DNA of 48,726 bases from an uncultured Chlorobiaceae bacterium (GTDB taxonomy: Bacteria; Bacteroidota; Chlorobiia; Chlorobiales; Chlorobiaceae). This document shows, in pieces, positions 1 to 48,726 of this stretch (its first letter is position 1; each line of letters starts with the position of its first letter). Under the pieces are notes generated by a model. That model was not told the DNA's origin, ran no database searches, and saw only the letters and a program-made list of their open reading frames with translations. The stretch covers positions 1-48,726 of the forward strand of contig CAIMPI010000002.1 in NCBI GenBank assembly GCA_903843305.1, written 5' to 3'. Position numbers and translations under genes: made by a program.

Positions 1-636
1 CTTGCAGCCGTTGTTATCCTGATCGGTACCACCGTTACCGTCTTTATTCCTCTCTTTATGCCTTCGACGCAACCTGTCAGCCCGTACATAAAACCCTACA
101 CTGCGGTGGAACAGGAGGGGCGTGACATCTATATGCGTGAAGGGTGCAACAACTGCCATACCCAGACTGTTCGCCCACTTAGAACCGAAGTGCTCCGCTA
201 CGGCGAGTACTCAAAACCGGAGGAGTTCGCTTACGACCGTCCCTTCCTCTGGGGCTCCCGCCGCACAGGACCCGATTTGAACAGAGTAGGAGGAAAATAT
301 CCTGATTCCTGGCATTACAAACATCTCGACAGCCCACAAAGCATGTTTGAAAAGTCCAACATGCCACCGTACGGCTGGCTTGCCAAAAACCGGCTCGACA
401 TAAGCTACTCGTTCAAAAAAACATCAACGCTGGGCTATGGCTACTCTGAAAACGACGTTCAGCAACAGATCGACCAATACCGGGCAACAGTCACTGACGC
501 AAACTATTCCTCAAAAGAGAGCCGTGACAAGGTAACACCCCCGGAACTGCAGAAGGAGCTTACCGAGATGGATGCCCTTATTGCCTACCTTCAGAAACTT
601 GGACGGGATGTCAAGAACATGGAGGTCACAAAATGA
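1..636 (+). CDS. ccoO: cbb3-type cytochrome c oxidase subunit II, 5' end outside window
   Basis: This is the membrane-anchored monoheme cytochrome c subunit of a cbb3 terminal oxidase, which passes electrons towards the CcoN haem-copper centre. The frame is open from base 1, so the gene starts upstream. The first ~19 visible residues are the end of a hydrophobic segment (VVILIGTTVTVFIPLF). The haem c motif CNNCH lies about 49 residues in, and SNMPPYGW supplies the probable methionine ligand. The C-terminus (MDALIAYLQKLG) is typical of CcoO. The stop overlaps the next start as ATGA. The upstream gene should be ccoN, or ccoO may be the tail of a ccoN-ccoO fusion; this cannot be seen here. Confidence 0.93.
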   Translation, partial: LAAVVILIGTTVTVFIPLFMPSTQPVSPYIKPYTAVEQEGRDIYMREGCNNCHTQTVRPLRTEVLRYGEYSKPEEFAYDRPFLWGSRRTGPDLNRVGGKYPDSWHYKHLDSPQSMFEKSNMPPYGWLAKNRLDISYSFKKTSTLGYGYSENDVQQQIDQYRATVTDANYSSKESRDKVTPPELQKELTEMDALIAYLQKLGRDVKNMEVTK

Positions 637-776
637 ATATTTCAGGTTTGGCTTATCTGCTGTTTACCGTGCTTCTCGCCATTATTTCGGGAGGAATCAT
701 AGCGTACTACTACAATCCGAAACGAAAGCAGAAGATTGAGGAGCCAAAACACAGAATGCTTGATGACGATAAATGA
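633..776 (+). CDS. ccoQ: CcoQ-like small membrane subunit of the cbb3 oxidase
   Basis: A 47-residue protein sits between ccoO and ccoP, where ccoQ (subunit IV, a small assembly/stability factor) is normally found. Its ATG overlaps the ccoO stop (ATGA), which suggests translational coupling. It has one N-terminal membrane segment (about residues 5-25, LAYLLFTVLLAIISGGIIAY) followed by a basic stretch and the acidic end PKHRMLDDDK. That end resembles the PKYRMLDDDD stretch of the CcoS-like protein at 5293-5493, so it may be a CcoS-like paralogue occupying the ccoQ position. The assignment rests on size, topology and position. Confidence 0.7.
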   Translation: MNISGLAYLLFTVLLAIISGGIIAYYYNPKRKQKIEEPKHRMLDDDK

Positions 777-806
777 ACAACAGAATTGATCGAAAAGGAG
801 ATGAAC

Positions 807-1268
807 ATGCATGATACCGGAGAACCCCAGGAGAGCCATAACAAAATCCCCAAAGGCTGGCTGCTCTTTTTTTTCGGGATGATTATTTTTCTGATCGGCT
901 ATATCGTCTCCTATACCCCGGCCATTTCCGGCTGGTCATTCTACAAAGGGTTTGACAAGGAGATGGCAGCAGCGGCGAAATCAGAGAAATCAGTTGCCGT
1001 CAAGCAGTACTCGGGCGACAAGGATGCCATCAGGGAGGGCAAAGAGATCTTTGCAAATACTTGCGCACCCTGCCATAACGCTGATGCAACTGGAGGTATC
1101 GGCCCCAATCTGACATCTGCAACGCTCAAATACGGGGGAACCCAGAAAGATATCTATGAATCCATTGCCAAGGGACGCCCCAACGGTATGCCAGCATTCC
1201 TTCCTCAGATTGGTTCAGAAAAAATCAGCAAGGTGGCTGCCTTTCTGGAAAGCCTGAGGAAAAAGTAA
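807..1268 (+). CDS. ccoP: short monoheme CcoP-type cytochrome c subunit of cbb3 oxidase
   Basis: Membrane-anchored c-type cytochrome taking the place of cbb3 subunit III. Residues 17-37 form one membrane segment. A single cytochrome c domain follows, with haem motif CAPCH at about 86-90 and a probable Met ligand in NGMPAF near 127. Classical CcoP is about 300 residues and diheme; this one has 153 residues and one haem. I chose ATG 807 because AAGGAG at 795-800 lies 6 nt upstream of it; ATG 801 abuts that site and TTG 786 has none. The position between ccoQ-like and ccoG supports the call. Confidence 0.85.
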   Translation: MHDTGEPQESHNKIPKGWLLFFFGMIIFLIGYIVSYTPAISGWSFYKGFDKEMAAAAKSEKSVAVKQYSGDKDAIREGKEIFANTCAPCHNADATGGIGPNLTSATLKYGGTQKDIYESIAKGRPNGMPAFLPQIGSEKISKVAAFLESLRKK

Positions 1269-1295
1269 TTCTCACCAAGTCAGGAGCTTGCCATT

Positions 1296-2399
1296 TTGTG
1301 GAAACCATACCGAAGAGCCATCGAGTCACTGCAGGCTGTCATCCTCACCGGCCTGCCGTTTCTTGCCATCAATGGCCAGAGTGCGCTCCGGTTTGATATT
1401 TCAACACTCAAACTTTATGTTTTCGGATCGGTTATCTGGATCCGGGAATTCTATCTCATTCTTGGCGTTTCGCTCTTTTTCCTGCTTTTTATTGCTTTCG
1501 TTACGGTCATTTTCGGAAGAGTCTGGTGCGGGTGGCTCTGCCCCCAGACAGTACTGCTCGACCTGAGCCAGAGCCTCGCAAAGCTGTTTGGCAGAAAACA
1601 GCAGAATAATCTTCAGAATCTTCTTCTGATACCCCTTTCTGCTCTGGTGTCGATCACCATGATCTGGTACTTTGTGCCACCTGCTGAAACGCTGAACACC
1701 CTCTTTGTTTCGACAACCATTACCTCCTTTTTTCTGGTTCTCTGGGTGGCGGTCTATCTGGAACTGGCGTTTCTTGGAAGAAGATTTTGCACCTCGATCT
1801 GCCCCTACGCCATGCTGCAGAATGCCCTCTTCGACAAGGATACCTTGGTGATTGAGTACGATGTTTCAAGGAATGATACCTGTATGAAGTGCGATGAGTG
1901 CGTCAAGGTTTGCCCGGTTGGCATCGACATTAAAAAAGGGTTAAGTTCCGCCTGCATTGCCTGCGCCGAATGTATCGACGCCTGCCGGGTGCTCAGCGAA
2001 AAGAGAGGTATGCCAGCGTTCCCGAACTATAAAGGTCGAATATTCCGTCCAAAAACATTCTGGCTTGGAGGCGCAACCGCCGTTGCCGGAATTGCTCTTT
2101 TTCTGCTGCTCTGGAGCCGTCCTCTGGTTGACTTTCTTGTCACCCGCGACAATGCTCCCCTGCCGTCGGGACTGAACCGCTACTCCTACACCATCTATAA
2201 TAATGGTGGAAAGCCGCTTGTCCTTGAACTCTCTTCGCCCGACAACGTCATTCTTATCGGCGAACATTCGCTCCTGTTGCCGCCATTTTCTGCACTGCAT
2301 GGAGGTATATTGGTGAAATCAACCGGCAAGCTGGAACAACTGCATCTCAACATCTCCGGAGGCGGCATTTCACTTAACAGAGAAAGCGTTTTTCTATGA
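1296..2399 (+). CDS. ccoG: cbb3 oxidase maturation iron-sulfur protein CcoG
   Basis: Polyferredoxin-like inner-membrane protein (FixG/RdxA family) that handles copper reduction during cbb3 oxidase assembly. Visible features are a cysteine cluster in membrane-proximal loops (CGWLCPQT, then CTSICPYAM) and a cytoplasmic 4Fe-4S pair (CMKCDECVKVCP and CIACAECIDAC), then a last membrane helix (WLGGATAVAGIALFLLLW) and a beta-rich C-terminal domain. The start is TTG at 1296, preceded by AGGAG with normal spacing. At 367 residues it is shorter than proteobacterial CcoG (about 450-480), mainly in the C-terminal domain. The stop overlaps ccoH as ATGA. Confidence 0.92.
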   Translation: MWKPYRRAIESLQAVILTGLPFLAINGQSALRFDISTLKLYVFGSVIWIREFYLILGVSLFFLLFIAFVTVIFGRVWCGWLCPQTVLLDLSQSLAKLFGRKQQNNLQNLLLIPLSALVSITMIWYFVPPAETLNTLFVSTTITSFFLVLWVAVYLELAFLGRRFCTSICPYAMLQNALFDKDTLVIEYDVSRNDTCMKCDECVKVCPVGIDIKKGLSSACIACAECIDACRVLSEKRGMPAFPNYKGRIFRPKTFWLGGATAVAGIALFLLLWSRPLVDFLVTRDNAPLPSGLNRYSYTIYNNGGKPLVLELSSPDNVILIGEHSLLLPPFSALHGGILVKSTGKLEQLHLNISGGGISLNRESVFL

Positions 2400-2869
2400 A
2401 GCTTTTTTTCTACATCGTTTACCCGATTTTTTTCTTTGCCATGGGCTGCGGGATCTATGTGGCCTACACGAGCGCCGACGGCCTTGTGGACAACAACTAT
2501 TACGAAAACAGCACGCACTATTTCCAGACAAAGGAAAGTAATATCCACAAGGCCCCTTGCACCATCACGGCAGGCCAGCGAACCGTCACGCTGAACATTG
2601 AGCCAAAGCCGGTACACGCCATGAAGGAGCTCACCTTCAGCGTCACGGTGACCCCATGCGACAAGCTGCCTGAGACGATGCTGCTCGATCTCTCAATGCC
2701 TGGAATGCAGATGGGCAAAAATCAGGTGACGCTGGTCAAAAAAAGCGCCTGCCTCTATGAGGGCAAAGGAGTTATTGTACGCTGCATGAGCGGTCAAACG
2801 CTCTGGCAGGCTACCATTCTCTCTCGTGAACTGAACAATTCCGCCTTTACCTTCAATGTCAGAGAGTGA
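2396..2869 (+). CDS. ccoH: FixH/CcoH family cbb3 oxidase assembly protein
   Basis: Small membrane-anchored protein needed for stable cbb3 oxidase assembly; FixH proteins act alongside CcoI and CcoS. It has an N-terminal membrane helix (about residues 3-24) and then a 130-residue soluble domain with the FixH-like end of strands, including the LSMPGMQMGKNQV stretch. The ATG overlaps the ccoG stop, and the 3' end overlaps the ccoI start by 14 nt, so the three genes are likely translationally coupled. Identity rests on position and topology plus a modest family resemblance. Confidence 0.82.
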   Translation: MKLFFYIVYPIFFFAMGCGIYVAYTSADGLVDNNYYENSTHYFQTKESNIHKAPCTITAGQRTVTLNIEPKPVHAMKELTFSVTVTPCDKLPETMLLDLSMPGMQMGKNQVTLVKKSACLYEGKGVIVRCMSGQTLWQATILSRELNNSAFTFNVRE

Positions 2870-5282
2870 GAAATCCGGCACTGAGATGCTACGCTGCGAC
2901 CACTGCCTGCAGGAGACAAGCCGGGCATCGGCCATTATCGTTGAGATCAACGGAGAGCGCAAGGTGTTTTGCTGTCACGGTTGCCTTGGCGTTTACGAGC
3001 TTATCCACAGCAACTCGCTTGACGCATTCTACAACCAGCGGTGCGACTGGCAGCCGGGCCCTCCGGCAACCGAGGTAAAACTCCAGGCCTCGGCCTTCAG
3101 CGACACCGTCACCATCAGCGGCAACGAGCACCGGATTGAGCTGCTGCTCTCGGGAATCAGGTGCGCCTCCTGCGTCTGGCTCATCGAAAAGTTTCTGATG
3201 AAGATCGATGGTCTACTCTCCGTCAGGGTGAACTATGCCACCCACAAGGCAACCATCACCTGGAGTGGTGAACAGGTGAGCCTTGAGGACATACTGCATG
3301 CCATCCGCTCCATCGGCTACCTGCCCCACCCCTGCCATGGCAACGGAACTGCCGATATTTTTGCCCGGGAGAAACAGGAGCTGCTGCTGCGCTTCGGCAC
3401 CGCAGGATTTTTCTCCATGCAGCTCATGCTCTTTAGCTCCGCACTCTACGCCGGTTTTTTTGAGGGAATTGAGGAGCGCTACCGGCTTGCTTTCCAGCTT
3501 ATTTCATGGGCGCTGGCCACGCCGGTGCTCTTCTACTCAGGCTATCCCTTTCTCTCAAGCGCTGTCCGATCACTGAGACGATTAACGCTCAATATGGATG
3601 TGCTGGTGGCGCTTGGCGCACTCTCGGCCTACGGTTACAGCATTGCCATGATTTTCTATGGGGGGGAGATATTTTTCGATACCGCATCAATGATTATCAC
3701 CTTCATTCTGCTGGGCCGGTTTCTGGAGGCAGGCTCAAGGCTCAAGGCGGGCAACGCCATTGCCGAGCTGGCTGAGCTGCAACCGCATGAGGCGCTGAGG
3801 GTGGCGGAGAGTGGCGAAACCAGCATGGTGGCTGTGGCTTCGGTTCAAAGCGGCGAGATGATTGAGATCATCCCTGGCGACCGGATTCCGCTTGATGGCA
3901 GGGTGGTGGATGGCGAAGCTGAGGTGAACGAAGCGATGCTGACCGGTGAGTCGAATCCTGTGCTGAAAGCAGTAAGCAGCGATGTTTTTGCCGGAAGCTT
4001 TTCCATGAATGGCAGGCTCCGCATCTGCGTCACCGGCAATGCGGCGAGCACCCTGCTTGCCCGTATTATCCGCACGGTGGAGGATGCCCAGGCACGCAAG
4101 GCGCCGATTCAGGGCATTGCCGACAAAACCGCCGGTTACTTTGTACCAGCCACCATCATCCTCGCGCTTGCCACCTTTCTCTATTGGAAACTCACCTCAG
4201 CCAGCACCGTCACCGCCCTGATGAACGCCGTCTCGGTGCTCGTCATCGCCTGCCCCTGCGCACTTGGTCTGGCCACGCCGCTTGCCATTCTGGTCGGTAC
4301 CACCACGGCCGGAAAGAGAGGCATTCTCGTCAAAGGGGGCGATATTTTTGAGACCGTCTCAAAAACCACCACGGTCGTACTCGACAAAACCGGCACCATC
4401 ACCACCGGCAAACCCTCCATGACTGACCTGCACGACTACGGCCTCACGCCAACGTTTATGCAGCATGTCGCCTCGCTCGAAGCCGCCTCGGAGCACCCAA
4501 CCGGCCGCGCCCTTGTGGCTGCATGGCAGGGTGATCGGCTGACGGTAACACAGTTCAGGGCAACTCCGAGCAGAGGAGTCTCAGGGGTGATTGAAGGAAC
4601 TCTCTGGCGGGCGGGCTCAAAAGCCTTTATGGATGAGGAGGGTATTCAGATGGAGCGTGAACAGATTGCTCACACCGCATCGCTCGAAGCTGAAGGCAAA
4701 ACCGTGGTGATGGTCGCCTGCGGCCACAAGCTGGCCGGAGTGATCGGGATGATTGATGACCTGCGCAACGACGCCCTTCCCCTTATTGAAGTGCTGCGGA
4801 AAAAAGGGTTTGCCCTGATGATGCTGACCGGCGACAACCGTGGAGTGGCCAACTACATCGCTGCCAGATGCGGCATCACCGACGTGCAGGCCGGGCTTGG
4901 CCCCCTCGAAAAAGCGGCGGTGATCCGCGCCCTGAAAGCAAAGGGAGAGTGCGTCATGATGGTCGGCGACGGCATCAACGACGCTCCCGCCCTGACCGAA
5001 GCCGACATCGGCGTCACCCTCGGCCACGCCTCCGCCATTGCCCTCGAGAGCGCCAGTGTTGCCATCCTGAACGACGATCTCAGGCTCATCAACACCCTGA
5101 TTACAAGCTCCGCGCGATGTTTTTCCATCATCAGGCAGAACCTTGTCTGGGCCTTTTCGTATAATCTCATAGCGTTGCCACTTGCCGTGTCCGGGGCGCT
5201 GCACCCCATCATCTCCGCACTGCTGATGGTGACCAGCTCCCTTGTTGTGGTAAGCAACTCTCTGCGGCTGAAAAACCTGTGA
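2856..5282 (+). CDS. ccoI: copper-translocating P-type ATPase for cbb3 oxidase assembly
   Basis: Heavy-metal P1B ATPase that exports copper for insertion into the cbb3 oxidase. Domains in order: an N-terminal Cys-rich metal-binding module (CDHC near residue 14, CCHGC near 38), an HMA domain (GIRCASC), membrane helices, the actuator motif TGES, the copper-site CPC in IACPCALGLATP, the phosphorylation motif DKTGTIT, and the hinge GDGINDAP. The 808-residue length matches FixI/CcoI proteins. The start lies within the end of ccoH. The gene has a high density of GC-rich codons, like its neighbours. Confidence 0.95.
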   Translation: MSESEKSGTEMLRCDHCLQETSRASAIIVEINGERKVFCCHGCLGVYELIHSNSLDAFYNQRCDWQPGPPATEVKLQASAFSDTVTISGNEHRIELLLSGIRCASCVWLIEKFLMKIDGLLSVRVNYATHKATITWSGEQVSLEDILHAIRSIGYLPHPCHGNGTADIFAREKQELLLRFGTAGFFSMQLMLFSSALYAGFFEGIEERYRLAFQLISWALATPVLFYSGYPFLSSAVRSLRRLTLNMDVLVALGALSAYGYSIAMIFYGGEIFFDTASMIITFILLGRFLEAGSRLKAGNAIAELAELQPHEALRVAESGETSMVAVASVQSGEMIEIIPGDRIPLDGRVVDGEAEVNEAMLTGESNPVLKAVSSDVFAGSFSMNGRLRICVTGNAASTLLARIIRTVEDAQARKAPIQGIADKTAGYFVPATIILALATFLYWKLTSASTVTALMNAVSVLVIACPCALGLATPLAILVGTTTAGKRGILVKGGDIFETVSKTTTVVLDKTGTITTGKPSMTDLHDYGLTPTFMQHVASLEAASEHPTGRALVAAWQGDRLTVTQFRATPSRGVSGVIEGTLWRAGSKAFMDEEGIQMEREQIAHTASLEAEGKTVVMVACGHKLAGVIGMIDDLRNDALPLIEVLRKKGFALMMLTGDNRGVANYIAARCGITDVQAGLGPLEKAAVIRALKAKGECVMMVGDGINDAPALTEADIGVTLGHASAIALESASVAILNDDLRLINTLITSSARCFSIIRQNLVWAFSYNLIALPLAVSGALHPIISALLMVTSSLVVVSNSLRLKNL

Positions 5283-5292
5283 CCAAGCAACC

Positions 5293-5493
5293 ATGAGCAC
5301 CACCTTTTACCTGATCGGCATCGGTTTTTTTGTCGGTGTCGCCGCATGGTTCCTCTTTATCTGGGCCGTCAAAAGCGGCCAGTTCGACGACCCAGAAGCG
5401 CCGAAATACCGAATGCTTGACGATGACGATGAGCCAGCAACAGCGGCAAAGCCCCCAAGGCTCAGAACGCCCGCAAAGAGGAAGAGCCCATGA
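5293..5493 (+). CDS. ccoS: cbb3 oxidase maturation protein CcoS
   Basis: A 66-residue single-span protein. The N-terminal helix (TFYLIGIGFFVGVAAWFLFIWAV) is followed by KSGQFDDPEAPKYRMLDDDD, which closely fits the CcoS signature of a helix ending in WAVKxGQFDD and an R-[MI]-L-DD stretch. CcoS is needed for cofactor loading of the cbb3 catalytic subunit. It starts 10 nt after ccoI and overlaps the next gene by 4 nt. Confidence 0.9.
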   Translation: MSTTFYLIGIGFFVGVAAWFLFIWAVKSGQFDDPEAPKYRMLDDDDEPATAAKPPRLRTPAKRKSP

Positions 5494-6167
5494 GCAGCGC
5501 CCCCCTTCTCGCCATGCTGCTCTCCGGACTTGCCGGAGGATTCGGCCACTGCATCAGCATGTGCGGCCCGGTGGTTGCCGCCTTCACCGTCGGCGAAACC
5601 CGGCAGGGAGTGCTTCACCACCTGCTCTACAACCTCGGGCGAATCACCACCTACACCATCCTCGGCGCCCTTGTCGGCCTCTCCGGCTCATTCCTTGTCC
5701 TTACCACCTCCATTGAGCAGCTCCAGCGAACCATCATGATCATCGCCGGACTCTCCATCATCCTCATGGGCCTCTCCACCGCAGAGTGGCTGCCACGGAG
5801 CTCCCCAACCAGGAGCTGCACCCCCGGCAACTCAATCATCCAAAAGATCATGGCCCTCTTCAAAGCCCCACGCTCCATCGGCGCTTACTACCCCATGGGC
5901 ATCGTCCTCGGTTTTCTCCCCTGCGGCCTCACCTACACCGCCCTCCTCGCCGCCGCACGAGCCGCCATGGAGGCTCCTCACCCCTTTGCAGGAATGCTAC
6001 AAGGCGCCCTGATAATGATGCTCTTCGGCATCGGCACCGCGCCAGCGCTGATTCTTGTGGGGAAGGTGGTGAATAGCATCAGCGGCAGAATGCGCAAATG
6101 GTTTTACCGGGTGGCCAGTGTGATTATGATTGCGACCGGGGTTTGGTTTGTGGTGGAGGGGTTTTAG
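5490..6167 (+). CDS. TauE/SafE-like (UreH/DsbD-type) membrane protein linked to cbb3 maturation
   Basis: Polytopic inner-membrane protein of about six helices with two internal repeats. The first half carries GGFGHCISMCGP and the second half LGFLPCGLTYTAL, the conserved cysteines and prolines of the DsbD_2/UreH transmembrane family. Genes of this type often follow ccoGHIS, where a role in metal or reductant transport during oxidase maturation has been suggested. The 4-nt overlap with ccoS puts it in the same operon and it is probably the last gene. The exact substrate cannot be read from sequence. Confidence 0.82.
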   Translation: MSSAPLLAMLLSGLAGGFGHCISMCGPVVAAFTVGETRQGVLHHLLYNLGRITTYTILGALVGLSGSFLVLTTSIEQLQRTIMIIAGLSIILMGLSTAEWLPRSSPTRSCTPGNSIIQKIMALFKAPRSIGAYYPMGIVLGFLPCGLTYTALLAAARAAMEAPHPFAGMLQGALIMMLFGIGTAPALILVGKVVNSISGRMRKWFYRVASVIMIATGVWFVVEGF

Positions 6168-6235
6168 ATGGTTGGGAATTTGCGTATTATAGGGGAGAGA
6201 GGGTTAACTCATACATTTTGGAGACAAACAACGAG

Positions 6236-6475
6236 ATGAGTCCTACAATTTTTCGTGAGGCCGGTTTCAGGTTTTATTTTTTCTCTCGTGAAGAACCAAG
6301 AATGCACATCCATGTGCAAAACCAACATGGTGAAGCGAAATTCTGGCTTACACCCCATTTAGAATTGGAAAAAAGCACAGGCCTTTCTCAACATGAAATA
6401 ACTGAAGCCTTTTCTTTGATTACGGAGCACCTCAATGACATACACAACGCATGGCGTCAGCACTTCCCTCGTTGA
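6236..6475 (+). CDS. DUF4160 family protein
   Basis: A 79-residue protein beginning MSPTIFREAGFRFYFFSREE, with the HIHVQ and GEAKFWL motifs of DUF4160. The ATG at 6236 matches where family members start, although the frame stays open further upstream. DUF4160 proteins usually sit directly before a DUF2442 gene, as here, with a 41-nt overlap. The pair has been suspected of being a toxin-antitoxin-like or accessory module, but no biochemical role is established. This is the first gene after the cbb3 cluster and marks the start of an accessory stretch. Confidence 0.8.
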   Translation: MSPTIFREAGFRFYFFSREEPRMHIHVQNQHGEAKFWLTPHLELEKSTGLSQHEITEAFSLITEHLNDIHNAWRQHFPR

Positions 6476-6695
6476 AGTAACAAATATTTCTCCTTATGGC
6501 TTTTGGATTCTTGTTGGAGAAGAAGAGCTGTTTCTACCCTACACTGAGTTTCCCTGGTTCAAGGAAGCTCCCGTTGGCAAAATCTGCAATGTAGAACTCC
6601 ATCACCAAGAGCATTTGTATTGGCCATTATTAGATATTGATCTTTCCATTAAATCAATTCGTAACCCTGATGCGTTTCCGCTTGTCAGCCAATGA
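6435..6695 (+). CDS. DUF2442 family protein
   Basis: An 86-residue protein with the DUF2442 pattern: an N-terminal strand pair, GFWILVGEEELFLPYTEFPWFK, then a C-terminal WPLLDIDLSIKSIRNPDAFPL. Its start lies inside the DUF4160 gene (41-nt overlap), so the two are likely co-translated. Function unknown; members are often small stand-alone proteins in mobile or addiction-type contexts. Confidence 0.8.
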   Translation: MTYTTHGVSTSLVEVTNISPYGFWILVGEEELFLPYTEFPWFKEAPVGKICNVELHHQEHLYWPLLDIDLSIKSIRNPDAFPLVSQ

Positions 6696-7016
6696 AACAA
6701 CGTTATGCTGATGGCAACAGATCGTAGGCTTGTTGTGTCGGAAGGAAGATGTAAAGATATGCAGTGTGGTTAGCGTCATACAATACCAACCTCAGAGCTT
6801 TATTGACAGGTTGACATCAGCGTAGTTATACCGACCCAATATAACGCGCTGAAATAAAATATTATAACGGTATAAGTGATTGATATTAATATGATATTAA
6901 TAGAATTAACAGCATTTTACACACTTTAAAAGTTTCGCATTATATGGGTTGTAATTCAAAAACCTGCGGTTTAGGCGGATGAATCTAATTATTGTTATAC
7001 CTCACAAGGAGGATAT
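6696..7016. other. non-coding stretch with an imperfect inverted repeat
   Basis: No gene is visible in 321 bp. An imperfect inverted repeat lies at about 6818-6852 (CAGCGTAGTTATA against TATAACGCGCTG). The downstream half is AT-rich and probably holds the promoter for the cassette gene at 7017. GTTATAC at 6994-7000, just before that gene, resembles the 3' core of an integron recombination site, but I find no convincing partner arm upstream, so I do not call a third attC. Confidence 0.4.
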
Positions 7017-7481
7017 ATGCGCATGGGAGGTTGGGGACGTCTATGGGTTGTCATCACCGCACTCTATGGAGTCGTTGTGGCTTTTGTTGCGTACGATGGG
7101 CGCCCCACGTTCGAGCAACTTCAATACAACTGGGTGCGCGATGGATCAGACACTATTGCTGAGGCAATTTCTCGCACCGAGAAAGCGGAATTGTCGGGGA
7201 TCATGCTCCGAGAGAAATGGTTTGCCGCAAAGACTGACGCCGAGGCAATCACCACCCTCGAAAAGATTGCAACGTCACCAACCGAGAACCAAAAGCTGTT
7301 CTCATCTGAGGTGGCGAAGGTCAATGAAAAGCATCGTCAGATCATGTCACAGTTTGGAGCAGATCAAGGAAAGCATGTCCTTCTGTCGCTCGCATGGTGG
7401 CTGGGGCCATCGCTTGTATTGCTCGTGCTCGGGTGGTCGGCGGGTTGGATACGCAGAGGCTTCCGTGAAAAGTCGGTCTAA
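7017..7481 (+). CDS. cassette-borne membrane protein of unknown function
   Basis: A 154-residue protein with two hydrophobic segments, one at the N-terminus (about residues 7-24, GRLWVVITALYGVVVAFVAY) and one near the C-terminus (about 120-142, VLLSLAWWLGPSLVLLVLGW). Between them is a charged, probably helical domain rich in Glu, Lys and Ala. Both ends may lie in the cytoplasm with a central loop outside, or the reverse. AAGGAGGATAT just upstream is a very strong ribosome site. The stop codon lies inside the attC site at 7476-7562, the classic layout of an integron gene cassette. I do not recognise the family. Confidence 0.75.
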   Translation: MRMGGWGRLWVVITALYGVVVAFVAYDGRPTFEQLQYNWVRDGSDTIAEAISRTEKAELSGIMLREKWFAAKTDAEAITTLEKIATSPTENQKLFSSEVAKVNEKHRQIMSQFGADQGKHVLLSLAWWLGPSLVLLVLGWSAGWIRRGFREKSV

Positions 7482-7562
7482 CCCGGCGCTCAACCTCGTT
7501 CGCTCCGCTCTCTGGACGCTGCGCGATAAAGCCGCGCAGCGCCGGTTAGTTCTACGTTAGTC
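7476..7562 (+). repeat. integron attC recombination site 1
   Basis: The 87-bp element begins with GTCTAAC (7476-7482), a perfect fit to the R'' consensus RYYYAAC, and ends with GTTAGTC (7556-7562), one mismatch from R' GTTRRRY. The arms CTAACCCGGCGCT and AGCGCCGGTTAG are complementary apart from one unpaired base, as expected for a folded single-strand attC, and the loop is GC-rich and imperfectly paired. The site overlaps the stop of the upstream ORF. No integrase gene is in the window. Confidence 0.85.
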
Positions 7563-7696
7563 GCCTTACCCAACCAGAGGCCTGGGTTTATCATGAAATA
7601 ATTTTTGCCACTTTTTGCCGAAGTTGGTGGGCAAAATAGAAAAATATGAAATACGCAATTTCAGCGAGTTAAATTTAAGTTACTTGGAAGGTACGC

Positions 7697-8179
7697 ATGG
7701 AACAAGCCTACGCTGCCATTGGTCGAGCCGTTGCCTTTGCGCAAATTTTCGAGACGGCGCTTATCCCCATCTTCGAATTCTTCAAAATGCAGACTGATCC
7801 AGGGTATCTTGAGAAGACTGGCGGCTACGTTCCCGCCGGTGCGTTCAAAGTGCCTGCCAAGAACGTCATCAAGGCACTCTCAGCGAAAGGCGACATCGCC
7901 CCTGATCTTGAAGCCCGCCTGAACTCGTATGTTGAAGACCGCCATGTCCTCATCCACCGGTGGGTTCAGGAGAATGGTTGGCCCGCTGACAACGATTCCG
8001 CAGGTTTCGCTCCAATTGTCGAACTCGCCAATCGAGTCGAGCACGAAGCAAGGTCATTAACACGCCTGTTAGCTGGCTACATGGTCAAGTTTGCGGAGCC
8101 CGAGTGGGCAGCCGCCAACGGGGAGGACTACAAGGCAAAAATGGCAGTAATGTTTCACCGTGCACATATGGGAGGATAA
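7697..8179 (+). CDS. cassette-borne protein, possible HEPN-like domain
   Basis: A 160-residue, mainly alpha-helical soluble protein of no family I can name. Around residues 78-85 it has EDRHVLIHRW, which contains R-H-x3-H, the R-polar-x3-H pattern of HEPN ribonucleases seen in many defence and toxin-antitoxin proteins. The surrounding helices (EARLNSYVEDRHVLIHRW and the EHEARSLTRLLAGYM helix) also fit a HEPN helical bundle. GGAAGGT lies 5-11 nt before the ATG. The gene is flanked by attC sites on both sides, so it is a complete cassette. The HEPN reading is inference from one motif and predicted helices. Confidence 0.7.
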   Translation: MEQAYAAIGRAVAFAQIFETALIPIFEFFKMQTDPGYLEKTGGYVPAGAFKVPAKNVIKALSAKGDIAPDLEARLNSYVEDRHVLIHRWVQENGWPADNDSAGFAPIVELANRVEHEARSLTRLLAGYMVKFAEPEWAAANGEDYKAKMAVMFHRAHMGG

Positions 8180-8203
8180 GACATTTGCGAGTACGAACAA
8201 AAT

Positions 8204-8293
8204 ATCTAACAATCGTGTCGAGCGGACGCCGAGAAAGCAGGCGGCGCTACGCGGTAGGATCATTGGCGGCGCCGCTCACACGTAACGTTATAA
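8204..8293 (+). repeat. integron attC recombination site 2
   Basis: The 90-bp element starts with ATCTAAC (perfect RYYYAAC) and ends with GTTATAA in an ACGTTATAAC context (one mismatch to GTTRRRY). The inner arms GAGCGGACGCC and GGCGCCGCTC pair fully except for one unpaired A, the extrahelical base that sets attC strand choice. It lies 25 nt after the stop of the 7697 gene and differs from attC 1 in sequence, as attC sites in one array often do. Confidence 0.82.
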
Positions 8294-8330
8294 CCTTATG
8301 CCTGAAATCTAATTTAACTATGGAATTATC

Positions 8331-8513
8331 ATGGAAACAGTAAAAGAAAAAATAGTAGAAATCGTTCACTCTCAACTTGAAGATTCCAGCTATGATGAAA
8401 TTTTAAGGGGAATTGTGTTTGAACGGATGGTAGCCAAAGGATTGCAGGATTCAAGGAAAGGAAATTTGATTTCTAATGAAACAATGGAACATCGAATTAA
8501 AACATGGCAGTAA
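8331..8513 (+). CDS. antitoxin of a ParE-type module
   Basis: A 60-residue acidic, helical protein whose stop overlaps the start of a ParE-like gene by 10 nt, the usual order in a type II toxin-antitoxin operon. It has the layout of short RelB/ParD-type antitoxins (EILRGIVFERMVAKGLQDSRKGNLISNETMEHRI: a 'REAVEKGLADVKAGRV-type' segment). It begins 38 nt after attC 2, so it may be the next cassette. Its toxin partner is damaged (see the next entry), so the antitoxin may now be solitary. Confidence 0.72.
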   Translation: METVKEKIVEIVHSQLEDSSYDEILRGIVFERMVAKGLQDSRKGNLISNETMEHRIKTWQ

Positions 8514-8779
8514 TAAGATGGACAACAGAATCGGAGATGTGGTTGAAAGATATTCATGAGTATATTTCCCGAGATAACCCATCTGCTGCGGCAAGAGTCG
8601 TAAGATCAATCTACGATAAAGTTCAGATTTTAAGAGACCTTCCTGAAATAGGATACAGGTACAGGACTGAAGAAGAGGGTGAAAAGCATCTCGCCCTGTT
8701 AATCCATCAAGTAGGAGAAGACGCAAGGGTTCGCACAAAAAAATTCTGGACGAACATTTCAAAAAACTTAACGACATGA
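8504..8779 (+). pseudogene. ParE-family toxin, 3' end replaced by foreign sequence
   Basis: The first ~62 residues are a good RelE/ParE toxin (IRWTTESEMWLKDIHEYISRDN, then LRDLPEIGYRY). The expected C-terminal strands, which carry the catalytic and antitoxin-contact residues, are missing. The remaining frame (KHLALLIHQVGEDARVRTK) does not look like ParE. If one A is added to the A7 run at about 8739-8745, it reads on as KKILDEHFKKLNDMIAEAVLSQKK and runs into the zeta-like gene, which looks like the tail of a zeta-toxin antitoxin. I infer a deletion that joined two modules, then a frameshift. Confidence 0.7.
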
Positions 8780-8820
8780 TTGCCGAGGCGGTTTTATCTC
8801 AAAAAAAAATCCATCCCATC

Positions 8821-9015
8821 ATGACAGATGCTCAAAAACCGGGATTGATTGTGGTCGCAGGGCCAAATGGTTCAGGCAAAACAACCATTACCGAAAAACT
8901 GCTCCGCCACGAATGGATGGAGGATTGTCAATACATCAATCCGGATCTGATAGCACAGAAAGAGTTTGGAGCTTGGAACTCCCCTGCTGCTGTATCAATC
9001 CTGAAGGATTTCTAA
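8821..9015 (+). pseudogene. zeta-toxin family remnant (P-loop N-terminus only)
   Basis: About 64 residues match the N-terminus of zeta-like/UDP-GlcNAc kinase toxins: GLIVVAGPNGSGKTT (Walker A), then INPDLIAQKEFGAWNSPAAV. Full-length proteins of this kind have about 200 residues. Here the frame turns non-homologous after SPAAV and stops, just before the next antitoxin gene. An upstream in-frame ATG (8776) belongs to the fused antitoxin-tail reading; ATG 8821 is where family members usually begin. Too short to be a functional kinase. Confidence 0.75.
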
Positions 9016-9040
9016 CAACAGTCACCAAGAAAATTACATT

Positions 9041-9229
9041 ATGTCAACGGTAATGAAAAAGGAAGAAGCGCATAAACTCATTGACCTTCTGCCCCCGAAA
9101 GCTACATGGGATGACCTGATGCACGAAATATACGTTCGTGAAGCAATTGAACGCGGCTTGGCGGACAGCAATGCAGGCCGAATCAAGGACGTACAGGAAG
9201 TCCGCGCTAAGTATGGCCTACCAGAATGA
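9041..9229 (+). CDS. antitoxin, RelB/ParD-like addiction module component
   Basis: A 62-residue acidic helical protein with segment IYVREAIERGLADSNAGRIKDVQEVRAKYGL, which matches short antitoxins of the RelE/ParE-partner type. Its stop overlaps the toxin start (ATGA), giving one transcription unit. In the module it should neutralise the toxin and repress the promoter. The ORF has no visible damage. Confidence 0.82.
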   Translation: MSTVMKKEEAHKLIDLLPPKATWDDLMHEIYVREAIERGLADSNAGRIKDVQEVRAKYGLPE

Positions 9230-9510
9230 AAGTCTACTGGACAGTTACAGCCGAGGCACATTTGGATGCCATCCACGATCATATTGCGCTGGATTCGCCG
9301 GTATATGACAAACGTATGGTCGATCACCTGACCCAAAAATCCCGACAGATCGCTGATTTCCCATTGTCGGGCCGAATGGTTCCTGAATATGAGAATGATC
9401 AGATTCGTGAAGTCATAGAAGGCCCTTACCCCATTATTTATCATATTAAATCAGAACAGATTGACGTTGTTGCTGTGATCCACGGCGCAATGAATCTCCT
9501 TCACTCGTGA
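9226..9510 (+). CDS. RelE/ParE family toxin
   Basis: A 94-residue protein with the ParE/RelE fold pattern: VYWTVTAEAHLDAIHDHIA at the N-terminus, a central helix pair (MVDHLTQKSRQIADFPLSGRMVPEY) and C-terminal strands REVIEGPYPIIYHI and VVAVIHGAMNL, where the last Arg/His-containing strands usually hold the active residues. It overlaps the antitoxin by 4 nt. Members inhibit translation or DNA gyrase; which one cannot be told here. The intact length suggests a functional pair. Confidence 0.85.
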   Translation: MKVYWTVTAEAHLDAIHDHIALDSPVYDKRMVDHLTQKSRQIADFPLSGRMVPEYENDQIREVIEGPYPIIYHIKSEQIDVVAVIHGAMNLLHS

Positions 9511-10337
9511 GAAAAAACACCCCTCAATGCAGAGTACACCACTTTACCATACAGCCAAAGGAGAAGCTTACTCTTGAACTTCTCGCAGAGTTGCCAGACA
9601 ATTGCATTGATTTGGTTATGACATCGCCCCCCTTTGCACTTCGGCGCCAAAAGAGTTACGGCAATGTTGAGGAGACAGAGTACGTCCAGTGGATTAAGCC
9701 ATTCGGCCAAGAGGTTTTCCGGGTTCTCAAGGAGAGCGGAAGTTTCGTTCTTGATTTGGGCGGTGCATATCGTTCTGGTATTCCATCACGTTCTCTGTAC
9801 AACTTCCGGGTACTCCTGGCCTTTTGCGATGAGATCGGATTTCAACTGGCGGAGGATTTCTATTGGCTCAATCCGGCAAAGTTGCCATCACCAATTGAAT
9901 GGGTCAACAAACGAAAGCTTCGTGCAAAGGATTCTGTCAACACGGTATGGTGGTTTAGTAAAACCGACTTTCCGAAAGCCGATGTCAGGAAGGTACTGAC
10001 TCCCTATTCTGATCGTATGAAAAAATTGATTGAGGACCCGGAGAGTTTCTACACCCCCAAAAAGCGCCCATCAGGCCATGACATCAGTGACGGGTTTGGC
10101 AAGGATAACGGTGGAGCAATTCCTTCCAACCTTCTCTCGATACCGAATACCGAGAGCAATTCGAGCTATCTGCGGATATGCAAGGAACTCGGCATTGAAC
10201 GCCATCCGGCAAGATTCCCTTCAGAACTTCCTGCGTTTTTTATCAAGATGCTGACCGACGAGGACGATGTTGTGCTCGACATTTTTGGAGGTTCAAACAC
10301 CACCGGATTCACCGCAGAAGCTCTCAGGCGAAAGTGA
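9507..10337 (+). CDS. beta-class m4C-type DNA methyltransferase, C-terminally truncated
   Basis: Modifies DNA at cytosine-N4 (PvuII/BamHI methylase type). It has catalytic motif IV TSPPF near residue 40, the target-handling region with YRSGIPSRSLYNF, then WVNKRKLRAKDSVNTVWWFSKT, and the AdoMet motif I VVLDIFGGSNTTG near the end, the order of beta-class enzymes. The frame stops at RRK-TGA. Reading on gives ITFDSEKFSIGNS before the next stop, so TGA probably replaces a Trp codon of RRKW. The start GTG (9507) overlaps the toxin stop, which would give translational coupling. No restriction endonuclease gene is adjacent, so it is an orphan or decaying R-M relic. Confidence 0.82.
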   Translation: MRKNTPQCRVHHFTIQPKEKLTLELLAELPDNCIDLVMTSPPFALRRQKSYGNVEETEYVQWIKPFGQEVFRVLKESGSFVLDLGGAYRSGIPSRSLYNFRVLLAFCDEIGFQLAEDFYWLNPAKLPSPIEWVNKRKLRAKDSVNTVWWFSKTDFPKADVRKVLTPYSDRMKKLIEDPESFYTPKKRPSGHDISDGFGKDNGGAIPSNLLSIPNTESNSSYLRICKELGIERHPARFPSELPAFFIKMLTDEDDVVLDIFGGSNTTGFTAEALRRK

Positions 10338-10682
10338 ATAACCTTTGATTCTGAAAAGTTTTCCATTGGCAATAGTTACTGATATTTGTAAAACGTATTT
10401 TACAAAAACACAGAATAAATGAAAAAAGCAGCAAGTACCGTTACAACTGCAAACAAGCAGCAGGCGACTTTAGAATAAAACCTCTTTCGTTGAGTTGTAT
10501 TTTGCGTATTATCGTAATATGAATCGACGAAACGGTAGGACTGTAGGTTTAGCGGCTCTGTCAAGGGATTGCCAGTCTGCCGCGACTCAAGATTTTTTAG
10601 TGCAAAAACCGGAAAATCGAGCGATACTGCCGGAAATAGATGTATTCAGCGAAAGCATAACTTTTTCAGAAGGAGACGAATT
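10338..10682. other. gap with a perfect 9-bp inverted repeat, otherwise no gene
   Basis: TTTGTAAAA (10385-10393) and TTTTACAAA (10398-10406) form a perfect 9-bp inverted repeat around CGTA, which could be a regulator operator or the stem of a weak terminator, although no U-tract follows. The rest contains the leader of the gene at 10683, with a ribosome site AAGGAG at 10670-10675. No ORF in this stretch looks like a real gene. Confidence 0.45.
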
Positions 10683-11969
10683 ATGAAAAAGATCAATTTT
10701 CTGGTACGGTTACTCTCTGTTTTTACACTGTACTCATTTTTAAGCTTCAGCGCTCTTGCAGAGGAGATCAACTCTGGAACAGCAAAGCATGAACCGATAA
10801 CAGAGCAGTTGATAACCATGGTAGAGCATAACGCTGAACTGAGAAGTATGCTCATCGAGTCAATCGAAAAAACAGGTAAAATAAATCCCGACAAGGTAAC
10901 CAACCCTGTCAGGACGCTGGAGGAGTATTATAATTTTATAGATTGGGCGGCAAAAGCACTACCCTGGTCAATCCTGCCAAATCCCGCTTACTCAACCCTG
11001 TACGATCAGATTGATCAGAGTCTGGATTACTTTTATTTCGTTAATGATCAACCGCTTCCAAAACTAAAATACAAAGGGTATTACAATAACTCACTGCAAT
11101 ACCATGAACCCTATCGTACCTGGTTGATCAACTTCACAAAAGATTGGGGGCTCTCTTTAAGTAAAGAGGGATCCTGGAACGATGCGTACTACAAAAAAGC
11201 CCTGGAGGATGAACAATTCGGGCTGAACAGGGGGTGGTATGAAGATCCGTCAAAATGGAAAACATTCAATGACTTTTTTGCTCGCTATCTGAAATCACCT
11301 GATCAACGCCCTATTGCAGCCCAGAATAACCCGTCAATCGTAGCAGCTCCTGCCGATTCAAAGCCTCAAGGCGTATGGAAAATCGACCAGAACTCCAATA
11401 TTCTGAATAAAAAAGGAGTCACCATCAAATCCAGTGTGTTCAAGTCCATAGCGGCTCTGGTCGGTGAAGGGAGTGCGTATAAAAATGCGTTTGCCAACGG
11501 AACATTAACGCACACATTTCTCGATGTAAACGATTATCACCGTTATCATTTTCCGGTTGACGGAACCATAAAAGAGGTGCGCATTATTCAGAGCGATGAT
11601 GCTGTTGGCGGATTTTTGACATGGGACCCCAAGACAAAAAAATACGCTCTTGATGCAAATACACCGGGCTGGCAGAATATTGAGACACGTGGCTGCGTCA
11701 TTATTGAAACCAAAAAATATGGACTGGTAGCATTGCTGCCAATCGGTATGTCGCAGGTATGCTCGGTTAATTTTGAAAACAATATCAAGGTCGGCAGTAC
11801 CGTCAAAAAGGGCGCTATGCTTGGATATTTCCTGTTTGGCGGTTCAGACTTCGTCATGCTCTTTCAAAATAAGGTTGATTTTGCATTAACAGCCCCAAAA
11901 GAGCGGAATGGCGACTGTAAACACATTCTGATGGGAGAGGAATACGGCAGACTGACATTGAGAAAGTAA
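10683..11969 (+). CDS. exported phosphatidylserine decarboxylase-like protein
   Basis: A 428-residue protein with a signal peptide (residues 1-26, lysines then hydrophobic core, SALA cleavage site). The C-terminal half matches the phosphatidylserine decarboxylase fold: FNDFFARYLKSPDQRP, then HTFLDVNDYHRYHFPVDGTIKEV, and a C-terminal FGGSDFVMLF in place of the LGST motif, where Ser becomes the pyruvoyl group. Normal PSDs act at the cytoplasmic face; this one has a secretion signal and an N-terminal helical extension of about 190 residues. ATG 10683 follows AAGGAG by 7 nt; an upstream in-frame start is unlikely. Substrate is uncertain. Confidence 0.8.
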   Translation: MKKINFLVRLLSVFTLYSFLSFSALAEEINSGTAKHEPITEQLITMVEHNAELRSMLIESIEKTGKINPDKVTNPVRTLEEYYNFIDWAAKALPWSILPNPAYSTLYDQIDQSLDYFYFVNDQPLPKLKYKGYYNNSLQYHEPYRTWLINFTKDWGLSLSKEGSWNDAYYKKALEDEQFGLNRGWYEDPSKWKTFNDFFARYLKSPDQRPIAAQNNPSIVAAPADSKPQGVWKIDQNSNILNKKGVTIKSSVFKSIAALVGEGSAYKNAFANGTLTHTFLDVNDYHRYHFPVDGTIKEVRIIQSDDAVGGFLTWDPKTKKYALDANTPGWQNIETRGCVIIETKKYGLVALLPIGMSQVCSVNFENNIKVGSTVKKGAMLGYFLFGGSDFVMLFQNKVDFALTAPKERNGDCKHILMGEEYGRLTLRK

Positions 11970-12012
11970 TCTGATCTTCACATTCCTCTGTAAATTATAT
12001 TTTGTCAAAAAC

Positions 12013-12204
12013 ATGTCCATGAAAAACACAAAAATCAAAAAAACATTGTGCAGGCTTGACAAGCACGATATCGAAGAAAACATAGATGATATCGCATCTA
12101 TTGTTGCTGAGCCAAAATATCTGTGTCGTAAATGTGCAAGAGTGGCTACAAAAAAGAAATATCTGTGTTCACCAATAAAAATCAAATCATTGCGTTTGCC
12201 GTAA
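12013..12204 (+). CDS. small Cys-containing protein of unknown function
   Basis: A 63-residue, very basic protein (MSMKNTKIKKTLCRLDKH at the start). The C-terminal half has CRKCARVATKKKYLC, a CxxC with a further Cys about 11 residues later, plausible as a small metal-binding or redox site. Start at ATG 12013 or 12019. No clear ribosome site precedes it, but its length and the Cys pattern argue for a real gene. I know no family for it. Confidence 0.5.
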   Translation: MSMKNTKIKKTLCRLDKHDIEENIDDIASIVAEPKYLCRKCARVATKKKYLCSPIKIKSLRLP

Positions 12205-12238
12205 CAAAGCTCTGTTTTCACTGTGCAAAGGAGAGATT

Positions 12239-12634
12239 ATGAAAACCAACGAACTATCCACCTGCTTCATTACAAAAAACGTCGATGCCTGCCGCAGTTT
12301 TTATGAGCTGTATCTTTCGGCTAAAGCTGTCTTTGACTGCGGATGGTACATCAATCTACGCATTGGCGGTGATGGCCCTTCGATTCAGTTCATGCAACCA
12401 CAAGATGGCATGCAGGAATTCAGCGGCAAAGGGATCGCACTCAATTTCAAGGTTGATGATGTCGATACAGAACATGCACGATTAGTCGCGGCAGGGTTGC
12501 AAGTGGCGAAACCGCTTGAAGACCATCCGTGGGGAGATAGAGGATTTTCCATAATCGATCCAATTGGAAACTCTCTCTACATTTATTCGGATCGGGAGCC
12601 GGTTGATGAGTTCAAGCAATACTATAAGGACTGA
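12239..12634 (+). CDS. VOC (glyoxalase/bleomycin resistance-like) protein
   Basis: A 131-residue protein with the VOC beta-alpha-beta-beta-beta pattern. It begins CFITKNVDACRSFYELYL and has IALNFKVDDVDTEHARLVAAGL, and HPWGDRGFSIIDPIGNSLYIY at the end. The usual metal-ligand glutamates are partly replaced, so it may be a binding or resistance protein; the reaction cannot be read. AAAGGAGAG lies just upstream of ATG 12239. Confidence 0.85.
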   Translation: MKTNELSTCFITKNVDACRSFYELYLSAKAVFDCGWYINLRIGGDGPSIQFMQPQDGMQEFSGKGIALNFKVDDVDTEHARLVAAGLQVAKPLEDHPWGDRGFSIIDPIGNSLYIYSDREPVDEFKQYYKD

Positions 12635-12844
12635 TAAGATGAAACAACAACTACCGAATATTTCAAGGTAGTTCAGACGGAAGTGAAAAGAAAGGTAACA
12701 GTGAGAAACCCACACCCCCTCCCTCAGGGGAACTCATTGGGCCGAAGAACCATTCCCATCCATAGAAGCAGCCCCCATTGCATTAAACCCTTTTATTATG
12801 TACACTACTACGGTTTTTTCCAGAACAACGAACATGCATAAACC

Positions 12845-14584
12845 ATGAATATTGACAGGCGCCTCTTTCAGTTGCTTAAAGAAGAACGGACGCCGTTTAT
12901 CTTTTCGATCATATCGGGAATTCTTGCTGCGGGCATGCTGATTACCCAGGCATACTACCTCAGCCAGGTTATCGACAGCGCCTTTATCCATAAGAGCGGT
13001 ATGGAGAGGCTTATCCTGCCGCTCGGCCTTTTTGCACTTTTCAGCACCCTGCGGATGGCCTTCAACTGGCTCTCCCATACTGAAGCGAACCGTGGTACGC
13101 TCATTATCCGCGAGAAAGTGTTCACCCGACTGACCAGCACGATTGGCGCGCTGGGGCCAATCTATGCCAAATCGGTACAGAGCGGACGGCTCAGCACTAC
13201 CTTGCTTAAGGGAGTTGAAGCACTTGATGCCTACTACAGCCAGTACATTCCGCAGATCTTTTTTGCTCTCTTCACGCCGCTCCTGATCGCTGGCACCATC
13301 CTGCCCGGCGACCCGATCTCAGGAGGCATACTGCTCGGCACCGCGCCTCTCATCCCCCTCTTCATGATCCTGATCGGGAAATCGGCCAGCGCCATGACTG
13401 AAAAGCAGTGGAAAACCATGAGCCGGATGAGCGGCTTTTTCCTTGATGTACTGCAAGGTCTGCCGACTCTGAAACTCTTTGCGCAGAGCAGACGACAGCA
13501 CGACGCCATCGAAAAGTCTGGCGAAACATTCCGACAAGCAACCATGCGGGTTCTGAAAGTGGCATTTCTCTCTTCTCTGACGCTCGAACTGGTGGGCACC
13601 ATTGGCATGGCCATCATTGCCGTGGGTATCGGACTCCGGCTTATGGCTGGTCAGCTCACCTTTCAGCACGCGCTTTTTGTTTTGATACTCACCCCCGACT
13701 TCTACCTCCCGCTACGCCAGCTTGGCACAAAATTTCATGCCGGAATGGAAGGGGTCAGCGCCTCCAAGGAGATCTTTGCCATCCTCGATCAGAGTACCCC
13801 TGTTTCTGTGCAGAAGCCTGCATTTGCCGTGCAGGAGAGTGCCGGAAAGAGGCCTATTCACTTCACCGATCTCAGCTACACCTATCCCGGAGGATCGCAG
13901 CCAGCGCTTGAGGGCATCAACGCTACCTTTCCCGCCGGAAAAACCACTGCCATCATTGGCCCAAGCGGTGCCGGAAAAAGTACCCTGATCAACCTGCTTC
14001 TCCGCTTTCAGGAGCCCGGTAAAGGACGCATCACCATCGACGGCAACCCGATTCACTCCATCCCGCTTGAAACGTGGCACAAGCAGATTTCCTGGGTTCC
14101 GCAGCACCCCTATCTTTTCAACGCCACACTGAGAGAGAATATTCTCCTTGCGAAACCTGAGGCCTCAGCAGAGGAGATTGAAAGCGCTCTGAAAAAGACC
14201 GGCCTCACCACCTTTGTCAGTACGTTGCCCGACGGACTTGAGACCATGATTGGCGAAGAGGGTGCACGGCTCAGCGGAGGAGAGGCGCAACGGGTGGCGC
14301 TTGCCCGTGCGTTCCTGAAAAACGCCCCGCTGCTGGTACTCGATGAACCAACCTCGCACACCGACCCTGAACTGGAAGCCGCTCTACGCAGCTCCATCCA
14401 AGAGCTGATGAGAGGAAGAACCACCGTCATCATCGCACATCGGCTCGAAACCATACGCTCTTCCGAACAGATCATCGTCATCAGCGGGGGAAAAATCACC
14501 CAGTGCGGCACCCACGATGAGTTGATCGCCAACGGAGGCTTTTACCACGACAGCCTGCTTCTGCAACAGGAAAGACAATCATGA
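12845..14584 (+). CDS. cydD: thiol reductant ABC exporter subunit CydD
   Basis: One half of the heterodimeric CydDC ABC exporter, which moves cysteine and glutathione-type thiols to the periplasm and is needed for assembly of cytochrome bd (and for cytochrome c maturation). Residues 1-320 form the six-helix domain (NIDRRLFQLLKEERTPFIF at the start). The ATPase domain follows: Walker A GPSGAGKS near 370, signature LSGGEAQR near 475, Walker B LLVLDEPT near 497. At 579 residues it has normal CydD length. The stop overlaps the next start by 4 nt. No cydA or cydB lies in the window. Confidence 0.9.
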   Translation: MNIDRRLFQLLKEERTPFIFSIISGILAAGMLITQAYYLSQVIDSAFIHKSGMERLILPLGLFALFSTLRMAFNWLSHTEANRGTLIIREKVFTRLTSTIGALGPIYAKSVQSGRLSTTLLKGVEALDAYYSQYIPQIFFALFTPLLIAGTILPGDPISGGILLGTAPLIPLFMILIGKSASAMTEKQWKTMSRMSGFFLDVLQGLPTLKLFAQSRRQHDAIEKSGETFRQATMRVLKVAFLSSLTLELVGTIGMAIIAVGIGLRLMAGQLTFQHALFVLILTPDFYLPLRQLGTKFHAGMEGVSASKEIFAILDQSTPVSVQKPAFAVQESAGKRPIHFTDLSYTYPGGSQPALEGINATFPAGKTTAIIGPSGAGKSTLINLLLRFQEPGKGRITIDGNPIHSIPLETWHKQISWVPQHPYLFNATLRENILLAKPEASAEEIESALKKTGLTTFVSTLPDGLETMIGEEGARLSGGEAQRVALARAFLKNAPLLVLDEPTSHTDPELEAALRSSIQELMRGRTTVIIAHRLETIRSSEQIIVISGGKITQCGTHDELIANGGFYHDSLLLQQERQS

Positions 14585-16305
14585 AAACATTTTTTCGCCT
14601 CATTGCACTGGTCAAACCATACTACTTCTGGATGGCTCTCGCTGCACTCATAGGGTTTGCCACCACTGGCAGCGGTATAGGCCTTCTGATGACCTCCGCC
14701 TACATCATCGCGAAGGCAGCCCTGCAACCCCCGACGGGAAGCCTGCAACTCGGTATTATAGGCGTACAGGTCTTCAGCCTTGGCCGGGGAGTATTCCGAT
14801 ACGCAGAACGGCTCATCTCCCACAACATCACCTTCAGGATTCTTGCAAAATTGCGCCTCTGGTTTTACGACGCCATTGAGCCACTCGCACCGGCACGCCT
14901 CATGCACTTCAAGAGCGGCGACCTGCTGCAACGGGTTGTTGACGACATCCAGAGCCTCGAAAACATCTACACCAGAGTTCTCGGCCCACCGCTCACCGCA
15001 CTGCTTGTGACCGCACTGATGTGGTTTCTCCTCGGCGTCTACTCCATGCAGGCGGCGCTGCTCATCCTCTGCTTCCACACCCTTGCAGGCATCGGCGTGC
15101 CGCTCCTCACCCAGCACTTAAGCCGTGGTGTCTCGGTCGGCATCATGAACTACAAGGCAGAGCAGCAGGTGCTGGCGCTTGACCTTTTTCAGGGCATCGG
15201 AGAGCTGCAACTCTACGGAAAGCTGCAAGCACACCTCTCCGCCATGCATAACGCTGAAAGCGGCAAGCTACAGCTACAGAGAAAGAACGCTGTCATCGAA
15301 GGGTTACACGAATCGCTAACCGGCCTGCTCATGAATGGCGCCCTCATCGCCATTCTCTGGGCCCTCATTCCCTCAATCTACACCGGTGCGGTCAACGGTA
15401 TTTCACTCACCATCATCACCCTCGCCGTCATGGCCTCGTTTGAGCCTTTTCTCCCGCTGCCATCCACCCTCAAGCACCTCGAAGCCGACCAGCACGCCGG
15501 AGAGCGCCTCTTTGAGATCCTCGACGCCAAGCCTGAGACCGTCGCCCCGGCCACTCCGCTGCCCTTTCCGGTTGACCATGCTATCAAGGTCGAGAAGCTC
15601 AGCTTCACCTATCCCGGCAGCACCACAAAAGCACTCGACCGCCTCACCTTTACCGTTCTCCCCGGAGAGCACATCGCCATCGTCGGCCCGAGCGGAGCAG
15701 GAAAATCGACCATCACCTCGCTCTTCATGCGCTTCTGGAACAGCAGCGAAGGGAGCATCTCCATCGGTGGCCAGAACATCACCCTTTTCGACCCCGAAGA
15801 GCTACGGCGAAACATCGCCCTCGTCTCGCAGAGAACCTACCTCTTCGCCGAAACCATCCGCGAAAACCTGACCCTTGCCGCTCCAGAGGCTACCGACGAC
15901 GATCTCAAAAAAGCGCTCACCGCCGCTGGGCTCAGCCACTTCACCTCAAAACTCGATGAATGGTGTGGCCAGCACGGCATGAAACTCAGCGGAGGAGAGC
16001 GTCAGCGCATCGCCATCGCCCGAATTCTGCTGCAACGTGCGCCGATCATGATTCTCGATGAAGCAACCGCCAACCTTGACGGTGTAACGGAGAGAGAAGT
16101 GACCAAAACCCTGAACGCCATCAGTGCAGGCAAAACGCTGATAACGATTACCCACCGGTTAAAAGGAATGGAGCAGTATGACCGAATTCTTGTGCTTGAG
16201 AAGGGGAAGATTGTGGAGCAGGGTGTGCATGGGGAGCTGATGACCGGGGATGGGCTTTACCGGAGGATGTGGGAGTTGCAACATGTGGGAGAGATGGTAG
16301 GGTGA
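14581..16305 (+). CDS. cydC: thiol reductant ABC exporter subunit CydC
   Basis: Partner of CydD in the thiol exporter. Residues 1-320 form the membrane domain (TTGSGIGLLMTSAYIIAKA is typical of CydC), followed by the ATPase: Walker A GPSGAGKS near 368, signature LSGGERQR near 468, Walker B MILDEAT near 490, and an H-loop ITHRLKG. It is co-transcribed with cydD through a 4-nt overlap. Length (574 residues) is normal. Confidence 0.9.
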   Translation: MKTFFRLIALVKPYYFWMALAALIGFATTGSGIGLLMTSAYIIAKAALQPPTGSLQLGIIGVQVFSLGRGVFRYAERLISHNITFRILAKLRLWFYDAIEPLAPARLMHFKSGDLLQRVVDDIQSLENIYTRVLGPPLTALLVTALMWFLLGVYSMQAALLILCFHTLAGIGVPLLTQHLSRGVSVGIMNYKAEQQVLALDLFQGIGELQLYGKLQAHLSAMHNAESGKLQLQRKNAVIEGLHESLTGLLMNGALIAILWALIPSIYTGAVNGISLTIITLAVMASFEPFLPLPSTLKHLEADQHAGERLFEILDAKPETVAPATPLPFPVDHAIKVEKLSFTYPGSTTKALDRLTFTVLPGEHIAIVGPSGAGKSTITSLFMRFWNSSEGSISIGGQNITLFDPEELRRNIALVSQRTYLFAETIRENLTLAAPEATDDDLKKALTAAGLSHFTSKLDEWCGQHGMKLSGGERQRIAIARILLQRAPIMILDEATANLDGVTEREVTKTLNAISAGKTLITITHRLKGMEQYDRILVLEKGKIVEQGVHGELMTGDGLYRRMWELQHVGEMVG

Positions 16306-16382
16306 AACAGAAGACAACATTTTTAAGCTGCTTCATCCGAACCTTTACACGCTGAAGACTACAGGTCAAGCATACTACCTTG

Positions 16383-17093
16383 CTATTTCATAAAAATCAT
16401 GATAAGGCCGGAATTGTGTAACCTGTTGAAAGCTGTTTTATCGAAATCAGCATAGATCCCTGCGAGAGAAAAACCTGCAGCGCTATGCCTTTGAAGAAAA
16501 ACGTCAGCAGAAAGAGGATACAATGTTACCTGTTCATTGAAAACCTTCTTGTCGCCTAAAACAAGTTCAACGTCAAAAGCGACTTGCTCAGGCGAAATAA
16601 GCGCATAACGACGATAAAAAGCCACAGAACCATCTCCAACAGTTTTTACCGGAAAACGATACTCCCCAAACCCGAGAAGATAGTCCCAGTTCACTACCTG
16701 AAAGATCCAGCAACCCCCAGGCTCAAGAGCGGTATAAACTTCACGAAGAAAAACAGAAAAACGGTCAGGAGGAAGGTGGGCCACAACATTGCCAATAGAA
16801 TAGATCATACGAAAGGAACGCTTCCGAGAACCAATCTCAGCAATGTCCATACAGCAAAATTCCGCTTCAGGACAGCTTATTTCCGCTGCTTCAATCATTT
16901 TCGGATCGAGATCAATACCCATTGACCTAAAACCATCACGCTGAAACCTGCAGCAATAGTGACCCGGCCCGCACCCGGCATCAAGCACAGCACTTCCCTG
17001 ATTGCCTGCATGTTCGAGGAGAAAGCGATAGACCTCCTCACGAAACGGGAAGAGCTGTTCGTACCAGGAAGCAAATTCGGAATAAAAGGACAT
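16383..17093 (-). CDS. class I SAM-dependent methyltransferase
   Basis: A 236-residue protein with AdoMet motif VLDAGCGPGHYC near residue 37, followed by MGIDLDPKMIEAA, MDIAEIG, and post-motif IYSIGNVVAHL and LEPGGCWIFQVVNWD. The C-terminal half is a beta-rich cap. The family matches Methyltransf_25-type enzymes of unknown substrate. It stands alone, transcribed leftward, with a 77-bp gap before the end of cydC (convergent). Confidence 0.82.
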   Translation of the reverse strand: MSFYSEFASWYEQLFPFREEVYRFLLEHAGNQGSAVLDAGCGPGHYCCRFQRDGFRSMGIDLDPKMIEAAEISCPEAEFCCMDIAEIGSRKRSFRMIYSIGNVVAHLPPDRFSVFLREVYTALEPGGCWIFQVVNWDYLLGFGEYRFPVKTVGDGSVAFYRRYALISPEQVAFDVELVLGDKKVFNEQVTLYPLSADVFLQRHSAAGFSLAGIYADFDKTAFNRLHNSGLIMIFMK

Positions 17094-17182
17094 GGCTTCG
17101 TTGATGGATAATCCTGACGGATAGAGGCCACACGCACGACAAAAACACTGATACGCTTATCAGGCGACAAGTAATAAAAATA

Positions 17183-17722
17183 TCACTTGTGAGTATTATT
17201 CATTTGCACATGCGTCAAAAATAAAGCTCCAGAAATCAGAATAATTCCCACACCCAAATACAAAAGATCCAAAGAGTTCTGATACTGGATATCTAAAGAT
17301 TTTTCAAAGAAAGAAACGATTAAGATCATTAGAATTACTTTACCAAGAGCTGCTTTAAGATCGTCAAGACTCTTAATATTTAACCAATTTGGACGAGATT
17401 CAGGTGTACGACTTGCAGGGTCTATTTTACTGATAAATAATTCATAAAGACCCATACTGAAAATGAGTAATACTGTTGCAAACAGATAATTATCAACGGA
17501 GGAAATTAACACGGTAACAAGTGTCTCCCCACCATGTCCATTGAGATCATTAAAGTTATTTAATTGTCCAATAAACATATATAAACCATTAAAAACCAAC
17601 AACGTACCTTTAATATACATAATAATAGAGGCGACTAAAGAACCTAACACTGAAGTTAATACGGTAAAACGAGTATTAAACAACAGCGACTCAAAAATAT
17701 TCTCTATTTTTATCTTATTCAT
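17183..17722 (-). CDS. UPF0114 (YqhA-like) membrane protein
   Basis: A 179-residue protein with about four membrane segments: near residues 18-36 (RFTVLTSVLGSLVASIIMYI), 38-53, 72-92 (LVTVLISSVDNYLFATVLLIF) and 148-168 (LLYLGVGIILISGALFL), and the conserved ISKIDPASRTPESRPNWLNIKSLDDLKAAL loop that is diagnostic of UPF0114. The function of this family is unknown. The gene is AT-rich compared with its neighbours. It is alone on the minus strand, divergent from the thiC riboswitch. Confidence 0.88.
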   Translation of the reverse strand: MNKIKIENIFESLLFNTRFTVLTSVLGSLVASIIMYIKGTLLVFNGLYMFIGQLNNFNDLNGHGGETLVTVLISSVDNYLFATVLLIFSMGLYELFISKIDPASRTPESRPNWLNIKSLDDLKAALGKVILMILIVSFFEKSLDIQYQNSLDLLYLGVGIILISGALFLTHVQMNNTHK

Positions 17723-17967
17723 TTGTTAATCCGGATAATTAAATTATGTATGTCTGAATCCTCTTTAATGTATGTGGCGAAAACCGTTACACGACAACAA
17801 ACAACCTGATGTTGGTGAGCGTTCAATCTGCTCTGCAAGCAGGTCAACTCGTTGAATAAAATATGTATAATTATGAAAAAAACATACCCTTTTGTTGTCT
17901 ATAATTGTAATAGTACATTATTTGTATAATACCCTGAATTTCAGTATCGTAACTGATAGTTTCTCAT

Positions 17968-18068
17968 CTTGGGGGTGCTGAATTTTTTCCACGATTATAG
18001 CGGGGAGAAAAGAACGCTGAGAGTAAACCCTTGTAACTTGATGCAGGTAATGCTGACGCAAGAAAAGA
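17968..18068 (+). promoter_or_regulatory. TPP riboswitch (THI element)
   Basis: GGGGGTGCTGAAT starts the conserved domain, and GCTGAGAG, ACCCTTGTAACTTGATGCAGGTAATGCTGACGCA carry the conserved THI-box core: the GCTGAGA and GATNNGG/AATGC parts in the right order and spacing. It sits about 80 nt before thiC. TPP binding is expected to reduce thiC expression; the gene start is not far downstream, and a translational mechanism is possible as no U-rich terminator is seen. Confidence 0.9.
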
Positions 18069-18136
18069 TGAAGCTGGCTCTGTGTTCACGATTTGTCCCA
18101 CTCTTCCCGCTTCTCCTGCACTGCCTGACAGTTTAA

Positions 18137-19780
<1,644 letters not shown>

Positions 19781-19791
19781 ACATATACTGA

Positions 19792-19825
19792 CAATGGACA
19801 GCGTAAAGGATTCCGCTGTCCATTG
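19792..19825. terminator. stem-loop between convergent thiC and tpiA
   Basis: A perfect 12-bp inverted repeat, CAATGGACAGCG and CGCTGTCCATTG, with a 10-nt loop. It lies 12 nt after the thiC stop and before the tpiA stop on the other strand. There is no U-tract on either side, so it may act as a bidirectional terminator or as a 3'-end stabiliser. Confidence 0.6.
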
Positions 19826-19837
19826 AGCCCATAAAAA

Positions 19838-20593
19838 TTAATGAGATGCTGCTTTGACAATAGCAGCAAAATCTGTTGCGTTGAGACTGGCTCCACCGAT
19901 CAGGCCGCCATCAATGTTCGGCATAGCAAAAAGTTCTGCTGCATTGGATGGCTTGACACTTCCGCCGTACTGGATACGAAGCGCTTCTGCGGCTATATCG
20001 CCATAAAGTTCGGTAATGATGGTGCGGATAAGAAAGTGAACTTCTTCAGCCTGTGCTGAAGAAGCCGTCTTTCCTGTTCCTATTGCCCAGACCGGCTCAT
20101 ACGCAATGACAATCGAACTGATATCGCTTATACCAGTTAACCCTTCATGTACCTGAGACGAAACAACAGCATCGGTTACCCCGCTTTCGCGCTCAGCAAG
20201 TGTTTCACCGACACAAAGGATAACGTTAAGACCTTCCGATAAAGCTTTTTTTACTCTGAGATTGACTGTCGCATTTGTTTCACCGAAATACTGGCGGCGC
20301 TCGGAGTGGCCGATAATAACAGAGGCACAACCAGCGGCATTAAGCATTCTGGCGGATACTTCGCCAGTATAGGCTCCATCATTTTCGTAATGGCAGTTCT
20401 GGGCAACAAGCTGAATTTCACTACCATCAATAACCCGTCCAGCAGCCTCTAAAGCAAGAAAGGTTGGCGCTATGCCAACTTCGCAACCTGAAAAATTTTC
20501 GCCAAGCGCTGCAAGCACCTCTGAGGCAAGAATCTCTGACTCGGCAATGGTATTATTCATTTTCCAGTTGCCGACAACAATTTTTCTACGCAT
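19838..20593 (-). CDS. tpiA: triosephosphate isomerase
   Basis: Interconverts dihydroxyacetone phosphate and glyceraldehyde 3-phosphate. The TIM-barrel motifs are complete: VVGNWKMN at the N-terminus (Asn and Lys of the active site), GHSERR (His), [11 protein letters not shown] (Glu and loop 6), YGGSVKP, and GLIGGASL at the phosphate site. The 251-residue length is normal. It lies 3 nt downstream of a small gene (20597-20821) on the same strand. Confidence 0.97.
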
Positions 20594-20596
20594 CTG

Positions 20597-20821
20597 TTAA
20601 TATTCTGTTTTTACATCATAATAAATCCGGTCAATCTGATCCAGGCTGAACCGGTGTTTTCCTGAACGTGCATCCTTGACTTCGATATCGTTACTGCTGA
20701 CGGCTATAATCCTGCCGTGCCACACTCTTGCCTCTTTGGTCACCAGGTTAATTTCACAATTGAGCAGCTCTTGATTGCCGCTGATTCTGTCCTGACGATA
20801 GATGATTTGACGTTTCCCCAT
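20597..20821 (-). CDS. small conserved protein of unknown function
   Basis: A 74-residue, probably all-beta protein (MGKRQIIYRQDRISGNQELLNCEINLVTKEARVWHGRIIAVSSNDIEVKDARSGKHRFSLDQIDRIYYD). The pattern of alternating strands with GRIIAV, DIEVKDA and F.LDQIDRI resembles an SH3-like or Sm-like small barrel. It is the first gene before tpiA with a 3-nt gap, and follows greA on the same strand, so the three may share a transcript. Function unknown. Confidence 0.65.
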   Translation of the reverse strand: MGKRQIIYRQDRISGNQELLNCEINLVTKEARVWHGRIIAVSSNDIEVKDARSGKHRFSLDQIDRIYYDVKTEY

Positions 20822-20844
20822 GGGATAGCTGATTTAATTTGCCT

Positions 20845-21324
20845 TTATTTAACGAAAATCTCCAATATCTCATAATGAAGTTGACCTTTCGGCACAACGA
20901 CCAGCACTTTTTCTCCGACAGACTTCCCTATCAATGCCCTTCCGACAGGAGAGCGCACAGAAATTTTACCGGCATCGGTATCAGCCTCTTCGGAAGAGAC
21001 CAGGGTATATTCAATAATCTCATTCGTGTCATCAAGATTACTCAGTTTTACAGAGGTCAGAATATACACCTTATCGGTCTTGATCTGCTTAGGATCAAGA
21101 ATCGTAGCTGATGCAAGCTTGTTTTCAAGATCAGCAATACGCGCTTCGGTATGTGACTGCTCCTCTCGTGCGGCATCGTATTCTGCATTTTCGCTCAGAT
21201 CACCATGCGCCCTTGCTTCGGCAATTTTTTCCAGAACTTCCCTTCTGGTTTGATGAACCAGCACATACAACTCCTCTTTCAGTCGATTATAGCCATCGCT
21301 GGTCAGGTAAATTCTGTCAGTCAT
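20845..21324 (-). CDS. greA: transcription elongation factor GreA
   Basis: Rescues stalled RNA polymerase by stimulating transcript cleavage. The N-terminal coiled coil has [16 protein letters not shown], with the acidic tip Asp-Glu pair, and the C-terminal globular domain ends with [21 protein letters not shown]. The 159-residue length is normal. The gene reads leftward towards the small gene and tpiA. Confidence 0.96.
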
Positions 21325-21398
21325 CTCTTGTGCTGTTTTTATTGAAAAAAAGAAAATAACTCCATAAATACGATGTGCGCAAACGGACAGGATTGCAA

Positions 21399-21440
21399 AT
21401 AAAAAAAAGTAAAGTCAGCGACCAATAGCTGACTTTACTT
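21399..21440 (-). terminator. rho-independent terminator after htrA
   Basis: Read on the minus strand it is a perfect 13-bp stem, AAGTAAAGTCAGC with GCTGACTTTACTT, an 8-nt loop, then a run of T. The stem spans 21407-21440 and the T-run 21399-21408. It lies 43 nt downstream of the htrA stop. Confidence 0.85.
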
Positions 21441-21482
21441 CAAAGCAATGTACAACTCTAAATCCTTCAGGCAAAAAAAACT

Positions 21483-23030
21483 TTACACATTAAACGCAAA
21501 ATATATTTTACTTTCGCCCCGCTCAACAAGCAGAAACAACAGGTCGCCCTTTTTAATGTTTTTAACAAGGGCACTGTACCCTGCCAACGAAGTGACCTCC
21601 TGCTTGTTCACAGAAAGAATACAATCGCCTGGGCGCAAACCTGCACGATAGGCATTAGATGAAGGCGCCATGGCTGTGATAACAACCTTGCCAGCGGAGG
21701 GTTTCAGCTTCAGTTTCTGAGCTATCTCAGCAGTAAGCTCCTTGGCCCTGAAACCAAGCACAGTACTAACCGTTTCCCCAGCTTCTGTCCGGGAAGTTTC
21801 AGCAACCCTTGTTGCCACCTGCTCTTCAAGACGAACAGTGAAATTTTTTATACTCCCATCCCTGAATACCCTGAGATTTACCATTGATCCGGGTGTCTTG
21901 CTGGCAATGGCATTCCGAAGAGAGACACTGCTCACAACCTTTACCCCATTAAAATCCAGGATAACATCACCAGTTTTCAGGCCACTTTTTGCTGCAGGAC
22001 TTCCCTCTACAACCGTTCCAACCAATGCGCCCTCACCCGCCTTCAAATGCATGACTTTTGCAAGATTATCATCAATATCCTGAAGCGTGACACCAAGATA
22101 AGATCTGGTAACCTTACCTGTGTTAATCAGAGAGGTCAAAACCGTTCTGGCCATATTCGACGGCACGGCAAAACCTATCCCCTCGAACCCGCCTGTGCGG
22201 CTTGCTATGGCAGTATTGACACCGACAAGCTCACCGTTAATGTTGACAAGAGGACCACCGGAATTACCGGGATTGATGGCGGCATCGGTCTGTATGAAAT
22301 CCTCGTAATCGGCAAGCCCGACATTTGCCCTGCCTTTGGCGCTAACAATACCCTGCGTAACCGTTCTGGCAAGATTTTCACCAAGGGGACTGCCGATTGC
22401 GATTACCCATTCACCAACTCTGAGTTTGTCACTATCGCCCATAACAATGGGTTTAAGCCCTTTTACATTAACCTTGATGACGGCAATATCTGTCTTTGGA
22501 TCCGAGCCAATAACCTTTGCATCGATTTTCTGATTATCCGAGGTTCTGACATACACAACATCAGCACCATCGATAACATGATTATTAGTAAGGATATAAC
22601 CGTCAGCAGTAACAATAACCCCTGATCCAAGGCCCCGCTGAACCTCTTTACGACCATTATTCGTTGAACCGCCCCCCTGCATTCCGAACATGTCATCAAA
22701 CGAACTTCCGAACATGTCATCAAAGGGACTTTTGAAAAAGCTGAAAGGGGAAAAAATCCGCTGATTCACGGTTTTTTCGGTAAAAATTGTCACCACAGAG
22801 GGAGTTGCCGACTCGGCAATCTGCACAAATGCCTCGTTAAAGCTCTTAAGCGACTGAATCGGATAATTTTCAATATTGTTCGTTGCCGTAGCAAAATTCG
22901 GCTTGCTGGAGAGACTCGTTCCGTTAAAGGAGAAGTTAAATTCCAGGTTGGAAAAGATAAGAGCGCCTACGGCCACACCTGCGAAAACCAGAAGCAGGTA
23001 TTTAATGAATGATTGTTTCTTTTTCATCAA
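21483..23030 (-). CDS. periplasmic serine protease/chaperone of the HtrA (DegP/DegQ) family
   Basis: Degrades or refolds damaged envelope proteins. An N-terminal membrane anchor or signal (about residues 9-27) leads to the trypsin-like domain with catalytic His in NNHVIDGADVV (about 151), Asp in KTDIAVIKV (about 181) and Ser in NPGNSGGPL (about 258), then two PDZ domains (SRSYLGVTLQDI onwards, and GFRAKELTAEIAQKLKLKP). Length (515) is normal. It follows trpE by 18 nt, so it may be read from the same promoter. Confidence 0.95.
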   Translation of the reverse strand: MMKKKQSFIKYLLLVFAGVAVGALIFSNLEFNFSFNGTSLSSKPNFATATNNIENYPIQSLKSFNEAFVQIAESATPSVVTIFTEKTVNQRIFSPFSFFKSPFDDMFGSSFDDMFGMQGGGSTNNGRKEVQRGLGSGVIVTADGYILTNNHVIDGADVVYVRTSDNQKIDAKVIGSDPKTDIAVIKVNVKGLKPIVMGDSDKLRVGEWVIAIGSPLGENLARTVTQGIVSAKGRANVGLADYEDFIQTDAAINPGNSGGPLVNINGELVGVNTAIASRTGGFEGIGFAVPSNMARTVLTSLINTGKVTRSYLGVTLQDIDDNLAKVMHLKAGEGALVGTVVEGSPAAKSGLKTGDVILDFNGVKVVSSVSLRNAIASKTPGSMVNLRVFRDGSIKNFTVRLEEQVATRVAETSRTEAGETVSTVLGFRAKELTAEIAQKLKLKPSAGKVVITAMAPSSNAYRAGLRPGDCILSVNKQEVTSLAGYSALVKNIKKGDLLFLLVERGESKIYFAFNV

Positions 23031-23048
23031 TGGATAGGGTTAATCGTT

Positions 23049-24545
23049 TTACTCGTTCGCTAAAGCCTCAATAGCTTCAACAGCGGCGATACCTGCCTTC
23101 ATTTTATTCATCGTCTCTTCATATTCTGCTTCTGGCCGTGAATCGGCCACAATACCTCCGGCTGCCTGAAAATAGATGATTTCATCCTCGATAACCATTG
23201 TCCGGATTGCAATTGCCGTCGTAAGATTCCCCTTGAAATCAAGGAATCCGACTGCGCCACCGTACAACCCTCGTTTTTCCTTTTCAAGCTCATAAATGAT
23301 TTCCATAGCACGAACCTTCGGAGCACCGGTAAGCGTACCGGCCGGAAAACAGGACCAGAAGGCATCCATGGTACCTAAGTCGTCCCGAAGTTCACCCCGC
23401 ACATTACTAACAATATGCATCACGTGCGAATATTTTTCAATAACCATCATCTCATTTGTCTCAACGGTACCGATTTTAGCGATTCGACCAATATCATTCC
23501 GGCTCAAATCAATGAGCATCAGGTGCTCAGCCAACTCCTTTTCATCGGCAAGCAACTCGCGAGCATTGCGCTCATCCTCTTCAAAATTGCTGCCGCGATG
23601 CCTCGTCCCAGCAATAGGTCGGGTATCAACTATACGCCGCCCCTTGCTGTCATGCTCAACCTTTACAAGTAATTCGGGTGATGAACCAACAATCTCAAAC
23701 TCCTTCATGTCAAAATAGTAGAGATAGGGCGAAGGATTGATAGTTCTCAGCATCCGGTAAACATCGAAAGAACGAGTATGGAGAGGACGACGAAGACGTT
23801 GTGAAATCTGTACCTGAAAAATATCTCCCGCAACAATGTACTCTTTAGCCTTTTCCACGTTCTGGAGATATCTTTCTTTTGATGTATTGGAAACTACCGA
23901 CTCAGGCTGTTCTGCCCGAAAGGCAATTTCTTCAAGCCCCAATGGACGGAACATCTGTTCGGCAATCTGCTCTATTTTATTTAAGGCAGCAGGCTTGTCT
24001 GTCTCATCAAGATAATTCGAGACAATAAAAACCTTGCGCATGATATTGTCGAAAATCACGAGCGTGTCACAGAAAAGAAGAAAAATGTCTGGAATACCTG
24101 CCGGATCGGGCAATTCTGGATTTGGAATTTTTTCAACAAGGTGCATGGCGTCGTACCCGAAATAACCAAAAACACCAGAAGTGATCATCTGTGGTGATCC
24201 ATTCTTTTTCTTTGGGATTTCTTCAGTATCAAATGCAGCAAGACAACAATCGATCTTCTGGCGCAGATTAGCATTCTCGCTGGCAACCTGACTAAGATCA
24301 TTGAATTTTTCATCAAGAATCTCAATATCAGCAGAACCATCCACTGAACCTTTAAGAATAGCAACAGGATCTATAACGATATAGGAAAAACGCGCAAGAA
24401 ACTCTTCCCCCTCAACCGATTCAAGGAGACATGAAAAAGGACGCTGCAATTTGAGATAAACCGAAACCGGCGTCTCTGTATCAGCATGAACTTCCCTGAA
24501 CAGCGGCTTGAGAAGATAGGGCGCATGCCGTTGATGTACTGACAT
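23049..24545 (-). CDS. trpE: anthranilate synthase component I
   Basis: Makes anthranilate from chorismate in tryptophan synthesis, together with the glutamine amidotransferase TrpG (not seen here). The chorismate-binding domain carries GDIFQVQISQRL, INPSPYLYYFD, EIVGSSPELLV, DTRPIAGTRHRG, LIDLSRNDIGRI and PAGTLTGAPKVRAMEII. The N-terminal regulatory domain has LLESVEGEEFLARFSYI, the site of Trp feedback in the family. Length (498) is normal. trpE and htrA are on the minus strand, divergent from the gene at 24658. Confidence 0.95.
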   Translation of the reverse strand: MSVHQRHAPYLLKPLFREVHADTETPVSVYLKLQRPFSCLLESVEGEEFLARFSYIVIDPVAILKGSVDGSADIEILDEKFNDLSQVASENANLRQKIDCCLAAFDTEEIPKKKNGSPQMITSGVFGYFGYDAMHLVEKIPNPELPDPAGIPDIFLLFCDTLVIFDNIMRKVFIVSNYLDETDKPAALNKIEQIAEQMFRPLGLEEIAFRAEQPESVVSNTSKERYLQNVEKAKEYIVAGDIFQVQISQRLRRPLHTRSFDVYRMLRTINPSPYLYYFDMKEFEIVGSSPELLVKVEHDSKGRRIVDTRPIAGTRHRGSNFEEDERNARELLADEKELAEHLMLIDLSRNDIGRIAKIGTVETNEMMVIEKYSHVMHIVSNVRGELRDDLGTMDAFWSCFPAGTLTGAPKVRAMEIIYELEKEKRGLYGGAVGFLDFKGNLTTAIAIRTMVIEDEIIYFQAAGGIVADSRPEAEYEETMNKMKAGIAAVEAIEALANE

Positions 24546-24657
24546 AAGAATAGAAAACTGAATTAATTATTCATACAAGGTAATAAAGAGAAAAATTTTG
24601 TATCGTAAAAAAACTCCGGCGATATGAACCGGAAAAGGACGAAACCAAGAAGCACCA

Positions 24658-25074
24658 ATGGTACCCCGATTTCCCAAAAAAGACTTCCTGATAAATTGGC
24701 TTAAAGCACTAATGCTCTCACCGGGAGTACTCTTTCCTGCCGCATATCTTCTCGCCTATCTTTCCACCAATATTTACCTGAATGCCGATTTCAAAAAGAA
24801 TCTTGCACAATCCGTCAGTCAGGAAACCGGCAATACCTGGCAGGTAAGCATCAAATCACTAAATTCAGGGTTTATTCTCGATTCCGTAACGCTCAATCAT
24901 ATCGAACTCACTCCAGCCGGAACACCTGCATGCAACAACCAGCCTATTACCATTCCAAACCTCAAAATTCCCTGCCCCGAACTCGAAAAGCTGATGTTCA
25001 GCCCGAGCAAAAGGTTAGAGTCAACACAAGCGATGTGCAAAAAAATTCTTGCGGATGGGCGTATTGTTCAATGA
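24658..25074 (+). CDS. membrane-anchored protein, AsmA-like N-terminal region
   Basis: A 138-residue protein of no family I can name firmly. It has one membrane segment (about residues 17-41, ALMLSPGVLFPAAYLLAYLSTNIYL), then a stretch resembling the first strands of AsmA-like proteins (LNADFKKNLAQSVSQETGNTWQVSIKSLNSGFILDSVTLNHIELT) and two cysteines near residues 94 and 106. It is transcribed divergently from trpE. Its 3' end overlaps the end of lepB by 7 nt in convergent orientation. Confidence 0.6.
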   Translation: MVPRFPKKDFLINWLKALMLSPGVLFPAAYLLAYLSTNIYLNADFKKNLAQSVSQETGNTWQVSIKSLNSGFILDSVTLNHIELTPAGTPACNNQPITIPNLKIPCPELEKLMFSPSKRLESTQAMCKKILADGRIVQ

Positions 25075-25898
25075 ACCATCAGCCCTGGCCGATGCCATCG
25101 AATAGAGCCAAGTTTGCCTAAAGGATCAGTCAGCAACGACAGGTCAGGATCCCATGACCAGTAGACCATCAACGCCTTGCCAACAAGATCTTTTTCCGGC
25201 AAAAAGCCCCAGAAACGACTGTCGAGACTATTGTCGCGGTTGTCGCCCATCGCAAAGTAGTAGTTTTCATGAACCGTGTATTGCTGAGTCGGAGAACCGT
25301 CAACAAAAACCTGCCGACCCTGTAAGCTCACATCGTGCCCCTCATCAGCAATAAGTGCACTGTAGAGCGGAAACGTTGACGGCGTTAATCGAACAACATC
25401 TCCTTTGCGGGGAATACGTATCGGCCCGTAATTGTCCTTATTGTAATTGGAACGCTGCGGGAAAATCATGTAATCCCCCTCTCCTGCGGGCACACGGGTT
25501 CCTATAAATTGTACATGTTCCGGAAGAACTTCTGGTTTCTTATTAATTGAAAGCTGCTGATCATGAATTTCAAGAGTATCGCCGCTCAATGCAATACAAC
25601 GTTTGATATAGTTTAATGATCGATCTTTAGGAAATTTGAAAACAATAATATCTCCACGCTTAACCTTGTCAACTCCCGGTAATCGAATCTCGGTAAAGGG
25701 GATTTTCGGGCCATAAACATATTTGTTTACAAAAAGAAAATCGCCTGCAAGAAGAGTATTTTCCATCGAACCTGTTGGAATACGGTATGATTCCACCACA
25801 AAAACCCGAAGTACCGTTGCAAATATCGCAGCTATAACCAGTGCTTCAAACCACTCCCGTGAATGTTTTTTTTCCGGTTTACCTTTCTGAGTATTCAA
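25068..25898 (-). CDS. lepB: signal peptidase I
   Basis: Cleaves signal peptides of exported proteins. A membrane helix at about residues 14-32 precedes the catalytic Ser in RIPTGSMENTLLAGD (about 42) and the Lys in YIKRCIALSGD (about 97). The conserved FAMGDNRDNSLDSRFWGFLP box is at about 216. Length is 276 residues. It lies 53 nt downstream of lepA on the same strand, the common lepA-lepB pairing. Confidence 0.95.
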   Translation of the reverse strand: MNTQKGKPEKKHSREWFEALVIAAIFATVLRVFVVESYRIPTGSMENTLLAGDFLFVNKYVYGPKIPFTEIRLPGVDKVKRGDIIVFKFPKDRSLNYIKRCIALSGDTLEIHDQQLSINKKPEVLPEHVQFIGTRVPAGEGDYMIFPQRSNYNKDNYGPIRIPRKGDVVRLTPSTFPLYSALIADEGHDVSLQGRQVFVDGSPTQQYTVHENYYFAMGDNRDNSLDSRFWGFLPEKDLVGKALMVYWSWDPDLSLLTDPLGKLGSIRWHRPGLMVH

Positions 25899-25951
25899 TA
25901 CAGTAACGTTTTGAAATGTTATAAAAATGTCGGGAATAGAGTTTATGTCCC

Positions 25952-27769
25952 CTATTCGTCAATATTCAATAATGCAAGGAAGGCCTCCTGCGGAACCTCT
26001 ACCCTGCCGACCTGTTTCATCCTTTTTTTACCCTCTTTCTGTTTTTCAAGCAACTTGCGTTTCCGGCTTATGTCACCGCCATAACACTTGGCCAGCACGT
26101 TTTTGCGCATCGCCGAGATGGTCTCGCGCGAAATCACCTTACTGCCAATTGCCGCCTGGATCGCCACTTCATACATCTGTTTCGGGATAATCCCTTTCAG
26201 TTTCAGACAGAGCTTCTTTCCCCAGTCATAAGCCTTAGAGCGGTGCACAACAATAGAGAGTGCATCGACGGTGTCCCCATTCAACAGCACATCAAGTTTG
26301 ACCAGATCAGACTCACGATAGCCAACATATTCGTAATCCATTGAGGCATAGCCTTTTGAAATGGATTTGAGCCTGTCGTGAAAATCAAAAACGATTTCTG
26401 CCAGAGGAAACTCAAAGTGCATGATCACCCTTGTAACATCAAGATAATCGGTATTCTTGTACTCGCCCCGACGTTCTATGCCGAGTTTCATAATATTGCC
26501 GATATAGTCGGCAAGCGTAATGATCTGCATCGTTACATAAGGCTCTTCAACAAGGCTGATGCGACCAGTCTCAGGCATTTTTGAGGGATTGTCTACAATA
26601 ACAACCTCTCCATTGGTCATCTCAACACGATATTCCACATTCGGAACGGTGGTGATAATATTGACCCCGTACTCTCGCTCGAGACGCTCCTGAATAATCT
26701 CCATGTGGAGCAGACCGAGAAATCCACATCGGAAACCAAAACCGAGTGCCACCGATGTTTCAGGAGTATAAACCAGCGACGCATCGTTCAGAGCCAGCTT
26801 TTCAAGAGACTCGCGAAGATCCTCAAATTCGTTTGAGTTGATCGGATAGAGGCCGCTGAACACCATCGGCTTGACATCCTTGTAACCTGCAAGACGCTCG
26901 TTTGCAGGATTCTCAACAAGGGTAACAGTATCGCCAACCTTGGCATCCTTGACATCCTTGATGGAGCAGATCAGATAGCCAACATCACCAGATTCAAGTA
27001 AATCTTTCGGCTGCCGCTTCATGCTCATGGTACCTATCTCATCGGCAAGAAAAATCTTGTCGCTAGCAAAAAATTTGACCTTGTCACCTTTTCTCAGTGA
27101 ACCTTCAACAATTCGGAGATAAACCACAGCTCCGCGATAAGAATCAAAAACGGAGTCAAAAATCAGAGCGCGCAAAGGCAGATGAGTATTGTCAGCAGGA
27201 TGGGGAATACGCGCAACGATGGCTTCCATCAACTCACTCACTCCGATACCGGCTTTAGCTGATACCTGGAGAATCTCATCGCGTCTTACACCCATAAGAT
27301 CCATGACTTGACGTGCAACACCCTCAACATCCGATGAGGGAAGATCTATTTTATTGATAACCGGAATAATATCGAGACCGGCATCAATGGCAAGATAGAG
27401 ATTGGCAATGGTCTGGGCTTCTACACCTTGAGTAGCATCAACAATAAGAAGAGCACCTTCGCAGGCAGCAAGTGAGCGTGACACTTCATAGCTGAAATCA
27501 ACATGACCTGGAGTATCAATAAGATTCAACGTATATTGCATGCCATCAGCCGCCTTGTATTTCATCTGGATTGCATGACTTTTGATCGTAATGCCACGCT
27601 CGCGTTCAAGGTCCATATCATCAAGAACCTGAGCAGAAGCCATCTGAGTACGATCGAGCGTATGCGTTATTTCCAGCAGCCGGTCGGCCAGTGTAGATTT
27701 TCCATGATCGATATGTGCGATAATGCAGAAGTTCCTGATACGACTGACTTCTGTACTGGACAAGGCCAT
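25952..27769 (-). CDS. lepA: elongation factor 4 (LepA)
   Basis: Ribosome-associated GTPase that can back-translocate tRNAs. GTPase motifs: IDHGKSTL (G1), GITIKSH (G2), DTPGHVDF (G3), NKIDLP (G4) and SAKAG (G5). The EF4-specific C-terminal domain is present ([28 protein letters not shown], then [28 protein letters not shown] at the end). The 605-residue length is standard. Confidence 0.97.
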
Positions 27770-27847
27770 AAAAAGAGCGTTTGATTCTTTTGAAAATTCA
27801 AGGTGAGGAATATAAGCAAATATTACGATTGTAACATTGCAGTGCCT

Positions 27848-28795
27848 CTACACAAAAAAAGCAGACTCAGCACCATGACGAAAGCCCCTGAGAAATTCAG
27901 AAGCCTCCATTGGTTTGCGCCCTTCAAGCTGAAACGACAAGAGCTCAAGCCAACCATCGATACCTCTGGCATAGAGTCTGGTACCCTCGACAAAAGCTGT
28001 TCCCGAAGAAACTGATGGCATTTCAGTTGCAAAAGAAGTGGGAAGAGAAGCACTGAATATCTTCATGGTTTTTCCCTGGAACGTTGTCCATGCTGCTGGC
28101 TTCAAGGCAAGACCCCTGATAAAATCATGAATAACCGCAACTGGCTGCTCCCACTTGATTCGTGTATTATCCCGAGAGAGCTTCGGAGCTTTTGAGGCCA
28201 GCGCGTCATTCTGTCCAGATACGTTGACACTACCGGAGGCTATCTGATGCAGTGTATTGACGACAACAATGGCGCCAATTTCCGACAGACGACGGGTCAG
28301 ATTAGTCGCATTTTCATCGGGGGCTATCGGTGTTTTTTCCTGAAGAATGATATTGCCGGTATCAACACGCTGCTGCAGAAAAAATGTTGTGACACCGGTT
28401 TCCTTTTCTCCCTTGATGATGGACCAATTGATGGGAGCCGCACCCCGATAGGCCGGGAGAAGAGAGGCATGAAGATTGAATGCGCCGAGAGCGGCCTGTT
28501 CATAGACCGCGGGAGGCAGAATACGAAAAGCAGCAATAACAATAACATCAGGCCGTTGCACAGCAACGGTAGTTGCAAAATCCAGATCCATTACATCATC
28601 AACCTCATACACCGAAAGCCCGAGAGCAAGAGCGGCCTGCTTTACCGCAGATGGCTCGGCATCAGCGTGTTTACTCTTGCGAGGCTTATCCTTTCCCGTC
28701 ACAACAAGCACAATCTCAAAGAGAGTTTTTTCAGCAGCAATTGCCTGTAATGAAGGAACTGCAAATGCCGGAGTTCCCATAAAAATAATCCGCAT
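27848..28795 (-). CDS. fmt: methionyl-tRNA formyltransferase
   Basis: Formylates Met-tRNA for initiation. The start used is ATG 28795 ([16 protein letters not shown]), where family members begin; an in-frame TTG at 28804 would overlap the def stop by 4 nt but is a weaker start. The formyl-transfer domain has [19 protein letters not shown] (His, Asn of the active region), [18 protein letters not shown] and the C-terminal domain [16 protein letters not shown]. Length 315 residues. Together with def and lepA it makes a protein-initiation/processing cluster. Confidence 0.95.
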
Positions 28796-28800
28796 TACAC

Positions 28801-29367
28801 TCAAGATGTTTTAGATGTAGGGACAACCTCACGCACAACAACCGGATAGGCTGCATTGACAACACCAGAAGCCAGAGCAGACAACTCCTTCTGGATCTTG
28901 CGTCTATCACGCTTCTCCAATCTATCAACAAAAAGCGTCCCGTCGAGATGATCAATCTCATGCTGTATTACCCTGGCAACCATACCAGAAAACTCACCGA
29001 TACGCTCCTCAAAATGCTCATCGCGGTATTTCAACATAATAAACGAAGGACGCACCACATCACCCTGAACCCCTGGAACACTCAAGCATCCCTCCTCCAT
29101 TTCACTGGAGCCCCTGACCGCAAGAATATGAGGATTAATAACCACCATTGGCTTCTCATCCTCATACTTACTCACACAAGAAACATCAAGCACAAGCAAC
29201 CGCAGAGAATGCCCTACCTGAGGAGCCGCCAAACCAATGCCCGAGGCATTGCGCATCGACTCAAACATCGACTCTACAAGCTCTACAATCTCAGCATCAA
29301 CACCCTTCAACGGCCTCGCCTTCCGTCGAAGTACATCATCACTATAAATATTAATCGGTAATATCAT
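28801..29367 (-). CDS. def: peptide deformylase
   Basis: Removes the formyl group from nascent proteins. The three metal-site motifs are present: [18 protein letters not shown] (Cys ligand) and [11 protein letters not shown] (two His ligands). Length 188 residues. The ATG at 29367 overlaps the stop of the transposase gene upstream by 4 nt, so the original promoter may lie across that element or have been lost. Confidence 0.97.
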
Positions 29368-30377
29368 TTCTCAGGGGACGTAGGTGATTTTATGTATTTA
29401 CTGTTCAGACCTGCCAGACGTCGAAATATCTGATTAACCGCAGACGTTGAAATCCCCAGTTGACGGGCCGTTTCGGCATACGTCAACCCAAAATCTATAA
29501 CGGACTTCACCGCAAACTCTTTTCTCAGTTCCGTGCACTCACGTCTTTTGCTGCCGGACTTTAACAACTGCAACGAAACGCCCACTACCTCGCATCGTTT
29601 CCGGAGTTCGTCTGCTACTGTTTGCAACAACCCTTCTGCAGGAACAAGTCCCTTGACTGAATCTTCGACTTGTTCAAGAATTTCCCGAACAAAATCTCCG
29701 CTTCCAAGAATTCGTTCATCACTGAAATGTTTCTCACCCCGCTGCCGCAATGACTTAACTTCAGACCATCCACCAACGGAACGAAGCAAGCCTCCACCGG
29801 TCAATTCCGGCTGTTGACCCATTCTGCCTGCTTCTTCAACAAAAAGACGATAGGCATCTCTGGACTTACCCTCTTTTTCTCCAAAAAACTTCAACACCGC
29901 GTCAACTTCCTGCCAATCATGTTTGATCTGTTTCATGATTACCGCGTGACCGCTCCAGCGGTAACGACCAAGCTCCTCAACTGAACCAGCAAGTCCAGCC
30001 CTCAAGGGATTAAGGTGAATATAACTTACCAGCTTTAAAAAATAAGGTTCTTCCTCACAGATTATCGATTTGTAACGGTTTTGAAAAAGATGTCCGCGCC
30101 TTTTGTGTCGCCGATTATACCCAGTAGCATATCCTGTCAATAACTTGCGCATAAATGATGAGAGACCGTCATCACCACTTTTCAGGAGAATATGGGCGTG
30201 ATTGGTCATCAGCGACCAGGCAAATATCTTTGTGTCGGTTGTTTTCGACAACGTCCCCATGCGCAAAACAAAGTAATCGCGATCATCATCATCCATCACA
30301 ATTGCACATCCATCAATCCCCCTTACCATAACATGGTGCAGAGTTCCCGGAGCATCAAGTCTTGGTCCTCGCGGCAT
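29364..30377 (-). CDS. REP-associated tyrosine transposase (Y1_Tnp/RAYT)
   Basis: A 337-residue HUH-type transposase. The N-terminal Y1_Tnp domain has LHHVMVRG, the HUH-type motif MTNHAHILL near residue 60, and the catalytic Tyr region SYIHLNPLRAG near 120. The longer C-terminal part ends in a helix-turn-helix (TYAETARQLGISTSAVNQIFRRL), typical of the larger RAYT proteins with a DnaA-like or sigma-like C-terminal domain. The start ATG is 30377. Two 15-bp inverted repeats lie near the ends (29374-29388, 30447-30461); the left one is inside the last codons. The stop overlaps def. Confidence 0.9.
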   Translation of the reverse strand: MPRGPRLDAPGTLHHVMVRGIDGCAIVMDDDDRDYFVLRMGTLSKTTDTKIFAWSLMTNHAHILLKSGDDGLSSFMRKLLTGYATGYNRRHKRRGHLFQNRYKSIICEEEPYFLKLVSYIHLNPLRAGLAGSVEELGRYRWSGHAVIMKQIKHDWQEVDAVLKFFGEKEGKSRDAYRLFVEEAGRMGQQPELTGGGLLRSVGGWSEVKSLRQRGEKHFSDERILGSGDFVREILEQVEDSVKGLVPAEGLLQTVADELRKRCEVVGVSLQLLKSGSKRRECTELRKEFAVKSVIDFGLTYAETARQLGISTSAVNQIFRRLAGLNSKYIKSPTSPEK

Positions 30378-30461
30378 GCTACCCTCGCCTGTTTGTTTAC
30401 TATGAATTACGTAAAATGTAGCAAATTATTCAAACAAGTGCTAAATATCACCTACGTCCCC
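29374..30461 (-). mobile_element. RAYT element bounded by 15-bp inverted repeats
   Basis: GGGGACGTAGGTGAT at 29374-29388 is exactly inverted as ATCACCTACGTCCCC at 30447-30461. The two repeats enclose the transposase gene and give a 1,088-bp unit. Y1/HUH elements usually lack long terminal inverted repeats but do have short hairpin-type ends; these repeats resemble REP-like ends seen near RAYT genes. The left copy lies in the coding sequence for SPTSP at the protein's end. Confidence 0.7.
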
Positions 30462-30478
30462 CTCTTTTTATTGAAAGC

Positions 30479-30504
30479 AAAAACCCCGAGATTACGGGGT
30501 TTTT
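30479..30504 (-). terminator. rho-independent terminator after the tRNA-Ser genes
   Basis: AAAAACCCCG and CGGGGTTTTT form a 10-bp stem with a 6-nt loop at 30479-30504. On the minus strand the T residues form the terminator tail. It ends the leftward tRNA transcript 5 nt after the GCT tRNA and before the RAYT element; in the other direction the T residues also give a weak tail. Confidence 0.75.
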
Positions 30505-30508
30505 GGGG

Positions 30509-30598
30509 CGGAGAGGGAGGGATTCGAACCCTCGATAGCCCTATAAGAACTATGACGGTTTAGCAAACCGTTGCCTTCAGCCGCTCGGCCACCTCTCC
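30509..30598 (-). tRNA. tRNA-Ser (anticodon GCT)
   Basis: On the minus strand the sequence begins GGAGAGGTGGCCGAG and folds as a class II tRNA: acceptor GGAGAGG with CCTCTCC, anticodon stem ACGGT with ACCGT around loop TTGCTAA (anticodon GCT, reading AGC/AGU), a long variable arm, and T arm GAGGG-TTCGAAT-CCCTC. The long variable arm and anticodon fit Ser. The 3' CCA is not encoded. It lies in tandem with a second tRNA-Ser. Confidence 0.95.
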
Positions 30599-30606
30599 TG
30601 ATGGTT

Positions 30607-30692
30607 TGGCGGAGGATGAGGGACTCGAACCCCCATGGGCGTGAACCCGGCAGTTTTCAAGACTGCTGCCTTACCAATTAGGCAAATCCTCC
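30607..30692 (-). tRNA. tRNA-Ser (anticodon TGA)
   Basis: On the minus strand it begins GGAGGATTTGCCTAATTGG and has acceptor GGAGGAT with ATCCTCC, anticodon stem GCAGT with ACTGC around loop CTTGAAA (anticodon TGA, reading UCA and others), a long variable arm, and T arm GGGGG-TTCGAGT-CCCTC. The 3' CCA is encoded (30607-30609). The two serine tRNAs lie 8 nt apart and are probably co-transcribed. Confidence 0.95.
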
Positions 30693-30789
30693 ATAGTTGT
30701 AAAGAACAGTTCGGCAAGATAGTTAATCCTCTAAAAAAAGCAAGAAAAAAAGTTTCAGGCTGTAATTTTCATGGCGTTGCTCTCTATGA

Positions 30790-32544
30790 TTACGGATAAA
30801 TGAGTGAGCGTAATAGTGTTTCTCCAACAGGTTCATTTTTCAGTAATGGGACGACTGCATATCGATGAGCATATCGATGAGCCACATCTTCAATCTCATT
30901 TAATTCATTCTTTGCACGTTCCATCAAAAGTGAAGATTGCGACACTGCAGCAGCCGCACTGTTGTTGATAATCCAGCCCCAAGGTTCGATGCCCGCACGT
31001 CGCAAATCTTCCTGCAAGTTGACTGCTTCAAGGACAGGTGTTGTTTCGGCTAAGGTGACAATCAACACCTTTGTCTGTTTCTGGTCTTGTAACTGCATCA
31101 TGGGGGTGACATCGTGCAAACCAGTGCTTCCTGCTTGACGACTGACTTCGCGGTGATATGCTCCGGTGGCATCGAGCAGCAACAGTGTATGTCCAGTTGG
31201 CGCAGTATCTATAACAACAAATTTTTTATCAGCCTCACGGATGATCCGTGAGAATGCCTGAAATACAGCGATTTCTTCTGTGCATGGCGAACGCAGGTCT
31301 TCTTCAAGCAGGGCTAAACCTTCAGCATCAAGCTGAGCACCTTTGGTGTCCAAAACCTGCACCCGGTAGCGTTCGGTTTCAACTTCAGGGTCAATCCGGC
31401 TCACCATAAGGTTTTCAACCGTACCAGTCAGTGTTTTGGTGAGATGGGCCGCAGGGTCAGTAGTCGTCAGGTGTGTCGGGAGGCCTCGATGTGCCAGTTC
31501 AACGGCAACTGCAGCAGCCAATGTGGTTTTACCAACCCCACCTTTACCCATAAACATGATAAGCCCGTGACTATCGGCAGCAATTTCGTCAACCAGTGCT
31601 GAGAGTTTTGGAGCGTTGATCCTGACAGACTTATGACATTCGACTATTACCTGCTGAACGTTTCCCGTGAGCAATTGGCGCAAGGCCTCAAGACCGACAA
31701 GATTGAAAGGCTTGAGCTGTAGATGATCGCAAGGCAATGTTTTAAGAATAGCAGGCATTGCTGAGAGAGCTTCTTGCTCACGGGAAAAGATAGCCTTTGC
31801 GAGAGCGTCCTGCTGGGTTTCGCTTTGGGGGAACAACCCGTTTATGACAAGAAAGTGTTGTGATATCCCAATGGCTGCGAGCTCTTGATAAGTGCGTGCG
31901 ACTTCCTGTAACGTTGCATTTTGTGCTCGGGAGACCAAAATAAGGCGAGTACGCGAAGGATCGGCCAAGGCTTCAACAGCAGCCTTATACTGTGCACGTT
32001 GTTTTACAAGTCCGGCCAACGGTCCGAGGCACGAGGCATCTCCTGTTCCCTCCTCAATAAAGCTGCTCCAGGCACCGGGAAGCTGCAGCAGCCTGATGGT
32101 ATGACCGGTTGGTGCAGTATCGAAGATGATATGGTCGAAGTGGGCATGCAATGCTGTGTCAGTCAGTAGCGAGGTGAACTCGTCAAAAGCGGCGATTTCA
32201 GTTGTACAGGCTCCGGAAAGCTGTTCCTCAATGCTGTTGACCACGGTTTCAGGGAGTAAGCCCCTTACCGGCCCCACGATGCGTTCACGGTAAACCTGAG
32301 CGGCTGCCTGGGGGTCAATTTCCAGGGCAAAAAGGCGTTCCACTGCAGTAATAGCAGTAATCTGATTGCCTATAGTGACACCAAAAACTTGACCAACGTT
32401 GGACGCCGGATCGGTGCTGACGAGTAACACCCGCTGTCCGTCATCAGCAAGCTGAATGGTCGCTGCGCATGCTATGGACGTTTTCCCGACGCCCCCTTTT
32501 CCGGTGAAGAAAAGGAAGCGAGGTGGTTGTTCAAGAAATAACAT
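30790..32544 (-). CDS. arsA: arsenite-stimulated efflux ATPase ArsA
   Basis: Soluble ATPase that drives arsenite export. It is a tandem two-domain protein: each half has a Walker A motif (GKGGVGKTS and GKGGVGKTT) and a DTAPTGHT switch. The metal-site cysteines appear in SGACTTEIAAFDEF, DASCLGPLAGL and RSPCTEEIAVFQAF, matching the three essential Cys of known ArsA. The start ATG 32544 (MLFLEQPPRFLFFTGKGG) fits the family; an in-frame TTG lies at 32580 inside arsD. The usual partner is ArsB, but here the pump is ACR3-type, so ArsA may couple to it. Confidence 0.93.
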   Translation of the reverse strand: MLFLEQPPRFLFFTGKGGVGKTSIACAATIQLADDGQRVLLVSTDPASNVGQVFGVTIGNQITAITAVERLFALEIDPQAAAQVYRERIVGPVRGLLPETVVNSIEEQLSGACTTEIAAFDEFTSLLTDTALHAHFDHIIFDTAPTGHTIRLLQLPGAWSSFIEEGTGDASCLGPLAGLVKQRAQYKAAVEALADPSRTRLILVSRAQNATLQEVARTYQELAAIGISQHFLVINGLFPQSETQQDALAKAIFSREQEALSAMPAILKTLPCDHLQLKPFNLVGLEALRQLLTGNVQQVIVECHKSVRINAPKLSALVDEIAADSHGLIMFMGKGGVGKTTLAAAVAVELAHRGLPTHLTTTDPAAHLTKTLTGTVENLMVSRIDPEVETERYRVQVLDTKGAQLDAEGLALLEEDLRSPCTEEIAVFQAFSRIIREADKKFVVIDTAPTGHTLLLLDATGAYHREVSRQAGSTGLHDVTPMMQLQDQKQTKVLIVTLAETTPVLEAVNLQEDLRRAGIEPWGWIINNSAAAAVSQSSLLMERAKNELNEIEDVAHRYAHRYAVVPLLKNEPVGETLLRSLIYP

Positions 32545-32570
32545 AGTCTCGGGTGATTGTATGATTGTGG

Positions 32571-32933
32571 TCAACAGCAATTACTGCCTGAACAACAACT
32601 TTTTGCGGGTTTAGCTGTAGTGTCAGGCGGCGTTATATCGACCCAGCGAGCCAACTCTGCCCGGCTTGGATATGCTCCTGCCAACATTATATCGCCATCA
32701 AGGAGAATAAGCGGAAGTCCATCCTGGCCTGAGAGCTCAAGGAATGCTTTAACAATCTGATTTTCCGCAAAGGCCATTGGCTGTTGTGCCAGATTGAATC
32801 GTTCAATCAGAGCTCCCTGTTGTTTTGCCCAGTCTACATCTGCCGAGAAACTGATCAATGCCTGATCTGCATCGACACCACATACCCCTGTACTGCAACA
32901 AAGGGCCGGATCAAATACCTGAATTTTTTTCAT
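32571..32933 (-). CDS. arsD: arsenic metallochaperone ArsD
   Basis: Carries As(III) from thiols to ArsA. The N-terminal site CCSTGVC (Cys12, Cys13, Cys18 in family numbering) is present in FDPALCCSTGVCG, and the protein ends with a vicinal pair SCCSGSNCC as in classical ArsD. Length is 120 residues. It lies directly before arsA, the standard order. Confidence 0.94.
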   Translation of the reverse strand: MKKIQVFDPALCCSTGVCGVDADQALISFSADVDWAKQQGALIERFNLAQQPMAFAENQIVKAFLELSGQDGLPLILLDGDIMLAGAYPSRAELARWVDITPPDTTAKPAKSCCSGSNCC

Positions 32934-32945
32934 GTTAAACTTTAA

Positions 32946-33410
32946 TTAACTGTTAAATGAATTAGACGCTGACATGTCGTTAAGCCATGAGGTTATTTTA
33001 TCCCGAAGTTCATCGCGCACCTCACGGAAAACCGCAAGTTGTTCTTCCGTTGTTCCGGATATCTCCGCCGGATCATTGACTGGCCAATAATAACGTTTTT
33101 CATTTGGAAGCCCAGGCCAGACCCTTGGACAGGTTGACTGTGCATTGTTGCACACAACAATCAGGTAATGAATCCATGATTTTCCGAGATAGACATTTAG
33201 AGATTTCGGTTGTTGAGAGCTGATGTCGATACCAATTTCCTCCATAACTTGTATCGCTAATGGATGAACTTCATTGCCCGGTTCCATTCCTGCGCTCAAT
33301 GCTTCGAAGCCCTCACCAGCCAGATGACGAAGCAATCCTTCCGCCATCTGGCTCCGACAAGAGTTACCCGTACAGAGAAAAAGTACATTTTGTTTTTTTG
33401 GCATAATCAA
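32946..33410 (-). CDS. arsC: thioredoxin-type arsenate reductase (LMW-PTP family), second copy
   Basis: Reduces arsenate to arsenite. The low-molecular-weight phosphatase-like P-loop is [13 protein letters not shown] near residue 13, and the redox relay cysteines are in VVCNNAQSTCP, with NDPAE downstream. This is the layout of the thioredoxin-coupled ArsC group. The start may be ATG 33410 or the in-frame ATG 33404. It lies between the pump gene and arsD; another related arsC lies at 34490. Confidence 0.92.
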   Translation of the reverse strand: MIMPKKQNVLFLCTGNSCRSQMAEGLLRHLAGEGFEALSAGMEPGNEVHPLAIQVMEEIGIDISSQQPKSLNVYLGKSWIHYLIVVCNNAQSTCPRVWPGLPNEKRYYWPVNDPAEISGTTEEQLAVFREVRDELRDKITSWLNDMSASNSFNS

Positions 33411-33429
33411 TTGGATTAATGGTTTGATA

Positions 33430-34485
33430 TCAGGCTTCTATTTTTTCACCAAAATATTTTGCCTTGAACCAGAGCGCGACATTGACCAGTGCAATCAGGG
33501 CGGGAACCTCAACGAGCGGGCCGATCACTGCAGCAAAAGCCTCTCCTGAGTTGATGCCGAAAACAGCTATCGCAACAGCAATGGCAAGCTCAAAGTTGTT
33601 GCTTGCTGCTGTAAATGAGAGTGTTGCTGTTTTGGAGTAGTCGGCACCAACCTTGCGGCCCATGTAGAACGAAAGAAAAAACATGATGACAAAATAAAGC
33701 AGGAGAGGTATGGCAATTCGCACAACATCAAGCGGTATTTTTACGATATAGCCTCCTTTCAGTGAAAACATCACCACAATAGTGAAGAGCAGCGCAATAA
33801 GTGTAAGCGGGCTGATGCGGGGAATGAATTCACCTTCGTACCACTCCTTGCCTTTCAAGCGAAGCATGAAAAAACGGGTCAGGAAGCCTGCAATAAAGGG
33901 AATACCAAGATAGATAAACACTGAAGTGGCAATATCCGCTATGGAGATGTCAACTACGAATGAGGTCAGACCAATCCACTTTGGCAGTAGCGTCAGAAAG
34001 ATCCATGCATAAAGGGGGAAAAAAAGTACCTGAAAGACCGAGTTGAAGGCGACAAGCCCGGCGGCATACTCAGTATCTCCTTTGGCAAGTTCGTTCCAGA
34101 CAATAACCATGGCAATGCAGCGGGCAAGACCAATCAGAATAAGACCCGCCATGTAGTGAGGCATATCAGAGAGAAGAAGCACGGCAAGGACAAACATCAG
34201 AATCGGCCCGATCACCCAGTTCTGCACCAGTGACAATGCAAGTACTTTTGTGTTCCGAAACACCTCGCCGAGCTCCTCATACTTTACCTTTGCCAGCGGT
34301 GGATACATCATGACGATAAGCCCTGCAGCTATAAGAATGTTGGTTGTGCCAGACTGAAAAAGGTTCCAGAACCCCGGAACACTCGGGAATAGATAGCCCG
34401 ACAGCACACCAGCCGCCATGGCAAGAAAGATCCAGAGTGTCAGGTAGCGATCAAGAAATGAGAGCTGTTTTACTGCTATACTCAT
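33430..34485 (-). CDS. acr3: arsenite efflux permease, ACR3 type
   Basis: Membrane pump for arsenite of the ACR3 (BASS superfamily) group with ten helices. The conserved Cys and Glu of ACR3 are in [21 protein letters not shown] and [14 protein letters not shown]. Length 351 residues is normal. It sits between the two arsC genes, 19-20 nt from the second and 4 nt from the first, so all are co-transcribed. Confidence 0.95.
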
Positions 34486-34489
34486 AGCG

Positions 34490-34918
34490 TTATTTGCCGG
34501 TTAGATTATCGTTATAAAACTGTCTGAATCGCTGATTGATTTCGTTACGAACCCGTCGGAAAACTGCAAGCACCTCTTCCTGTGTTCCCCTGGCTTCAGC
34601 AGGATCGTCAAACCCGATATGCAGCCTATGCTCCACAGTACCAGTAAAGAGTGGGCAGGACTCTTTTGCCGCATCGCAAACCGTTATGACATAGTCGAAT
34701 GGTCTCTGAAGAAATTCATCAACGCTTTTTGGCTTGTGCAAACTGAGGTCGATCCATTCTTCATGCATCACCTTCACGGCAAACGGATGAACTGATTCTG
34801 CTGGCTTTGTACCGGCAGAAAACACGTCGAGCGAGCTGTCAAATGAACGAAGAAAGCCTTCGGCCATCTGGCTGCGACATGAGTTTCCTGTACAGAGAAT
34901 AAGAACTGATTTTTTCAT
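34490..34918 (-). CDS. arsC: thioredoxin-type arsenate reductase (LMW-PTP family), first copy
   Basis: A second ArsC of 142 residues with [13 protein letters not shown] and relay motif [16 protein letters not shown] plus [11 protein letters not shown], a close fit to thioredoxin-dependent ArsC. It differs clearly from the copy at 32946 (VVCNNAQSTCP), so the two are distinct paralogues rather than a recent duplication. It is the first enzyme gene after arsR. Confidence 0.92.
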
Positions 34919-34943
34919 AGTAATTTTTGAATGGATTAGGGAT

Positions 34944-35303
34944 TCATTTCATATCTGATGACATGTCAATGCACTGAGGACAAATTGCTGGCGCGCTGAA
35001 ATCACTGCATATTTCCGAATTACCACCACAGCATTCCTCTGTGAGATAGGCAATCAACTCCATCATTAACGGGAGGTTGGCCCGGTAGCGCTGATAGCGG
35101 CCTTCCTGCTCTACGGTAAGGAGACCTGTATGAGCGAGTGTTTTAAGATGGAACGAAAGATTTGTTGGTGGTACATCAAGTACCGAACCAATCTCGCCAG
35201 CGACCATGCCTTCGGTGCCTTTCTTGACGAGTAATCGATACACATCCAGCCTGACAGGGGATGAGAGCGATTCAAAAATTGTTGTTGCTGTTAATTTTTT
35301 CAT
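34944..35303 (-). CDS. arsR: ArsR-family arsenic-responsive repressor
   Basis: Winged-helix repressor of the operon. The helix-turn-helix DVPPTNLSFHLKTLAHTGLL is typical of ArsR, and the C-terminus is Cys-rich (CCGGNSEIC, then ICPQC), a likely As(III) site of the type with C-terminal cysteines. I use ATG 35303 (MKKLTATTIFESLSSPVRL); in-frame ATGs further upstream (35312, 35351) lie inside the palindrome and its flank. See the operator entry. Confidence 0.88.
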   Translation of the reverse strand: MKKLTATTIFESLSSPVRLDVYRLLVKKGTEGMVAGEIGSVLDVPPTNLSFHLKTLAHTGLLTVEQEGRYQRYRANLPLMMELIAYLTEECCGGNSEICSDFSAPAICPQCIDMSSDMK

Positions 35304-35306
35304 AGA

Positions 35307-35334
35307 CAACATTACAACATTTATTGTAATGTTG
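35307..35334 (-). promoter_or_regulatory. palindromic operator at the arsR start
   Basis: CAACATTACAA and TTGTAATGTTG form a perfect 11-bp inverted repeat with a 6-nt centre, ending 4 nt before the arsR start. Inverted repeats of this size at this place are typical ArsR/SmtB binding sites, so it is probably the operator for autorepression; this is inference from position and symmetry. Confidence 0.75.
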
Positions 35335-35548
35335 AAACAACCTCTCATCAAAAGATTGTTACGTTTATGTTAAATATCAATAGGTATGGATGATGGTACT
35401 GTAAAGTTATCGGGATCAGCTCATGTTCAGATCATCCGATCAGGAATGCCTGTTCAGGCATGTGCAAGGGCGGGCGGCTCCGGTTTTTCAAAGCTGTTAC
35501 AAGCCACGGTGATGACGTAATAGTGGTTTGTCGGCAAGAGTTCGGCAA

Positions 35549-36259
35549 TCACTGCCGTATTTTCCCGCCACGGTACAAAAATAGCGAAACCCGATCATTC
35601 TTCCTGATGGCCTCCTTGACCGACTCGGCATTTTTTTCGCACTGAAGCAGCGTTTTCCAGGACAGTAAGTGCCGTTTTTCGTGAAAATCGGAATTGGCGA
35701 CGTAGTTGAACTTTTTCAGACCGACGACGTTGAACAGGTCATCCCTGTTGGCAACCTCCCAGGCATCGAAGAGGGTTGCAAACCGTTCGTGGTTTTCCCA
35801 TAGGTGGAACGAGGGATCGTCGCCGGAATGGTTCCTGAAATACGGATGGCAGGCGATTGATATCCCCTGCTGTCTTCTGATGGCCTGAATAATCTCCTCG
35901 ACAGAAAGGTCGGGGGAGATGTACTCTTTGATATCGAGTGCCAAGATGTGGAAACGGTCGGTGTTGTTGGTCAGCTCGACGCCAGGGAGCAGCAGCATGC
36001 TGTAGCTCTTCCACGCCTTCCTGGCCGCGTCCCACAACGCCTCCTGATAGGCGCCGAATTGCGAGCTGTCCATTATTTGGAGCTCCGAAGCCGTCCGTCC
36101 GTCCCTTTTGATGCTTTCACTGTCGAGCACGTGATCAGTGATGGCGATCACATCGAACCCCGCTTCGCCGTATAAGGAGACAACGTTGTCAAGCGAATAT
36201 TTTCCGTCACTCCATGTCGTATGAATGTGGAAATCACAGTAGAGCCATTGCATGGGCAT
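35549..36259 (-). CDS. PHP-domain metal-dependent phosphoesterase
   Basis: A 236-residue protein with PHP motifs DFHIHTTWSDG (N-terminal), AITDH, CHPYFRNHSG and VANSDFHEKRH, the metal-binding histidines and aspartates of PHP phosphoesterases (histidinol phosphatase/PolX superfamily). The substrate is unknown. It stands alone, read leftward, downstream of arsR. ATG 36259 and ATG 36253 are both possible starts. Confidence 0.85.
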   Translation of the reverse strand: MPMQWLYCDFHIHTTWSDGKYSLDNVVSLYGEAGFDVIAITDHVLDSESIKRDGRTASELQIMDSSQFGAYQEALWDAARKAWKSYSMLLLPGVELTNNTDRFHILALDIKEYISPDLSVEEIIQAIRRQQGISIACHPYFRNHSGDDPSFHLWENHERFATLFDAWEVANRDDLFNVVGLKKFNYVANSDFHEKRHLLSWKTLLQCEKNAESVKEAIRKNDRVSLFLYRGGKIRQ

Positions 36260-36352
36260 TCAGATAAGGTTGCTCATCGAATATTTGTCGTTTAGAAAAG
36301 TCATGGAAAAATTTCTTGTAGCATAGTTAGTGCTCTGCATGATAGTACCTGG

Positions 36353-36577
36353 TCATTGCTCCTTATAGCTTCCTATGTATGCGTTATCAACAGTCTCATC
36401 CAGGCCGTGCTTTTCTGCTTCATCGTAAAGGAGTTGTATGAGACAGTGCCACTCCAATGGGTTCAGGTTGTTATCACAGTCTGCCTGTAAGTGCAGCTTG
36501 TAAAGGGCAGCATTATCCTCTTTTATTCCTTTGTCCTCCAGACGGAAAACAATTTCGTTCCAGATACCCTTTTTCAT
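36353..36577 (-). CDS. small hypothetical protein
   Basis: A 74-residue acidic protein, probably helical (MKKGIWNEIVFRLEDKGIKEDNAALYKLHLQADCDNNLNPLEWHCLIQLLYDEAEKHGLDETVDNAYIGSYKEQ), of no family I know. The composition is normal for a real small protein. It has no clear neighbours in an operon. Confidence 0.5.
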   Translation of the reverse strand: MKKGIWNEIVFRLEDKGIKEDNAALYKLHLQADCDNNLNPLEWHCLIQLLYDEAEKHGLDETVDNAYIGSYKEQ

Positions 36578-37065
36578 AATCGGCTCGTTTCGGGTGCATT
36601 GAACTCAGGGACTATCAATAGTATACAAAGTTATAATAATCGAGATTTCTCGAGCGAACAGGCTTATACGGAAAGTTGCTAAATTTATAGCATAATAGTG
36701 GTTTTATGGAAAGATCACCCCACACTCCTCTGGCAACCAACCCTGAAAGTGAAGTTAGATAAGGGTAAGTGTTCAAAGGAACGCAATAATCAGAGCATTT
36801 ATGGTAGTTCGCGATATCACCGCCTATGCTCACAAAAACGGTCTAATGACTTATAGTTCGAAGGGCATGAGCTGAATATTTTTTTAGGTTAAGCTTCGCA
36901 GAACAATGTTAATAATATACCGAAAGGCTGTCTGATGTTTTTTTTGGTTTAGCGTTGTTTACAAATATTTAACAGAGTTATCGAAGGCCATCCGGCTCAT
37001 GAGTAAGGAAAAAATAGCCGCTCTGATGTAGAACGGCTGTTTCGAATGATCGATAGTATCATGTA
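36578..37065. other. intergenic region, no convincing gene
   Basis: No well-supported ORF. A frame on the minus strand (36615-36833) has no recognisable family or start signals. The right part holds the terminator of the DUF2934 gene (37009-37038). The stretch is AT-rich and could be decayed mobile DNA, but I find no ends or target duplications. Confidence 0.35.
37009..37038 (-). terminator. terminator after the minus-strand DUF2934 gene
   Basis: Read on the minus strand, AGCCGTTCT and AGAGCGGCT form a 9-bp stem (one U-G wobble) with a 5-nt loop, followed by ATTTTTT. It lies 28 nt downstream of the gene's stop. Confidence 0.75.
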
Positions 37066-37248
37066 TCAGTCGTTCACAAACCTTCCTGCTTCAAGCCAGT
37101 CTTCTATATCCCAGCCATTGCGTCTTCCTTTCGATTCCCAAAGGTAATACGCACTGAGTCTAATATCTTCTTCCTGTTGTTCCGGTGATATTGTGGCTTC
37201 GTAATCGTCCGGTGCAGTTACTTCCTCTTTTTTTGATTTTTTTGCCAT
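37066..37248 (-). CDS. DUF2934 family protein
   Basis: A 60-residue protein with basic N-terminus (MAKKSKKEE) and the DUF2934 motif IRLSAYYLWESKGRRNGWDIEDWLEA. Function unknown; these short proteins occur in many bacteria. It is read leftward and has its own terminator. A related protein is on the opposite strand at 37626. Confidence 0.85.
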   Translation of the reverse strand: MAKKSKKEEVTAPDDYEATISPEQQEEDIRLSAYYLWESKGRRNGWDIEDWLEAGRFVND

Positions 37249-37625
37249 GTGTGCTCGCGGTTAATTGTTTTACCTGAAAGTTAAATACAGGTAATTATGT
37301 TGATTTCTCCCGATAAAGGCAAGTGGGATTCAGTTACATCTATGTAAATTCCTTGCGCCGGGGTCAGAGCAAAAAAACGTACAAGCCTACCTGCCAAAAC
37401 TGTATTAGAAAAGGTGAGCCAAATGTAAACCGACACCGAAAATGCGGACATCGAAAGAGAAAATCGTGAATTGGGAACTGAGCTGGAACTCGAATTGGAA
37501 GAGTGGTTTTTTTCTCTATCCCGACAGGAAAAAATTATTCATGGAATTTTTAAATACATACATATGTTACGTATATCTTGATATATAATCAGATTTACCT
37601 ATGAAAACCAATACAAGAGGTAGCC
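37249..37625. other. gap between two DUF2934 genes
   Basis: Holds the promoters of the DUF2934 genes, which are divergent. At 37423-37581 a frame reads ATG-TAA then TDTENADIERENRELGTELELELEEWF, an ORF with a stop as second codon; it is not called as a gene. A motif GGGGTCAGAGC near 37359 resembles sequence often found beside Y1-transposase elements. Confidence 0.3.
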
Positions 37626-37817
37626 ATGTCAACCGCACTGATAGTCATAGCAAAAAAATGTGAAGACAAGGAATCAGAACAGACTCCTGAACAGCGTGAA
37701 GAACAGAACAGGCTTGCTGCATATTATGAGTGGAAAGCGAAAGATGGAAATCTCTGGTCAGATAAAACCGACTGGTATGAGGCAGAAGATTACCATGTTG
37801 AGGGTATTACCGACTGA
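37626..37817 (+). CDS. DUF2934-like protein
   Basis: A 63-residue protein with TPEQREEQNRLAAYYEWKAKDGNLWSDKTDWYEAED, a looser match to the DUF2934 motif (A-Y-Y-[LE]-W-[KE]). It resembles the product at 37066 (EQ.EE..RL.AYY.W...), so these two are paralogues arranged divergently about 380 nt apart. ATG 37626 follows AAGAGGT 5-11 nt upstream. Confidence 0.72.
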   Translation: MSTALIVIAKKCEDKESEQTPEQREEQNRLAAYYEWKAKDGNLWSDKTDWYEAEDYHVEGITD

Positions 37818-37946
37818 AAGCAATTATTTCTTTCGACAACAGTGAATGTCCCAAATTACTTCCTCGATACAAGAGACAAAACTTGAATGTCTATCCCTTA
37901 GCTCGGGTGCGGAGGTAAATTATTTTACCCATGAATGGAGATTAAA

Positions 37947-38192
37947 ATGTACGTGCAAGGCGAAGAGATCATACAAAAGAGCGCTTCCTTGAGGGAAGAA
38001 AAGGAATTTGATGAGGCAATCAAGTTGATTGAGGAAAATATTGATTTGATTGACCCGTCTATACGCTCGAATGCTTGGCTTGAAGCCTTTAAAGCTGCCG
38101 AAGAGAGTGGTAATTTTTCTCTTGCAAAAAAATATGCTCAAGTGGCAGCACAGGAAAATCCAGATCTACCGAGCATAAAAAAATATCTATAA
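37947..38192 (+). CDS. small TPR-like helical protein
   Basis: An 81-residue protein beginning MYVQGEEIIQKSASLREEKEFDEAIKLIEENIDLI. The pattern of two helix pairs with the A..L...F..A..L.E segment and the second SNAWLEAFKAAEESGNFSLAKKYAQVAA looks like TPR repeats. ATG 37947 follows GGAG by 6 nt; an upstream ATG (37935) has no such site. Function unknown, likely protein binding. Confidence 0.65.
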   Translation: MYVQGEEIIQKSASLREEKEFDEAIKLIEENIDLIDPSIRSNAWLEAFKAAEESGNFSLAKKYAQVAAQENPDLPSIKKYL

Positions 38193-38297
38193 AACGAATA
38201 ACGAAGCCAGTCAACTTTGGCCATCATTGAAACAAATATGACATATTTCGCAGATCAGGTTTCTGGTGGATAAAACTCTTATGCTTGGCACCCTCCT

Positions 38298-38912
38298 TTA
38301 ATCTTTCAGCAACCCGAACGAAGCCAGTTTCAAGTATGTAGATTGGTAGTCTAAATGGAGAATGCTGTTGATTCCTAAACCTTCAGCAATCTGGGTGAAC
38401 ATCAGGGTATTGTCGATATAGATGATTTTCCGGGCTGATGCTTGACTGATGTCCAATGCAAGCCGAAAGATATCTTCATCGGGCTTTCTGATATGAACAA
38501 AGCAGGAAGAAATAAAAGAATCTACAAATGTATTCAGCTTGAATTTTCGAATCCGATACACATTCAGTTCACGCCCTTCGTTGCTGACCACGATCATCTT
38601 CAGTCCGTATCGGGCTTTGAGAGACCTGACCAGCTCGATCATGTTGGGGTAAGGTTTCGATTGGGCAAACATAAACCGCCGAAACTCTGTTTGGGTAAAT
38701 GGCCTTTTTTGATAAAAAACTACCCGATCCAAATATTCTTTTAGAGTGAGCTTCCCCTCCTCGTATGTGGCAACGTTTAGCTGATGCCGGTCTTCCATCT
38801 CGGTCCACTCTAATTTGAAATCCGTCGCCGCATGTTTGCGGGCATGATGATCCCAGCCGTTTGTAAGAAGAATACCACCGATATCCAAAAACAATGTGGT
38901 AATCTGAATCAT
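38298..38912 (-). CDS. HAD-superfamily hydrolase
   Basis: A 204-residue HAD protein (subfamily IA type): motif I TTLFLDIGGILL near residue 7 (DxG form, as in the YihX-like and epoxide hydrolase-like branches), motif II MIVVSNEG near 108, Lys in HIRKPDEDIF near 141, and motif III IIYIDNTLMFTQIAEGLG near 169. Substrate unknown. It is read leftward; a 16-codon ORF and a phosphoketolase remnant lie just upstream. Confidence 0.85.
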   Translation of the reverse strand: MIQITTLFLDIGGILLTNGWDHHARKHAATDFKLEWTEMEDRHQLNVATYEEGKLTLKEYLDRVVFYQKRPFTQTEFRRFMFAQSKPYPNMIELVRSLKARYGLKMIVVSNEGRELNVYRIRKFKLNTFVDSFISSCFVHIRKPDEDIFRLALDISQASARKIIYIDNTLMFTQIAEGLGINSILHLDYQSTYLKLASFGLLKD

Positions 38913-38979
38913 TTTTTTATGTGACTCGCTTCAATAAAGCTTGTTTTCTGAGAAGTTTGGATTTCATAATGATATCCTT

Positions 38980-39060
38980 TCATTTACAGTGTATGCTTTC
39001 CAGTTTTGAAGCACGCCAGTATGCATTAACTTTGTGAAGCTGATCCTGCGTGAGTGTTTT
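38980..39060 (-). pseudogene. phosphoketolase N-terminal remnant
   Basis: Read on the minus strand the frame gives KTLTQDQLHKVNAYWRASKLESIHCK followed by a stop. The stretch L....L.K.[ND]AYWRA[SA] is the start of xylulose-5-phosphate/fructose-6-phosphate phosphoketolase, where NYLSVGQIYL normally follows; here it is replaced by unrelated residues. No ATG is in frame. About 26 codons survive of an ~800-residue enzyme. Weak evidence because it is short. Confidence 0.4.
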
Positions 39061-39098
39061 TGTGATTGTTACGATTATTTCCGATTAAGGCAGTAAAA

Positions 39099-39131
39099 AA
39101 AGCACCTTATACAAGACGTATAAAGTGCTTT
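39099..39131 (-). terminator. terminator after the CsmB-like gene
   Basis: On the minus strand AAAGCACTTTATAC and GTATAAGGTGCTTT form a 14-bp stem with one U-G wobble and a 5-nt loop, then a T-run (39093-39101). It lies 18 nt downstream of the stop of the 75-residue gene. Confidence 0.8.
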
Positions 39132-39148
39132 TCAAAAAAATCAACAGC

Positions 39149-39376
39149 TTACCTATTAGGAGTAAACACTGATAATACCCCCTGCAACACCTGGCTAACT
39201 GTCGATAATACGTTACCCGCAAGGTTTATCGACGTTGTGCCAACAAAAACAATAAAGTTTGTTGACGAGATGATTCCAATTTTCACCAGCTCAACTTGAT
39301 AGTAGGCAAGTTTACCAATGGTTTCCGGCAGAGAGTGGAGGTCACCTTGATACTCATTAATTGATACGTCTGACAT
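39149..39376 (-). CDS. small hydrophobic protein, probable chlorosome envelope CsmB/CsmF type
   Basis: A 75-residue protein with a polar N-terminus (MSDVSINEYQGDLHSLPETIGKLAYYQ) and a hydrophobic helical rest (VELVKIGIISSTNFIVFVGTTSINLAGNVLSTVSQVLQGVLSVF). Length, and the pattern Q.EL...GI then NLAGNVL.TV.QVLQ, resemble the small chlorosome envelope proteins CsmB/CsmF, as far as I recall them. It has its own terminator. If right, it supports a green sulfur bacterial origin, but without a family search this remains tentative. Confidence 0.5.
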   Translation of the reverse strand: MSDVSINEYQGDLHSLPETIGKLAYYQVELVKIGIISSTNFIVFVGTTSINLAGNVLSTVSQVLQGVLSVFTPNR

Positions 39377-39459
39377 GGTTGTTATAGTTTAGATTTATTA
39401 AAAAAGGTCAACATTTCGAATGGTTATGCTTTTCAGCGATTACTGCATACTCGTCGCAT

Positions 39460-40236
39460 TTATTGGCAGTGCTTTTCAGGAGTTTTTTCATCGACCCAGT
39501 AACCGTGGCGATTGTAATGCCTATGGAGCCCTGTCTCATAATCCCGAGTGAGCAGTGAGCCCTCCTCTGTGTATTCCGGCGAATCCCTGATAGTCTCGCG
39601 GAGAAGATCAACGTAGACTTTTCCTTCTTCCCAACTGACACTCTCGATCCAATGTGGTGAAAGCAGTACTTTTTTTCCTGGCCACCAGTTTCGTGTATCG
39701 ACGATGAGATAACGAATCGACCACGTCTCGTCATCAATGATAAAATCTTCAACGTGGCCAATCTCACCGTCTTTAGCCTGGATGTGGTAGCCTGTCACCT
39801 GATTTGTACTGCGCAAATGGGGATCCCATGGTTTCTCACGGGCTGTAAAGTTTTTCAATTTTTCACTGTCGCGCTCCAAGTAAGGATAATATCCCCACAT
39901 ATACGGAGCGTTCCAGTATATCGGCCATCCATAATAAATGTAGAAATCCGTCTCGAATTGTCGCGAAACGGGTTTGTCAGTGTTCAATGATGGACTGTTT
40001 TCAATCTGTTTCCTGCTTAAATCGATGGTAATGAGTTTTTCTTTGTTATTCACTGCCCCCAGAGCGTAAGGAGAGATGAGAACCTGCCTGCCTATAAGCC
40101 AGTTTCCAGTATCTGCGACCAGATAACGAATAGTCCAATGATGGTCGTCAAAGTAGAACTCTTCAACTTTTCCTATTTCCCCATCAAGACTCTCAAGTTG
40201 ATAACCTTTGAGTGTTTTGGCTTTGATTAAAATCAT
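39460..40236 (-). CDS. protein with two PRC-barrel domains
   Basis: A 258-residue protein of two PRC-barrel repeats: residues 1-80 (LIKAKTLKGYQLESLDGEIGKVEEFYFDDHHWTIRYLVADTGNWLIGRQVLISP) and 145-225 (GYHIQAKDGEIGHVEDFIIDDETWSIRYLIVDTRNWWPGKKVLLSP), joined by an aromatic linker. These domains bind RNA-related or photosynthetic reaction centre partners in different proteins; the role here is unknown. ATG 40236 is preferred to the GTG at 40272. Confidence 0.85.
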   Translation of the reverse strand: MILIKAKTLKGYQLESLDGEIGKVEEFYFDDHHWTIRYLVADTGNWLIGRQVLISPYALGAVNNKEKLITIDLSRKQIENSPSLNTDKPVSRQFETDFYIYYGWPIYWNAPYMWGYYPYLERDSEKLKNFTAREKPWDPHLRSTNQVTGYHIQAKDGEIGHVEDFIIDDETWSIRYLIVDTRNWWPGKKVLLSPHWIESVSWEEGKVYVDLLRETIRDSPEYTEEGSLLTRDYETGLHRHYNRHGYWVDEKTPEKHCQ

Positions 40237-40298
40237 CTCAGTCTTTTTTGTTTCAGTGAAAAAAACACACACCCTTCTTGGAATTGGATTCTATCAGT

Positions 40299-40841
40299 TC
40301 AGCCTTTCACATCATGCACATCAATCTCTTGACCGTTTACAGCATGAAGGATTTTTCTTGCATTGTCTACATTTTCTGCTGTATCATGAACAATGACAAG
40401 GAACTTATTTGCTTTGACAGCTTTCTCGTATTTCACAATGCTGTTATTCGGAATACCTACACTGAGAAGCGCAGCACTAAACGCGCTCAATCCACCCGTT
40501 ACCAATGCACTTTCAAGAGCACCAACAATCCAACTGACCAATGGACCGAACACCATTACCTAGCCGACACCCGGTATTACCAGAAAAGCTGATCCGAATA
40601 ACAAGCCGAATAAGCCACCCCAGAATGCACCCAGCTTGCCCCAGAATCTGACCCGATCACCAGTGTTGTAATACCCAACGACATGCTCTTCAGTGTGATA
40701 ATCCTTTCCAATAATCGAAAGCTGACGCATATCGAAATGAGACCTTTGAAGTTCCTTAATAGCGGTTTCAGCTTGCTCATGCGTATCAAATACCCCAACA
40801 GTTACATTCTTTGCCACGAGTTCCCCCTTTTTAATAACCAT
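40299..40841 (-). pseudogene. glycine-rich membrane protein gene split by one in-frame amber codon
   Basis: Read leftward from ATG 40841, the first part (93 codons) has TVGVFDTHEQAETAIKELQ and a hydrophobic glycine-rich helix (FWGGLFGLLFGSAFLVIPGVG), then TAG at 40560-40562. The same frame continues as VMVFGPLVSWIVGALESALVTGGLSAFSAALLSVGIPNNSIVKYEKAVKANKFLVIVHDTAENVDNARKIL for 85 more codons. Together they match one ~180-residue protein of the general stress protein 17M-like type (N-terminal ferredoxin-like domain, Gly-rich membrane part, C-terminal repeat). One base change, for example CAG or TAC to TAG, explains it. GTA-ATG just after the stop would allow re-initiation. Confidence 0.75.
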
Positions 40842-40957
40842 GTAATTGTTTTTTACTTATACTTTATAATACAAAGTGTGTCATTAAAAAGTTGCAGTTC
40901 GAAAGAAAAATCTTTTTTGTCATTTGGAGTCATGCTCCATCGAGGCATAATCAAGAA

Positions 40958-41272
40958 GGTACTGTCAAGTTGCGAAGCACGCTGAAATTCTTTAAGGTTC
41001 GGTTATAAAAAAAACGAACCCCTGCGCTGGCCACCGATATCCGGCCGAGATTATCAGCCATACGGTATGGCTTTACTTCCGTTTCACTTTGAGTTTCAGA
41101 GATATAGAAGAAATGCTGGCTTATCGCGGAGTGATTGTCACCTATGAAACCATCCGCCAGTGGACACTCAAGTTCGGACAAGATTCTGCCAAGCTTATAT
41201 GAGTTGGTAGAAGGTGACGTGTACTTCGAGTGCCGCATGAATGCGCCAATAGTCCCTTCTCAGGTCTAAATC
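40958..41272 (+). mobile_element. IS6-family element, internally deleted relic A
   Basis: GGTACTGTCAAGTTG (40958-40972) is a left end. At 41041-41202 the frame reads PAEIISHTVWLYFRFTLSFRDIEEMLAYRGVIVTYETIRQWTLKFGQ, the start of an IS6/IS240-type transposase. From 41199 another frame gives MSW-stop-KVTCTSSAA-stop, aligning with the last residues of relic B (VTWQDVTCFRRGA). The DNA after the stop also aligns with that of relic B. About 150 codons of the middle are missing. A minus-strand ORF here is a shadow. Confidence 0.8.
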
Positions 41273-41292
41273 CGCTCGTCATTTAAACACAG

Positions 41293-41318
41293 AAGCCCGC
41301 GTTTTGCGGGCTTTTTCG
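41293..41318 (+). terminator. strong rho-independent terminator
   Basis: AAGCCCGC and GCGGGCTT form an 8-bp GC-rich stem around GTTTT, then TTTTT-C on the plus strand (41314-41316 onwards). It lies just past relic A. No gene with a plausible product ends here, so it may insulate the region to the right from the IS relic. Confidence 0.8.
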
Positions 41319-41906
41319 GTAGCTAAGTTACTCTTATTATAACAACTTAGACTTGCGTGCGGTGCTGGTAGTCCTTCGATAACATCTCTTTGGGCCAAAA
41401 TTCACTGCTAACAAGGAAATTATCAGGGAAAAACACAATAATCTCTTACATGGATGACTGCAGAGTCCCGTATTTACTCACTTTCTATGTAGTGTATAAA
41501 AAATTAACAGAGAAAAACAGGGAATTGAATTTCACTCAAAAACAATGTCGACACCCAGACATGCCCGCCTCCATTATGGAGTAATAGCTGATTTTATCAA
41601 TTATCAACGATAAAAGTGATAATTACGATGTGATAATACGTTAATAACTTATCAACTGAGCGAAAATCGCAAGTTTTGAGGATCTGAAGTTCCATAACCC
41701 AATGATGCTGAAGTTTTATGCCATAATTCCAAAATTAACAGGGAAAATTAGGGATTTTAATCTGTGAGATATGAGACAGAAGAATGAATCACCTTTTGTA
41801 AGCAAGTTTCTTACCTGACCACTCAACACATGATTAAACCCTTTAGCACTTATTGTTGGCTTCTTTTGTTATTGATGGGATTATTGCAAATAACTTATGA
41901 ATCACC
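41319..41906. other. AT-rich intergenic stretch before msrB
   Basis: An ORF at 41390-41584 is compatible with noise: it has no family or ribosome site. The repeated phrase ACAGGGAATT.. / AACAGGGAAAATTAGGGA occurs at about 41517 and 41739. The promoter of the msrB operon should lie in the last 150 bp; I see no firm -35/-10 pair. Confidence 0.35.
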
Positions 41907-42452
41907 ATGCAACGCAGACAATTTATATTCACTGTTTTCAGTGCTTCAATGGTATTGGCAACTCGTCCTTTTGCAGTATTTGCAAGCAACGACAACAAGG
42001 TAACCATTGTGCAATTTTCTGATGACGGTAAAGAGCTAAGGCATGTAATAGTCTCCAAAGTGCATAAAGATGCTGAATGGCGAAAAACACTCTCTCCATT
42101 AGCATATAGGGTAACACGCGAAAAAGGAACCGAGAGCGCTTTCTCTGTGCCTGGTTACGACAGACATGAGCTTGGGCTGTATCGTTGTGTTTGTTGTGAC
42201 AATGCTCTCTTTGATGCCCGTACCAAATACGACTCGCATACCGGCTGGCCAAGTTTCTGGAAACCGATTGCCCCGGAAAATGTCCATGAAGTAACGGATA
42301 ACGAGTTCGGCATGACTCGTACCGAAGTGCAATGCTCCTTATGCAATGCGCATCTTGGTCATGTGTTTGACGATGGCCCTCAACCTACAGGATTGCGGTA
42401 TTGCATGAACACCGTGGCGATGCGATTCGTGAGAACGCCAAAAAAGAGCTGA
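41907..42452 (+). CDS. msrB: exported methionine-R-sulfoxide reductase B
   Basis: Reduces Met-R-sulfoxide. It has a signal peptide with twin arginines (MQRRQFIFTVFSASMVLATRPFAVFAS), a zinc site of two CxxC pairs (CVCC and CSLC) and the catalytic Cys in GLRYCMN near residue 170. The core starts at ...EWRKTLSPLAYRVTREKGTE. The first residues resemble a Tat signal but lack the full consensus, so Sec export is also possible. The stop is followed 5 nt later by the dipZ start, then by msrA. Confidence 0.93.
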   Translation: MQRRQFIFTVFSASMVLATRPFAVFASNDNKVTIVQFSDDGKELRHVIVSKVHKDAEWRKTLSPLAYRVTREKGTESAFSVPGYDRHELGLYRCVCCDNALFDARTKYDSHTGWPSFWKPIAPENVHEVTDNEFGMTRTEVQCSLCNAHLGHVFDDGPQPTGLRYCMNTVAMRFVRTPKKS

Positions 42453-42457
42453 CACCT

Positions 42458-44158
42458 ATGCTGATATTTTTCTTGGTATATCTCGGTGGCCTGCTAACTA
42501 TCTTTAGCCCTTGCGTCTTGCCGGTATTACCATTTATTTTTGCCCGTTCTGATCAGTCATTCCTTCGCAATGGACTACCCATTTTGGTGGGCATGGCCGC
42601 AACCTTCACTCTGTTGGCCAGTTTTGCAGCAGTAGGTGGCGCCTGGCTTGTTCAGTTCAATCAATATGGCCGTTATGCAGCAATGTTGCTGTTGTTACTC
42701 TTGGGAGTAGCGCTAATCTTTCCTGCCTTTTCTGACCGATTGATGCGTCCGTTTGTGACTCTGGTAGGACGCATAGAACATCAAGCCGATAAGCAAAGCA
42801 GCCTCAAAGGATCATTGCTACTCGGAGTAGCTGTAGGCTTTTTATGGGCTCCTTGCGCAGGACCGATTCTTGGGTTGGTACTGGCTGGCGCTGCACTGAA
42901 TGGCGCAAATCTTTATAGCGCCGTATTGCTTTTGGTGTTTGCTGTCGGTGCGGCAACTTCCCTAGCTCTCGTCCTGTTTGCGGGTGGAAAAATATTAAAA
43001 CTGATGAAACGCGGTTTGGGAGCAGAGCAATGGATTCGAAGGGGATTGGGCATTGCTGTTGTGGTCGGGGTGTTAGTTATAGCCCTCGGTTGGGACACAC
43101 GCTTCCTGTCGCAGTTTTCTTTTTTAAGCACCGCCACTACTGAGCATCAATTAGTTTCAAAACTCACAACAAAACAGGAAGCAAGCAACCTGTCAAAAAC
43201 CTCATCAATGCCCCCACTTGAGGGAACAACACTATGGCTTAACTCTCCACCTCTGAAGAGTGACATGCTGCGCGGCAAAGTAGTGCTGGTAGATTTCTGG
43301 ACTTACTCCTGTATTAACTGCTTACGCACGTTGCCTTATCTGAAAGCATGGAATGAAAAATATGGAGATCAGGGGTTGGTCATCATCGGCGTTCATACAC
43401 CGGAATTTGCCTTTGAAAAAGAACAACACAATGTTGAACAAGCTATTCATGATCTTGGTGTTACGTATCCCGTGGCAATGGATAACCAATATGCTATCTG
43501 GAATGCTTTTAAAAACGACGCATGGCCAGCGCATTACCTGATAGACGCGCAAGGGATGATTCGTCAAAAACACGTTGGCAAAGGTGAGTATCAGGACACT
43601 GAGCAAATGATACAAATCCTTCTCAAAGAGGCTCATCATGGCGAGCAGCTCAAGAGCGATGGCTTTGTAAACGTAGAGGGGACAGGAACAACAGCTGCTG
43701 CAACTGTCATGGAACACTCACCGGAAACCTTCGTTGGTTATGCCCGCCAAGAGAATTTCGCATCTCCAGAAGCAATCAAAAAGGATGTTGGTGTGCTGTA
43801 CAGCACACCAACATCGCTCAAACCGGACCAATGGTCGTTGAACGGCAAGTGGATAATATCCGCTGAAGAAGATGTATTGCAAACAGCTGGGGGAACCATC
43901 AGTTTTAGTTTTCAAGGACGTGATCTTCACCTGGTACTGGGTTCGCAGAACCAAAAACCGATCCGTTTCAAAGTCACCCTGGATAGAATCCCTCCTGGTG
44001 ATGATCACGGAACCGATATCGATTCCCGCGGCAACGGCGTAATCCGTGAGCATCGCCTCTACCAGCTCATCCGACTAAAAGGAAAAAATTCCATGCATAC
44101 CTTTAGTATTAAATTTTTAGATACCGGAGCTGAGGCTTTTGCTTTCACTTTCGGTTAA
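42458..44158 (+). CDS. dipZ: CcdA/DsbD-thioredoxin fusion of DipZ type
   Basis: Membrane protein that moves reducing power across the membrane to a periplasmic thioredoxin domain. Residues 1-230 hold a CcdA/DsbD-like core of six or so helices, with conserved Cys in SPCVLPVLPF and APCAGPILG. Then comes a thioredoxin-like domain with SCINC active site (near 290) in DFWTYSCINCLRTLPYL, and a C-terminal beta domain (about 390-566). I start at ATG 42458 (MLIFFLVYLGG), 5 nt after the msrB stop; the open frame further upstream is within msrB. It probably supplies electrons to exported MsrB and MsrA. A perfect 32-bp palindrome lies at 43784-43815. Confidence 0.88.
   Translation: MLIFFLVYLGGLLTIFSPCVLPVLPFIFARSDQSFLRNGLPILVGMAATFTLLASFAAVGGAWLVQFNQYGRYAAMLLLLLLGVALIFPAFSDRLMRPFVTLVGRIEHQADKQSSLKGSLLLGVAVGFLWAPCAGPILGLVLAGAALNGANLYSAVLLLVFAVGAATSLALVLFAGGKILKLMKRGLGAEQWIRRGLGIAVVVGVLVIALGWDTRFLSQFSFLSTATTEHQLVSKLTTKQEASNLSKTSSMPPLEGTTLWLNSPPLKSDMLRGKVVLVDFWTYSCINCLRTLPYLKAWNEKYGDQGLVIIGVHTPEFAFEKEQHNVEQAIHDLGVTYPVAMDNQYAIWNAFKNDAWPAHYLIDAQGMIRQKHVGKGEYQDTEQMIQILLKEAHHGEQLKSDGFVNVEGTGTTAAATVMEHSPETFVGYARQENFASPEAIKKDVGVLYSTPTSLKPDQWSLNGKWIISAEEDVLQTAGGTISFSFQGRDLHLVLGSQNQKPIRFKVTLDRIPPGDDHGTDIDSRGNGVIREHRLYQLIRLKGKNSMHTFSIKFLDTGAEAFAFTFG
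43784..43815. repeat. perfect 32-bp palindrome inside dipZ
   Basis: The 16-base arm GATGTTGGTGTGCTGT is followed directly by its exact reverse complement, without a loop. It falls in the codons for KDVGVLYSTPTS. Such a long exact palindrome is far above chance in a window of this size, but its purpose is unknown. Confidence 0.9.
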
Positions 44159-44166
44159 TCAAAAGA

Positions 44167-44805
44167 ATGGTTGTCATGCTCTACAAGAGACTTGTCAGCA
44201 GTTATATTTTTATTATCAGCGTTTGCTTATCGATTATCATTGGTGCGCAATCAAATGCTGCCGAATCACCGACTGAACAAACAGCAGTTTTTGCAGGTGG
44301 TTGTTTCTGGGGTGTTGATGCAGTCTTTAAGCATGTCAAGAGTGTTTCAGATGTGCAATCAGGATATACTGGAGGTAAAGCTGCCACTGCGCATTACGAA
44401 CAAGTGAGTAATGGCAATACCGGACATGCCGAATCAGTAAGGGTTCGTTTCAACCCTAATCAGATTACCTACCAGCAATTGCTGCAAATGTTTTTTACCG
44501 TAGCACATGACCCAACTGAGCTAAACCGACAAGGCCCAGATGAAGGAAACCAATACCGTTCAATGATTTTTTACACCACTCCTGAGCAGCAGAAAATTGC
44601 ACAAAGCTACATCAAGGTGCTAACAGCCTCGCACAAATTTGCTTCTCCGATCGTGACACAAATCGTGCCGCTGCAGCAATTTTACCCTGCAGAGAGGTAT
44701 CACCAGAATTATTGCGCCATTCATCCTGATAATCCCTATATCATGATCAACGATATGCCAAAACTGAAACGGCTACGTAACAAATTTCCCGCCTTGTATC
44801 AATGA
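44167..44805 (+). CDS. msrA: exported methionine-S-sulfoxide reductase A
   Basis: Reduces Met-S-sulfoxide. A signal peptide (MLYKRLVSSYIFIISVCLSIIIGAQSNAAE) leads to the MsrA domain with catalytic GGCFWG near residue 45 and SGYTGGK, ETYEQVSNGNTGHAESV-type HYEQVSNGNTGHAE, and DPTELNRQGPDEGNQYRSMIFY. The C-terminal half has YPAERYHQNY. Length 212 residues. It follows dipZ by 8 nt, so msrB-dipZ-msrA form one operon. Confidence 0.94.
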   Translation: MVVMLYKRLVSSYIFIISVCLSIIIGAQSNAAESPTEQTAVFAGGCFWGVDAVFKHVKSVSDVQSGYTGGKAATAHYEQVSNGNTGHAESVRVRFNPNQITYQQLLQMFFTVAHDPTELNRQGPDEGNQYRSMIFYTTPEQQKIAQSYIKVLTASHKFASPIVTQIVPLQQFYPAERYHQNYCAIHPDNPYIMINDMPKLKRLRNKFPALYQ

Positions 44806-45145
44806 ATCTCCCTGGACGCCACGCAATGCCAAACAACGTTGACATAAACTTTTTTAGCCTCATAGAGACGACCATACCGTAATTCAACACTTCCACAGGT
44901 AGTTTCAACGAGCTTTATTCGTCACCATGCATGCCTTTTCCGTGTGACATGGACGCGATTTTAAGCCATCTTTCGCTCTATGATCCAGGAACCGTCACCA
45001 GGATTGGAGCGCGAAAGTTGATCAAATTGAAAAACCCGAAAAGGCCGGTTTTACCAAGGCTTCCTTGTTGCACAGTAGTGATCGGTTTGAGCAAATACTG
45101 TTGCAGAAAGGTATCACTACACAATGATTGAGACACCTGCCTTTC
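44806..45145. other. unassigned stretch before IS relic B
   Basis: No gene is supported. One plus-strand frame (about 45010-45124) reads WSAKVDQIEKPEKAGFTKASLLHSSDRFEQILLQKGITTQ, which looks like a protein fragment, but I do not know the family. It may be debris between msrA and the IS6 relic. Confidence 0.35.
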
Positions 45146-45424
45146 TGACAACAAGAGCGGCAGATACAAAGGTTCAATTCATCGAAGAGGGCGCAACGTT
45201 TCCTGTCGGTTTTCGCCCATGTTGGTAACCTGCTGTTCCGAATTCGTCATCGTTATGAAACCGCCTCTGACTATCGAACTGCACGTCTTCAAGTTTTTGT
45301 GACTTGGCAGGATGTGACGTGTTTCCGCAGAGGTGCCTGAATTTGTCAATATTCCTTCTTTAGGTCGAAATCCATTCTTATACGATATTCTTCATTCAGT
45401 TTTTTTTGATAACTTGGCAGTACA
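45146..45424 (+). mobile_element. IS6-family element, 3' relic B
   Basis: From 45149 to 45340 a frame of 63 codons reads QQERQIQRFNSSKRAQRFLSVFAHVGNLLFRIRHRYETASDYRTARLQVFVTWQDVT, the C-terminus of an IS6/IS240-type transposase. Codon before it is a stop. An end AACTTGGCAGTAC (45411-45423) is the inverse of GTACTGCCAAGTT, one base from the left ends at 40958 and 48245. The 5' part of this copy is absent. Confidence 0.8.
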
Positions 45425-45481
45425 AGCAGAAGTGCTTTCCCAGATTGGGGTATGACCCGGACAATCTAACCCAATTTCACC

Positions 45482-48229
45482 ATGAGTAAACCTCTTGACC
45501 CGTTTGGCGTATTCTTGCCGCTTTCCCTGAAAAAGAGAGAGGTTTTCTGCTATTCTCTTCAAGCCCTAGAAAAGATCTGGCCAGGCTTAAGTACTTATCC
45601 GAAAACCATAAAGGTATTACTCGAAGCAGCCTTGCGGAATTTCGATAACTACACGATACGCATGGCCGACATAGAGGCGATAGCGAATTGGGGGGCTTCG
45701 GCAAAGCCGCAAGTCGAAGTTCCATTCAAACCGGTAAGACTCGTTTTGCAGGATTTTACCGGTGTACCTGCCATCGTCGATCTGGCTGGTCTGCGTGAAA
45801 CATGTACGGCTCTTGGTGGCGATGCTTCACGGATCAATCCTCTCGTTTCCTGCGATCTCGTTATCGACCATTCCGTGCAAGTTGATTATTTCGGGGCACC
45901 CGATGCTTTTGAGAAAAACCTCGAAAGGGAATTTGAGCGTAACCTTGAACGCTACAAGTTTCTTAAATGGGGTGAAAAGTCGTTCAGCAATTTTCATGTT
46001 GTTCCTCCCGGTACTGGTATTGTACATCAAGTGAACCTTGAATATTTTTCCGATGTCGTACATCTCGACAACGGTGTCGCATATCCTGATTCCCTTGTTG
46101 GTACTGACAGTCATACCACCATGATCAACGCGCTTGGTGTTCTTGGCTGGGGAGTTGGCGGCATTGAGGCCGAAGCCGTCATGCTTGGTCAACCAGTATA
46201 CATGCTGCTGCCCAATGTTGTCGGCGTCCGGTTGTCTGGTGCTCTGAATGAAGGCGTTTGTGCGACCGATCTCGTACTGACCCTGACATCAATCTTACGA
46301 CGTGAGGGCGTTGTCGGTTCATTTGTAGAGTTTTTCGGACCAGGCCTTTCTTCTCTTTCCCTGCCTGACCGCGCGACGGTGGCGAACATGGCGCCGGAAT
46401 ATGGTGCGACTACAGGCTTTTTCCCCGTCGATGAAGAGACTCTCGACTATCTTGCCCTCAGCGGGAGGGAAGATCGCTGCGAAATTGTCGAGCGCTACTC
46501 GCGCCAACAGGGGCTCTGGCACGAAGTGGCTGATATACCCTGTTTCAGTCGGGTGATCGAGCTTGACATGTCCACGGTTTGTCTTTCGCTGGCTGGCCCG
46601 AAACGGCCACAGGATCGGATAGACCTTTCCGCGATGAGCAGCCAATGGATGAAAGACCTCTCGACGGTTTTCGCTAAGCCTTCCATACTGGAGACTGATG
46701 AGATGGCTTCCGAAGGTAGCGTTGTCGTTGAATCACATCCCGATTCGGTCAGTAAAGGGGTCGATATCACTATACATGGCCAGAAGGTCTCGCTCCGGGA
46801 CGGTGCTGTGGTTATTGCTGCAATTACCTCATGTACCAATACGAGCAATCCGGAAATCATGATTGCCGCCTCACTCATGGCAAGAGCCGCGCGTAAACGC
46901 GGGCTTTTTCCTAAACCATGGGTCAAGACCTCTTTTGCTCCCGGTTCACGGGTGGTCGTCGATTACCTTGCATCGGCCGGATTTATGGATGATCTTGATG
47001 CGCTTGGATTCAGTAATGTGGCTTTTGGCTGTACCACCTGCATCGGTAATTCCGGCCCATTACCCGAACCTGTTGCCCAAGCAGTCATTAAGGGTGATCT
47101 CGTCGTTGCCTGTGTGCTTTCTGGAAACCGCAATTTTGAAGGAAGGATCAATCCGCTCGTCAAAGTGAACTATCTGGCCAGTCCGGCTTTGGTAATTGCC
47201 TATGCCCTTGCCGGTAACATTGCCATCGATTTCGAGCGCGAGCCCCTTGGAACTGATGGCGAAGGACGCGAGGTCTTTCTCCGTGAACTTTACCCCTCTG
47301 ACGAAGAGGTTCGAGAGATCGCCCGATCTGTCGTCCTGCCAGAGTATTTCGAGAAGCGTTATGCCGAAGTTCATAAAGGGCCGGAACGCTGGCAGGCTAT
47401 CGAAACGGCCGACGATGCTTTTTATCAGTGGGATCCTGATTCGTCTTATATCCGCAAACCTCCGTTTTTCGAAGGTATCGGACCTGATCCAGAGGGTACC
47501 GCTTCGATTTGCCGAGGTCGTTGTCTAGCACTGTTCGGCGACAGCGTGACGACCGATCATATCAGTCCAGCTGGGATGATCCAGCCCGGTCAACCGGCTG
47601 GTGCATACCTTCTGTCAATAGGGGTTTCTAAAAAGGATTTTAACACTTTCGGGTCAAGGCGCGGAAATCATGAGGTGATGGTTCGCGGAACCTTCGACAA
47701 CATTAGGATCCGCAACAAACTTGCTCCAGGCACTGAAGGAGGATATACGACCCGGTTCCGATCCGACGGTGATGGTGAGGTGAGAAGCATCTACGATTCG
47801 GCCATGCATTACAAGGAGGCCGGCGTTCCGCTGATAGTTATTGCCGGAAAGGATTACGGGATGGGAAGCAGCCGTGACTGGGCGGCCAAGGGTACGGCCA
47901 TGCTTGGGGTGCGTGCGGTCATCGCCGTGAGTTTCGAGCGTATACACCGTTCTAATCTGATCGGTATGGGTGTTTTGCCACTCCAGTTCTACGATGGTCA
48001 GGACGCCACCAGCCTCGGTCTTACGGGGCATGAAATTTTCGATATAGCCATCAATGATTCCCTCAAGCCATGTGACCTTGTCAATGTTGTTGCGATCGAT
48101 CCGAAAACTGCAAAGACAATTTCATTCATTCTGCAATGCAGAATTGATACCCCTATTGAGATGGAATACTTCCGCAACGGCGGGATACTGCAGACCGTAG
48201 TTCGACGGATTGCTGCCGAAGGACGATAA
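45482..48229 (+). CDS. acnA: aconitate hydratase, AcnA type
   Basis: Interconverts citrate and isocitrate; in green sulfur bacteria a step of the reductive TCA cycle. Length 915 residues. The 4Fe-4S ligands are in AITSCTNTSNP (first Cys) and FGCTTCIGNSGP (two Cys). Other AcnA signatures: HTTMINALGVLGWGVGGIEAE near 215, SFVEFFGPGL, and the swivel domain DSVTTDHISPAG, GRRGNHEVMVRGTF and GMGSSRDWAAKG. It stands alone between two IS6 relics with no neighbouring carbon-cycle genes. No strong ribosome site precedes ATG 45482. Confidence 0.96.
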   Translation: MSKPLDPFGVFLPLSLKKREVFCYSLQALEKIWPGLSTYPKTIKVLLEAALRNFDNYTIRMADIEAIANWGASAKPQVEVPFKPVRLVLQDFTGVPAIVDLAGLRETCTALGGDASRINPLVSCDLVIDHSVQVDYFGAPDAFEKNLEREFERNLERYKFLKWGEKSFSNFHVVPPGTGIVHQVNLEYFSDVVHLDNGVAYPDSLVGTDSHTTMINALGVLGWGVGGIEAEAVMLGQPVYMLLPNVVGVRLSGALNEGVCATDLVLTLTSILRREGVVGSFVEFFGPGLSSLSLPDRATVANMAPEYGATTGFFPVDEETLDYLALSGREDRCEIVERYSRQQGLWHEVADIPCFSRVIELDMSTVCLSLAGPKRPQDRIDLSAMSSQWMKDLSTVFAKPSILETDEMASEGSVVVESHPDSVSKGVDITIHGQKVSLRDGAVVIAAITSCTNTSNPEIMIAASLMARAARKRGLFPKPWVKTSFAPGSRVVVDYLASAGFMDDLDALGFSNVAFGCTTCIGNSGPLPEPVAQAVIKGDLVVACVLSGNRNFEGRINPLVKVNYLASPALVIAYALAGNIAIDFEREPLGTDGEGREVFLRELYPSDEEVREIARSVVLPEYFEKRYAEVHKGPERWQAIETADDAFYQWDPDSSYIRKPPFFEGIGPDPEGTASICRGRCLALFGDSVTTDHISPAGMIQPGQPAGAYLLSIGVSKKDFNTFGSRRGNHEVMVRGTFDNIRIRNKLAPGTEGGYTTRFRSDGDGEVRSIYDSAMHYKEAGVPLIVIAGKDYGMGSSRDWAAKGTAMLGVRAVIAVSFERIHRSNLIGMGVLPLQFYDGQDATSLGLTGHEIFDIAINDSLKPCDLVNVVAIDPKTAKTISFILQCRIDTPIEMEYFRNGGILQTVVRRIAAEGR

Positions 48230-48244
48230 CTTAACTCCCTCCGG

Positions 48245-48460
48245 GGTACTGTCAAGTTGGTTTGTCGTAGACAAGCAGTAAAAGAGATGAGGGAAGGCTC
48301 GTGTGTCCAGCAAAGACTGGGGTATTAAGCAGGAGATAGAGTTGCAGGAGTTAAAGTCAAAAGCCCCGTAACTTGGATAGCAGAGAGGGACGTGAGCTCA
48401 ATATGCCGTTGCATTACCTCAAAATATCAACATTGTTGGTTACTAAAAGAGATCTTCAAA
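48245..48460. mobile_element. third IS6-type left end and unassigned tail
   Basis: GGTACTGTCAAGTTG at 48245-48259 is identical to the left end at 40958-40972. What follows is not the start of the transposase; a plus-strand frame ends WGIKQEIELQELKSKAP-stop near 48371, which I do not recognise. So one end survives next to debris; the extent of the element is uncertain. Confidence 0.55.
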
Positions 48461-48726
48461 TTATGGCTTTTTAGAATAAGAAAGGATATAGTCCAGGCCG
48501 GCGTAGACACTCTCTGAAGAACGATTCAATGTTAATCGTGCAAGAATTTTTGCAAGTGGATGCAGCTTGCCAAAAAATGTCTGGTTTCTTGACAGATACT
48601 CATGAAGAGGCATATAGACATCGTCACGTATTGATTTGATATCAATATCGACAAATCCGGCGTTGGCGAGTTTATTATTATAGGATGGGATTAAATAGTA
48701 GTTTTCATGCGGAATATTAAATTTCC
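48461..48726 (-). CDS. SAM-dependent methyltransferase, C-terminal part
   Basis: A minus-strand frame open to the window end gives 87 residues, ...LANAGFVDIDIKSIRDDVYMPLHEYLSRNQTFFGKLHPLAKILARL and DYILSYSKKP, then stop TAA. The pattern GF.DI.[IV]..I..DVY.P...Y and the final YIL[SA] strand match the C-terminus of class I methyltransferases of the UbiE/tocopherol type. The AdoMet site is outside the window. Confidence 0.65.
   Translation of the reverse strand, partial: KFNIPHENYYLIPSYNNKLANAGFVDIDIKSIRDDVYMPLHEYLSRNQTFFGKLHPLAKILARLTLNRSSESVYAGLDYILSYSKKP

Follow-up and report, generated by a model that had tools for sequence, protein, structure and literature searches.

An integron without an integrase gene, headed by attI, in a Chlorobiaceae genome, and dispersed copies of its attI in the genus Chlorobium

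Integrons are usually described as one integrase with one adjoining attI site. A reversed orientation of the integrase gene (intI) is known in Treponema, and the intI genes of Treponema and C. phaeobacteroides are related (PMC3607928). The sedentary chromosomal integrons of that clade resemble the system described here in that intI is transcribed towards attI, in the direction of the cassettes, and in having attI, attC and cassettes; in the present case, however, most attI copies are without intI and up to 14 attI-like matches occur per genome. Clusters of attC sites lacking an integrase (CALIN, an IntegronFinder term), as in Xanthomonas (PMC12444791), also consist of attC cassettes with no intI nearby and are thought to be mobilisable in trans, whereas here the array is headed by a worn intI tail and an attI of the genus type.

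One example with two arrays is known in which, besides a complete integron, a cassette array is headed by an orphan attI; the present analysis yields 227 attI matches from 52 Chlorobium genomes and adds comparative evidence of exchange. In the delta-attI-type gene cassettes of mobile integrons (PMC12901181), attI or parts of it likewise lie away from intI and are used by IntI, but delta-attI ends cassettes inside one array, whereas the attI copies described here head arrays all over the chromosome. The open-access papers searched contain no description of a genus-wide, multi-copy spread of attI docks at which exchange takes place without an adjacent intI. The attI sites outside class 1 are not searched for (PMC9024848), and CALIN-calling tools that ignore attI miss such platforms.

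The window locus and its insertion site

The two attC sites of the window (the whole stretch of 48,726 nucleotides analysed, from an uncultured Chlorobiaceae bacterium) are real. They are attC1 at 7476-7562 (+; GTCTAAC...GTTAGTC) and attC2 at 8204-8293 (+; ATCTAAC...GTTATAA), and they were the only two matches of an attC covariance model on both strands of the 48.7 kb, with 38.0 bits (E 1.3e-5) and 32.8 bits (E 1.4e-4), respectively. The model was built from 20 attC located behind attI sites of other Chlorobiaceae genomes, with the window left out of the training and the structure, outer cores and inner arms, set by hand. A separate pattern-and-stem finder gave the two sites scores of 36 and 41, the best two in the window; in 400 dinucleotide shuffles of a 3-kb region, sites with a score of at least 36 arose at 0.0075 per shuffle and none reached 40. 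The z-scores of DNA folding for the attC sites are -2.0 to -2.6. Both sites show RYYYAAC...GTTRRRY cores, imperfect palindromic arms and an extrahelical base, the right core of attC2 (GTTATAA) departing from GTTRRRY because its last six bases are flank of the target site. Over its last 50 nt, attC1 shares 94-96% identity with the attC of blaOXA-2 and blaOXA-21 cassettes on plasmids; a search of plasmids with the attC2 DNA gave no match, and an Rfam search of the window gave no match to an attC family.

Two units bounded by G^TT crossovers, each with an ORF ending at its attC, make up the array. Gene cassette 1 (6995-7556, +) starts at the attI crossover, G6994^TT, and reaches to that of attC1, G7556^TT, where gene cassette 2 (7557-8287, +) starts, to end at the attC2 crossover, G8287^TT. 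The ORF of cassette 1 (7017-7481, +) encodes 154 aa with two hydrophobic segments, and its stop codon TAA (7479-7481) falls within the left core of attC1. A sequence-only reading of this DNA had proposed both attC sites, the overlap of the first with the stop of its ORF and the cassette nature of the ORFs; the independent covariance model returned the same coordinates, and the overlap and the crossover-bounded units bear out the rest. The protein of cassette 1 has no match in Pfam, NCBIfam or PADLOC, and its ORF is present in 1 of 394 genomes of the phylum, namely its own. The ORF of cassette 2 (7697-8179, +) encodes 160 aa without a family match at a useful E in the same three collections, and a search for plasmid relatives of either cassette protein found none.

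Directly before cassette 1 lies an attI (6940-6996, +), with the hairpin CTGCGGTTTAGGCGGAT and the simple core AATCTAATTATTG^TTA, the crossover falling after G6994. It is 91% identical to the genus attI consensus, matches the site behind intact intI genes of the genus and has the same orientation as the cassettes. By sequence it is an attI, as a conserved site that heads the array, resembles the site adjacent to intI and has the cassettes starting at its G^TT. It is preceded by a worn remnant (6799-6939, +) that comprises the spacer of about 116 nt from the intI stop to attI and perhaps the last intI codons; this stretch is 70-72% identical to the same region behind intact intI of the genus and is missing from the empty sites. 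A promoter-like box may stand upstream of the window attI, and attI may function as a promoter; a TTGAAA-N18-TATAAT arrangement, noted by eye in the attI of two other loci (L016 and L018), is weaker in the window.

The surroundings of the insert are set by two genomes with an empty site (G280 and G330, loci L208 and L211), in which a DUF2442 gene is followed by a ParD-like gene with 164 bp between them. The left flank of the window, DUF4160 and DUF2442 ORFs (6179-6695, +; Pfam), is pre-insertion DNA, found in the same order at the empty sites. The intergenic DNA of the empty sites reads ...CAGAGCTCTGTTAATATTGTTATAACC..., and the window departs from it at about 6799 and rejoins it precisely with GTTATAACC, which forms the right core of attC2 and is present in both empty sites. 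The right boundary of the insert is exactly the attC2 G^TT, and the flank of the target site supplies the remainder of the right core, G^TTATAACC. On the left, G6810^TT6811, the first G^TT past the flank, is a possible crossover, this junction being less certain than the right one. The right flank consists of a ParD-like antitoxin gene (8331-8513, +) and a ParE toxin gene (8504-8779, +; ParE_toxin in Pfam), which are not cassettes. The idea, raised in the sequence-only reading, that the antitoxin at 8331 and the genes after it could be further cassettes was rejected: DUF2442 and ParD adjoin without an insert in G280 and G330, so the antitoxin belongs to the old flank. Elsewhere in the window, two adjoining tRNA-Ser genes lie at 30507-30692 (-).

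The same reading had called the locus a CALIN with no intI nearby. No intI was found within the window, and a complete integron, with an intact intI beside attI, is thus not what stands there. As an attC cluster with at least two sites and no integrase gene nearby the locus does answer to the name CALIN, but the attI and worn intI tail directly upstream (about 6799-6994) had been overlooked, and the term does not cover an attI that is present. The window locus is an intI-less integron made up of attI, cassette 1 and cassette 2, for which the CALIN label is incomplete. It is very improbable that attC cassettes were simply put into a random genomic G^TT without attI, in the manner of attG insertions; the non-canonical genomic site G^TTATAACC with which the insert ends and the occurrence of lone attC (as at C38:12453) would agree with such an origin, and the recognisable attI and spacer directly before cassette 1, which starts at the attI G^TT, speak against it.

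Copies of attI in the genus and in the genome of the window

The 227 attI matches in the genus Chlorobium come from 52 of 65 genomes, with up to 14 per genome, and an intI above the curated family cut-off is present in 13 of the 65. Among 93 distinct attI copies, intI is complete in 12, reduced to a stub in 20 and not recognised by tblastn in 56. The density of attC downstream of attI is 0.44 per kb for copies with full intI, 0.27 for those with a stub and 0.08 for intI-less copies, compared with 0, 0.03 and 0.03 per kb upstream; many intI-less copies have no attC within reach. In the genus, 35 of 77 attC matches are paired with a listed attI, the list of attI being incomplete. When 83 copies with differing downstream DNA were aligned, conservation extended to the G^TT and was at background level from about +5; the GTT had been required when collecting the copies, and the neighbouring positions had not. 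Nearly all relatives are MAGs, and their contigs often break at attI loci.

The copies might be taken for a repeat, MITE-like or bearing a promoter, whose end is GTTAG and whose likeness to attI is only superficial, since they are multi-copy, about 60-170 nt long and variable at their left ends. This reading is barely credible in view of their identical position behind intact intI, with cassettes following the G^TT, of the concentration of attC downstream of the copies, and of a cassette swap between attI and attC boundaries (L143 and L149, see below). A fixed left end of the attI units was looked for and not found, many left ends being internal deletions or worn, and in some copies an internal deletion has brought the intI promoter region up against the intI 3' end or attI. 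A self-mobilised unit in which 5' truncation of intI always falls at a G^TT was considered and dropped, since the boundaries of the stubs give no sign of it.

In GTDB genome contigs the attI core turned up in 59 stretches, and 57 of these are from Chlorobiaceae, in line with the probable green sulfur bacterium named in the sequence-only reading. The core also occurs in MAG contigs labelled Planctomycetota and Falkowbacteria (L119 and L168), and the latter may be a mis-binned Chlorobiaceae contig. Carriage of attI by phages was rejected, as the attI pattern had no match in any viral contig of IMG/VR. A second set of intI loci (L011, L012, L015, L019 and L028) has a different attI type (CAGAAAGGA...TCTAAACAATGTTAG). 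At one further locus (L021, 2613-2671), where an intact intI adjoins the first attI, the G^TT of that attI is occupied exactly by a 57-nt piece of a second attI type, and the sister locus L022 is without this piece; the piece would fit an attI moving like a cassette, as in the delta-attI cassettes (PMC12901181). The view that the second type represents clean G^TT insertions was dropped: L021 is the one clear case, and L156 is a worn platform of type 2.

The genome of the window has 11 attI-like matches, the window locus included, and 8 attC matches to a model made without any of its own sequences. Seven of the eight follow a same-strand attI at a distance of 0.3-1.3 kb downstream, where random placement would put about 0.02 (11 windows of 1.3 kb in 2 x 2.59 Mb, times 8). 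A strong lone attC (C38, 12453-12523, -) lies behind a flavodoxin-like oxidoreductase gene, with no same-strand attI upstream. The search for intI and related sites elsewhere that the sequence-only reading had called for gave the attI copies and, for intI, no match above the TIGR02249 cut-off, the best being a 3' intI stub with two stops at C46, the former main integron of this genome, whose flanks are 94% identical to G280 and G299. A match at C45, taken as a candidate for an intact intI, was rejected because it translates to a different tyrosine recombinase. Since C46 keeps only this stub, cassette exchange in the genome of the window has probably ceased and its docks are probably frozen.

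Different cassettes behind one attI without intI

The same gapless left junction of the window platform is found in five genomes (that of the window, G299, G181, G256 and G209), and three different first cassettes follow the same platform attI: the window ORF, a HicA/HicB pair (G299, G181 and G213) and a 588-aa ORF (G209 and G256). G213 has the same cassette as G299 on a contig that begins just before attI. Among other orphan loci, one pair (L122 and L123) is 99.6% identical over 1.5 kb upstream and through an intI-less attI, and unrelated after attI, the contig of L123 stopping 186 nt past attI. In another such pair (L143 and L149), attI and a 342-nt upstream region are common and the first cassettes are wholly different; the cassette is replaced exactly between the attI G^TT and the next attC G^TT, where identity resumes.

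The simplest reading of a shared intI-less junction with different first cassettes is that cassette exchange at attI most likely followed the loss of the neighbouring intI and was carried out by an integrase acting in trans, the order of the two events being deduced from the shared junction. Intact intI is present elsewhere in G299 and G213; the genome of the window, G181, G209 and G256 have none above the cut-off, so that for these four platform genomes the donor of IntI is a presumed one. The differing genes of relatives at this site suggest that many docks can be served by a single distant integrase.

Exchange in trans would not be needed if complete integrons had been acquired several times and filled while intI still stood beside attI, each then losing its intI. 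Stubs and internal deletions of intI at many copies, the C46 stub of the genome itself and the progressive loss of intI in Xanthomonas (PMC12444791) are in keeping with such decay. It is nevertheless unlikely, as the intI-less left junction is common to five genomes with three different first cassettes after attI, and as the L122 and L123 loci, which have no intI, agree to 99.6% upstream and differ downstream.

The preferred explanation, held with good confidence, is that the window locus is an orphan integron platform (attI, worn intI tail and two cassettes) and one of the dispersed Chlorobium docks served in trans. The platform was inserted between DUF2442 and the ParDE pair and is one of the scattered attI docks that are characteristic of the genus. 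The integrase that inserted and exchanged cassettes at these remote docks in trans would come from a single gene located elsewhere, in the main chromosomal integron (at C46 in the genome of the window; with intI undamaged in G280 and G299). If so, a genome would have several independent cassette sites and integrase-free arrays would not be dead relics; the comparison yields natural pairs suited to direct testing of trans attI use.

A wider proposal, offered tentatively and somewhat doubtful, is a distributed integron in which as many as a dozen remote attI docks are served in trans from one integrase locus and IntI also copies attI-bearing units to new genomic G^TT sites. Such copying would have its basis in the insert 6811-8287, possibly bounded by G^TT at both ends, and in the 57-nt attI piece of L021.

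Two observations concern other attI loci. Beside an orphan attI in the interval from TauE to CydD (L202, L203, L207 and L211), a variable hotspot in the genus, there are tandem partial duplications of FixI-type ATPase and TauE genes. On C31 of the genome of the window (L078, 8807-9559), a group II intron (RF02012, RF00029) lies between two tandem attI copies, and its 3' end abuts the core of the second attI.

Follow-up and report, generated by a model that had tools for sequence, protein, structure and literature searches.

The window analysed here, a stretch of 48,726 nt from an uncultured Chlorobiaceae bacterium (genome G000), carries a transposase gene whose stop codon lies on the start codon of def, the peptide deformylase gene. 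We consider it quite probable that the element is an old TIRYT/TIRtron which landed once in front of def, has been kept there by vertical inheritance and selection, and has had its reading frame merged into the def start.

The transposase gene and its terminal repeats

On the minus strand of the window, the 337-aa transposase gene (29364–30377) is followed by def (28801–29367, 188 aa; Pep_deformylase, 2.1e-49), and def in turn by the next gene of the run, fmt for methionyl-tRNA formyltransferase (27848–28804), the ORF of which is listed from a TTG with an in-frame ATG a few codons further in. The transposase TGA and the def ATG share four nucleotides (ATGA, 29364–29367, minus strand), and the overlap is identical in two relatives, G003 and G074. 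An exact 15-mer is present at 29374–29388 (+) and 30447–30461 (−), and the resulting inverted repeats enclose 1,088 bp and reach 18 nt when one mismatch is allowed. The left, gene-upstream repeat reads GGGGACGTAGGTGAT; the right repeat, nearest def, falls within the final codons of the transposase, the protein tail being ...KSPTSPEK followed by the stop. Both the exact repeats bounding the gene and the 4-nt overlap beyond the def-side repeat had been given in a preliminary description of this DNA, and both are confirmed. When scanned with up to three mismatches, the 15-mer gave three matches (vs. 0.59 expected), the third of which has three mismatches. Upstream of the element, an 11-bp perfect hairpin (CAAAAACCCCG/CGGGGTTTTTG; 30478–30505, minus strand) lies just after tRNA-Ser(gct) (30507–30598) and tRNA-Ser(tga) (30607–30692), both on the minus strand; it is read as the tRNA terminator, and it is absent from the output of the terminator scan. 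Beyond the tRNAs, the window contains at 30790–34485 a probable arsenic gene cluster, in which an ArsA-like ATPase stands beside ORFs that by eye resemble ArsD, a low-molecular-weight phosphatase/ArsC and an ACR3-type transporter.

The protein matches Pfam Y1_Tnp (E = 4e-8) and, at 60.4 bits, which is below the cutoff of 80, NCBIfam REP_Tyr_transpos. Its HUH motif is NHAH (H60, H62), read as NHVH in some genus copies, and its tyrosine motif is the catalytic-type YIHLNP (Y119); H60, H62 and Y119 are invariant in an alignment of 28 sequences. An AlphaFold2 model (mean pLDDT 78.6) is closest in fold to 4er8, the structure of a RAYT in complex with a REP hairpin (Foldseek, E = 9.1e-6), a link that comes from the fold comparison only, as a search of solved structures by sequence gave no match at E ≤ 0.01. 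A putative C-terminal HTH domain, spanning helices 279–324 in the model, is matched by HTH_23 at E = 2.3e-4, with 21.3 bits against a gathering score of 24.6, and the tail after it, residues 325–337, is predicted with pLDDT < 50. The family assignment holds at the fold and domain level.

The transposase is present as a single copy in the window's genome (2.59 Mb, 55 contigs searched), and its repeat is found more widely. The exact repeat is also solitary at three further places in that genome, two more sites differ from it at two positions (reading GGGGACGTTGTTGAT), and the reversed, read-backwards pattern has no match there. Counted with the element's own ends, GGGGACGTWGKTGAT occurs seven times in G000, 13 times in G003 and eight times in G074; it is present in 14 of the 28 genomes searched, the backward pattern being found once across all of them. 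At least two solitary sites are, by their flanks, apparently common to G000 and G003 (L009 with L248/L256; L013 with L254), so the spread of solitary repeats is old. These copies suggest that the protein may have acted on its own repeats as RAYTs act on REPs. In G003 and G074, right-end repeats also occur as inverted, MITE-like pairs, 337 bp across (L246:729–1065) and 182 bp across (L259:705–886), respectively.

The preliminary description had called the gene a RAYT and had proposed a search for repeat copies as REP elements. Copies do exist elsewhere in the genome. The repeats do not fold, however: at 0 to −1.1 kcal/mol, the four ends of two elements (the window's and that of G003) are no more stable than shuffled sequences, and the letters GTAG are present with no stable stem after them. 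The reading of the repeats as REPs was rejected because the ends form no hairpin. The RAYT-like fold and domains stand (4er8, Y1_Tnp), and with non-REP repeats the element is better described as a TIRYT/TIRtron.

Descent, decay and selection at def

The distribution of the element was followed through 65 genomes of the genus, in which the named relatives are Chlorobium/Chlorobiaceae MAGs; 62 of the 65 have a def match and 61 contributed a def locus (G045, G061 and G076, without a def match, and G087 lie outside this set). In a tree of def, fmt and lepA, the window's genome falls within a clade of 26 species (support 95). Three of the 61 loci, G000, G003 and G074, have an intact transposase that reads into def; all three belong to this clade and represent only two independent lines. 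When up to 700 nt upstream of def were searched with a profile, some loci being shorter (down to 301 nt in G010), remnants were detected at E < 1e-3 in ten more clade genomes (G018, G013, G081, G044, G014, G012, G042, G009, G021 and G085) and weak ones in another three (G024, 0.022; G002, 0.071; G088, 0.071), the best of 61 shuffled controls scoring 0.26. The same search found no remnant before def in the remaining ten clade genomes, and neither element nor remnant in any of the 35 genomes outside the clade.

The tRNA-Ser pair is common to most of the clade, and tRNA-Ser genes lie upstream of def, within the fetched stretch, in 20 of 26 clade loci vs. none of the 35 others. The preliminary description had proposed looking for an empty site upstream of def in related genomes; an exact empty site was not found, the 35 non-clade genomes having no tRNA-Ser neighbours in the fetched stretch. 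In six clade members forming one branch, 89–153 nt separate tRNA-Ser(gct) from def and the element is undetectable, which is read on the tree as secondary loss. The intact def copies group as (G000,(G003,G074)) with support 99, compatible with the def+fmt+lepA tree. The simplest account is that an old HUH transposase element flanked by TIRs inserted once between def and the tRNA-Ser pair, in or before the ancestor of the 26 species, and then decayed repeatedly; independent insertions at the same place are the less likely alternative.

Several other features were noted by eye in these regions. Just before def in G088 (L097), a 27-nt remnant of the transposase HTH is still in the reading frame of the transposase and terminates at the same ATGA, for which chance alone would give one in three. 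A response-regulator-like reading frame lies between tRNA-Ser and def in G012 (L082) and G021 (L094). Finally, a GCAACTT-like word stands some 50–100 nt before def in many outgroup genomes, e.g., G065 (L096) and G075 (L098); none was noticed in the tRNA-Ser-bearing clade.

Where the element is intact, both its protein and its ends are shown by sequence comparison to be held by selection. The dN/dS (NG86) of the transposase is 0.122 for G000/G003, 0.124 for G000/G074 and 0.076 for G003/G074, and that of def in the same pairs is 0.165, 0.132 and 0.098, with dS comparable to the transposase. A low dN/dS alone does not tell which function is selected; its value is also near 0.1 in the catalytic domain, indicating that the protein itself, beyond a mere open frame, is under selection. 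Four-fold sites of G000 and G003 have an identity of 0.50–0.59, and both 15-bp repeats are identical between these genomes (G074 has one change in the right repeat). At the left end, 24 of the outer 26 nt match between G000 and G003, vs. 31 of 58 in the remaining leader (Fisher p = 0.0004). The element is thus ancient, vertically inherited and selected, and host lines can lose it.

The overlap with def and a second site at msrB

All three intact def copies read through the right repeat and reach their stop codon at the def ATG. The spacing after the right repeat is 6 nt in G000, compared with 9 nt in both G003 and G074, and ATGA is kept despite this 3-nt difference. For comparison, the matches listed include 36 full-length, stop-free, near-complete copies linked to neither def nor msrB (35 from outside the clade plus G085), the proteins of which have 320–333 aa. 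None of these 36 listed copies overlaps a downstream ORF of at least 80 aa, four of them being only partly tested, with < 150 nt after the stop. In 14 of the 36, a right repeat within two mismatches of the left one was found with its outer end 14–98 nt past the stop, the other 22 being uncounted in this respect. Since no other full-length copy among the matches listed shows such an overlap, the read-through of the right repeat into def is an unusual, derived feature of the def copies.

This arrangement makes translation of def coupled to that of the transposase plausible. The reading frame has lost its usual stop before the right repeat and terminates at the def ATG instead. Most likely, the transposase gene, def and fmt are transcribed as a unit, and ribosomes that finish the transposase could restart on def. 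A missing Shine–Dalgarno sequence was considered as a sign of coupling and dropped after a baseline count: def has no Shine–Dalgarno match of at least 4 nt in 23 of 26 clade members, with or without the element, and in 23 of 35 others, so that its absence at this locus says nothing for coupling. The preliminary description had made def expression depend on either coupling or a promoter inside the transposase gene. Coupling stands as a possibility; however, a promoter scan gave no sigma-70-like promoter on the minus strand of this region of the window, and def lacks an intact element in front of it in 23 of 26 clade members, losses which show that on an evolutionary time scale the element is dispensable for def.

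A sister element, whole or as remnants, occurs at msrB (loci L046, L047, L181 and L217–L229). Long-form msrB orthologues were found in 13 clade genomes, G021 among them. In G009, G020 and G080, full-length sister copies are fused in frame to msrB, giving ORFs of 500–506 aa with a dN/dS of 0.106–0.119 across the transposase part. In G024, msrB is joined in frame to an HTH piece, and in G012 an element remnant precedes the gene. In G085, G050, G010 and G042, about ten transposase codons are left at the apparent msrB start. They open with GTG or ATG followed by AAT CAG, which corresponds to VNQ in the HTH, and run on into a lipoprotein-like signal sequence; these leftover codons would be the msrB start in use. 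The msrB site of the window's genome has the left repeat only, as in part do those of G081 and G044. A second MsrB-like stretch lies within the window itself at 42066–42431, with 46% identity to the MsrB of L011.

The msrB copies bear on a rather doubtful alternative, namely that coupling to a host gene itself preserved the element, the survivors being those copies whose frames merged with an important neighbour such that frame breaks harm the host. Among the matches listed, six of seven full-length open copies in the clade are joined to a host gene (three overlap def and three are fused to msrB, G085 being the exception), vs. none of 35 outside it, and the frame at def was kept across the 3-nt length difference. 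However, the six host-joined copies represent two insertion events only, the low dN/dS of the catalytic domain speaks for selection on the protein, and in most lines the def-side element has disappeared or been disrupted, so that coupling gave it no protection at that site.

It is also improbable that the def promoter arose from part of the transposase gene and that the remnants owe their survival to this. The remnants of two subclades do share one internal stretch (profile positions about 390–445) containing TTGA and TATATT-like words, but its identity is near that of def+fmt four-fold sites, at 0.59 vs. 0.56 in one subclade (lepA 0.64; 8 of 11 members compared) and 0.79 vs. 0.72 in the other (lepA 0.75; 5 of 5 members). 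Moreover, the shared stretch is absent in G088 and ten others, and by a rough estimate the overlap of the remnants could be chance. With the stretch near the four-fold level and no promoter found on the minus strand in this region of the window, a captured def promoter is not supported.

The preliminary description had judged the element domesticated or recently inserted. A recent arrival of a mobile element that came by chance to stand in front of def, for which the exact repeats, the intact gene and the multicopy relatives elsewhere in the genus could be cited, is hardly credible given the same junction in G003 and G074, the high synonymous divergence, the remnants running through the 26-species clade and the single copy in the window's genome. 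The first half of that judgement fares better: domestication-like retention, i.e., single copy, vertical descent, purifying selection and kept repeats, is partly supported, in G000, G003 and G074 only, the element being lost in other species. The same description had held that an identical arrangement in relatives with no sign of mobility, or the absence of the repeats elsewhere, would count against it; relatives do share the arrangement, which bears on its age, but the repeats are not absent elsewhere.

Known relatives and significance

Di Nocera et al. (2013, PMC3733652) describe RAYT relatives with long terminal inverted repeats as TIRYTs and their units as TIRtrons; they record as 3′ov those repeats that extend over the gene's 3′ end, and the repeat motif GGGGWSAS as common to some, not all, TIRYTs. 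The best name for the window's element is TIRYT/TIRtron, a kind already known to be related to RAYTs, as judged from the features that source describes: an HUH/Y1 RAYT-like transposase, long non-palindromic TIRs starting GGGG, and solitary repeat copies. The window's repeat, GGGGAC, fits the motif in its first six letters, whereas the next GT does not fit AS. Unlike the TIRYTs described there, the window's gene runs through its repeat into an essential gene, and its descent and decay are traced across species.

In the classification of Quentin et al. (2018, PMC6006769), 20 of 26 described TIRYTs fall in TnpA-Y1 subclass 2.1, which is given C-terminal HTH domains (Bac_DnaA_C, HTH_23 or HTH_28), HuH motifs NHVH or NH[YF]H and no REPs, and which a table in that source equates with group 1 of Bertels. 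The window's element resembles this subclass in its putative HTH_23-like C-terminal domain, its Y[IV]HLNP motif, its TIRs and its lack of REP hairpins. However, its protein has 337 aa vs. the median of 238 given there, the element is multicopy in some genus genomes, and NHAH, with Ala at the hydrophobic position, is not among the motifs listed in that source; because of this differing HUH letter, the placement is one of resemblance only.

RAYTs are described as single-copy, vertically inherited, domesticated transposases (PMC8049555). With the RAYT/REPtron (TnpA-REP, 4er8), the window's element shares the catalytic-domain fold, flanking inverted elements, single copy and domestication-like retention, but its ends lack hairpins, GT[AG]G-tagged palindromic REPs do not stand beside the gene, and the three carriers have 7 to 13 repeat copies per genome vs. 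a large REP population. It differs from IS200/IS605 in having YIHLNP rather than Y---Q and no subterminal hairpins at its ends.

The element is thus of a known kind in an unusual, informative position. Literature searches on TIRYTs, on Chlorobium RAYT/IS200, on def or deformylase with transposase, on domestication and on transposase/signal-peptide fusions gave, among the papers listed, none describing the def or msrB arrangements. The long persistence of single-copy RAYT-like transposases that do not spread still calls for an explanation, and this genus displays one element at one place, beside an essential gene, in every stage: intact and selected, eroded, and gone. At a second place, msrB, a host gene seems to have adopted the end of a transposase as its own. 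We tentatively propose, as an idea short of probable, that TIRYTs of this green sulfur lineage may owe their persistence to a merger of their 3′ ends with host genes, through the stop/start overlap at def and the in-frame fusion at msrB, with the last ten or so codons outliving the rest as the start codon and signal-peptide n-region of msrB; housekeeping genes would then have drawn new translation starts more than once from the end of a selfish gene. Together, the def and msrB cases make the idea of coupling directly testable.
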